DNA from: an uncultured beta proteobacterium
Lineage (GTDB): Bacteria; Pseudomonadota; Gammaproteobacteria; Burkholderiales; Burkholderiaceae_C
Direction of reading: 5' to 3'
DNA: 35,436 nucleotides
Assembly: GCA_903930255.1 (NCBI GenBank)
Contig: CAIYYA010000074.1
Coordinates: 1-35,436, forward strand
Of this stretch, positions 1 through 35,436 are shown one piece after another. Position 1 is the stretch's first letter. Every line of letters begins with the position of its first letter. The position numbers and the translations under genes were made by a program. The notes under the pieces were generated by a model that worked only from the letters and a program-made list of their open reading frames with translations, had not been told where the DNA came from and did not search any database.

Positions 1-1201
1 CCTGTCACTCTTCCAAATTCTGCTCTGCGGTGCTGGCGTTGTGACGCTGTCCATGGGCATTCGCCATGGCTTTGGCTTGTGGCTGCAGCCGATGACCCAG
101 GCGCAGAACTGGAGCCGTGAAACCTTTGCGTTTGCCCTGGCCGTGCAAAACCTGGCCTGGGGTTTGGCTGGAATTTTTGCTGGCATGTTGGCTGACCGGT
201 TTGGAGCATTTCGGGTGATTCTGGGCGGCTCACTGCTCTACGCAATCGGCTTGCTGGGCATGGCGTATGCCAGTTCGCCCTTACTGTTCACGCTGACAGC
301 AGGCATCCTGATTGGCATGGCGCAAGCTGGCACCACTTTTGCCGTTGTTTATGGTGTGATTGGCCGCAATGTCGCTACCGACAGGCGCTCATGGGCCATG
401 GGTGTTGCAGCTGCAGCTGGTTCGTTTGGGCAGTTCTTGATGGTGCCCAGTGAAGGTTTTTTGATCAATAGTCTAGGTTGGCAACAGGCACTGGTGGTGC
501 TGGCGCTGGCTGCAACATTGATGATGCCTCTGGCCTGGGGCCTGCGCGAGCCCGATTTCAGAGGGGGCGCAGGGCATTTTCGTGAGCAATCCATTCTGCA
601 GGCGCTGCGCGAAGCTTTTGCTTACCGCAGTTTCCAACTATTGATGGCTGGCTTTTTTGTTTGCGGTTTTCAGGTGGTATTCATTGGCGTGCACATGCCA
701 AGCTATCTGAAAGACCAAGGTCTGTCGCCCCAAGTGGCGAGCTACTCACTGGCGCTGATTGGTCTTTTCAACGTTTTCGGCACTTACGCGGCGGGCGTAT
801 TAGGCCAGCGCATGCTTAAAAAGAACATTCTTGCGTTTATTTATTTTGCCCGCTCGATAGTGATCGCTGTCTTTTTATGGGCACCGCTATCGCCCCAGAG
901 CGTGTATATTTTTTCAGCACTGATGGGCTTGCTATGGTTATCGACCGTGCCGCCCACCAACGCCACTGTGGCACAAATTTTTGGCGTGGCGCATTTATCC
1001 ATGCTGGGTGGGTTTGTCTTTTTCAGCCACCAGATCGGCTCGTTCATGGGGGTCTGGCTGGGTGGATTTTTATTTGACCGCACGGGCAACTACAACGTGG
1101 TGTGGGGCATCTCGATTGCGCTTGGCGTGCTGGCCGCACTGGTTAATTTGCCCATCAAAGAAGCTGCCATTACGCGCAGTCCAGCGCCACAAGCCGCCTG
1201 A
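1..1201 (+). CDS. MFS transporter, 5' partial
   Basis: Major facilitator superfamily membrane transporter; the reading frame is open to base 2 of the window (reading LSLFQILLCGAG before the GTG at 41), so the true start lies upstream and the gene is 5' partial. About 12 hydrophobic segments are visible. The MFS loop signature between TM2 and TM3 is present as GMLADRFGAFRVILGG (about residue 60 of the visible part), and a second-half equivalent occurs as GVLGQRMLKKN. The overall look is that of the oxalate/formate-antiporter or AraJ-like MFS branches, but no substrate can be assigned from sequence alone. It ends 5 bases before a tiny membrane-protein ORF and is probably cotranscribed with it and with the methyltransferase that follows. 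Confidence 0.9.
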   Translation, partial: LSLFQILLCGAGVVTLSMGIRHGFGLWLQPMTQAQNWSRETFAFALAVQNLAWGLAGIFAGMLADRFGAFRVILGGSLLYAIGLLGMAYASSPLLFTLTAGILIGMAQAGTTFAVVYGVIGRNVATDRRSWAMGVAAAAGSFGQFLMVPSEGFLINSLGWQQALVVLALAATLMMPLAWGLREPDFRGGAGHFREQSILQALREAFAYRSFQLLMAGFFVCGFQVVFIGVHMPSYLKDQGLSPQVASYSLALIGLFNVFGTYAAGVLGQRMLKKNILAFIYFARSIVIAVFLWAPLSPQSVYIFSALMGLLWLSTVPPTNATVAQIFGVAHLSMLGGFVFFSHQIGSFMGVWLGGFLFDRTGNYNVVWGISIALGVLAALVNLPIKEAAITRSPAPQAA

Positions 1202-1206
1202 GCACC

Positions 1207-1332
1207 GTGCAAACCCTTCACAAACTGCTACTTTTCAGTGCACTTCTGGGCATTTTGCTGCTGGTTTTTTCTTTTTATACGCAGCCAGATTTTCTAATGA
1301 CACTAGCCAACCAGATGTGGGGCTGTTTTTAG
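1207..1332 (+). CDS. Small single-span membrane protein, 41 aa
   Basis: A 41-codon frame starting at GTG (1207), five bases after the MFS stop and two bases before the ATG of the methyltransferase. It begins MQTLHKLLLFSALLG, continues with a strongly hydrophobic stretch (about residues 7-24) and ends in a short polar tail TLANQMWGCF. The tight packing between two genes and the clean one-helix design argue for a real protein. I recall similar small proteins between the same neighbours in Comamonadaceae, but cannot verify this here. Function unknown. It could alternatively be a chance frame in a 133-bp spacer. Confidence 0.5.
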   Translation: MQTLHKLLLFSALLGILLLVFSFYTQPDFLMTLANQMWGCF

Positions 1333-1334
1333 CC

Positions 1335-1898
1335 ATGCCAATGCAAGCCTCTGAATGGGTGCAACGCTGGACGCACTTGGCTCACCCCGGAGGCAGCGTG
1401 CTTGACGTGGCTTGTGGGCAAGGCCGACACATGCAATGGTTTGCCGAACGAGGTTTCCAGGTAACGGGCGTTGACCGCAACCCCGAAGCGTTGCTCAATG
1501 CCAGTCAATATGGCAAGTCGATACAGGCTGATATTGAACACGGGCCGTGGCCTTTGCTGCAAAACAAGCAGCTACTACAGTTTGACGTGGTGGTAGTTAC
1601 CAACTATCTGTGGCGCGCGCTGCTACCAACCGTCGTGAGTAGCGTCGCTCCAGGAGGTTTGCTACTGTACGAAACCTTCGCATGCGGTAACGAAACAGTC
1701 GGCAGGCCCGCCAATCCGGATTTTTTATTACGCCCTGGTGAATTGCTTCAATTGTGTCAAGGGATACAAGTTGTCGCCTATGAAAATGGTTTTTTACCGA
1801 ACCCGGCGCGTTTTGTACAACGCATTGCCGCCTGCGCGCCCACGCTGGAACTTCCCGTGCCAAAAGTTTCTCTGAGGCCCTTGCTTTCGTCTCGCTAA
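1335..1898 (+). CDS. Class I SAM-dependent methyltransferase
   Basis: 187-aa protein from ATG at 1335 ([12 protein letters not shown]). The frame is open further upstream, but that part is a shadow of the MFS gene. Motif I of Rossmann methyltransferases is clear: [19 protein letters not shown] (about residues 22-40), followed by the acidic end of strand 2 in [11 protein letters not shown] and motif IV-like [16 protein letters not shown]. Such short TehB-like enzymes transfer a methyl group from S-adenosylmethionine to an unidentified substrate. The gene lies two bases after the small membrane protein and 34 bases before dapA, so it may share a transcript with both. Confidence 0.85.
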
Positions 1899-1932
1899 AA
1901 TACGCCGCTTACCTCCGAACCGCCCTCGCAAA

Positions 1933-2829
1933 ATGACACACTCCAAGCGCCCCCTCATTACTGGCAGCATCGTTGCCCTGGTGACCCCTATGCTGCCCGA
2001 TGGCAGTGTGGACTACGCTGCGCTGCGCAAGCTGATCGACTGGCATATTGCGCAGGGCACCGACTGCATTGGCGTGGTGGGGACCACAGGTGAATCGCCC
2101 ACCGTTAGCGTGCCAGAACACTGCGAGATCATCCGCGTGTCGGTCGAACAAGCCGCTGGGCGCGCACCCATCATGGCTGGCTGCGGCTCCAATTGCACGG
2201 CCGAAGCCATCGAACTGGCACGCTTTGCCAAGTCTGTGGGCGCAGACTGCCAGTTGCAGGTGGTGCCCTACTACAACAAACCGACTCAAGAAGGGCAATA
2301 TCAGCACTTCAAGGCGATTTCCGAGGCGGTCGATTTGCCCTTGGTGTTGTACAACGTGCCGGGCCGATCGGTGGCCGACATGGCGCTCGATACCGTGCTG
2401 CGGTTGGCAGCGCTGCCGGGCATCATCGGTATCAAAGAAGCTACAGGCAACATTGAACGTGCGCAATGGCTGATTCGCGAAGCCCCCAAGGGTTTTGCCA
2501 TCTATTCGGGTGATGACCCAACGGCCGTGGCGCTGATGCTTTGCGGTGGCCATGGCAATATCAGCGTGTCGGCCAATGTGGTGCCGCGCCTGATGCACGA
2601 GCTCTGCGTGGCTGCCATTGCTGGCGATGTCAAAAAAGCCATGGAAATTCAGTTCAAGCTCTTGCCCTTGCACAAAAACCTGTTCATCGAAGCCAACCCG
2701 ATTCCGGTCAAATGGGCTGCAGCACGCATGAACCTGTGTGGTGGCACACTGCGTTTACCCATGACGCCATTGACAAGCGCGAACCAGCCCCTTCTTGAAT
2801 CAACTCTGCAAGCCCTTGGCCTGCTCTGA
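1933..2829 (+). CDS. dapA: 4-hydroxy-tetrahydrodipicolinate synthase
   Basis: Condenses pyruvate with aspartate semialdehyde, the first committed step of lysine and diaminopimelate synthesis in the cytoplasm. 298 aa, normal for the family. The pyruvate-binding motif GTTGES is at 50-55, the catalytic tyrosine region LVLYNVPGR around 138-145 and the Schiff-base lysine in GIKEATGN at Lys168. Starts at ATG 1933. It is followed 39 bases later by bamC, the usual dapA-bamC neighbourhood of proteobacteria, so the two are probably cotranscribed. Confidence 0.97.
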
Positions 2830-2868
2830 ATCCCTGCCCTGTTCTGATTTATCCCGCAAAGGAATTTT

Positions 2869-3957
2869 GTGAAGCATCTGACCCGACTCGCATCTATTGG
2901 CCTGACCCTCACCCTTGGGGCCTGTTCAGCCTTGCAAAGTGACAAGGTGGACTACAAAAGCTCGGGCAAAACCGCTCCGTCGCTGGAAATTCCGCCTGAT
3001 TTGACGCAACTCTCACGCGATACGCGCTATGTCGTAGCAGGCTCAGCCGTCACCGCTTCCGGCTTTCAAATGGGACAAGCAGTGGCACAACACAGCACCA
3101 CTGCGGCACTGGCGATGGGTGATGTGCGAATAGAGCGTGCCGGCGACCAACGTTGGCTGGTCATTACCCGGCCTGCCGACAAATTATGGGAACCGGTCAA
3201 AGAGTTTTGGCAAGAAAACGGTTTTCTATTGACCATGGATCAAGCCAACTTGGGCATCATGGAAACCGACTGGGCTGAAAACCGCGCCAAACTGCCACAA
3301 GACTTTGTCCGCCAAGCTCTGGGGAAAATGCTCGATTCGTTGTATTCCACCGGAGAGCGCGACAAGTTTCGCACCCGGCTGGAGCGCAATGCTAGCGGCG
3401 GCACCGACATCTTCATCAGCCACCGCGGCATGATCGAGGTCTATAGCAACACCGAAAAAGATCAGACCGTCTGGCAACCCCGCACAGTTGACCCCGAGTT
3501 AGAGGCTGAATTTTTGCGCCGTCTGATGGTCAAGTTGGGCGTGACTCAGGAGCAGTCCACTGCGCTGATCGCCTCGGGTGCCGTGAAGAACAGCTCGCGC
3601 GTGGGCAGCGTTGATGGGCAGAGTGTTGTCTTGCTCGACGAGGGTTTTGACCGTGCCTGGCGCCGAGTTGGCTTGTCGCTCGACCGCACCAATTTCACGG
3701 TGGAAGACCGCGACCGCGCCAAAGGCATCTACTTTGTGCGCTACGTTGCGCCGGTTGCAGACAAAGCCGACAGCGGTGGTTTTTTCAGCAATCTGTTTAG
3801 TTCGTCCAAACCAGACTCCACACCGAAAAAATTCAGAATTGCTGTGCTTGGCAAAGGCGAAACAAGCACGGTGTCGGTGCAAAGCACTGACGGCTCACGC
3901 GCAACAGCAAGCGATGCCCAGCGCATCGTCAAAGTGCTGGTCGACGATCTGAAATAA
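2869..3957 (+). CDS. bamC: Outer membrane assembly lipoprotein BamC
   Basis: Accessory lipoprotein of the Bam complex, which inserts beta-barrel proteins into the outer membrane. 362 aa from a GTG start at 2869 preceded by AAAGGAATTTT (GGA core). A lipoprotein signal peptide ends at a lipobox LTLGAC with the modified cysteine at position 19, followed by the extended N-terminal segment with the family's conserved IPPDLT motif (about residue 42). Two helix-grip domains follow, around 95-215 and 235-362. The position just after dapA supports the assignment. The next genes are convergent, ending 8 bases away. Confidence 0.93.
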   Translation: MKHLTRLASIGLTLTLGACSALQSDKVDYKSSGKTAPSLEIPPDLTQLSRDTRYVVAGSAVTASGFQMGQAVAQHSTTAALAMGDVRIERAGDQRWLVITRPADKLWEPVKEFWQENGFLLTMDQANLGIMETDWAENRAKLPQDFVRQALGKMLDSLYSTGERDKFRTRLERNASGGTDIFISHRGMIEVYSNTEKDQTVWQPRTVDPELEAEFLRRLMVKLGVTQEQSTALIASGAVKNSSRVGSVDGQSVVLLDEGFDRAWRRVGLSLDRTNFTVEDRDRAKGIYFVRYVAPVADKADSGGFFSNLFSSSKPDSTPKKFRIAVLGKGETSTVSVQSTDGSRATASDAQRIVKVLVDDLK

Positions 3958-3965
3958 GACGGATA

Positions 3966-4592
3966 TTAGCCCGTTGCGAAGCGGGTGCCGGCGGCCTTGA
4001 TGCCCCACAAAAGCTCAACCAGCGCAGGGCTGTTGAGCAGGGGTTCGCCAAAAATTACCAGCCAATAGCCAGCTTCGTCCACCCAAAAGGGCACGAATGC
4101 AGTGCTTGGCAACAAAAACTCAGGGTCCGTATGGAACGAGACAAAATGGCTCGCACCAGACCAACCTCGGCGTGCCTGTTTGCTGGCAAATTCAGAATAG
4201 GCAGCTGCAGCAGCGCTGAGCACGTCGGCATCGTCTTGCTCTACACCTGCGCGCGCCAGACAAAAGCCGCTTTCGGACGCCAAAACGGCACGACGCTCGC
4301 CAGACAGCGAGGCAATCACATGCTGCAAAAAATCGTCCAGCTTGGAGTCTGGCCCTTGTAGTGGACGCTGCAAACGCTGCACCCACAGCTGCTGCACCAG
4401 TTCGTCTAATTGGGAGCTGCTCATGCCAGCTTTGGCCAACCATGCGGATGTTTCGAGGCTGCGCTCGCCAGTCAACAAGCCTTGCAAGGCCAGCGCACTG
4501 GCATCTGGCTGCACATTTGAAAAAGCGCGTAAAACCCCCTTGGGCGTCAGCATCAGCCACTCAGAAACGCTCGCATTCGGTGCAGTTGTCAT
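3966..4592 (-). CDS. Roadblock/LC7-like protein, last gene of PAS/Roadblock operon
   Basis: 208-aa protein starting at ATG 4592 (MTTAPNASVSEWL); an upstream in-frame ATG at 4622 would add ten residues. The middle part (about 105-150) has the look of a Roadblock fold: a strand with small residues and a 'vxASESGFCLARAG' pattern followed by an alanine-rich helix, as in MglB/Roadblock proteins. The C-terminal part, with several WVDEAGYWLVIFGEP-type strands, resembles no family I recognise. It is the last gene of a five-gene operon that begins with a clear Roadblock gene at 6835. Roadblock proteins usually bind small GTPases or act as dimeric scaffolds, but no GTPase gene lies in the operon. Function unknown. 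Confidence 0.7.
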   Translation of the reverse strand: MTTAPNASVSEWLMLTPKGVLRAFSNVQPDASALALQGLLTGERSLETSAWLAKAGMSSSQLDELVQQLWVQRLQRPLQGPDSKLDDFLQHVIASLSGERRAVLASESGFCLARAGVEQDDADVLSAAAAAYSEFASKQARRGWSGASHFVSFHTDPEFLLPSTAFVPFWVDEAGYWLVIFGEPLLNSPALVELLWGIKAAGTRFATG

Positions 4593-4634
4593 CAATTTAC
4601 CGGGACGTGCGCCCGACTCCAAATAAGTTCAAGC

Positions 4635-5213
4635 TCATGCGCTCACCATACCCTGCTCAAGCTGGCGACTCACCACATCCCAACCCGGCGGCAAGTCATC
4701 ACTCAAACGCAACAAAGCCCGCCGGGCCAGCATGAATGCCAGGTTGTCATGGCAGGTTAAACAGTGGTGCAAAAAAGCCTGCTGGGCACTCACATCATCG
4801 AGCTCAACCGCACGCACCACCTGCGAGGCTAGCGCGCGAGAATCATCGGTGCTGCAGCGCCGTGCCCGGGTCGACAAGTCAGCCGAGGGAATGGCCAACA
4901 CACTCCAGCGCGTAGCCAAGGGTGTGATGCGTGCCAGTCTGGCGGCCTCGGTTTGCACGTCAAACCAGCGCACCACATGTTGCGCCAAGCGCGACCTGAC
5001 CATTTGCAAGGCGGCCCGTTTGAAAGACGTTTGTTCCGGGCCAAAGCTGGTGAAAATGTCAGCCAAAGCACCTTGCACCGGTTCAGCACCCGGCATTTCC
5101 ATGGCTACGTGCAAGCGCGCCATGTGCGCGCTGACATCGCTGCTGTTGCGCAACAGGCTGCGTGCATGGCGGCGAATCTCGCGGCGAACTTGCAGGTTTT
5201 CTGGCTGATTCAT
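4635..5213 (-). CDS. Conserved-type hypothetical protein in PAS/Roadblock operon
   Basis: 192-aa soluble, alanine- and arginine-rich, predominantly helical protein that I do not recognise. It begins MNQPENLQVRREIRRHARS and has no signal peptide or membrane segment. A possible metal-binding HHCLTCH cluster (His-His-Cys-x2-Cys-His) lies at about residues 148-154, noteworthy because the rest of the protein has few cysteines. It starts 7 bases after the stop of the PhnD-like gene and ends 42 bases before the next start, so it is cotranscribed with them. The coding calls on both sides of this stretch are good, which supports the frame. Confidence 0.75.
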   Translation of the reverse strand: MNQPENLQVRREIRRHARSLLRNSSDVSAHMARLHVAMEMPGAEPVQGALADIFTSFGPEQTSFKRAALQMVRSRLAQHVVRWFDVQTEAARLARITPLATRWSVLAIPSADLSTRARRCSTDDSRALASQVVRAVELDDVSAQQAFLHHCLTCHDNLAFMLARRALLRLSDDLPPGWDVVSRQLEQGMVSA

Positions 5214-5220
5214 GGTGGCA

Positions 5221-5970
5221 CTAATCGAGCAAAGTGTCCATCAAATCGATCATAAAGTCGGCCTCTTCAGCCGTCATGGGCTCAAAGCCATTGGGCAAAC
5301 CCAGCGCTTCGAGCAAATCGGCATCACCGGGCTCACTGCCAATACCAAAAAACGCCTTGGCGATAACAGGCACCTGCTCGCCGTGGCGCGGGTGCACCAG
5401 CAAGACGTGTGAAATATCACTGATGGCGCTCTCGACCAGCACATGCAACTGAGAGCGCGTCATGCGTGTGAGTGAGGCATAGGCATCAGCAAGAAAAAAA
5501 GCCGCCTGTGTTTCACCCTTGATAGCCTTGCGAGCAGCGGCCTGGTAGCTGTCGACCGGGCACCAGCTAATCAGTTGTTCGGTCAGGTCAGCTGGCTCCA
5601 GCAGGCGCAGGCCAATCAGTTTCACGTCCTTGTTTTCAGTCAGGGCAATGCTGCAGCCTGGCCGCAAGTCTTCGACACAACGCAAGCCCGACTCGGCACC
5701 AGTGGCTATCACCATCTCGTCGTAGCGCTTGGCAGGTCGGGCAAAGGGAATATAGCCCTGCGTGCGAATCATGTCGGTGGCATCAAACGGATTGGCATAC
5801 ACAATGTCGGCCTGATCCGCTTGCAGACACTGGGTTTGCTCGTGGGCGCTAGCAGGTGTCAATAAATGCAAATGCAGACCGGAGCGCCGTTGCAACACGG
5901 TATTGAGCATGTGCCAGCCGGCAAAACGTTCAGGCGAAAAATCGGGCGCAATCAGAAAATTAAGCTTCAT
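5221..5970 (-). CDS. PhnD-like (phosphate/phosphonate-type) substrate-binding domain protein, cytoplasmic
   Basis: 249 aa from ATG 5970 (MKLNFLIAPDFSPERFAGW); its ATG overlaps the stop of the PAS gene by four bases (ATGA). The fold signature is that of PhnD/SsuA-type periplasmic binding proteins: LNFLIAPDFSPE at the start, AHEQTQCLQADQADIVYANPFDAT around 63-86, then SGLRCVEDLRPGCSIALTENKDV and a lobe-2 segment with QAAFFLADAYASLTR. There is no signal peptide, no lipobox and no ABC transporter partner, so it probably senses a small ligand or protein partner inside the cell rather than feeding a transporter. The acidic C-terminal tail (AEEADFMIDLMDTLLD) is unusual for a periplasmic binding protein. 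Confidence 0.8.
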   Translation of the reverse strand: MKLNFLIAPDFSPERFAGWHMLNTVLQRRSGLHLHLLTPASAHEQTQCLQADQADIVYANPFDATDMIRTQGYIPFARPAKRYDEMVIATGAESGLRCVEDLRPGCSIALTENKDVKLIGLRLLEPADLTEQLISWCPVDSYQAAARKAIKGETQAAFFLADAYASLTRMTRSQLHVLVESAISDISHVLLVHPRHGEQVPVIAKAFFGIGSEPGDADLLEALGLPNGFEPMTAEEADFMIDLMDTLLD

Positions 5971-6461
5971 GACGCTGCCCTTTCGGCATCCAGCCATTGC
6001 TTGTAAACGGGTATCAACTCGTTGATGCGCGTGCGCGAAGGTTTGCGCCGCACCGAGGTGTAGCCCACGATGACCCCATTGCGGATGTTGGGCACGGCAG
6101 TGGCATAGACCCAGTAGAAAGCGCCGTCCTTGCGCAGGTTTTTCACATAGCCATGCCATTTTTTCCCAGCGGCGATGTCGTCCCACAAACCTTTGAAAGC
6201 GATTTTGGGCATGTCTGGGTGGCGCAAAATGTGATGCGGCGCACCCAGCAATTCATCATGCGTGTAGCCGCTCATTTCGACAAAAGCCTCGTTGGCATGG
6301 GTGATGATGCCCGCCAGATCGGTGCGAGAAACAATCAGCCGCCCCTGCGGAAAAGGCACTTCGACCTCGGTGCAATAGACCCTGCGCGAGCTGCCGTCGC
6401 TGTAGGTCAACGTCGATGCTTGACTGGCTCCCTCGGGTGAAGACATATCGGCAAGTTGCAT
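5967..6461 (-). CDS. PAS-domain protein of the Aer type
   Basis: 164-aa single-domain protein. The PAS fold is clear and closest to Aer-type aerotaxis sensors: LIVSRTDLAGIITHANEAF (about 43-61), VEMSGYTHDELLGAPHHILRHPDMP (62-86), then FKGLWDDIAAGKKWHGYVKNLRKDG and the C-terminal strand FYWVYATAVPNI. Aer-like PAS domains bind FAD. Unlike Aer it has no HAMP or methyl-accepting domain, so the output must be through a partner, plausibly one of its operon neighbours. The stop overlaps the next start (ATGA), and 11 bases separate it from the upstream Roadblock gene. Confidence 0.9.
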   Translation of the reverse strand: MQLADMSSPEGASQASTLTYSDGSSRRVYCTEVEVPFPQGRLIVSRTDLAGIITHANEAFVEMSGYTHDELLGAPHHILRHPDMPKIAFKGLWDDIAAGKKWHGYVKNLRKDGAFYWVYATAVPNIRNGVIVGYTSVRRKPSRTRINELIPVYKQWLDAERAAS

Positions 6462-6472
6462 GATGCCAGTCC

Positions 6473-6835
6473 TCAGAGCAATTTCGACAGGGTTTCAGCC
6501 GCGCGGCGGATATCCAGAAAAATCAGACCGAGCTTGGCGTTGGGTTTGGCCAGCACCGTCAGCACGGCCTCAGGGCCGGCTGCACTCATGATGACGTAAC
6601 CACGTTCGCCATGAATCAGCACCCGCTCCAGCTTGCCACGCGACAACTCGCGCGCTGTGCGCTCACCCAGTGAAAGCAGCGCTGCCGACATCGCGCCAAT
6701 CCGGTCTTCGTCCATACCTTGCGGCAACACCGAGGCAATCATCAAACCGTCGGTCGAAATCAGGGCCGAAGCCTCGATGTCAGCGGTTGAACCGTTGAGC
6801 TCTTGCAGCGACTGCTGCAGCATATCTGTGCGCAT
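6473..6835 (-). CDS. Roadblock/LC7 domain protein (MglB-like)
   Basis: 120 aa, one Roadblock/LC7 domain: LNGSTADIEASALISTDGL (about 13-31), MIASVLPQGMDEDRIGAMSAALLSLGERTA, then LERVLIHGERGYVIMSAAGPEAVLTVLA and a final helix with LGLIFLDIRRAAETL. The family includes MglB, a GAP-like partner of the polarity GTPase MglA, and other dimeric scaffolds. It is the first gene of a minus-strand operon with PAS, PhnD-like, unknown and second Roadblock-like genes. No MglA-like GTPase is visible in the window. A putative ribosome binding site AGGAGT lies just upstream of the ATG at 6835. Confidence 0.9.
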   Translation of the reverse strand: MRTDMLQQSLQELNGSTADIEASALISTDGLMIASVLPQGMDEDRIGAMSAALLSLGERTARELSRGKLERVLIHGERGYVIMSAAGPEAVLTVLAKPNAKLGLIFLDIRRAAETLSKLL

Positions 6836-6878
6836 TATTAACTCCTGTACAGCTATTCAAGCCGAGTCCGAAAGCGGA

Positions 6879-7604
6879 TCACCCCAGCCAGTGCGTGAAC
6901 TCTTCAACCGGCACGCGCGGGGTGTGAAACGTGTTCACGATGTTATCTGCATCTGCATAGCCCAAGGCCATGCCGCAGACCAACATTTCGTTGTCGGCAG
7001 CACCCAGATGCGGCAACACCAGTTTGGAGAAACCGTTCCAGGCGGCTTGCGGACAAGTGTGCAGCCCGCGCGCGCGCGCAGCCAGCATGAGGTTTTGCAA
7101 AAACATGCCGTAATCAAGCAAGGAACCGCGCCCCATGACCCGGTCAACCGTGAACATCAAGCCCACTGGCGCATCAAAAAACGTGTAATTGCGCTGGTGT
7201 TGCTGGTGCATTTTGTCTTTGTCACCCTTGGTAATGCCGAGCAAACCATACAGGCTCCAGCCATTTTCGCGACGCCGGTCGACAAACGGGCTGACCCATT
7301 TTTCGGGGTAATAGTCATATTCTTCCTGGTACTCGCTGGCCAATGCCGGGTTGGCACGCAGCGCGTCGTGCGCAGCACACACTTTTTGCACCAGACTGTT
7401 GCGGCTCTCGCCTTGCAACACATACACCTTCCAGGGCTGGGTGTTGGTGCCCGATGGCGCGCGACTGGCCATTTGTAGCAGTTCAACCAGCGTTTGATGC
7501 GGCACGGCTTGCTGTGTGAAAGCACGCGCTGAAAGACGTGTGGTGATGGCAGTGTCAACGTCATGGGCATATTGCTCGCCCATTGGCAGATTTTTTGAAT
7601 TCAA
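6879..7604 (-). CDS. Nitroreductase family protein
   Basis: 241-aa FMN-dependent oxidoreductase of the nitroreductase superfamily. Typical signatures: RLSARAFTQQAVPHQTLVELL (about 23-43), the FMN-binding ASRAPSGTNTQPWKVYVL (about 46-63) and the C-terminal LVCGMALGYADADNIVNTF. The ligand is probably FMN with NAD(P)H as donor; the natural substrate is not predictable. The ATG at 7604 overlaps the stop of the upstream thioesterase by four bases, so the two are translationally coupled. Confidence 0.93.
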   Translation of the reverse strand: MNSKNLPMGEQYAHDVDTAITTRLSARAFTQQAVPHQTLVELLQMASRAPSGTNTQPWKVYVLQGESRNSLVQKVCAAHDALRANPALASEYQEEYDYYPEKWVSPFVDRRRENGWSLYGLLGITKGDKDKMHQQHQRNYTFFDAPVGLMFTVDRVMGRGSLLDYGMFLQNLMLAARARGLHTCPQAAWNGFSKLVLPHLGAADNEMLVCGMALGYADADNIVNTFHTPRVPVEEFTHWLG

Positions 7605-8047
7605 AGGAGTTTCTCCAAAACAGTTTTGAGTGAAGCAGGCAACGACGTCGGGCGACGCGATTCGCGCTCAACATACACATGCACAAAATGCCCTTTGGCT
7701 GCTGTCAAAGGTTCACCCTGGGCAAACAAACCAACTTCGTAGCGCACGCTCGATTGTCCCAAACGCGCGACCCGAATCCCGGCCTCGATGGTCTGCGGAA
7801 ACGACAAAGGCGAAAAATAATTGCACTGGGTTTCGATAACCAACCCGATGGTTGACCCCTGCGCTACATCAAGCACGCCCTGCTCGATCAAATAGGCGTT
7901 CACCGCCGTGTCAAACCAGCTGTAATAAATGACATTGTTCACATGTCCATAGGCATCGTTGTCCATCCAGCGTGTGCTGATACTGCGAAATACCTTGTAA
8001 GCCGTGCGTGGCTCGGGCTCTGGGCGTGCGGTTTTTTGCTGTGACAT
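7601..8047 (-). CDS. Acyl-CoA thioesterase, 4HBT hotdog family
   Basis: 148-aa hotdog-fold protein similar to YbgC/4-hydroxybenzoyl-CoA thioesterases. The active-site segment STRWMDNDAYGHVNNVIYYSW (about 24-44) carries the conserved aspartate and HVNN, and VIETQCNYFSPLSFPQTIEAG follows. It would hydrolyse an acyl-CoA thioester, substrate unknown. It lies 12 bases downstream of lutB and overlaps the nitroreductase start, so it may belong to the lut transcript. Confidence 0.92.
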   Translation of the reverse strand: MSQQKTARPEPEPRTAYKVFRSISTRWMDNDAYGHVNNVIYYSWFDTAVNAYLIEQGVLDVAQGSTIGLVIETQCNYFSPLSFPQTIEAGIRVARLGQSSVRYEVGLFAQGEPLTAAKGHFVHVYVERESRRPTSLPASLKTVLEKLL

Positions 8048-8059
8048 AAAGAAAAAAGT

Positions 8060-9493
8060 TTAAGGATTGCGGTTTTTCAGCAGATCGCGCAGACGCTTGG
8101 GCGCGGGCACCAGGGGGGTGCGGCTTTGCGTCCAGGCGCCCTGCTCAGAGGGCGACAAACTGCGCCCCCGGCTCATGAACCACGACGCCAGGCGATACAA
8201 ACCCGAGCGACTATATACCTGCGCCCAGACACTCCAGACCGTTGACACCGTCACCGTATGGGCGGCACCACTGCCGCGCAAGGTGGCATCTTGGCTCTCG
8301 GGTTTGGCCTGAGCCTCGTTGCGCAGCCTCACCAATATGTCAGTGATGGGAATCTTCACCGGGCACACCTCGGCACAGGCGCCACACAGGGTTGATGCAA
8401 AAGCCAACGGGTAGGTGGACTCCAGCCCGAGCATGTGCGGCGAAACAATCGCGCCGATCGGCCCCGGATAAGTGGTGCCATAAGCATGCCCGCCAATGCG
8501 CGCATACACCGGGCAATGGTTCATGCAGGCACCACAGCGAATGCATTGCAAGGTGGCGCGCAACTCGGCATCGGCATAGGCTTGGGTGCGCCCGTTGTCG
8601 AGCAAAATCAGGTGCACCTCACGCGGCCCGTCTTTCTCGCCGTGCTTGCGCGGCCCGCTGATCATGTTGACGTAAGTGGTCACCGGCTGCCCGGTGGCCG
8701 AGCGTGTCAGCAGGCTCAAAATGGGCGGAACATGCTCAAGCTTTTCCACCACTTTTTCTATGCCGGTGATGGCGATGTGCACCTTGGGAACCGTGGTGCA
8801 CATACGGCCATTGCCCTCGTTTTCTACCAGACAAAGCGTGCCGGTTTCGGCCACCGCCACATTCACCCCCGACAAACCAATGTCGGCATCGGCAAATTTG
8901 CGCCGCAACACACGCCGCCCAATCTGGATCAGTGCATCCACATCCTCGGTGTAGCTCACACCCGGCACTTCATCGGCAAACAGCCGGGCAATGTCCTGCT
9001 TGGTTTTGTGGATCGCCGGCATGATGATGTGCGACGGTGCTTCGCCTGCGAGTTGCACGATGTATTCGCCCATGTCCGACTCAAAAGCCTCGATACCCGC
9101 CGCTTGCATGGCGTGGTTAAAGCCAATTTCTTCGCTCACCATCGACTTGCCCTTGATGATGCGCTTGGCCTGCACACGCTTTGCAATCGCCAGTGCAATG
9201 GCGTTGGCCTCGTCCGGCGTTTGAGCCCAATGCACCTGCACGCCATTGGCGCTGAGCTTGGCTTCGAGTTGTTCGAGCAGGCGTGGCAAATGGGCCAGGC
9301 TGTAGCGGCGGATCTGCGCACCCAGTTCACGCAAACCCTGCAATTCGTCCTGATCCGGGAACTGGGCACGCCGCTTGGCTTGCAAAAAGTCCATGGCACC
9401 GCGAAAATTTTTGCGCTGCGCCGGGTTGTTCAGCACCTCACGGCTGCGTTCCTTGAAATCTTGCGTGGGGTTGATGGGGATCACCTTGCTCAT
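8060..9493 (-). CDS. lutB: Lactate utilization iron-sulfur protein LutB (LldF)
   Basis: 477 aa from ATG 9493 (MSKVIPINPTQDFKERS). Component of the non-flavin L-lactate dehydrogenase complex LutABC/LldEFG, which oxidises L-lactate to pyruvate on the cytoplasmic side. An LUD domain fills the first half (AETGTLCLVENEGNGR near 215-230), followed by two 4Fe-4S clusters: CIRCGACMNHCPVY with Cys317, 320, 323, 327, and CGACAEVCPVKIP with Cys370, 373, 377. Its ATG overlaps the stop of lutC (ATGA). Gene order here is A-C-B rather than the A-B-C order of Bacillus. Confidence 0.95.
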   Translation of the reverse strand: MSKVIPINPTQDFKERSREVLNNPAQRKNFRGAMDFLQAKRRAQFPDQDELQGLRELGAQIRRYSLAHLPRLLEQLEAKLSANGVQVHWAQTPDEANAIALAIAKRVQAKRIIKGKSMVSEEIGFNHAMQAAGIEAFESDMGEYIVQLAGEAPSHIIMPAIHKTKQDIARLFADEVPGVSYTEDVDALIQIGRRVLRRKFADADIGLSGVNVAVAETGTLCLVENEGNGRMCTTVPKVHIAITGIEKVVEKLEHVPPILSLLTRSATGQPVTTYVNMISGPRKHGEKDGPREVHLILLDNGRTQAYADAELRATLQCIRCGACMNHCPVYARIGGHAYGTTYPGPIGAIVSPHMLGLESTYPLAFASTLCGACAEVCPVKIPITDILVRLRNEAQAKPESQDATLRGSGAAHTVTVSTVWSVWAQVYSRSGLYRLASWFMSRGRSLSPSEQGAWTQSRTPLVPAPKRLRDLLKNRNP

Positions 9494-10164
9494 ACAACCC
9501 CCTCTTGCGTTTGACGCAGCAACACCACCAGCTCGCGCGGGCCATGCGCCCCATAAGCCAGCGTTTGCTGAATATCGGCCGTTTTGGACGGACCGCAAAT
9601 CAGCAAGGCATTGGTGGGCATGCAACTGACCCAGCCTTCGTCACGCATCGCCGAGTAAAAATCAGCATGAATAGTGGCTGCATCGAGCAGCACAAAATGC
9701 AACGAAGGCACCAAAGACATCAAGCGTGGCTCAGCCGGCGTGGGCCACAGAATCAAGCTGCCGGTTTCGGCCACGGCACCGCGTGCCAGCGTCAAAGACG
9801 CATCAACCTCATCAAACAACTGGTCTTGCCAAGTTTCAATGGGCTGCTCGTATCGAATGATTTGCAGACTGTCAGGGGCACAGGCAGCGAGCTCATCTCC
9901 ATGCGCGGTGGCTTGGCCAATCAGCACATGACGCAGGCCTTTGGCCGCAGCGATTTGCAGCAGCACGGCAACCCAATTGGCTGGTGTGACATCGTGAATC
10001 TCGGTTTTAACGGCTTGCAGCGCTGCCCGCAAGCGCTCGGTGCGCGCTTTTTGGTCTTCTTGACGACCGTGCGAGCCATACCAGGCAGCAACATTTGGCA
10101 GTGCCGGTGGATTCTCGATCGGGGTGGCGTGCAGACGGCGCAGAATGCTGGCGCGCGCGTTCAT
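9490..10164 (-). CDS. lutC: Lactate utilization protein LutC (LldG)
   Basis: 224 aa from ATG 10164 (MNARASILRRLHATP). LUD-domain protein, third component of the LutABC lactate oxidation complex. The conserved core AVAETGSLILWPTPAEPRLMSLVP (about 137-160) and the C-terminal GPSKTADIQQTLAYGAHGPRELVVLL are diagnostic. The start overlaps the lutA stop (ATGA at 10161-10164) and its own stop overlaps the lutB start, so the three genes form one translationally coupled operon. The candidate longer start upstream would intrude into lutA and was not used. Confidence 0.95.
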   Translation of the reverse strand: MNARASILRRLHATPIENPPALPNVAAWYGSHGRQEDQKARTERLRAALQAVKTEIHDVTPANWVAVLLQIAAAKGLRHVLIGQATAHGDELAACAPDSLQIIRYEQPIETWQDQLFDEVDASLTLARGAVAETGSLILWPTPAEPRLMSLVPSLHFVLLDAATIHADFYSAMRDEGWVSCMPTNALLICGPSKTADIQQTLAYGAHGPRELVVLLRQTQEGVV

Positions 10165-10982
10165 ACGCTTGCTCCTGCGTTGGTGTCGAGCGGATTCGTG
10201 CGCTTCCACAAAAAACACGCCAAATGTTCGCCTGGCAAGCTGGCCTTGGCGCAACCCGCCAGCTCATCCTGCTTGGCAGCTCGCCCAGTGATGTTGAGTA
10301 AGCAACCGCAATCGGCACTCACCACGCAGGATGCGCCCGTATCCTTGATGGCAGCCACTTTGTCGGTGACGATCGCCTCAGAAATATCGGGGTGCAACAG
10401 GGCAAAAGTGCCGCCAAAACCACAACATTCTTCAATACGTGCTTGCTCTACCACCTGCACCTGGCTCAGCGTGTCGAGCAATGCCACACTGGTTTCATGC
10501 ACCCCCATTTGGCGGCGGGCATGGCAAGACGTGTGCAACGCCACCGTGCAGTCAGCGCCCAGATCAGCATGATTGAAATTGACCACATGCACCAGAAATT
10601 CGCTCAGTTCAAAAATGCGCTCCGACAAGGCCAGCGCACGCGCATGCAGCACCGGATCATCGGCAAACAAGTGCGGGTAATGCAATCGCATCATCCCGCC
10701 ACACGAACCCGAAGGCACCACCACTGGCCACGGCTCACTGAACAACTCGAGTTGTGCTTTGGCCACCGCACGCGCTTCGTCGGCATAGCCACTGCTGTGC
10801 GCAGGCTGGCCACAGCAGGTTTGCCCCTGCGGGTAATGCACGCGGATGCCTTCGCGCTCCAGCAGCAGCACCGTGTCCATACCCGCCTGGGGCGTGAACT
10901 GATCGATCAGGCAGGTGGCAAACAGATACACATCGCTCGGCTTGGCCGGGTATTTGCGCCCGGCAAATGGTGACTGACTCAT
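10161..10982 (-). CDS. lutA: Lactate utilization (Fe-S)-binding protein LutA (LldE)
   Basis: 273 aa, two CCG (cysteine-rich) domains of the LutA/LldE type. First domain: LFATCLIDQFTPQAG near residue 21-35 and GQTCCGQPAHSSGY (about 53-66). Second: LHTSCHARRQMGV and EECCGFGGTFALLHP, with VVSADCGCLLNI afterwards. It carries electrons or an iron-sulfur cluster for L-lactate oxidation together with LutB and LutC. First gene of the minus-strand lut operon. It is about 27 residues longer at the N-terminus and C-terminus together than the shortest family members. No adjacent lldP permease or regulator is visible. Confidence 0.95.
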   Translation of the reverse strand: MSQSPFAGRKYPAKPSDVYLFATCLIDQFTPQAGMDTVLLLEREGIRVHYPQGQTCCGQPAHSSGYADEARAVAKAQLELFSEPWPVVVPSGSCGGMMRLHYPHLFADDPVLHARALALSERIFELSEFLVHVVNFNHADLGADCTVALHTSCHARRQMGVHETSVALLDTLSQVQVVEQARIEECCGFGGTFALLHPDISEAIVTDKVAAIKDTGASCVVSADCGCLLNITGRAAKQDELAGCAKASLPGEHLACFLWKRTNPLDTNAGASV

Positions 10983-11012
10983 CCAATGACTCCTCTTGTT
11001 TGATCGGGTCTA

Positions 11013-11115
11013 ATTCCGTTTCCAGATCGATACGACATTAGGCGCGAAGCCGCAGACAGTACAAACGTACGACAAGGCGAAGCAACAACATGTCGGATTG
11101 ATATAGAAATGGAAT
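11013..11115. repeat. MITE-like element with 26-bp imperfect terminal inverted repeats
   Basis: A 103-bp segment bounded by imperfect inverted repeats: the left arm 11013-11038 starts ATTCCGTTTCCAGATC, the right arm 11090-11115 ends ATATAGAAATGGAAT. By hand alignment 21 of 26 positions pair. The interior holds a smaller dyad GTAC-AAAC-GTAC at 11061 and flanking GCGAAGC/GGCGAAGC copies, so the transcript would fold strongly. It lies between the start of lutA and the phaP promoter. No coding capacity. The form fits a non-autonomous mobile or REP-like element, but no transposase is present in the window to link it to. Confidence 0.7.
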
Positions 11116-11222
11116 GACACTTTTATTGTGAAACACTTTTATCAATTGCAAGCGTGAAATTCACCACGACACGACATCAATTTTTTCAACTCCGATGTTC
11201 TTTTTAGAAAACATCCCCTAAT

Positions 11223-11239
11223 TTGCTGCAATGCAACAA
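11223..11239. promoter_or_regulatory. Candidate PhaR operator, site 1
   Basis: The 17-bp segment TTGCTGCAATGCAACAA contains the dyad TGCA-A-TGCA. It is nearly identical to a second copy at 11283-11297. PhaR, the repressor of phasin genes, is known to bind TGC/GCA-rich dyads; assignment to PhaR is inference. It lies just upstream of the -35 box of the phaP promoter. Confidence 0.6.
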
Positions 11240-11246
11240 TAAATCC

Positions 11247-11274
11247 TTGCACCAGCAAAAGTTTTCCCTATAAT
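11247..11274 (+). promoter_or_regulatory. phaP sigma-70 promoter
   Basis: TTGCAC at 11247-11252, 16-bp spacer, perfect TATAAT at 11269-11274. It lies 89 bases before the phaP ATG and is bracketed by two TGCTGCA(A/C)TGCAACA sites, which fits repression by PhaR when no polyhydroxyalkanoate granules are present. Confidence 0.75.
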
Positions 11275-11282
11275 TCACATCA

Positions 11283-11297
11283 TGCTGCACTGCAACA
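11283..11297. promoter_or_regulatory. Candidate PhaR operator, site 2
   Basis: TGCTGCACTGCAACA, differing from site 1 in one base over 15. It overlaps the expected transcription start of phaP (8-22 bases after the -10 box), the position where a repressor would block initiation or clearance. Confidence 0.6.
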
Positions 11298-11362
11298 TTA
11301 ATTGAGTAACAACTCAGTGACGGCGCAGATACTGACTTTCACTTAACACCTCTGGAGAAATC

Positions 11363-11908
11363 ATGATGATGACCGTAGAACAAGTTCTTGCCTCGCAAAA
11401 AGCCACCGTTGAAACCCTTTTGGGTCTGACTTCCAAAGCCTTCGAAGGCGTGGAAAAAATTGTTGAGCTCAACCTCAACGCTTCCAAAGCTGCTCTGGCC
11501 GAGTCTGGCGACCACGCCAAAGCCCTGCTCAGCGCCAAAGACGCGCAAGAGCTGTTGGCTCTGCAATCTAGCCTGCTGCAACCCCTGGCCGAAAAGACTG
11601 CTGCCTACAGCCGTCACCTGTACGAAATCGCAACCGGCGCTACCAGCGAGCTGACCAAGGCTTTTGAAGGCCAAGCCGCCGAAGCCCAACAAAAATTTGC
11701 TGGCATGGTTGAGGCTGCTGCCAAAAACGCACCTGCCGGTTCTGAAACCGCTGTTGCCGTGATGAAAAGCACCGTGGCTGCCGCTACCAACGCACTGGAA
11801 TCTGTGCAAAAAGCGGTCAAGCAAGCCACTGATGTTGCAGAAGCCAACTTCAACGCGGTTGCCAACAGCGCAGCCAATGTGTCGAAGCCTGCTGGCAAAA
11901 AACGCTAA
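11363..11908 (+). CDS. phaP: Phasin family protein PhaP
   Basis: 181-aa granule-associated protein that coats polyhydroxyalkanoate inclusions in the cytoplasm. It is helical, alanine- and lysine-rich, and has the phasin_2 pattern: [20 protein letters not shown] at the start, [22 protein letters not shown] (about 27-48), then [21 protein letters not shown] and [18 protein letters not shown]. The lysine-rich tail SKPAGKKR is typical. Start ATG 11363 follows a GGAG Shine-Dalgarno at 11354; a second ATG three bases on is equally well spaced. Preceded by a strong promoter with PhaR-like sites and followed by an intrinsic terminator. Confidence 0.95.
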
Positions 11909-11985
11909 ATATAACTGTCGTATTTAAACGTCCAAGCTTAATTACAAAGGGAAAACCCTGAGATACTTGGCGTAACGCAATTTTC

Positions 11986-12000
11986 GAAACCTCTGGTTTC
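11986..12000 (+). repeat. Short hairpin and direct repeat in the phaP 3' region
   Basis: GAAACC-TCT-GGTTTC forms a 6-bp stem with a 3-base loop. A degenerate second copy, TTTCGAAACCTTCTGGTTC, follows at 12022. They sit between phaP and its terminator, so both would be in the phaP 3' untranslated region. Role unknown. Confidence 0.4.
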
Positions 12001-12052
12001 ACCGGTTGTCTCCTCGGGTCCTTTCGAAACCTTCTGGTTCAGGGATCCCTTC

Positions 12053-12082
12053 AGGGCTAGTCGCAAGACTAGCCCTTTTTTT
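12053..12082 (+). terminator. Intrinsic terminator of phaP
   Basis: Perfect 10-bp stem AGGGCTAGTC / GACTAGCCCT with a GCAA tetraloop (12063-12066) followed by a T run reaching 12082. It lies about 145 bases after the phaP stop and 20 bases before the convergent MscS-type gene ends. On the minus strand the stem would also be preceded, not followed, by the tract, so it mainly serves phaP. Confidence 0.85.
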
Positions 12083-12101
12083 ATGGGTGCCAGAGGGTTG
12101 T

Positions 12102-13763
12102 TCAATGGGCAACATTGTCAGCACTTTTGATGGGGCTGAGGGGCGGTGCGGCTGGTGCCGCGTACCATTTCTCGGGAGGAACCATTTTCGGCTCGAGCGG
12201 ATCGGCAATGTACTGCGGCGACATAATTTGAACACCGTGCTCATTAAATACATCTTGAATATTGGCGTGCAAGTCACTTAGCAGCATGGCTCTGAGCTGC
12301 GATCCCTCCGGGATGGCTTGACAGACCAGTCGGTAAACTGGATACCAGTCAGAGAGGGCTGTCTGGTATACCTTGGGTGATGGGTCATGCAAGACTCCGG
12401 TTGTACGCAGAGCCGCCTGAATAAGCAGAGCGTGAACCTGACGCCATGGGGCGTTGTAGCCGATGCTCACCGTTGTGTCGAGTACGAAGCCCGAGCCCTG
12501 GACCGTTCGTGAGTAGTTCTTGGTTGTGCTACCCAAAATACTGGCGTTTGAAACGGTGATTTCTTCGCCCAAGCCTGAGCGGATACGGGTAGTAAATATT
12601 CCCATCTCCGTGACAGTACCCTCATGATCGGCTATGCGCACATATTCGCCCTTGCGAAACGCCCGTCCGTAGGTCAGGATCAGTCCACTCATCGCTTGTC
12701 CTACCAAGCTGGAGGCTCCCATCGATAGCATCAATCCAACCAGAACGGACAAACCCTTGAAAGCTTCGGTATCAGACCCAGGCAGATACGGATAGGCCAT
12801 TGCAAGAGCAAACAACCAGAGGACAATTTTGACGATACGCTGTGTGGATACTGCGATATCAGCTTCGAGCCACTGAACCTGCAGCTGGCCACTTTGCACT
12901 TTCATAAAAAAACGATCCAGCGCTTTTGTCAGCAAGTAACAGAGAAAGAAAATCAGTGCAGCAGTCAGCAGTTCGGGTACTGCGCCAAGCGCAGAGGAAA
13001 AAACTGGCATCGCCAGCTCCAACAAAAAGCTGCTCAGCGACTCGCCCCATGCACGGGTAAATGGAAAACAACGTAGTACAAAACTAAGCCACTCCAGAGT
13101 CAAAACAAAAACCAACAGCTGATACAACACCTTGAAACCCATATGCACACTATTCACCACACGTTCACGCTGCAGCAGTGCAATGCCACCTACGTGCAAT
13201 TTTTCAGCGTGCTGTTCGGAAATGACAATCAGCCTGCTTGTCAGCGCACGCTGAGCGCGCGCTGCAAGCCAGACGGTGCCTGCGAACAAAAATGTGGCTG
13301 CCAGTGCGTAAGCCATAGCACGAAGCATCGTTTCCAGGCTGCGGCTTTCCATGCTTTCGTTGATGGCAAGCGTCAAAGAGGCAGCCGCACGCTGCGCTGT
13401 TTGCGCCAGCGTGTCTTCGAGTCCCGGATCGAGGTCTTCAGGCACAACGATAAAACTGGTGGCACCGTCGATGTGAACCTGAAACCCTGTTGTATCTGAC
13501 TTGAGGCTAACCACATGGGGCCCCGTTAATGCCAATTGATCATGAATTCGGGCGCGCGCACGTTTGGCTCGATCGCTGGCAGAAATGCCTTGATTGGTCG
13601 CACGGAAAGTGAAAACCGGGCGGCTAAACAGTACCAGTTGTGCGGCCTCAGCTGGTTTATTGGTTACGCCATTTTGTGCACTTGACGTCAGCTCGGTTGC
13701 TGCTCCTGCACAGGCGATGAAACCCAGAAAGGTGAGGATGAGCGTCGTCAAATACTTGTACAT
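12102..13763 (-). CDS. MscS-family mechanosensitive ion channel
   Basis: 553-aa inner-membrane channel. A signal peptide (MYKYLTTLILTFLGFIACAGA) precedes a periplasmic domain of about 130 residues; several membrane helices follow (around 155-170, 210-235, 260-285, 310-330, 335-360). The pore helix and beta domain are classic MscS: MGASSLVGQAMSGLILTYG (about 348-366), AFRKGEYVRIADHEGTVTEMG and the ITVSNASILGSTTKNYSR segment. It would open under membrane tension to release solutes during osmotic downshock. It lies 106 bases downstream of nhaA on the same strand. The C-terminus ends with a proline-rich tail. Confidence 0.92.
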   Translation of the reverse strand: MYKYLTTLILTFLGFIACAGAATELTSSAQNGVTNKPAEAAQLVLFSRPVFTFRATNQGISASDRAKRARARIHDQLALTGPHVVSLKSDTTGFQVHIDGATSFIVVPEDLDPGLEDTLAQTAQRAAASLTLAINESMESRSLETMLRAMAYALAATFLFAGTVWLAARAQRALTSRLIVISEQHAEKLHVGGIALLQRERVVNSVHMGFKVLYQLLVFVLTLEWLSFVLRCFPFTRAWGESLSSFLLELAMPVFSSALGAVPELLTAALIFFLCYLLTKALDRFFMKVQSGQLQVQWLEADIAVSTQRIVKIVLWLFALAMAYPYLPGSDTEAFKGLSVLVGLMLSMGASSLVGQAMSGLILTYGRAFRKGEYVRIADHEGTVTEMGIFTTRIRSGLGEEITVSNASILGSTTKNYSRTVQGSGFVLDTTVSIGYNAPWRQVHALLIQAALRTTGVLHDPSPKVYQTALSDWYPVYRLVCQAIPEGSQLRAMLLSDLHANIQDVFNEHGVQIMSPQYIADPLEPKMVPPEKWYAAPAAPPLSPIKSADNVAH

Positions 13764-13869
13764 TTTGGCAATTCTCTCGAACTGGATGGAACAACTTGCA
13801 TTGGATTGACAAAAAAACGCAAGCCAAATAGATTATCAAAACATCCCAGGTTTTAAGGGCAGGGATGAA

Positions 13870-15033
13870 TTAGCTCAATTTCTTGGCAGGTGACATCACC
13901 ACGAGCCACACCATGCCCAAAATACCGGCAGAAACCGATGCTATCAAAATGGCCATCTTGGCAGCATTGATGACTTCTGGCTGACCTGTGAATGCTAAAT
14001 TGGTGATGAAGATGGACATGGTGAAACCGATCCCTGCCAGCAAGCCTGCGCCAATGATGTGCTGCCAGGTGAGGTCTGTGGGCAAGCGACACAGGCCTAT
14101 TGCCACCGCAATAAAGCTCAGCAAGACGATGCCGACGGGCTTGCCAAGCACCAGGCCGCCAATGATGCCAAGACTGTTGGTGTTGGCGAGGCTTTGCTGC
14201 CACTGCAGGTCAAACACCACGCCGGTGTTGGCCAGCGCAAACAGCGGAAGAATCAAGAAGGCCACAGGCTTGTGCAATAGGTGTTCCAACCGGTGTGAGG
14301 GCGATTGCTCTTCCTGCGCACGCGGTGCGAACGGTATTGCAAAGGCCAGCAACACCCCGGCAATGGTTGCATGCACGCCAGACTTGACCATCAAAAACCA
14401 CATGATCGCGCCTCCCAACAGGTAGGGTGTCAGTGCAGCAATTCGCCAGACTTTGTTGAAAACCAGCAGCACACCGAATACGGCCAAAGCGCCCAAGAGG
14501 TAGGCCAGGGAAAACTGGTTTGAGTAAAACAATGCGATCACGATGATGGCTCCAAGGTCATCCATCACGGCTGTTGCCGTCATAAAAACCTTGAGCATGG
14601 GTGGTACCCGGCTACCCAGCAAAGCAAGTGCACCTATGGCAAACGCAATATCGGTGGCCATTGGGATGCCGCTGCCAGCCTGGGTCGGCGTTCCAGCATT
14701 CAGTGCAAAATGAATTCCGGCAGGCACCAGAAGTCCACCGAGCGCTGCAATGATTGGCAACAAGGCGTTTTTAAGACTGGAGAGCTCACCGACGTAAAGC
14801 TCCCGCTCAAGTTCAAGGCCAATCAGTAAAAAAAAGATTGCCATCAGGGCGTCGTTGACCCAGTGCTCGAGGCTCATTCCTGCAACATGTATTTGCCAAA
14901 AAGCCAAATAAGCATGGCCGAATGATGCGTTCGCAATCAACAGGCACAGCACGGTACACGCCATGAGCACAACCGCACCTGCTTTTTCTGATTCGATGAA
15001 GGCGGTGAATGTTTTGCTAATGTTGACGGTCAT
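13870..15033 (-). CDS. nhaA: Na+/H+ antiporter NhaA
   Basis: 387-aa inner-membrane antiporter that expels Na+ in exchange for protons. The ion-binding pair is present as Asp158-Asp159 in ATAVMDDLGAIIVIA, preceded by IPMATDIAFAIGALALLG (Asp128 region) and the family segment FFLLIGLELERELYVGEL (about 67-84). About 12 membrane helices. Length matches E. coli NhaA (388). It starts at ATG 15033, 15 bases downstream of the stop of the SH3-like secreted protein gene. Confidence 0.97.
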   Translation of the reverse strand: MTVNISKTFTAFIESEKAGAVVLMACTVLCLLIANASFGHAYLAFWQIHVAGMSLEHWVNDALMAIFFLLIGLELERELYVGELSSLKNALLPIIAALGGLLVPAGIHFALNAGTPTQAGSGIPMATDIAFAIGALALLGSRVPPMLKVFMTATAVMDDLGAIIVIALFYSNQFSLAYLLGALAVFGVLLVFNKVWRIAALTPYLLGGAIMWFLMVKSGVHATIAGVLLAFAIPFAPRAQEEQSPSHRLEHLLHKPVAFLILPLFALANTGVVFDLQWQQSLANTNSLGIIGGLVLGKPVGIVLLSFIAVAIGLCRLPTDLTWQHIIGAGLLAGIGFTMSIFITNLAFTGQPEVINAAKMAILIASVSAGILGMVWLVVMSPAKKLS

Positions 15034-15048
15034 AAATAGGATGTAATG

Positions 15049-16092
15049 TCAAGGGACTCCCCCCCCAAAAAGAAGGGCATCTGGAATTTGGAACACCTCA
15101 TCGGCACCGTTCCTGATGGTAAGTACATCGCCATCGCGCGAGTGGCTGTATTCTGTGGTGTCATCGGTGGCGACCGGCACCCCTTTTATCAGCAGAATAC
15201 GGCGCTTGATGGTGATATTGCCCTGGAGCCAGTTAATTTGCAGCGTTGCAGTTCCATCCCGTCCACGGCGTATTACAAAGGCATCGCAATGCTTGATTGC
15301 CGGATCCAGCGCCAGCTTGCATGCAATGGCTGCGGATGCATGAAAAGGTGTGCCGCTGATCAGCGCGTCTTCTTTCGCCGGCAAAGCCAGCAGGGCTTCA
15401 CCCGTCAAGTCAACCTGTAACGCAAAGCTACTTGCGGCATTGCGCCGAGCTGCCGAACGCATGAGGTAAACGTGCAAGACATACAGCCCATCAGCCGGCA
15501 CGATGCGCTTGAACTGGTTGCCAGCGCTACTGCCAACAAACATGGCAATCGTTGTGTCGGGTGGCAGCACATTGAAATAGTTCTGCAAATGTGTGCCACT
15601 CAACTGTACCGACAGTGTTTGGCCGGCTTTGGCAGCCACTTGGTAGTTCACATAATCGCGACCCTGGATGCGCCCTTTAAGTGTGACCTTGGTCTGACCC
15701 GATTTGAACCCGACTTTCACTGGGTTCTGCTGAGTTGCATCATTTTGACAGGCACTTTCGGTCAAAAAACGCCCTTCTACCCACCCAGTCTTACCTCGAT
15801 ACTCAACTTTGCACCAACGGGGATTGGCTTCAAGCTGGGTCTTTTGAGCCTCATCGGAGAGAGTGCTGAACTCAGCAAAACTCAAACCACCCCTGCAACC
15901 CAAATTACGCAGGCACTGACCGTTGGCAGGAACCTGGCCGAGTACGGCTGTTTTCGTGCTATCGCCTGCATGCAGACTTAATCTTTGGCTGTCTGACAGG
16001 CCAGCTACACGAAAGTGGTCTGGTCCATCGGCCTCTGCCTGACCAACTGAGCTCCAGACGATAAGCATTACCGCAAACCAGAAATTTTTCAT
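15049..16092 (-). CDS. Secreted SH3-like/PPC-like protein of unknown function
   Basis: 347 aa with a clear signal peptide (MKNFWFAVMLIVWSSVGQA), so periplasmic or exported. Residues about 25-115 form a bacterial SH3-like region (RVAGLSDSQRLSLHAGDSTKTAVLGQVPAN, WCKVEYRGKTGWVEGRFL), with a cysteine-rich insertion NGQCLRNLGCRG. Residues about 125-235 resemble a pre-peptidase C-terminal type beta domain (GQTKVTLKGRIQGRDYVNYQV). The rest is beta-rich with a few cysteines. No catalytic motif is visible. A run of eight G residues (C on the plus strand, 15059-15066) codes for the C-terminal Gly-Gly-Gly and could slip. nhaA follows on the same strand after 15 bases. Confidence 0.8.
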   Translation of the reverse strand: MKNFWFAVMLIVWSSVGQAEADGPDHFRVAGLSDSQRLSLHAGDSTKTAVLGQVPANGQCLRNLGCRGGLSFAEFSTLSDEAQKTQLEANPRWCKVEYRGKTGWVEGRFLTESACQNDATQQNPVKVGFKSGQTKVTLKGRIQGRDYVNYQVAAKAGQTLSVQLSGTHLQNYFNVLPPDTTIAMFVGSSAGNQFKRIVPADGLYVLHVYLMRSAARRNAASSFALQVDLTGEALLALPAKEDALISGTPFHASAAIACKLALDPAIKHCDAFVIRRGRDGTATLQINWLQGNITIKRRILLIKGVPVATDDTTEYSHSRDGDVLTIRNGADEVFQIPDALLFGGGVP

Positions 16093-16519
16093 ATGATGTG
16101 ATTATCAAAAGTAACAATTCTCCAGCTCGCAATCAACGCTCTGCATTGCGTGCCGTTATCATAAACACGATTGCCCCATGTGCACCTGGCGTGTCACTTC
16201 CTCACTTGTTTTATTCAAAAAAATGACACCGAAATCTCCGGATGGATTGCAAGACTTGCAGACGCTCGTTACAGCTGCACACAGCCAGGTCGAGCGAGCT
16301 TCGGATAAAAATAATTCACAGTCGAACCACCTGGCGTCTGTACCCTGGTTCAATTCGGTAATCAATTCTGCAACGACCAACGGCAAGGGCTGAGTGACCA
16401 CTTCAGCAGGCATTATTACTTCGCCTGGTGGTCATTTTCATGAAATGCCTATTGCAATGAGCATTTACAAGAAATTGACACGCAAACCATGCCACAATGT
16501 CTATTATGGTAGGCATTTT
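16093..16519. other. 427-bp intergenic region before hipBA
   Basis: Between the divergent SH3-like gene and hipB. Open frames in it (16159-16413 minus, 16178-16393 plus) match no family I know and overlap each other on opposite strands; I do not call them. The last 80 bases carry the hipBA control region described separately. Confidence 0.5.
16443..16516 (+). promoter_or_regulatory. hipBA control region with nested inverted repeats
   Basis: AAATGC (16443-16448) pairs with GCATTT (16461-16466), and ATGCC (16489-16493) with GGCAT (16512-16516). A perfect -35 hexamer TTGACA lies at 16475-16480; the -10 box is less certain (TCTATT or TATTAT near 16500-16507). HipB-type antitoxins repress their own operon through dyads such as these; that these are the operators is inference. 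Confidence 0.5.
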
Positions 16520-16822
16520 ATGAAACACCTCATTCATTCTTCGGAAGATCTCGGGTTTGCGCTGCGTGCCGTGCGCAAGAGCACCAAGGTGCGCCTTGAC
16601 GACCTTTCTCAAACGGTTGGTGTGAGCAAGCAAACCACCACAAATTTCGAAAAAGGAAAGCCAACCGTCCAATTTGGCACGGTTCTTCAGCTCTTGAAGG
16701 AAGTCGGGCTCACGCTTAGCGTTGACTTACCGGAATCGGCTATGCCGGCCTTGCAGCGAATTGAAAGGCAAGCGCGTCAGCGCTCGATGGGTTCACTCGG
16801 TACCACCCCTGATGAGGACTGA
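16520..16822 (+). CDS. hipB: HipB-type XRE antitoxin
   Basis: 100-aa helix-turn-helix protein starting at ATG 16520 (MKHLIHSSEDLGFALRA). The XRE HTH spans about residues 8-62: DLGFALRAVRKSTKVRLDDL, then SQTVGVSKQTTTNFEKGKP and a final helix FGTVLQLLKEVGLTLSVDLP. It precedes hipA by 2 bases and should bind both HipA and the operators upstream, repressing the operon. An upstream in-frame start at 16394 was rejected because it would run through the promoter region. Confidence 0.92.
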   Translation: MKHLIHSSEDLGFALRAVRKSTKVRLDDLSQTVGVSKQTTTNFEKGKPTVQFGTVLQLLKEVGLTLSVDLPESAMPALQRIERQARQRSMGSLGTTPDED

Positions 16823-16824
16823 CC

Positions 16825-18171
16825 ATGCGTAGCCTAAACGTTTACGTTGACAACACGCTGGTTGGCAGTCTCAGCGAGAACAACAACCTTTGGGTCTTTG
16901 ATTACGACCCGGCGTGGGTTGCTTGGGAACGCAGTTTTGATTTATCGCCTGCGCTTGCGCGCAGCACACGGCGTCACGCGGACGGTGGCACGATGCGTCC
17001 GGTGCAGTGGTATTTTGACAATCTGCTGCCCGAAGAACTGCTTAGAAAAACCGTCGCCCGGGAAGCCGGCATCAAAAACCATGAAGATGCATTCGCTTTG
17101 CTGACATACCTGGGCGCAGAGTCAGCTGGATCGCTCACATTGCTCCCGCCGGGCGTTGCGCTGCCCAGCGAGTTCACCTTGAGCGAGTTGACAAACGAAT
17201 CTTTGAGTCAGCGAATCCGCAACCTTGCCAAACAAACGCTTTCCAAGGAAGCCCCCAAGCGAATGTCAATGGCGGGTGCGCAGCACAAGATGCTGGTGGT
17301 CATCAAAGGGGCTGAGCTTTATGAACCAGTAGGCGCCACGCCCTCCACCTACATTCTCAAAACCGACCATCCTGACACCTCGACGTATCCAGCCTCGGTG
17401 TTCAACGAGTTTTTAACCATGCGACTCGCACGTGCAGCTCGCTTGAACGTCCCGCGTGTTGAAATCCGGTATGTGCCTGAGCCGGTGTACCTCATCGAAC
17501 GGTTCGACAGGGTTGTCGCCAAAAAATCGTTGTACACGACAGACCGATTATCTGCCCCTGAGGCAAGTCGGCAGCACATCATTGATGCCTGCCAACTGCT
17601 CAATATTGACCGCACATTCAAACACTCGGGCGCTACGCTAGAGGCTCTCGTTCAGGTCATTGACCGGACAACCAACAAACTGGCGACACGCAATGGGCTG
17701 TTCAGGTGGCTGGTTTTCAACATCCTGGTGGGGAACGACGACTGTCACCTGAAGAATCTCTCCTTCCATGTTCGCCCCGACGGCATCTGGTTGGCACCGC
17801 ACTACGACCTGCTATGCACCGGGAGCTACCACACCCAAACATTCGCAGACGAGCGCGCAACTTGGAATCAGGTGCTGATGAGCTTCCCGCTGCCAGGCGC
17901 ACAGACCTTTGGCGATGTGACCCTGGATGCTGTATTGGCGGCGGCGCAGCAGCTCGGGATGACAGAAACTGCCGCACGACGTATCGTGAAGGAAGTAACG
18001 TCCCGCGTGCAAAAGGCGTTCGCAATTTTCGTCGCAGAACACGAAGCGGGCTCGAAAAGCGCACCGCCAGAACGCGCCGTTTACACGGCTGTTGCTGCCC
18101 GACTACTCCGAGTGGTTCAGCACATCACACTCAAGGACATGCTGCTGCGTTTGCGGGACACGCCAAGCTAG
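16825..18171 (+). CDS. hipA: HipA-type serine/threonine kinase toxin
   Basis: 448 aa, the usual length. HipA kinases phosphorylate an aminoacyl-tRNA synthetase or related target and cause growth arrest. An N-terminal HipA_N domain (MRSLNVYVDN to about 105, with VQWYFDNLLPEELLR at 60-74) precedes the kinase lobe. The ligand loop RMSMAGAQHK has Ser148 in the place of the autophosphorylated serine of E. coli HipA. The catalytic motif GNDDCHLKNLS (303-313) and metal-binding APHYDLL (324-330) are intact, so the toxin looks functional. It is paired with hipB two bases upstream. Confidence 0.95.
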   Translation: MRSLNVYVDNTLVGSLSENNNLWVFDYDPAWVAWERSFDLSPALARSTRRHADGGTMRPVQWYFDNLLPEELLRKTVAREAGIKNHEDAFALLTYLGAESAGSLTLLPPGVALPSEFTLSELTNESLSQRIRNLAKQTLSKEAPKRMSMAGAQHKMLVVIKGAELYEPVGATPSTYILKTDHPDTSTYPASVFNEFLTMRLARAARLNVPRVEIRYVPEPVYLIERFDRVVAKKSLYTTDRLSAPEASRQHIIDACQLLNIDRTFKHSGATLEALVQVIDRTTNKLATRNGLFRWLVFNILVGNDDCHLKNLSFHVRPDGIWLAPHYDLLCTGSYHTQTFADERATWNQVLMSFPLPGAQTFGDVTLDAVLAAAQQLGMTETAARRIVKEVTSRVQKAFAIFVAEHEAGSKSAPPERAVYTAVAARLLRVVQHITLKDMLLRLRDTPS

Positions 18172-18191
18172 TGCAATCACACGCACGGCTC

Positions 18192-19106
18192 TTACGCCAC
18201 AAAAGTGCCGCTCAACAACTCAGGCAAACGTGTCGCATTCATTTTGAAACCACAGGCTTGGGCGTGTCCGCCACCACCCATGCTGGCTGCCAGGTCGATG
18301 CAGTTAAAGCCCGACCTGGAGCGCAGACCACACTTCACAACACCGGTTTTGTCAACCGTCCACAACAGCGCAAACGTGCCGGACTTTTTGCACAACAAGT
18401 CGCCCACCTGGCTATGAAACACACCTGGGGAGTTCACCATCAAGCCTTGCACGCCATTAAAAGTGATGGTTCGTGCACTTTCAGCGACCAAATCCGCCAG
18501 ATTGTTGAACTTGTCGTCCATCGCCTGGCCGCGCTGAATGAAGGCCGCCAATTGCGGCGCGTCAAAATCGGCGATGTGTTGCCAGCGAAAAAAATAAAAC
18601 GGCTCCATATCCAGCGCGGCCAGAAAACCGGCACTCTGCGGGTATTGCCAAACCCAGATGTCGCGGTCTTCGACAAAACGAATCAAGTCAGGCACAGGCT
18701 TGGCGGGGTGAAAAAACTCCCAGGCCATGCGCGCACCTGACTTCTTCATGTCAAAGTGCACCACACCACAGCGGCACTTGAAACCTGTGAGTTTTTCAGC
18801 CGCGCTCAAATGGTGGTCGAGCAGCACCAGCTTGGCAGCACGCTCTTCGATGGCGCGCAAAATATTGTCAGCAAAGGAAAAATCGAGCACATAAACCGCA
18901 CGACCGGCCAAGGCCGGCAGATCATCGACCGTTTTCACATCACCATGATCGAGCCCGACAAATTCGGCCTTGCCCTCGTAGTAAAGCCAGGCAGCCAAGG
19001 CCGACGCAAAACCATCGGGGCAATTGCGCCCGTGGTACAGCACCAGCGGTTGCGGGTCATTTTTGTCGGGAGCGACTTGCAAAATAGACGTAAACAAAGA
19101 GGGCAT
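18192..19106 (-). CDS. DHH-family phosphoesterase
   Basis: 304 aa. The catalytic DHH triad is present as LVLLDHHLSAAEKL (about 93-106); the N-terminal metal site is PLVLYHGRNCPDGFASALAAW (about 20-40), and YVLDFSFADNIL carries another metal ligand. The DHHA1-like C-terminal glycine motif is ASMGGGGHAQACGFKM (about 278-293). Enzymes of this group cleave phosphodiesters such as short oligonucleotides or cyclic nucleotides with Mn2+. The exact substrate is unknown. The gene converges with hipA (20 bases between stops) and diverges from the ferredoxin gene. Confidence 0.85.
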   Translation of the reverse strand: MPSLFTSILQVAPDKNDPQPLVLYHGRNCPDGFASALAAWLYYEGKAEFVGLDHGDVKTVDDLPALAGRAVYVLDFSFADNILRAIEERAAKLVLLDHHLSAAEKLTGFKCRCGVVHFDMKKSGARMAWEFFHPAKPVPDLIRFVEDRDIWVWQYPQSAGFLAALDMEPFYFFRWQHIADFDAPQLAAFIQRGQAMDDKFNNLADLVAESARTITFNGVQGLMVNSPGVFHSQVGDLLCKKSGTFALLWTVDKTGVVKCGLRSRSGFNCIDLAASMGGGGHAQACGFKMNATRLPELLSGTFVA

Positions 19107-19197
19107 AGGACACCATTAAAAACTAATATGCTACATATTTTATAGCTATTTGCGCATACCACATGGGCGCTGCAAGCCTATTTTTACACTCAATACA

Positions 19198-19503
19198 ATG
19201 CACCATATGACTGCACAGAAGACACCCATACTGTTTATCGGCCAAGTTGCCCCGGACGGCCAGCAATTTGACGCCTGGTCGAACCAAAGCTTGCTGCTCT
19301 CTCTTGAGCAGGGCGGCATCTCTTGGCCCAGCTCGTGTCGCAATGGAACCTGCCGTACCTGCTTTAGCCAGCTGACAAGTGGCTCGGTACGCTACGAAAT
19401 CGACTGGCCAGGCTTAAGCGCTGAAGAGAAAGCGCAAGGTCATATCTTGCCCTGCGTGGCTTACCCGTGTTCAGACGTCACGCTGAATTTTTCGGATTTT
19501 TGA
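19198..19503 (+). CDS. Plant-type 2Fe-2S ferredoxin
   Basis: 101 aa from ATG 19198 (MHHMTAQKTP); the second ATG at 19207 is an alternative. The cluster ligands are Cys47, Cys52 and Cys55 in SSCRNGTCRTCFSQ and Cys86 in LPCVAYPC, the CX4CX2C...C pattern of plant-type ferredoxins. A single-domain electron carrier; partner unknown. The stop overlaps the 3' end of the convergent ylqF gene by 26 bases. The region between its start and the divergent DHH gene holds a TATAGCTATT repeat of the Comamonadaceae type. Confidence 0.9.
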   Translation: MHHMTAQKTPILFIGQVAPDGQQFDAWSNQSLLLSLEQGGISWPSSCRNGTCRTCFSQLTSGSVRYEIDWPGLSAEEKAQGHILPCVAYPCSDVTLNFSDF

Positions 19504-20434
19504 TCTGCTTGAAGCGAATTTTTCGGTCCAGCTCAATGGCATCTTTTTTGACCTGACGTTGCGCGTCGAGCTTTTGCCCCGCAGCCAGCCACTGTGCAAA
19601 CTCCTCGGGAGTTTCCAGCGTCATCCTGCCCAGCACACCTGAGCGAAAGTCGTAAATCGCAATTTCGGCCGCTTTTTGCAGATTGACCCGTTGCCCACCT
19701 TGCAAGGCACCGCGTTGCCGGCCAATGGCTTCGAGCAACTCCTCATCACGCATTCGCTCAACACCTGAAAGCTTGAACCGCGCCGCGATCAGCTCAGGGT
19801 AATGAACGATCAGGTAATCGAGCAACTCCAGCGCCACTTCTTCTTCGTTGAACGCATTGCGCCCAATGGCACCACTGGCAGCCAGGTTGTAGCCGCTCTT
19901 GGCCACAATGATGCGTGGCCACAAAATGCCGGGCGTGTCGTACAGGTAAAAATCATCCGCCAAGCTGATGCGCTGCTCAAGCTTGGTAATGCCCGCCTCG
20001 TCCCCGGTTTTGGCCGCACGCCTGGCCGTAAGTGTGTTGATCAGGGTCGATTTACCGACATTGGGTATGCCACAAATCAGCACGCGCATCGGTTTGACCA
20101 TGCCGCCCCGGTTCGGTGCCAGCTCAAAACAGGCTTTGATCAGTGCTTTGGCAGGGGCAGCGACGCAGGCATCCAAGCCGATGGCACGCGTGCCAGGCAA
20201 AGCGTTGTAGTGCGCCAGCCACTGGACTGTACGTGCCGGGTCGGCCAGGTCTTGCTTGTTCAGCACTTTGAGCGCGGGCTTACCTTGGGTCAGCTCAGCC
20301 AACATCGGGTTGGCACTGGACCCCGGCAGACGTGCGTCGAGCAATTCGATCACCACATCAATATTTTTGATGCGCTCTGCAATTGCTTTTTGCGTCAGGT
20401 GCATGTGCCCTGGAAACCACTGAATCATTGCCAT
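19478..20434 (-). CDS. ylqF: Ribosome biogenesis GTPase YlqF/RbgA
   Basis: 318 aa from ATG 20434 (MAMIQWFPGHM; a second ATG at 20428 is possible). A circularly permuted GTPase: G4 motif NKQD at 59-62 precedes G1 GIPNVGKST at 122-130 and G3 DTPG at 166-169. The family assists late maturation of the 50S ribosomal subunit. Four bases separate it from the YhgE-type exporter upstream, so they share a transcript. The C-terminal part (about 260-300) is charged and helical as in other family members. Confidence 0.95.
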   Translation of the reverse strand: MAMIQWFPGHMHLTQKAIAERIKNIDVVIELLDARLPGSSANPMLAELTQGKPALKVLNKQDLADPARTVQWLAHYNALPGTRAIGLDACVAAPAKALIKACFELAPNRGGMVKPMRVLICGIPNVGKSTLINTLTARRAAKTGDEAGITKLEQRISLADDFYLYDTPGILWPRIIVAKSGYNLAASGAIGRNAFNEEEVALELLDYLIVHYPELIAARFKLSGVERMRDEELLEAIGRQRGALQGGQRVNLQKAAEIAIYDFRSGVLGRMTLETPEEFAQWLAAGQKLDAQRQVKKDAIELDRKIRFKQIKNPKNSA

Positions 20435-20438
20435 CGGT

Positions 20439-22364
20439 TTATAAATCCAAAGTTGGCCGCAAACTGGAGGCTTTGACAAAGCGCCAACGCCCGACAAAAC
20501 ACGCCGATGTAGCTGCCAGCACACCGGTCAGAGCGACCCATTGCAAAGAAGTTTGCCAGAACCCTTCAAATGCACCAAAAAGACTGGCTTTGATGGCCTT
20601 AACCACCCAGGTTATTGGCAAATACGGACTGATCTGAGCAAACAGGCCACCACTCAACTCAACTGGCAAAACCCCACCGGAAGACGACAACTGCACCGCC
20701 AGCAGCAGCAATGCGAGGGCTTTGCCAGCATCACCAAAAGCCCGCGTCAAGGCAAAAACAATCAGTAAAAATGCCCCGGATGCAAGCATCAAAGTGAGCA
20801 TTAGCGCATAGCCATCAAGCGCAGACAGCTGCAAAATATATAGCACCGAAAATCCAACCAAAAGCGCTTGTAAAAGCACCACCGCCAAAGGCAACACGAC
20901 TTTACCCAGCATGCGTGCAAATGCTGAGAAGCCTTGAGCCTGATGCGGCAAACGGCGCAAGTGAATCAAAAATGCGGCCAGACTGGCACCCAGCCACAAG
21001 GCACCGGGAATGATGTTGGGCGCAAAGGCACTGCCGTTATTTTGCACAGCAGCCGCAACTTCCATGCTGGGCTGCACCGAATTAGCCAAGCCTTGCGCAT
21101 TGCCGTCCATTTTTTTTAATTGTGCAGGCAATGTCATCTCGAGTAGATCAAGCCCGCCGGCCAGATGTTGTGTCCCCAGATTGAGCTTTTGGGTGGCCAT
21201 CTTCAACCCGGCAGAGCCATTGGACAGGCTGTCAGCGCCTCGGTTGAGTTCGTCCAATTTGGCATCGTCCGGCAGTTGTGCCACCATCGTGCGCAAACCA
21301 TTGTTCAAACCTCTTAATCCAGTGGTGAGTGTGCCTACTGCAGTATTCAACTGATTAGCACCTTCAGCCAGTTTGGCATGCGAGAAGCTCGCTGACTTCA
21401 AGCCAGTCTCTAATCCACCCAAACCATCACCCAATTGACCCAGCCCCTGGAGCACCGAGTTAGTCACAAACAGGCTGTCGTTGGCTTCTTGGCTAAAGCT
21501 GTTTACCCCGGTTTGCAAGCTCAGCGCACCCTGATGCAATTGCCCAAGCGCACGCCCCATTTCTTCATGACCACTGGCCAGTGACCTGGAGCCTTCCTCC
21601 AAACGGTTCAGCGCCGAGTTTCTGGGACGCTGGGCATACAAGGTTTTGATGCCGCCACTCAATTCTTTAACCCCGGCAGTCAACTGCCCCACCGACTGAT
21701 CGACCCGATTGGCGCCGCCGGAGACAACGTCAGCCGCTTTGGCCACCTGCTGCGCCCCGCTATTGAGCTCTTTGGCTCCCAGGCGCAATTGGATCACGCC
21801 ATCGTGCAGCCGTTCGATGCTGCGCTGAGATCCGTCGGCATCAGAAAGCACCAGAGCCCAGCGTTGTTCATTCAAACTTTGGTTCACCTCGCGCCCCAGA
21901 TCTTCGGCAAAACGTCGCGCCAAACCCGCGCTGGAGTAGCTGTTGCCTTCAGAGGTATAGATCACCAGTTTGCCAGCGCCTGCCTGCGCACCTGGTACCG
22001 CATTAGAGCTGAAATCTGCCGGAATAATCAGTGCAAAAGCCAGCAACCCCTGGCGCACCTGTGAGCGTGCCAACTGCTCACTGGCAAGGTCCACATAACC
22101 AAAGCTGGGCTTGGCCTTGAGCCGATCTGTCACATCGCGCCCCACGTTAAAGACTTGCTGACGGTATTCAAGTCCCTGGTCCAGATTCACAATGGCTACC
22201 GGCAGGGCGCCGGTGTGCGATGCCGGATCCCACACACTCGAGAGATATATCAGCACGTACAGCGCCGGAATCAGCGTCACCACAACTGCCGCCAGCAGCA
22301 ACTTGGGCGAACGCCTGAAAAACCCGGCTTCGAGACGGGCGATCAGCCAAAAATCAGGCTTCAT
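20439..22364 (-). CDS. YhgE/Pip-family ABC-2-type membrane protein
   Basis: 641 aa from ATG 22364 (MKPDFWLIARLEAGFFR); the start overlaps the arfB stop by 11 bases. One N-terminal membrane helix (about 20-42), then the YhgE extracytoplasmic domain with LPVAIVNLDQGLEYRQQ (about 54-70) and a long glutamine- and leucine-rich coiled region with repeated 'LxxGxxxLxxG' units (about 185-430). Five to six membrane helices fill the end (about 455-630). Bacterial YhgE proteins resemble ABC-2 permeases and phage-infection proteins; some belong to type VII-like export. No ATPase gene is adjacent. The long repeat-type coiled coil is the notable part. Confidence 0.85.
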   Translation of the reverse strand: MKPDFWLIARLEAGFFRRSPKLLLAAVVVTLIPALYVLIYLSSVWDPASHTGALPVAIVNLDQGLEYRQQVFNVGRDVTDRLKAKPSFGYVDLASEQLARSQVRQGLLAFALIIPADFSSNAVPGAQAGAGKLVIYTSEGNSYSSAGLARRFAEDLGREVNQSLNEQRWALVLSDADGSQRSIERLHDGVIQLRLGAKELNSGAQQVAKAADVVSGGANRVDQSVGQLTAGVKELSGGIKTLYAQRPRNSALNRLEEGSRSLASGHEEMGRALGQLHQGALSLQTGVNSFSQEANDSLFVTNSVLQGLGQLGDGLGGLETGLKSASFSHAKLAEGANQLNTAVGTLTTGLRGLNNGLRTMVAQLPDDAKLDELNRGADSLSNGSAGLKMATQKLNLGTQHLAGGLDLLEMTLPAQLKKMDGNAQGLANSVQPSMEVAAAVQNNGSAFAPNIIPGALWLGASLAAFLIHLRRLPHQAQGFSAFARMLGKVVLPLAVVLLQALLVGFSVLYILQLSALDGYALMLTLMLASGAFLLIVFALTRAFGDAGKALALLLLAVQLSSSGGVLPVELSGGLFAQISPYLPITWVVKAIKASLFGAFEGFWQTSLQWVALTGVLAATSACFVGRWRFVKASSLRPTLDL

Positions 22365-22761
22365 GGCGAACCGGACCACGCAGGGCTTTGACTTGCGAAC
22401 GCTGTTTTTTGGCCACTTGCACACGCACAAGCGAAGCCTTGGTGGGGCGTGTAGCCTTGCGCGCTTTGGGCGGCAGCGCCACGCTGTTGACCAGTTCATG
22501 CAGGCGCAGCAGCGCGGCAAAGCGGTTTGACTCTTGGGTGCGATGCTGCTGAGCCTTCATGACCACCACACCCTCTTTGCTGATGCGGCTGTCGTGCGAT
22601 GCCAACAAGCGCGCCTTCACATCATCGGGCAAGCTCGACGCAGCAATGTCAAAGCGCAAGTGGATCGCGCTGGAAACCTTGTTAACATTTTGCCCGCCCG
22701 CACCTTGGGCGCGTATTGCGCTCAAGCTAACTTCTTCCGGAGGTATCTGCAACGCTTTCAT
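22354..22761 (-). CDS. arfB: Alternative ribosome rescue hydrolase ArfB (YaeJ)
   Basis: 135 aa from ATG 22761 (MKALQIPPEEVSLSAIR), the normal size. It releases peptides from stalled ribosomes using a GGQ motif, here at 22-24 in RAQGAGGQNVNKVSSAIHLR. The tail is basic (KKQRSQVKALRGPVRH) and enters the mRNA channel. A longer start at 22833 was rejected because family members start at this MKALQ-like position. The stop overlaps the downstream YhgE-type start. Confidence 0.95.
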   Translation of the reverse strand: MKALQIPPEEVSLSAIRAQGAGGQNVNKVSSAIHLRFDIAASSLPDDVKARLLASHDSRISKEGVVVMKAQQHRTQESNRFAALLRLHELVNSVALPPKARKATRPTKASLVRVQVAKKQRSQVKALRGPVRHEA

Positions 22762-22806
22762 ATTGATAGCTGCTCGTGCTTGCTGGACGGGCGTTAACGT
22801 GAAGCA

Positions 22807-22862
22807 CCGTTCGTGGTGAGCCAGTCGAACCACCCTTCGACAAGCTCAGGGCGAACGGTTTC
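22807..22862. repeat. Intergenic repeat TTCGACAAGCTCAGGGCGAACGG type
   Basis: GTTCGTGGTGAGCCAGTCGAA (22807 onward) is followed by CCCTTCGACAAGCTCAGGG and CGAACGG. The two halves pair with each other (GTTCG...CGAAC and TGAGC...GCTCA), giving an imperfect dyad. This sequence type is a known widespread intergenic repeat in proteobacterial genomes. It lies between trhP and arfB. Confidence 0.75.
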
Positions 22863-22894
22863 ATTATTCGGGGTGGCGTGAAAAAACATGGCAG

Positions 22895-24271
22895 TTAAAG
22901 GGGTAAATAACTCTCAGCTTTTGCGTCCACAGATTCAGCTGGATTGACATAGCGTGCCACAAACGCACCCACTGCGCTGGCAGGCAGGGGCAACCAAACG
23001 ATATGGCCGCTGCCGGGGGCTACCGGCATGTCTGCGCCATCGCTACCCTCCATGCGCGCAAGCTGCACGTCAACATTCCCCTTGGGGTGGATGATCTCCA
23101 ACCAGTCACCCACGGCAAAACGGTTCTTCACGGCGACTTGCGCCAGGCCACGCTCAGCATCAAAACTCACAACATCGCCCACATACAGGCTGCGCCCCGA
23201 TTCCGAGTAGCCGCGCAGGTAGTTTTGCGTGGCCTCGGGGGTATGGCGCTGAAAAAAACCACTGGTGTAGCCCCGGTTAGCCAAACCTTCAAGCTGCCCC
23301 AACAAAGCCGGGTCAAGCTCACGCCCGGCCACCGCATCGTCAATGGCACGGCGGTAGCTTTGCACGGTGCGCGCGACGTAATACGGGCTTTTGGTGCGCC
23401 CTTCGATCTTCAGCGAATCAACACCGATCTCGACCAGCCGTTTGACGTGCTCAATCGCGCGCAGGTCTTTGGAATTCATCACATAGGTGCCATGCTCGTC
23501 TTCTTCGATCGGAAGGTAACTGCCCTCGCGCTGGCTTTCTTCAAGCATATAAACCTGATCGGCTGCGGGCGAACGCTCAATAGCACCCTGTTCACGCTCA
23601 TGCGCAGCCTGTTGGGTCAGCACATCACCTGAAGCATCTACCACGCCTTTTTGCGTTTTGTAGTCCCAGCGGCACGAGTTGGTGCAGCTGCCTTGGTTCG
23701 CGTCGCGGTGGTTAAAGTAGCCCGAGAGCAGACAGCGACCCGAATAGGCAATGCACAGCGCACCGTGCACAAACACTTCAAGCTCCATGTCGGGGCAGGC
23801 TTGGCGGATTTCCTCCACCTGATCGAGTGACAACTCACGCGACAGGATGATGCGTTTCAGGCCGACCCCTTGCCAAAACTTGACCGCCGCCGAATTGACC
23901 GTGTTGGACTGGACTGAGAGGTGAATCTCCATTTCGGGCCAGGTCTCACGCACCATCATGATCAGGCCGGGGTCAGACATGATCATGGCATCGGGCTTGA
24001 GTGCAATCACCGGCGCCATGTTGTCGATGTAATGCCGAATCTTGTTGCCGTGTGGAAAAATGTTGCTCACCAAAAAAAACTTGGCACCCTTGGCGTGCGC
24101 CGTATCAATGCCCTGTTTTAAAACTTCAATGTCGCCAAAGTCGTTGTTGCGCACGCGCAAGCTGTAGCGCGGCTGGCCCGCGTAAATGGCATTGGCACCA
24201 AAGGCCAAGGCGGTTTCCAGCATGGTCAGCGAACCGGCGGGGGCTAGGAGTTCAGGTGAGGTGGTTTTCAT
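22895..24271 (-). CDS. trhP: U32-family tRNA hydroxylation protein TrhP (YegQ)
   Basis: 458 aa. Member of the U32 peptidase family; YegQ/TrhP takes part in prephenate-dependent hydroxylation of uridine 34 in some tRNAs. The U32 signature is complete: FVHGALCIAYSGRCLLSGYF with Cys173 and Cys180, then SCTNSCRWDY with Cys196 and Cys200, which bind a 4Fe-4S cluster. The N-terminal TIM-barrel start PELLAPAGSLTMLETALAFG and the C-terminal beta domain are intact. Start ATG 24271. Downstream genes on the same strand are separated by a repeat. Confidence 0.93.
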   Translation of the reverse strand: MKTTSPELLAPAGSLTMLETALAFGANAIYAGQPRYSLRVRNNDFGDIEVLKQGIDTAHAKGAKFFLVSNIFPHGNKIRHYIDNMAPVIALKPDAMIMSDPGLIMMVRETWPEMEIHLSVQSNTVNSAAVKFWQGVGLKRIILSRELSLDQVEEIRQACPDMELEVFVHGALCIAYSGRCLLSGYFNHRDANQGSCTNSCRWDYKTQKGVVDASGDVLTQQAAHEREQGAIERSPAADQVYMLEESQREGSYLPIEEDEHGTYVMNSKDLRAIEHVKRLVEIGVDSLKIEGRTKSPYYVARTVQSYRRAIDDAVAGRELDPALLGQLEGLANRGYTSGFFQRHTPEATQNYLRGYSESGRSLYVGDVVSFDAERGLAQVAVKNRFAVGDWLEIIHPKGNVDVQLARMEGSDGADMPVAPGSGHIVWLPLPASAVGAFVARYVNPAESVDAKAESYLPL

Positions 24272-24313
24272 AAAACTAACTTTATCGGACCCAGAGTATC
24301 TATTTGGGCTGGT

Positions 24314-24440
24314 TCAATGTGCAGGTACCGCATTGAGCTTGACACCCAATGCTGTCAGCAATTTCAACAGGGTGTCGTAGCGTGGTTTGGCACCCGGAGT
24401 AATGAACCCTACGTGCCTTGTACAGACTTGTGCGACCAGA
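24314..24440 (-). pseudogene. Remnant of a HigA-like addiction-module antidote
   Basis: The C-terminal part PGAKPRYDTLLKLLTALGVK (ending with NAVPAH and a TGA at 24314-24316) is characteristic of XRE-type addiction module antidote proteins. The preceding motif, which in the family reads GREALYKAL, occurs as GRTSLYKA in a different frame just upstream, so the gene is frameshifted as well as truncated. No toxin partner is left. It marks the start of the accessory zone. Confidence 0.65.
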
Positions 24441-24455
24441 TTTACAGAGCAAGCA

Positions 24456-24719
24456 TCAAAAAAACTGTTTGGCAAAATTGGCCACAGCCAACGCAATCAG
24501 GATACCCATCATCCATGACAATTTGTCCATCTTTGCATCAAGCATGGCCACGTCGTTCTTGACACCCAGCACATCGGTCTTGCTGGCCAACGTGGAATCA
24601 AGCGCCTCTGAAAAAGCATCTTTTTGCGCCTCGACAATGGCAGCCGCCTGCTCACGCGACAACCCGGCTCGCTCTAGTCGGTCAACAAACTTGAAGGTAT
24701 CAAAGGTGATAGTGCTCAT
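24456..24719 (-). CDS. DUF1640-type coiled-coil membrane protein
   Basis: 87 aa from ATG 24719 (MSTITFDTFKFVDRLER). Pattern of the DUF1640/CCDC90-like family: an N-terminal helix KFVDRLERAGLSREQAAAIVEAQ (in parts, about 10-32), a coiled-coil with repeated heptads (SKTDVLGVKNDVAMLDAKMDKL), and a single C-terminal membrane helix WMMGILIALAVANFAKQFF. Function unknown in bacteria. Such genes are often found in accessory regions of Burkholderiales. Confidence 0.8.
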   Translation of the reverse strand: MSTITFDTFKFVDRLERAGLSREQAAAIVEAQKDAFSEALDSTLASKTDVLGVKNDVAMLDAKMDKLSWMMGILIALAVANFAKQFF

Positions 24720-24818
24720 GCCGCGCAGTTTACACGCGTTCGTGGAATAAACGAGGTCCAATAAGGGGGAATTAATGGGGGTCAAATTCCGATGAATTCC
24801 CGGCAGCTCAGAGATGCT

Positions 24819-25268
24819 TCACCCTCGCACCTTCACCGAAGCCGCCACAGCCAGCGCCAGCACCACGTCGCATACCGTTTTGCGGTCAGCCAGCGACAGT
24901 GCAGTGTATTTGACCAGCATATCGCGGGCTTGCATCGTCAAGGCCGAGGTGTCCAGACTTCCAGCCTGGTTTTTGACGCTAGGGCTGAGCGTGCCAAAGC
25001 GCAACTCGTCGGCACTGACATGCAGCCACTCGGACAGCACCCGCAGCTTGTCTTGCATGGGGATGGATTTTCCCCAGAGCCAACTCCGAGCAGTATGTGA
25101 CGTAATGCTTTTGCCCCAGTAGCGCAGGTTGAATTCATTCGCTACCACTGTGGGCGATGGCCGCACACCAACACCCTTTAGCGCGAGCCGCAGGCGATCA
25201 GCAAAGGCTTGGTTTTCAATGAGCCGCCTGCTCAACCGCTGGCGGCGTTTACAAAGAGGGTGACGCAA
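24819..25268 (-). CDS. HTH-type transcriptional regulator, 5' end rearranged
   Basis: Recognisable from ENQAFADRLRLALKGVGVRP onward (about residue 18 of the longest frame). It contains a helix-turn-helix-like segment with NEFNLRYWGKSITSHTARSW, LWGKSIPMQDKLRVLSEWLH and VSADELRFG, which I know as a Burkholderiales regulator type. The first 17 residues come from DNA that on the other strand encodes a lipoprotein fragment, so the original start seems to have been replaced near 25222; the TTG at 25268 is a forced start. The protein may still be functional if translated from it or from a rare start. Confidence 0.65.
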   Translation of the reverse strand: MRHPLCKRRQRLSRRLIENQAFADRLRLALKGVGVRPSPTVVANEFNLRYWGKSITSHTARSWLWGKSIPMQDKLRVLSEWLHVSADELRFGTLSPSVKNQAGSLDTSALTMQARDMLVKYTALSLADRKTVCDVVLALAVAASVKVRG

Positions 25269-25549
25269 AGGACGGTGAATTCTCAGTTCAAAACACCATC
25301 CTCACAGTAATTGGTGTTATCGGCACGGCTCTGCTCGTAGCAAACAATCCTGGTGGTGATGGAACTTATTACGACACCAATCAGTGTTGCAACTTTTCTA
25401 CCAACTCTGCGCAATCAGCACCTACTGAAACAAAAACAGAAAAATCCAGAGAGGAACAACTCGCTGAATTAAAACGCTTGTTTGACGGCAACCTGATTTC
25501 AAAAGAAGCCTACGCAGATCGCCAAAAAGCCATTTTGAGCGGACCTTGA
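25223..25549 (+). pseudogene. SHOCT-domain lipoprotein, signal peptide lost
   Basis: An open frame of 108 codons with no ATG or GTG start. It reads AACSTAGGVYKEGDAKDGEF at its beginning, where ACS resembles the lipobox cysteine of a lipoprotein, then a hydrophobic stretch VIGVIGTALLVANN, and ends with a SHOCT domain (EEQLAELKRLFDGNLISKEA followed by YADRQKAIL). A TGA codon directly precedes it at 25220-25222, so the signal peptide has been cut away. The breakpoint coincides with the 5' end of the HTH gene on the other strand. Confidence 0.7.
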
Positions 25550-25757
25550 TGCATTGGAAAATGCAACTGATTTAGTAGCATATTACGCAAATCTAGCTCG
25601 CCTTGCAGGCAATATTTGCGTTGAAAAATACCCCCTTTCACGGTCAATCAACCCTGCAATATCGGGGTCTGAGTACAACCGGGCTGGCGCTGTGAACGGC
25701 ATCTGAGGCTGGTGGTGCGGTCGTACTCTGCCCCCAAATTTGCTACCGCTGTGCTCT
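25550..25757. other. Intergenic stretch, no gene seen
   Basis: About 210 bases between the lipoprotein remnant and the degenerate DUF433 partner, with no frame resembling a protein family. Confidence 0.5.
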
Positions 25758-25835
25758 TCATCGGCTCTGGCAAAACATTAGAGACAGGGGGAAATTTCGA
25801 TGCAAGCCAAGTCGTTGCCTAAGCAACAGTTTCAT
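25758..25835 (-). pseudogene. Degenerate toxin partner of the DUF433 antitoxin
   Basis: Its ATG overlaps the stop of the DUF433 gene (ATGA at 25832-25835), the usual coupling of an antitoxin-toxin pair. The frame starts MKLLLRQRL, like the MKLLLDQNL start of DUF5615 (PIN-like) toxins that accompany DUF433, but ends after 25 residues without the rest of the domain. Assignment rests on context and six residues, so it is tentative. Confidence 0.4.
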
Positions 25836-26050
25836 TGAACCTGTAGCGTCAAAACCTGATGTTCACGGTGGGCGGCATAAGCTAGCACAGCACGGATGTC
25901 ATCGGCTGTTAGCTCTGGGAAATCGTCCTGGATGTCTTGCGCCGACATGCCGTTGGACAGCATGGCCAGCACGTCATACACAGAAATTCGCAACCCACGT
26001 ATGCAAGGTCTGCCGCCACGCTTGCCAGGCTCCAGTGTGATTGTGTTCAT
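25832..26050 (-). CDS. DUF433 antitoxin
   Basis: 72-aa DUF433 protein. The domain is clear: PGKRGGRPCIRGLRISVYDV (about 8-27), LAMLSNGMSAQDIQDDFPEL and TADDIRAVLAYAAHREHQVL. DUF433 proteins are small winged-helix-like antitoxins, usually followed by a DUF5615 toxin. Here the toxin is reduced to a stump, so the antitoxin is an orphan. Confidence 0.9.
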   Translation of the reverse strand: MNTITLEPGKRGGRPCIRGLRISVYDVLAMLSNGMSAQDIQDDFPELTADDIRAVLAYAAHREHQVLTLQVQ

Positions 26051-26205
26051 TGCAGCTTTCCAGTTAAATGACTCTGAAGTGATTGCGTCTCACAACCTCA
26101 TTCGAAAAATTCTCAAAGAGATTGAATGAGGGCCGGACAACAATTATTCCCTTCATCGGCTCCGCCACAACTACTGAGGCAGGTTCGACGAATCACAAAC
26201 CGAAC

Positions 26206-26222
26206 CTGATTTGATAGCTGGC
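26206..26222 (-). repeat. REP-like repeat AGCTATCAAATCAG, inverted copy
   Basis: CCTGATTTGATAGCT, the reverse complement of AGCTATCAAATCAGG found at 30260. Member of the same family as the copies at 27982, 28799, 30260 and 31286. Confidence 0.6.
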
Positions 26223-26321
26223 CATGCTTACCTGGCGTGCGCTGCGGTGTATTTTGCGTTGATTACACGCCGTGTGCTAGGGCTGAACCTGCTCCCAGTC
26301 TGCCAACTCACCGCTGCGTCA

Positions 26322-26410
26322 AATCAGTCGGGTGATGCGTTTTGCAAAGGTCAGGAGGAGACCGCGCAGCGGGCGGGGAACACGTAGCAAAACGCATCGC
26401 CCGGCTGATT
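26322..26410. repeat. Long inverted repeat at the aroC 3' end
   Basis: Arm 26322-26345 (AATCAGTCGGGTGATGCGTT...) pairs with arm 26387-26410 (...AACGCATCGCCCGGCTGATT). By hand 22 of 24 positions pair. The 41-base loop is GC-rich and contains CCGCGCAGCGGG, itself a small dyad. There is no clear T run, so it is more likely a mobile REP/MITE-like element than a plain terminator, though it could stop aroC transcription. The rest of the 387-base gap (26051-26437) shows no gene. Confidence 0.7.
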
Positions 26411-26437
26411 CTTCAACGACAAGAAGCCAATTGATCA

Positions 26438-27532
26438 TCAGGCCTGCGCCGCGATCGGGGGCAGCACACGCAACACATCGCCACACTGGGCACGGTGGCG
26501 CAGGGCGTGATCGATCACCACCAGCGCCAGCATGGCTTCAAGGATCGGGGTTGCGCGGATACCCACGCAGGGGTCGTGACGCCCCTTGGTCACCACCTCG
26601 GTGCTTTGTCCGGCGATGTCGATCGACTCGCGCGGCGTCAAAATCGAACTGGTGGGCTTGATCGCCACCGACACTTCGAGGTCTTGCCCACTGGTGATGC
26701 CGCCCAAGGTGCCACCGGCGTTGTTGCCTTTGAAACCTAGCGGCGAGAGCGAATCGCCGTGCGTGCTGCCACGCTGCGCCACGCTGGCAAAACCGGCACC
26801 TATCTCAACGCCTTTGACAGCATTCACACCCATCATGGCGTAGGCAATGTCAGCATCCATCTTGTCAAACAGCGGCTCACCCAAACCCACGGGCACGCCT
26901 GAAGCACAAACGCGCAAGCGCGCACCGCATGAGTCGCCCGCTTTGCGCAGCTCTTGCATATAGGCTTCGAGTTGCGACACATTGGCGATTGGCGCAAAAA
27001 ACGGATTGTTCGGCACAAAATCCCACGACTCAAAGGCAATCGGCAATTCGCCAATTTGCGTCATGCAGCCCCTGAAAAGAGTGCCATATTTTTCAAACAA
27101 CCATTTTTTGGCCACCGCGCCAGCTGCCACCATGGGTGCGGTCAGGCGTGCGCTGCTTCTGCCGCCGCCACGCGGATCGCGAATGCCATATTTCTGAAAA
27201 TAAGCATAGTCAGCATGCCCCGGACGAAAGCTTTGGGCGATGTTGCCGTAATCTTTGCTGCGTTGGTCGGTATTTTTGATGAGCAGACAAATCGGCGTAC
27301 CGGTGGTTTTGCCCTCAAACACACCCGACAAAATTTCGACCGCATCGGGCTCGTTGCGCTGCGTGACAAATTTGCTGGTGCCAGGCCTGCGCCGATCCAG
27401 ATCGGGCTGAATGTCGGCTTCGCTGAGCAGCAAGCCCGGTGGGCAGCCGTCAATCACGCAGCCAATGGCCGGGCCGTGGGACTCACCAAAATTGGTGACC
27501 GAAAAAAGTTTACCAAAAGTGTTTGCGCTCAT
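26438..27532 (-). CDS. aroC: Chorismate synthase
   Basis: 364 aa from ATG 27532 ([20 protein letters not shown]). Makes chorismate from 5-enolpyruvylshikimate-3-phosphate with reduced FMN, the last step of the shikimate pathway. Signatures: [15 protein letters not shown] (about 15-29), [15 protein letters not shown] (about 104-118), then [19 protein letters not shown] and the C-terminal segment [17 protein letters not shown]. The frame is open to 27628, but the family always starts at this MSANTFG-like sequence. The last clear housekeeping gene of the window. Confidence 0.97.
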
Positions 27533-27737
27533 GGGGCGATTATCCCAGAGCGGCCTTTTCAATGCATGGTGCATTGCATTTTCAGAAAACGGCATAGGGG
27601 GCAGCAATTGGCTGTGTTCCTGCCACACTGCCCCGGCCCTGGCAAACGTTTTTGCTCATTAAGGGTTAAGCGGGCTAGCATTTTTTCGTATTTTAGTCAT
27701 CAACCCTATCACGAGCCAAGGACAAGCGCTGATAAAA

Positions 27738-27790
27738 ACAATAGCAGCTTACGCTTGCTGCACGGGTGTTGCAAGCTGTTTATTGGCATG
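27738..27790. repeat. AATAGCAGCTTAC...GCTGCACGGG intergenic repeat
   Basis: AATAGCAGCTTACGCTTGCTG followed by CACGGGTGTTGCAAGCTGTTT. A related copy on the other strand lies at 22760-22799 (GATAGCTGCTCGTGCTTGCTG). Same general family of Comamonadaceae short repeats. No gene is seen in 27533-27815. Confidence 0.45.
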
Positions 27791-27815
27791 ACGCAGTCGG
27801 AACCAGTCGTAGGTA

Positions 27816-27884
27816 GGGTTAGCCGTTAAGCGTAACCCGACAGGCCTCAGCACCCAAAGATGTCGGGTTACGCTGCGCTAACCC
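27816..27884. repeat. GGGTTAGC...GTAACCCGACA hairpin repeat
   Basis: Left arm 27816-27842 (GGGTTAGCCGTTAAGCGTAA...) and right arm 27861-27884 (TGTCGGGTTACGCTGCGCTA...) form a long imperfect stem around an 18-base loop. This sequence type occurs in many proteobacterial genomes as a dispersed repeat. Here it directly abuts the last 14 codons of a PIN-toxin gene, as if it had inserted into or replaced that gene. Confidence 0.75.
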
Positions 27885-27893
27885 GACCTGAGG

Positions 27894-27938
27894 GACTACA
27901 AAACCTATTTCCCAGAGGTTAAGTTGATTTGTCCGTAG
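27894..27938 (+). pseudogene. C-terminal stump of a VapC-type toxin
   Basis: The 14 codons DYKTYFPEVKLICP and stop TAG match the C-terminus of the intact VapC at 30214 (YKSSFPTVKLICP). The 300 or so bases that should precede it are absent; instead the hairpin repeat 27816-27884 ends ten bases before. The following DNA (27939-28044) also matches the DNA after the intact vapC, which proves a duplicated segment. Confidence 0.75.
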
Positions 27939-27981
27939 TTTTGGTAAATATGCCTCTATCGCAAGCCAGCACTGCGCTAGA

Positions 27982-28044
27982 AGCTATCAAATCAGTTGCA
28001 ACCGGGGCGGTAAAGGTCACGCTGGAACCCATTCAATCCGTCAA
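27982..28044 (+). repeat. REP-like repeat copy R1
   Basis: AGCTATCAAATCAGTTGCAA at the start and GCTGGAACCCATTCAATCCG toward the end. Copies: R2 at 28799-28861, R3 at 30260-30311, R4 at 31286-31322, plus the inverted copy near 26206. R1 and R3 each follow a VapC C-terminus. Confidence 0.8.
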
Positions 28045-28105
28045 GCTCGCCAGCCACATCGACCTCGCTAGAAGGCTGGAATTGAAGCGCAGAAACAGCC
28101 GGCAT
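28030..28105 (-). pseudogene. DUF2442 fragment
   Basis: On the minus strand the DNA reads RLFLRFNSSL, matching YRLSLRFNSGL of the DUF2442 copy at 31605, followed by the out-of-frame equivalent of GEVDLAGELDG. A short frameshifted piece with no start or end. Confidence 0.5.
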
Positions 28106-28108
28106 TGC

Positions 28109-28516
28109 TCAAGCTGCACTTCGTGCCTCGGCCAGCAAATTGGGATGTCGATCCAACAAGCGCAGCAGCACCACAGTCGACTTTGACGGCTCACGCACCC
28201 CTCGTTCGTACTCACTGAAAGCATTCACGCCGCCGCCAAACAGAGCAGCAGCCTCGGCTTGTTTGAGCCCCAAACGGCGCCGGATGCTACGCAATTCGGT
28301 GCGCCTGGCTTGGTCGATAGTTGCCATCGCCTGCTGCATTTCTGAAGCAAATCGATTGGCATCACTCGGGTTCAAAAATTCGGCCTCGCCACAGTCAAAG
28401 CAGTAACGCCCCGGCATGGTTTTGATCACAATGGTCTGGCCTTTGTACAGACGAGACACGACACGCGTTTCTTCTCGCATGTCATGCCCGCCACAAGCAG
28501 CACAAATTAAACCCAT
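28109..28516 (-). CDS. mqsA: MqsA-type antitoxin
   Basis: 135 aa. N-terminal zinc domain with CAACGGHD (Cys5, Cys8) and YCFDCGEAEF (Cys39, Cys42), then an XRE helix-turn-helix (about 70-125) with RRLGLKQAEAAALFGGGVNA followed by FSEYERGVREPSKSTVVLLR. This is the two-domain MqsA plan: zinc part binds the MqsR toxin, HTH part binds DNA. The gene follows the mqsR-like stump by three bases. As the toxin is broken, MqsA is probably an orphan that may still regulate. Confidence 0.93.
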   Translation of the reverse strand: MGLICAACGGHDMREETRVVSRLYKGQTIVIKTMPGRYCFDCGEAEFLNPSDANRFASEMQQAMATIDQARRTELRSIRRRLGLKQAEAAALFGGGVNAFSEYERGVREPSKSTVVLLRLLDRHPNLLAEARSAA

Positions 28517-28519
28517 GGT

Positions 28520-28671
28520 CTATTTCTCGTTGAACTGAATTACCACTGCACCCGCTTTGAGCGTGAGCTTGATGTAAGCGGTTTTGCCGTTTGAGTAAAA
28601 ACGCCAACCCCGCTAACGGTAACGGCCGACTGAATGTCAACCAAACTACCCTGTGGACGGCTTTTTTTCAT
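28520..28671 (-). pseudogene. MqsR-family toxin with internal deletion
   Basis: ATG at 28671 starts MKKSRPQGSLVDIQSAVTV and GVGVFTQTA, like the N-terminus of MqsR-type toxins. The C-terminal part, GKTAYIKLTLKAGAVVIQF and NEK, ends at TAG 28520 but in another frame. The change of frame lies at the shared codons around ACGGCAAAACCGCT. The remnant is 152 bases against about 300 for an intact gene, so some 150 bases, with the catalytic centre, have been lost. The stop is three bases before the MqsA start, as in intact mqsRA operons. Confidence 0.7.
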
Positions 28672-28798
28672 CGGCAAAATCTAACGTTTTCGGTGAGTAT
28701 TAACCAGGCCAATGACTCTGAAAATTAGTTCGCCTGCCAAATTGACACCCTACTTTGTAGGTAAAAAAGCCACCAGCGCCCGTCAAAACTGCGTGAGC

Positions 28799-28861
28799 AG
28801 CTATCAAATCAGTTGCAAAATGGGCGGCAAAGGTAAAGCTGGAACCCATTCAATTCGTCAA
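28799..28861 (+). repeat. REP-like repeat copy R2
   Basis: AGCAGCTATCAAATCAGTTG followed by GGCAAAGGTAAAGCTGGAAC and CCATTCAATTCGTCAA; about 50 bases match R1. Confidence 0.8.
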
Positions 28862-28994
28862 ACCGCCGGCTGTTGGCACTGCGCTTGCAGCAAATCCAGC
28901 AAAAACTCCGGCGCCAAGTCGGCTCCATTGACCCACGCCACGGTGCGCATCACCGGGTGTTGGCAGGCGGTGGCAAACAGCGCCGGGTCACGCG
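28858..28994 (-). pseudogene. DUF2442 C-terminal fragment
   Basis: Codes for RDPALFATACQHPVMRTVAW followed by VNGADLAPEFLLDLLQ and a stop at 28858-28860, the end of the DUF2442 domain. The N-terminal half is missing; in its place is the end of the broken Rpn-type gene. Here the glutamine codon CAA is intact at the place where the 31-kb copy has a TAA stop. Confidence 0.75.
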
Positions 28995-29001
28995 TCTTGA
29001 T

Positions 29002-29481
29002 TTACAAACCCAAAATAGCGCGGGCCTGGGCTTCAGGGATGCCATTGGCTAGCATCTTGTCCAGGGCTTTTTGCAAGCCCTCTTGTAGGCCTTCGAGCTT
29101 GCCCTTTAGCTCGCCCCTTTGCTCACCCCTGATCTCAGCCATGGCGAGCTGGGTCAGTTCGTCGCGCAGGGCACGGTTCGCACTCGGGCACGCTCTTGGG
29201 TTTCGCTGTCAGCGCTCAAGGCTTTGAGTCGATCAAGCGCTTGCTGCACTGGCGGATAAGACAACTGGCTCATGGCGGACTCATCGCTCCAATGTTCAAA
29301 AAATGCAACCCAGGCGGCCAGGCTTTGGGCTGCTGCACCTTGCAGTCTATCGGCTTTGCCAAGTTCGATGATATTGAGTTCCAATTCTGCACCCAATTGG
29401 GTAGCAGGCTGCCAGCGGTCACGCATCTCGAAGCACCAGTGGGCCTGGTTCAATTGATCCGGTTCGGTGAACAAATCAAAG
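29002..29481 (-). pseudogene. Rpn/PD-(D/E)XK nuclease-transposase, truncated and frameshifted copy
   Basis: 480 bases matching positions 30353-30833 of the intact paralog, from FDLFTEPDQLNQAHWCFEMR to the C-terminal IPEAQARAILGL stop at 29002-29004. The first half with the catalytic core is missing; homology stops sharply at 29481. One base is missing near 29178 relative to the paralog (ACGGTTCGCAC against GCGATCTCGCAC), which breaks the frame. A dead copy made by segmental duplication. Confidence 0.85.
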
Positions 29482-29554
29482 AAACTCGCAGAAGCGCGAT
29501 GCAAGTAACTCGGCAGCACCGCAGGCACTGCATCTGTTTATTCGATGACCAGAC

Positions 29555-29584
29555 TTGTCATACAATTTATTGTCAATGTAATAC
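29555..29584 (+). promoter_or_regulatory. vapBC promoter and operator
   Basis: TTGTCA (29555-29560), 18-base spacer, TAATAC (29579-29584). Inside the spacer lies a 12-bp palindrome ACAAT-TT-ATTGT (29562-29573), well placed for autorepression by the RHH antitoxin. A GGAG Shine-Dalgarno follows at 29591 before the ATG at 29601. Confidence 0.6.
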
Positions 29585-29600
29585 ATGCCCGGAGTTAACT

Positions 29601-29819
29601 ATGCTGTCTGTGCGTCTGCCACAACCCTTGGAAAATCAACTCGCTGCTTTTTGTGCGGCGCAACACCTCAGCAAGTCTTCGGTTGTGCAACTGGCTTTGG
29701 AAAAGCACCTGAGTCGCAACGACAACCCTTTTGCCGCATTGCGGGGTGTTGGCAACCGCAAGCTCACCACCGAGCAGATCATGAGCATGACGCGCGGTGA
29801 CGACTGGAACCAGCCATGA
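29601..29819 (+). CDS. VapB-type ribbon-helix-helix antitoxin
   Basis: 72 aa from ATG 29601. The N-terminal part MLSVRLPQPLENQLAAFCAA and QHLSKSSVVQLALEKHL is an RHH/CopG DNA-binding fold; the C-terminal part (NPFAALRGVGNRKLTTEQIM) should wrap the toxin. Overlaps the vapC ATG by four bases. Autorepression through the palindrome upstream is expected from the family. Confidence 0.9.
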   Translation: MLSVRLPQPLENQLAAFCAAQHLSKSSVVQLALEKHLSRNDNPFAALRGVGNRKLTTEQIMSMTRGDDWNQP

Positions 29820-30214
29820 CTCTGGTCGATACCAACGTCCTGATCGACTTGGTGCAAGACGACCCGGCATGGGCCGCTTGGTCTGAAGCGCAATTATTTG
29901 AAGCACAAAAGCACGGCGCTTTGTGCATTAACCCCGTTGCATACGCCGAGCTGGCACCGGCTTTTGACGACATGGCGGCTCTGGACGGTTTTTTGAAACT
30001 GGCCAACATCAGTGTCATGGATATTTCTCGCCCAACGGCGTATTTGGCGGGCACTGCGTTCTTGCGCTACCGCAGACTAAAGGGGACAAAAACCGGTGTG
30101 CTGGCCGACTTTTTCATCGGTGCGCAGGCACAAACTGAAGGCTGGACCCTCTTGACGCGGGATGCGGCACGCTACAAATCCTCTTTCCCCACGGTCAAAT
30201 TGATTTGCCCGTAG
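29816..30214 (+). CDS. VapC-type PIN-domain ribonuclease toxin
   Basis: 132 aa. The four acidic PIN residues are present: Asp5 in LVDTNVLIDL, the glutamate of NPVAYAELAPAF (about 46), the aspartate in VLADFFIGAQA (about 99) and LLTRDAARYKS (about 117). PIN toxins cut tRNA or rRNA and stop growth. The sequence looks intact and is paired with an intact antitoxin, the only complete module in this accessory zone besides hipBA further upstream. A repeat unit starting with its last codons is duplicated at 27.9 kb. Confidence 0.93.
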   Translation: MTLVDTNVLIDLVQDDPAWAAWSEAQLFEAQKHGALCINPVAYAELAPAFDDMAALDGFLKLANISVMDISRPTAYLAGTAFLRYRRLKGTKTGVLADFFIGAQAQTEGWTLLTRDAARYKSSFPTVKLICP

Positions 30215-30259
30215 TTATTGGTGAAATAGGCCTCTAGCGCACGCCAGCATTGCATAAGT

Positions 30260-30311
30260 AGCTATCAAATCAGGTGTGACTTGGGGTGGCAAAGGTAAGA
30301 CTGGAACCCAC
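30260..30311 (+). repeat. REP-like repeat copy R3
   Basis: AGCTATCAAATCAGGTGTGA followed by GGCAAAGGTAAGACTGGAAC and CCACTCA. Lies 46 bases after the vapC stop, as R1 does after the vapC stump. Confidence 0.8.
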
Positions 30312-30352
30312 TCACGGGGTGTTCTTCGGGTCTGCTGGACACGCGTCTTGGT

Positions 30353-31231
30353 TTACAACCCCAAAATAGCGCGAGCCTGGGCTTCAGGGATGCCATTGGC
30401 CAGCATATTGGTCAGGGCTTTTTGCAGACCCTCGTGCAGCCCTTCTAGTTTTCCTTCTAGTTTCCCCCTTTGCTCACCCCTGATCTCCGCCATGGCAAGC
30501 TGGGTCAACTCGTCGCGCAGGGCGCGATCTCGCACGCGGGCGCGCTCCTGGGTTTCGCTGTCTGCGCTCAAAGCTTTGAGTCGGTCAAGCGCTTGCTGCA
30601 CCGGCGGATAAGACAATTGGCTCATGGCGGACTCCTCGCTCCAATGTTCAAAAAATGTAACCCAGGCGGCCAAGCTTTGGGCTGCCGCACCTTGCAGTCT
30701 ATCGGCTTTGCCAAGTTCAATGATATTGAGTTCCAATTCTGCACCCAATTTGGTGGCTGGCTGCCAGCGGTCGCGCATCTCGAAGCACCAGTGGGCCTGG
30801 TTCAATTGCTCGGGTTCGGTGAACAAATCAAAGTTGAGCAGGTGGATGCCAATGACCGGTTTGAGCGCCAGATAACTCTCGCCGCTGCCAATTTGTTTGG
30901 TCAGCGTGCTGGCCAGGTAGTAGGCGCTGCGGGCGTTCCACAGATCAAAGCGTTTGACTTGCATTTCGATATTGATCAATCGACCCTGGCGGTCTTTGGC
31001 CAGAATGTCGAGCACGATGAACTTGCCACTGAGTTCCTCGGGGTCGATGCGCGGATTGAGCACCTCAAGCACGTCAAGCGGCTCCTGGTCGCTGCGCACG
31101 GCGTTGATCAGCGCTGTGAGCAGGTCGGGTGCGCTGGCAAACAGGCGTTTGAAGATGTAGTCGTTTTTGGGGTCGAGCAGGTGCATGGCTTGGATGTGGC
31201 GTGGGCTGCGGCTTGCGCCGGGCGAGGCCAT
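30353..31231 (-). CDS. Rpn family recombination-promoting nuclease / PD-(D/E)XK transposase
   Basis: 292 aa from ATG 31231; the ATG at 31186 (MHLLDPKNDYIFKRLF) is a good alternative. The PDDEXK_2 (Rpn/YhgA-like) domain is intact: LDPKNDYIFKRLFASAPDLL, then VLEVLNPRIDPEELSGKFIV and LDILAKDRQGRLINIEMQ with the catalytic D...ExQ. The C-terminal part holds charged repeats of the GKLEGKLEGLHEGLQKAL type, as in many family members. Rpn proteins promote RecA-independent DNA exchange and have been linked to anti-phage defence and mobility. An incomplete paralog lies at 29002-29481. Confidence 0.9.
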   Translation of the reverse strand: MASPGASRSPRHIQAMHLLDPKNDYIFKRLFASAPDLLTALINAVRSDQEPLDVLEVLNPRIDPEELSGKFIVLDILAKDRQGRLINIEMQVKRFDLWNARSAYYLASTLTKQIGSGESYLALKPVIGIHLLNFDLFTEPEQLNQAHWCFEMRDRWQPATKLGAELELNIIELGKADRLQGAAAQSLAAWVTFFEHWSEESAMSQLSYPPVQQALDRLKALSADSETQERARVRDRALRDELTQLAMAEIRGEQRGKLEGKLEGLHEGLQKALTNMLANGIPEAQARAILGL

Positions 31232-31285
31232 GATAGCCAAAAATCGACTGCTTGTGTCTACATAGGCCTTCAGTATTTCGTGAGC

Positions 31286-31322
31286 AACTATCAAATCAGT
31301 TGCATTTCTGGTGGCAAAGTTG
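31286..31322 (+). repeat. REP-like repeat copy R4
   Basis: AACTATCAAATCAGTTGCATTTC, then GGTGGCAAAGTTGATGC, a shorter and more diverged copy between the Rpn gene and the DUF2442 pseudogene. Confidence 0.65.
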
Positions 31323-31344
31323 ATGCTTAAACCAGTTCAAGCCA

Positions 31345-31605
31345 TCAAGCCGCCTGTTGCTGGCGCTGCTCTTGCAGCAAATCCAGCAAAAACTCTGGTG
31401 CCAAATCTGCCCCATTTGCCCACGCCACGGTGCGCATCACCGGGTGTTAGCAGGCGGTGGCAAACAGCGCCGGGTCACGCAGTGCGCCAAACACTTCGCC
31501 GTCAAGCTCGCCCGCCAAATCGACTTCCCCAGACAAGCCCGAATTGAAACGCAGAGACAGCCGGTAGTTTGCTAGCGGCATGACTTCAGTGGTGTGCAGA
31601 ATCAT
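31345..31605 (-). pseudogene. DUF2442 gene with nonsense mutation
   Basis: 87 codons from ATG 31605 (MILHTTEVMPLANYRLSLRF) to TGA 31345. The DUF2442 domain is complete apart from a TAA at 31447-31449, where the 28.9-kb copy has CAA (Gln): RDPALFATAC-stop-HPVMRTVAW. The downstream part continues in frame. The stop removes the last third. DUF2442 proteins are probable antitoxins or nucleic-acid-associated partners of DUF4160. Confidence 0.8.
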
Positions 31606-31746
31606 GGTTTTACTCCAGTGGATCAATCGGGTTAAGAGGTTTTTTTGCAGGGCCAACTGCCAGTCAAGTTCAATTTCATCACGGTGCAGCGCCAACCACT
31701 CGCGCACCATCGACAAAGCCCGTGCTGGCGATTTTGGAGAAGTCAA
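31606..31746 (-). pseudogene. DUF4160 C-terminal fragment fused to DUF2442
   Basis: The frame upstream of the DUF2442 ATG reads MVREWLALHRDEIELDWQLA and LQKN, the end of a DUF4160 protein; the N-terminal half is absent. There is no stop before the DUF2442 ATG, so the two are now in one frame. DUF4160 normally precedes DUF2442 as a separate gene, so this is decay rather than a designed fusion. Confidence 0.7.
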
Positions 31747-31846
31747 TTAGCGGTCAAACAAATTAAGTGAGTTATTGGCTTCTAGAGCCCATTTGGCAAG
31801 CGTTAGCAGCTATAAAACAAATAGCATTCGTAGACGTTATAGATCA

Positions 31847-32236
31847 CTAAGCCGCTGCACCCCCATCAAACCACTGCTGCCAGCGCACGGCTTGTTTTGA
31901 AACCGATTCAAGCACCCCGGTCAATTCATGCAACCCGCCGTGCGACAAAAGTTTCAATTGCCAGGCAACCAGCAAATAGCTGCGAATCACCTCAATTGAC
32001 ACCCGCAACTCACCCAAGGCCTGGGCGCCTTTTATGCGTCCTGCTGCTTCCTGTTTGTGGCAGTGATTGGCCAGCGTTACCAACTTCAGGCAGGCCGTGA
32101 TCTCGTTCAAAATGCTCTCCCCGGTCGTAAATCGAAACGGCTTGGGCAAACCCGCGTGAATCGGGTAGTAGCGCTTGTAGAACATCAGCAAGTCAGAAAA
32201 TATCTGCGGATGTTTGAAGACCTGGTCCATCGTCAT
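31847..32236 (-). CDS. avd: Avd-type accessory protein (four-helix bundle)
   Basis: 129 aa from ATG 32236 (MTMDQVFKHPQIF); the second ATG at 32230 is possible. A longer frame reaches 32614 but only by running antisense through the RT gene. The pattern of Avd/four-helix bundle proteins is clear: LPKPFRFTTGESILNEITAC (about 30-49), KLVTLANHCHKQEAAGRIKG, ALGELRVSIEVIRSYLLVAW and a final helix SVSKQAVRWQQWF. Avd binds the RT as a basic pentamer and is needed for TR cDNA synthesis. Here it is divergent from the RT, their start codons only six bases apart. Confidence 0.88.
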   Translation of the reverse strand: MTMDQVFKHPQIFSDLLMFYKRYYPIHAGLPKPFRFTTGESILNEITACLKLVTLANHCHKQEAAGRIKGAQALGELRVSIEVIRSYLLVAWQLKLLSHGGLHELTGVLESVSKQAVRWQQWFDGGAAA

Positions 32237-32242
32237 CTGTCC

Positions 32243-33484
32243 ATGAATGAAAAAGAAATTGCTTGCCAACTGTATGCCTGCGTCAATCGCTCTGGCAACA
32301 GCATCGACAAACGACGTTGTCTGATCGTGTTGCCTGAGCTCGTTCGCGCTCTTGCCAACGACATTGCCGCGACTTCCTATAGACCAGGCAGGATGACTGC
32401 TTTTGCGGTGCAAGACCCGAAGTTGCGCGAAATTCTTGCCCCCAGCTTTCGCGACCGTCTGGCCCAGCAATGGCTGGTGTCCGTCATCAGTCCGGTCATT
32501 GAAGCCCAATGGATAGATGACTGCTTCTCTAACCGGGTCGGCAAGGGCACGCACAGCGCCATTGACCGACTGCAACGCTTCATGCGCATGCCTGCCCACA
32601 GTCACTATTGCCAAATGGATATCCGTTCATTTTTTCCTTCCATCAACCGACGCACGCTGCTGGGTTTGTGGCAGTCCGAACTGGCAAGACTGCCGCATTC
32701 AGATCAAACCTGCGGCCAATTGGACGCTGTTGCGCGGTCAATCATTCTGCAAAACCCAATCATCCCCGCGCCCGTCATCAGTGGCGATGTGCGCCTGCTG
32801 CGTCAAATCCCGCCGCATAAATCACTTTTTTATGCACAACCCGGCATTGGCCTGCCCATCGGCAGCTTGTCGAGCCAGTTCTTTAGCAACGTCTATCTCA
32901 ACCCGCTGGATCAATTCATCAAGCACCAGCTCAAAATCAAAGGCTACTTGCGCTACGTGGACGACTTCATCATCCTGGGCAACGAGCCTCAAAAACTGCT
33001 TTTGCAGATGCATGACATCAATCAATTTTTGCTTGACACATTGCAACTACAACTGCACCCCGACAAAACCATACTGCAGCGCGTTGACCAAGGCGCTAAC
33101 TTTCTTGGCTACATCGCATTTGCGCACCACAGCTACGTGCGCGATCGCACCCTGCGCGCCTTGCGAAAACGCATTTATTTTTTCAACCACCTGCTCAACC
33201 CAGTGCAATACCCACACCGTCAGATCCTCCAGCACGGCGCCTGGTGGCAGTGGCTGGCGCTGCACCAACTCACGCCGCCGCTGCGGCCTCACCCCGTGCT
33301 GCTCAAGCGCATGCTGGCCACGCTCAACAGCTACTACGGCCAGCTCAGCCATGCCAATACCTACCACCTGCGGCGCAACATTTTTCACCACATGCTGGGC
33401 CCCATCAAACGCTACTTCATGCCTGGCGATGCCGTTTACACCAAATTGCGCATCAAGCCTGTCTGGCTGCTCTCACCCCCATGA
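32243..33484 (+). CDS. DGR reverse transcriptase
   Basis: 413 aa from ATG 32243 (MNEKEIACQLYACVNRSGN). Upstream frame to 32057 is antisense of avd and was left out. RT motifs: CFSNRVGKGTHSAIDRLQRF (94-113), QMDIRSFFPSI with the first catalytic Asp126 (124-134), GIGLPIGSLSSQFFSN (201-216) holding the DGR-type IGxxxSQ in place of the QGxxxSP of retrotransposons, YVDDF with Asp240 and Asp241 (238-242), and GANFLGY (284-290). It should copy TR RNA with adenine mutagenesis. No Shine-Dalgarno is visible before the ATG. The stop lies nine bases before the TR. Confidence 0.96.
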   Translation: MNEKEIACQLYACVNRSGNSIDKRRCLIVLPELVRALANDIAATSYRPGRMTAFAVQDPKLREILAPSFRDRLAQQWLVSVISPVIEAQWIDDCFSNRVGKGTHSAIDRLQRFMRMPAHSHYCQMDIRSFFPSINRRTLLGLWQSELARLPHSDQTCGQLDAVARSIILQNPIIPAPVISGDVRLLRQIPPHKSLFYAQPGIGLPIGSLSSQFFSNVYLNPLDQFIKHQLKIKGYLRYVDDFIILGNEPQKLLLQMHDINQFLLDTLQLQLHPDKTILQRVDQGANFLGYIAFAHHSYVRDRTLRALRKRIYFFNHLLNPVQYPHRQILQHGAWWQWLALHQLTPPLRPHPVLLKRMLATLNSYYGQLSHANTYHLRRNIFHHMLGPIKRYFMPGDAVYTKLRIKPVWLLSPP

Positions 33485-33493
33485 GTGGGCGTG

Positions 33494-33633
33494 GCTCTAG
33501 CGGACACAAGACACGTAGTTGTTGTTCGTGTCGTTGTTCCAGTTGACGTTGCCGTTGTTCAGGTTGACGTTGTAGTGGTTGCCCGAACCGTTGGCCGTGG
33601 AAGACCAGGTGTTGTTCAACGCCCAACCCTGAC
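33494..33633 (-). repeat. DGR template repeat (TR)
   Basis: 140 bp, aligned without gaps to VR at 34500-34639, offset 1006. Read on the minus strand it is full of AAC codons and translates as TWSSTANGSGNHYNVNLNNG followed by NVNWNNDTNNNYVSCVR, which is the mark of a TR. Adenines of the minus strand: 40 by hand count; 24 of them differ from VR. Only two non-adenine positions differ (33509 and 33575). The adenine strand is the minus strand, so the template RNA must be the minus-strand transcript, convergent with the RT gene. Confidence 0.96.
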
Positions 33634-33865
33634 AAAAATGCATCTTGACTCGTGCCGGGTAAACCCCAATCAGATCCACCCGGCTCGGTGACACCGTTTG
33701 CACCGTGTTCACCCCCATTGATGCGATCAGGCACAAGGCCTGACCGCGCAAGATGCCAGCCACATCCCCAAGTGGCCTGTTTTGTTTCAGCCGTAACCGA
33801 AACACCCATTAGGCACCCATGCATGGCACAGGCAGGATGAGAGCAAGCCAGAACCCAAAATATTG
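33634..33865 (-). other. Non-coding stretch upstream of TR
   Basis: 232 bases between the MutS-like gene and TR on the minus strand. Open frames reach through it (for example 33497-33805) but have no family resemblance outside the TR part. DGR template RNAs include functional flanks, so this is a candidate for the 5' part of the template RNA. Confidence 0.5.
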
Positions 33866-34393
33866 TCAGGCCACCTCGCTTTCTTGCTGGCTGCTGTGCC
33901 ACTGCTGCTGCAAATTGGCCACCAGATTTAGCGCCGCCAGGGGCGAGCTGGTGGCCAGATTGAACTGCAGCAATTGATTGACCAGCGCTTGCGCCAAATG
34001 CCCCGCTTGACCTGAATGCACCGGTAGGGCTGGTGTTGCCTCAACTCGGCTGGGTTGAAGCGGCAGCACCACACGCCAGGCATCGTAAAGCACCCGATCC
34101 ACCGCGCCAGCCAAGGGCCAACGCCAGATCAACGCGTCCAGTTGCGACGCCTGCACAAAGCCGGGCAAGGTACGTAGCAGCGTCAAAGGCACCCCGCACA
34201 CCACCCGATCCGTCCCTGCTGACTTGACAAAACGGCGCAGCGGCTTGCAGGCCAGCACCTGATGAATGAAGCCATAAGCCCCTTCGTTATAGGCACGCAC
34301 AAACAAGCCCTCCTGGTAAAGGTAAACCGCGCCTAGATCAGCCGCTTGGCGCGTGAATTTCGTTAATACCAAGGGCTCGACTTCGGATGGCAT
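33866..34393 (-). CDS. MutS-domain-I-like DGR accessory protein
   Basis: 175 aa from ATG 34393 (MPSEVEPLVLTKFTRQAADL), with GGAG eight bases upstream. The first 70 residues follow the MutS mismatch-binding domain: VLTKFTRQAADLGAVYLYQE in place of the MutS 'qy...k..ypd.llffr.GdFYe' segment, and DRVVCGVPLTLL in place of 'pmcGVPyha'. The MutS Phe-x-Glu is not kept in that form (YLYQEGLFVRAY). The C-terminal part (about 130-175) is helical. No ATPase domain. I recall MutS-like genes being catalogued near some DGRs. A role in directing or sparing mutagenised cDNA from repair is inference. A stretch in front (to 34477) is hydrophobic only because of a poly-T tract. Confidence 0.65.
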   Translation of the reverse strand: MPSEVEPLVLTKFTRQAADLGAVYLYQEGLFVRAYNEGAYGFIHQVLACKPLRRFVKSAGTDRVVCGVPLTLLRTLPGFVQASQLDALIWRWPLAGAVDRVLYDAWRVVLPLQPSRVEATPALPVHSGQAGHLAQALVNQLLQFNLATSSPLAALNLVANLQQQWHSSQQESEVA

Positions 34394-34405
34394 GCGATTG
34401 ACTCC

Positions 34406-34434
34406 AAAAAAAAATATCGCCGCGCTTCGCGCGG
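34406..34434 (-). terminator. Hairpin with T tract downstream of the VR gene
   Basis: Minus strand: CCGCGC-GAA-GCGCGG (34420-34434), then CGATA and nine T (34414-34406). This is an intrinsic terminator for the target gene, whose stop is about 68 bases upstream. DGRs such as that of Bordetella phage carry a hairpin after VR that aids retrohoming; that one lies nearer to VR, so that role is only a possibility here. The tract also precedes the ribosome binding site of the MutS-like gene. Confidence 0.7.
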
Positions 34435-34499
34435 ATTGACCAAAGACAAACAACCAAAAAAAAAACCAAAAAATCAAAAATCAAATTTCAAAACCCAAA
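34435..34499. other. A-rich low-complexity spacer after VR
   Basis: 65 bases with runs of A on the plus strand (T on the coding strand), between the end of VR and the hairpin. No gene. Its sharply biased composition contrasts with the GC-rich surroundings. Confidence 0.6.
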
Positions 34500-34639
34500 G
34501 CTCTAGCGGACACACGACACGTAGCCGTAGAGCGTGTCGACGCCCCAGCGGACGTTGCCGATGCCCAGGCCGACGCCGTATCGGTAGCCCGAACCGTCGG
34601 CCGTGGAAGACCAGGTGAGGTCCAACGCCCAACCCTGAC
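34500..34639 (-). repeat. DGR variable repeat (VR)
   Basis: 140 bp covering the last 45 codons of the target gene, its TAG stop (34503-34505) and the following three bases. Differences from TR: 24 at TR adenines, 2 elsewhere, no gaps. Fifteen residues differ from the TR translation, nearly all TR Asn codons: for example TWSSTADGSGYRYGVGLGIG. The 25 bp at the coding 3' end (34500-34524) are constant except for one T-to-G difference at 34515, which fits the IMH/IMH* difference that makes exchange one-way. Confidence 0.96.
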
Positions 34640-35436
34640 CATTCATCGCGCCAGAGCTGTACAGACTGCTCAGCTCGGGTTGAGTGGGCAGGCGCCAGCC
34701 GGTTTGGCCATTGAAGGTGCCAGCCGCGCAAAAGGCATTGGCGGTTGCCCAGTTGGCATATCCGCCAGGAATGCCCCAATTGTTGAAATCGCCCCCAAAG
34801 GTGGCGCTGCCGATGGTGTTGGGCGTCCAGGTCAGGCCACCTTGCACCACATAGCCTGCCGGCAGGGGTGCCCCCGTCACACTGGCCGTGGCGCTGGATA
34901 CAACCGGCGTACCGGTGGTTGGAGCCACGGTAGAGACCGGGGTCACTTCAAAGCTAATGGTGCTGCCCTGATCGGCGGCAACCAGCGTGTAAGTGCTGGC
35001 CGTGGCCCCCGGAATGGCAACCCCGCCACGCAGCCAGCGGAACGTGCTGGTGCCTTGCGGGTCGCTGTTGATGTCAGAGTAGGTGTAGCTGCCAGTCAGC
35101 ACTTGCCCCACCTGGGCGGTGCCGCTGATGGTCACATTGCTGACCGTGGGGGCAGCGGGGGCTGCGCCCGTTGTCACTGCCACGCTTTGCACTGCCGCCT
35201 GCACGTTGTTGGCGGCATCTTTAGCCACAAAATAAATCTTGTAAGCCGTCGATGCGCTCAGCCCACTGATAGCCGGTGTAGCAGCTACGTTCGCCGTCAT
35301 GGCAAAAGCCGTACCTGCTTGCACCGCTGCCACAGTGGGCGCTGCAGCAGCTGCGGCTTGTACCAGGTAATAGCCCGTGCCTGCTTCGTTAATGGTGGCG
35401 GATAGTGTTGTTGCTGTGTCGGTGGTGCCAGAAACA
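34503..35436 (-). CDS. DGR target protein: Ig/FN3-like repeats with C-type-lectin-like C-terminus, 5' partial
   Basis: 310 residues visible; the frame is open to the window end, so the N-terminus is missing. Order: a fibronectin-type-III-like domain (about 20-90, with SGLSASTAYKIYFVAKDAAN), an Ig-like domain (about 97-187, with GQVLTGSYTYSDINSDPQGT and FRWLRGGVAIPGATASTYTL), then a C-type-lectin-like domain of the DUF1566/FGE kind (about 190-310) with TGWRLPTQPELSSLYSSG and WSSTADGSGY. The VR fills about residues 267-310. Likely secreted or surface-anchored, serving as a diversified ligand-binding adhesin; transport signal lies outside the window. Confidence 0.92.
   Translation of the reverse strand, partial: VSGTTDTATTLSATINEAGTGYYLVQAAAAAAPTVAAVQAGTAFAMTANVAATPAISGLSASTAYKIYFVAKDAANNVQAAVQSVAVTTGAAPAAPTVSNVTISGTAQVGQVLTGSYTYSDINSDPQGTSTFRWLRGGVAIPGATASTYTLVAADQGSTISFEVTPVSTVAPTTGTPVVSSATASVTGAPLPAGYVVQGGLTWTPNTIGSATFGGDFNNWGIPGGYANWATANAFCAAGTFNGQTGWRLPTQPELSSLYSSGAMNGQGWALDLTWSSTADGSGYRYGVGLGIGNVRWGVDTLYGYVSCVR

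Follow-up and report, generated by a model that had tools for sequence, protein, structure and literature searches.

The window analysed here, a stretch of 35,436 nucleotides that makes up the entire contig C74 in an assembly of 377 contigs (completeness 93.67, contamination 6.51), very probably holds an apparently intact inverted diversity-generating retroelement (DGR), as judged from its sequence. It is of a rare type whose layout is already known: the reverse transcriptase (RT) is encoded on the plus strand, opposite to the template repeat (TR), the variable repeat (VR) and the target gene, which share the minus strand with avd and an accessory ORF. An earlier sequence-only reading had placed a complete DGR at the end of the window; indeed, Avd, RT, TR, VR and the accessory ORF could each be located between positions 31847 and 35436 (Table 1).

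Table 1. Coordinates and characteristics of the features of the DGR locus.
Feature	Position	Strand	Characteristics
avd (accessory variability determinant)	31847..32236	-	129 aa; ATG at 32236 (or 32230); PHROG 'Avd protein of DGR' E 5.4e-11
rt, DGR reverse transcriptase	32243..33484	+	413 aa; ATG 32243, in-frame ATG also 32210; RVT_1 E 8.9e-15, PHROG reverse transcriptase E 1.2e-77
TR, template repeat	33494..33633	-	140 nt; 9 bases past rt stop codon, opposite strand; from TR/VR comparison
Accessory ORF	33866..34393	-	175 aa; profile of gammaproteobacterial and Desulfovibrio members, E 2.9e-12 among 15,440 ORFs
GC hairpin downstream of VR	34420..34434	-	stem 6, GAA loop, then T run
TTTR tract, 7-base phasing	34465..34499	-	directly behind VR
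VR, variable repeat	34500..34639	-	140 nt; crosses the target's stop codon; from TR/VR comparison
Target gene, 3' part	34503..35436	-	Ig-like region and Lcl_C domain; Lcl_C E 1.9e-10; cut by contig end

The presence of a TR and a VR is borne out by their comparison. The two repeats align without gaps over 140 nt and are 81% identical; 24 of the 26 mismatches fall on TR adenines, which account for 40 of the 140 bases (binomial P 1.5e-11), and all 40 adenines occupy codon position 1 or 2 in the VR frame. One TR and one VR were detected in the window's genome (377-contig assembly).

The RT carries both motifs noticed in the first reading, IGSLSSQ (as IGxxxSQ) and YVDD. In the set used for the RT tree, the SQ motif is found in 13/13 RTs labelled as inverted (including L057 and L069, for neither of which a repeat pair was found) and in 15/16 canonical RTs, against 0/11 other RTs, these being relatives with neither an SQ motif nor a repeat pair. 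The window RT falls among the DGR RTs, split from 10 of these 11 others with a support of 86/90, which is not strong, while the eleventh (L029), which sits on a very long branch, is placed unreliably. A clustering with group II introns or retrons, named beforehand as an argument against a DGR, was therefore not observed. In a smaller tree the window RT and that of Shewanella baltica (L048) share an 18-row set (100/99) and a 20-row set (100/100); the wider tree gives no resolution. Single-RT scans of genome and viral contigs yielded no confirmed match. The avd and rt genes are arranged head to head with start codons 6 bases apart, and avd homologues occupy the same place in the loci of relatives. 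The Avd-like nature of the encoded protein is upheld by its PHROG match, the matches to Pfam bAvd and NCBIfam Avd being under the curated cut-offs.

The VR lies at the 3' end of its target gene, in a region with an Lcl_C domain, which we take to adopt the C-type-lectin fold; on this assumption the proposed C-type-lectin-like target is confirmed. An IG_AIR9 match in the target is below the cut-off. Since the window is one whole contig, the target gene is truncated at 35436, leaving 310 codons with an open end. Its description as a large surface-type protein does not follow from this part itself, but is supported by homologues: the part is 60% identical to residues 772-1077 of the nearest one, the L050 target, which has 1077 aa and a C-terminal Lcl_C domain, and the targets of gammaproteobacterial loci bear bacterial Ig-like and invasin/intimin-type domains.

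The suggestion of a chromosomal host setting is backed by genes for chorismate synthase, NhaA and an Msc-type channel on the same contig, and relatives point to a betaproteobacterial lineage. Host assignment nonetheless needs caution because the assembly is fragmented and slightly contaminated. In the DGR region, a promoter scan gave no excess over chance and terminator-like sites no excess over shuffles; the single Rfam match at E 0.5, far under its gathering score, was taken as chance.

VR variation was then compared in relatives of the same RT lineage. Between a Yersinia hibernica plasmid and Budvicia aquatica, TR differs at 0/132 positions and VR at 19/132, 18 of them at TR adenines. Likewise, three plasmids of Vibrio vulnificus GCU-01 have 0/1287 differences in rt and 0/136 in TR, while their VRs differ at 20-22 of 136 positions, 18-21 of which are TR adenines. 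Identical VRs occur in some near-copies (S. baltica OS117, OS155 and L066; four V. parahaemolyticus plasmids; two V. harveyi plasmids). These data demonstrate that the RT lineage of the window diversifies VR while TR stays constant, and VRs identical in all strains, the other outcome said to speak against a DGR, were not found in these relatives as a whole. The GCU-01 plasmids, with the same RT and TR but different VRs in one strain, are ready material for the mutation spectrum of this lineage.

An RT on the opposite strand was found in 19/19 plasmid and genome loci with a near-full-length RT match and a repeat pair. Such an arrangement uncouples RT expression from template expression. The opposite orientation of the RT is absent from the sequence-only reading.

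Over the final 30 bases TR and VR show 0-2 non-A mismatches in 15/15 inverted loci; this identity is about as high in the canonical loci (0-3, n = 12 checked) and is therefore no hallmark of inverted DGRs. Because the repeats are nearly identical in this stretch, a mark of VR likely lies outside them. Directly behind VR we found a tract of TTTR words with 7-base spacing, which separates VR from a GC hairpin located 65 bases behind it; a search of the whole window for the tract gave this one match. The same tract, placed before a GC hairpin, follows 14/16 inverted VRs (it is missing at L072 and L125) and 0/20 TRs. With most near-copies dropped, it is present in 11/14 inverted loci as compared to 0.53 expected in shuffles. 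Canonical DGRs have a looser form, consisting of a TTTR pair with a spacing of 8 or, less commonly, 7 bases. The stems and loops of the hairpins differ among inverted loci, none being detected behind the L072 VR at the settings used, and the hairpin sequence of the window can also be read as an intrinsic terminator.

The phased tract and the hairpin, both of which follow VR and neither of which follows TR, are likely a mark of VR. More tentatively, and with well under even confidence, we suggest that the VR-only tract is an undescribed DGR target mark, which together with the hairpin might open or present the VR end, or bind a DGR protein, and so tell VR from TR. Our literature search found no description of a repeat tract behind VR, the accessible text of PMC3240598 included; subscription papers, e.g., the 2018 DGR survey, were outside its reach. 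If the suggestion is correct, the tract could serve as a tag to locate target sites without knowledge of TR. Furthermore, how the mutated cDNA homes to the target and not elsewhere is incompletely understood (PMC12875486), a question for which a compact VR-only element matters and can be tested by deletion.

In the mechanism that we propose, the minus strand would give rise to the target, the accessory protein and the TR-bearing RNA. The RT, expressed from the other strand, would together with Avd copy the TR RNA into cDNA with misincorporation at adenines, and this cDNA would replace VR via the common 3' end of the repeats, VR being told from TR by the two elements behind it, the phased tract and the hairpin. 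The product would be an Ig-repeat adhesin with a diversified lectin-like tip.

As for the accessory gene, also reported in the first reading, searches of Pfam, NCBIfam, PHROGs and PADLOC at E 0.1 gave no match to its product. No match to the window's protein was found on plasmids at E 0.01, and one sequence pattern detected no homologues in viral contigs. Members of the family were seen only in loci of the window's RT lineage, and we infer that it may play a role in the DGR. One candidate function is that of a small MutS-like protein protecting the VR-cDNA heteroduplex, with its mismatches, against mismatch repair. The precedent is MSL, an accessory protein of DGRs that has been placed in Pfam PF01624 MutS_I (PMC10053308) and is likewise encoded by a small gene next to a DGR; the window's accessory protein has faint MutS-like features but, unlike MSL, no significant MutS_I sequence match. 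We consider this function unlikely. Of the accessory proteins, 0/10 match MutS_I; the profile comparison is weak, with an order of the weak matches that is suggestive but not significant, and the structure model (pLDDT 61) has no Foldseek match at E 0.001. Among ORFs near the fetched DGRs, no MutS_I-like one stood out (best E 0.44).

The RNA part behind TR is essential in BPP-1. In 19/21 loci with an inverted pair, the start of TR lies between -18 and +75 bases relative to the rt stop codon, which obliges any 3' extension of the TR RNA to run antisense to rt; in addition to its protein message, the rt 3' end could thus bear a structured RNA one. The finding of 0 synonymous differences in 67 codon comparisons (4 sequence pairs) over the final 19 codons of Vibrio/Shewanella rt would fit this idea, which appears doubtful on two other grounds. 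The 140 nt behind TR of inverted DGRs have no structure beyond that of shuffles (mean z -0.2, 1/13 below -2; canonical DGRs -0.99, 5/25), and the synonymous observed/expected ratios are inconsistent: 0.79 close to the end of rt in the group that contains the window, 1.38 in the Rhodoferax/Halomonas group, and 2.2-2.7 in the vicinity of Vibrio codons 350-385. An RNA structure downstream of TR, antisense to rt, is therefore not supported.

Finally, the parts could be relics of a decayed DGR no longer working in its host, as the single VR in the window's genome and two damaged relatives might suggest (Aeromonas L045, where the RT frame is shortened and IS30-family genes separate rt from TR, and the Yersinia copy, with IS1 adjoining rt and no avd match); this is very improbable, since the frames of the DGR genes in the window are open and just 2/26 TR/VR differences lie off TR adenines, so that little ordinary mutation has accumulated since the last homing.

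Inverted DGRs were described in 2012 in S. baltica OS155, Vibrio sp. RC586 and Photobacterium angustum S14 (DiGReF Group 4, PMC3521204), and the apparently intact element of the window is therefore a further case of a published layout. According to the accessible text of that paper, in Group 4 the RT likewise faces away from TR, VR and target, which occupy the opposite strand, and there are long repeats with adenine-specific changes, and the RTs of the inverted type cluster with each other; the window copy differs in its chromosomal contig, its betaproteobacterial lineage (inferred from relatives) and the make-up of its target. The 'G5' cassette (PMC6642488) is also among the closest known systems. 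The accessible parts of PMC3521204 and PMC6642488 mention neither an avd/rt pair in head-to-head orientation nor the accessory family nor the phased tract, and in PMC8144416 the words inverted, opposite, orientation, strand, plasmid and hairpin do not occur. Relative to the literature searched, the phased VR-only tract and the accessory family are thus new, in that they were not found in print. The window also adds a chromosomal, betaproteobacterial-type inverted DGR with an Ig-like, Lcl_C-tipped target. The S. baltica OS155 copy, whose sequence we compared, has the same layout as the window, accessory gene included.

In the DGR of Bordetella phage BPP-1, on the other hand, all parts lie on one strand. 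The two systems have in common RT, Avd, TR, a VR at the 3' end of the target and a GC hairpin behind VR (PMC3240598). Hairpins of the phage type have a 7-10 bp stem and a GRNA loop, and that of BPP-1, whose stem measures 8 bp and whose loop measures 4 nt, is located 4 bp behind VR (PMC3240598), whereas in the window the distance is 65 bases, the stem has 6 pairs closed by a GAA triloop, and the phased tract lies between.

All parts of the complete DGR claimed at the window's end by the sequence-only reading were located: avd, rt, TR, VR, an Lcl_C target and an accessory ORF. Only rt lies on the plus strand; target and VR, tract, hairpin, accessory ORF, TR and avd are all on the minus strand. 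The avd and rt genes are head to head (6 bases between start codons), while rt and TR are tail to tail (9 bases from rt stop to TR). Judged from its sequence, the element is a real DGR, inverted in type and apparently intact. Nearby lie a PDDEXK_2 transposase-family gene (30353-31294), flanked by imperfect direct repeats (30245-30308 and 31271-31333, approximately 1026 bases apart), and, close to it, a PIN-domain gene (29816-30214).

Layout of the inverted DGR in the window
Feature	Coordinates	Strand	Remarks
Target gene 3' part, ending in VR	34503-35436	-	open at contig end; Lcl_C E 1.9e-10
Phased TTTR tract	34499-34465	-	behind VR
GC hairpin	34434-34420	-	between TTTR tract and accessory ORF
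Accessory ORF	34393-33866	-	between hairpin and TR
TR	33633-33494	-	repeat comparison with VR
rt	32243-33484	+	RVT_1 E 8.9e-15; PHROG RT E 1.2e-77
avd	32236-31847	-	beyond rt; PHROG Avd E 5.4e-11

Of 140 positions, 26 differ between TR and VR, and at 24 of these TR has A, a base that makes up 40/140 of the TR (binomial P 1.5e-11). VR carries A at one mismatch; of the two non-A mismatches, one (T to G) falls within the last 20 bases. All 40 TR adenines fall on first or second codon positions in the VR frame. Used as a query on the window's genome, the TR returned itself and one VR.

Short patterns from a single RT found no relatives of the window RT. Its best identity to phage records is 37.6%; among plasmids, the best 20 of 1667 records include near-full-length relatives with some 40-54% identity. 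A wider search with an alignment of five RTs yielded 27 loci in genome contigs (top match 76%, a Gallionella MAG) and, in viral contigs, at least 563 loci, of which the best 80 were analyzed. Repeat pairs were identified by a mechanical search for A-specific pairs. The genome loci comprise 13 with an inverted pair, 3 with a canonical pair (L074-L076, partial-length RT matches of 30-32% identity) and 11 without a pair, among which short contigs, inserts and a changed TR were seen as causes. The 80 viral loci are canonical in 75 cases, inverted in one (L125) and without a pair in 4. Plasmid loci were inverted throughout, both in L044-L049 (6/6) and in L191-L200, fetched later (10/10), and the inverted layout holds for 19/19 first-fetched plasmid and genome loci that match the RT over nearly its whole length and contain a repeat pair. 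Within the window's genus, family and order, TR lies on the RT strand in the 17 loci with a pair (L004-L009, L011, L012, L034, L036-L043), the reading being ambiguous for L006 and L040; no pair was found in L010, L033 and L035. L033, from the window's family, holds an RT fragment near a contig end with in-frame stops (50% identity over 215 residues) and was left out of counts and trees.

In a first set of 21 inverted loci, window and L125 included, TR starts -18 to +75 bases from the rt stop in 19; the exceptions are two Aeromonas plasmids with IS30-family genes in between. Where found beside rt, avd is head to head with it; according to which start codons are taken, the two are separated by at most 11 bases or overlap by some 20 bases or more. 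The exception is L061, where avd lies downstream on the RT strand. The Yersinia hibernica plasmid copy (L046) has an IS1 adjoining rt and no avd match. In L052, rt is separated from part of a broken TR by two ORFs (3752-4368) that resemble, by eye, a PIN-toxin/antitoxin pair, and a VR (204-333) is located on the side of avd.

In a first tree of 67 RTs, which included canonical viral loci only in part, the window RT joins L050, L051 and L052 (100/100). The next to join are copies from Rhodoferax, Halomonas, Aeromonas and another betaproteobacterium (99/97), then those from gammaproteobacteria and Desulfovibrio (100/99), and then two further copies from proteobacterial MAGs (100/100); a pair from Patescibacteria attaches at 96/88. 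The RT of L125, an inverted DGR of a viral contig (7935-10030), is nested among the RTs of canonical phage DGRs, so inversion either had more than one origin or was lost; L125 possibly represents a separate inversion. When non-DGR RTs are included in a wider tree, the window remains with inverted copies (100/99), the deep order is without resolution and L072 falls elsewhere; 10/11 RTs with neither SQ motif nor repeat pair lie outside (86/90), and L029 forms a very long branch. Because the window's genus relatives carry canonical DGRs, its DGR likely arrived horizontally, with an assembly contamination of 6.51 advising caution.

Directly behind VR, in the first 45 bases, TTT[AG] recurs with 7-base spacing. 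At least three in phase occur in 13/20 inverted loci (shuffles 3.5%), as against 0/20 behind TR, 0/90 behind the first VR of canonical loci (usable site in 90/97) and 0/157 behind all their VRs. With most near-copies dropped, the tract is found in 11/14 inverted loci vs 0.53 expected, and other periods from 5 to 12 in only 0 or 1 of 14; successive spacings equal 7 in 29/47. Among the 90 canonical loci with a usable site, which lie within the series L004-L156, pairs behind VR are enriched: two or more words are in phase with 8-base spacing in 25/90 (2.9 expected) and with 7-base spacing in 13/90 (3.1 expected), kinship unweighted. Scanning 26 whole loci on both strands gave a single match in the window's 35,436 bp, at the VR edge, and placed the tract at VR in 14/16 inverted loci with known VR (some near-copies), two starting 2-3 bases inside it; elsewhere there were 10 matches in 560,042 strand-bases, four being one site in near-copies. 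Loci without a repeat pair gave six matches, two marking VR ends: L052 (near 204-333), which came to light through the scan, and L065 (near 7104), whose target end was already known. L072 and L125 lack the tract. Some loci with the tract have the accessory gene and others do not, so the tract does not depend on the accessory protein. A 2026 E. coli study reports higher efficiency with the hairpin and a preference for targets co-directional with replication, and its authors propose that the hairpin holds the target in an open state (PMC12875486). The tract may mark VR; a T-rich phased tract could act in the way proposed for the hairpin.

Diversification is visible between copies with the same RT. 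L046 and L060 (Budvicia aquatica) differ at 0/132 TR and 19/132 VR positions, 18 at TR adenines; L044 and the Aeromonas copy L045 differ at 0/162 TR positions and 25/165 VR columns. The RT frame of L045 is shortened, yet its VR is unlike that of L044. Among 17 Vibrio/Shewanella-type loci, three plasmids of V. vulnificus GCU-01 share rt (0/1287 bases) and TR (0/136), whereas their VRs show 20-22 differences, 18-21 at TR adenines. Over 120 comparable, non-independent pairs from 16 loci (L192, whose repeat was cut two bases longer, was excluded), 2248/2576 VR differences fall at TR adenines. Against diversification count the identical VRs of OS117, OS155 and L066, of four V. parahaemolyticus plasmids and of two V. 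harveyi plasmids. The same inverted DGR sits on several plasmids of one strain (L193, L199, L200 in GCU-01; L194, L198 in V. harveyi NH-LM1), and in one V. vulnificus plasmid two places match. This distribution suggests a cassette that passes from plasmid to plasmid. In L065 (Vibrio splendidus 12E03, 6190-6460), comparison with the L062 TR region gives 21 differences in 235 columns, 14 at L062 adenines and clustered inside TR; the L065 TR itself looks mutagenised, as if mutated cDNA had homed into the template.

The accessory ORF belongs to a family of which ten members were aligned. The profile of the beta type matches that of the gamma type (98%, E 4.6e-14), and a profile lacking the window's group finds the window ORF at E 2.9e-12 among 15,440 ORFs, where matches are confined to loci of the window's RT lineage. 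That the ORF encodes a MutS-like protein appears unlikely. In a subset of 369 genomes taken from a larger group of the class, only the window's own has the gene; the Vibrio-type protein occurs in 16 plasmid records, all 16 also in the RT match list. The accessory ORF is absent from L053-L056 and from Aeromonas, in which 299-417 bases separate TR from VR; in L071, L072 and L125 Avd is encoded by the ORF that lies between VR and TR.

The literature searched yielded no description of the phased tract or the accessory family. The inverted DGR type itself is not new, having been known since 2012; new are the window's membership in it, the spread of the lineage, and VR diversification with constant RT and TR among the plasmids of one strain.
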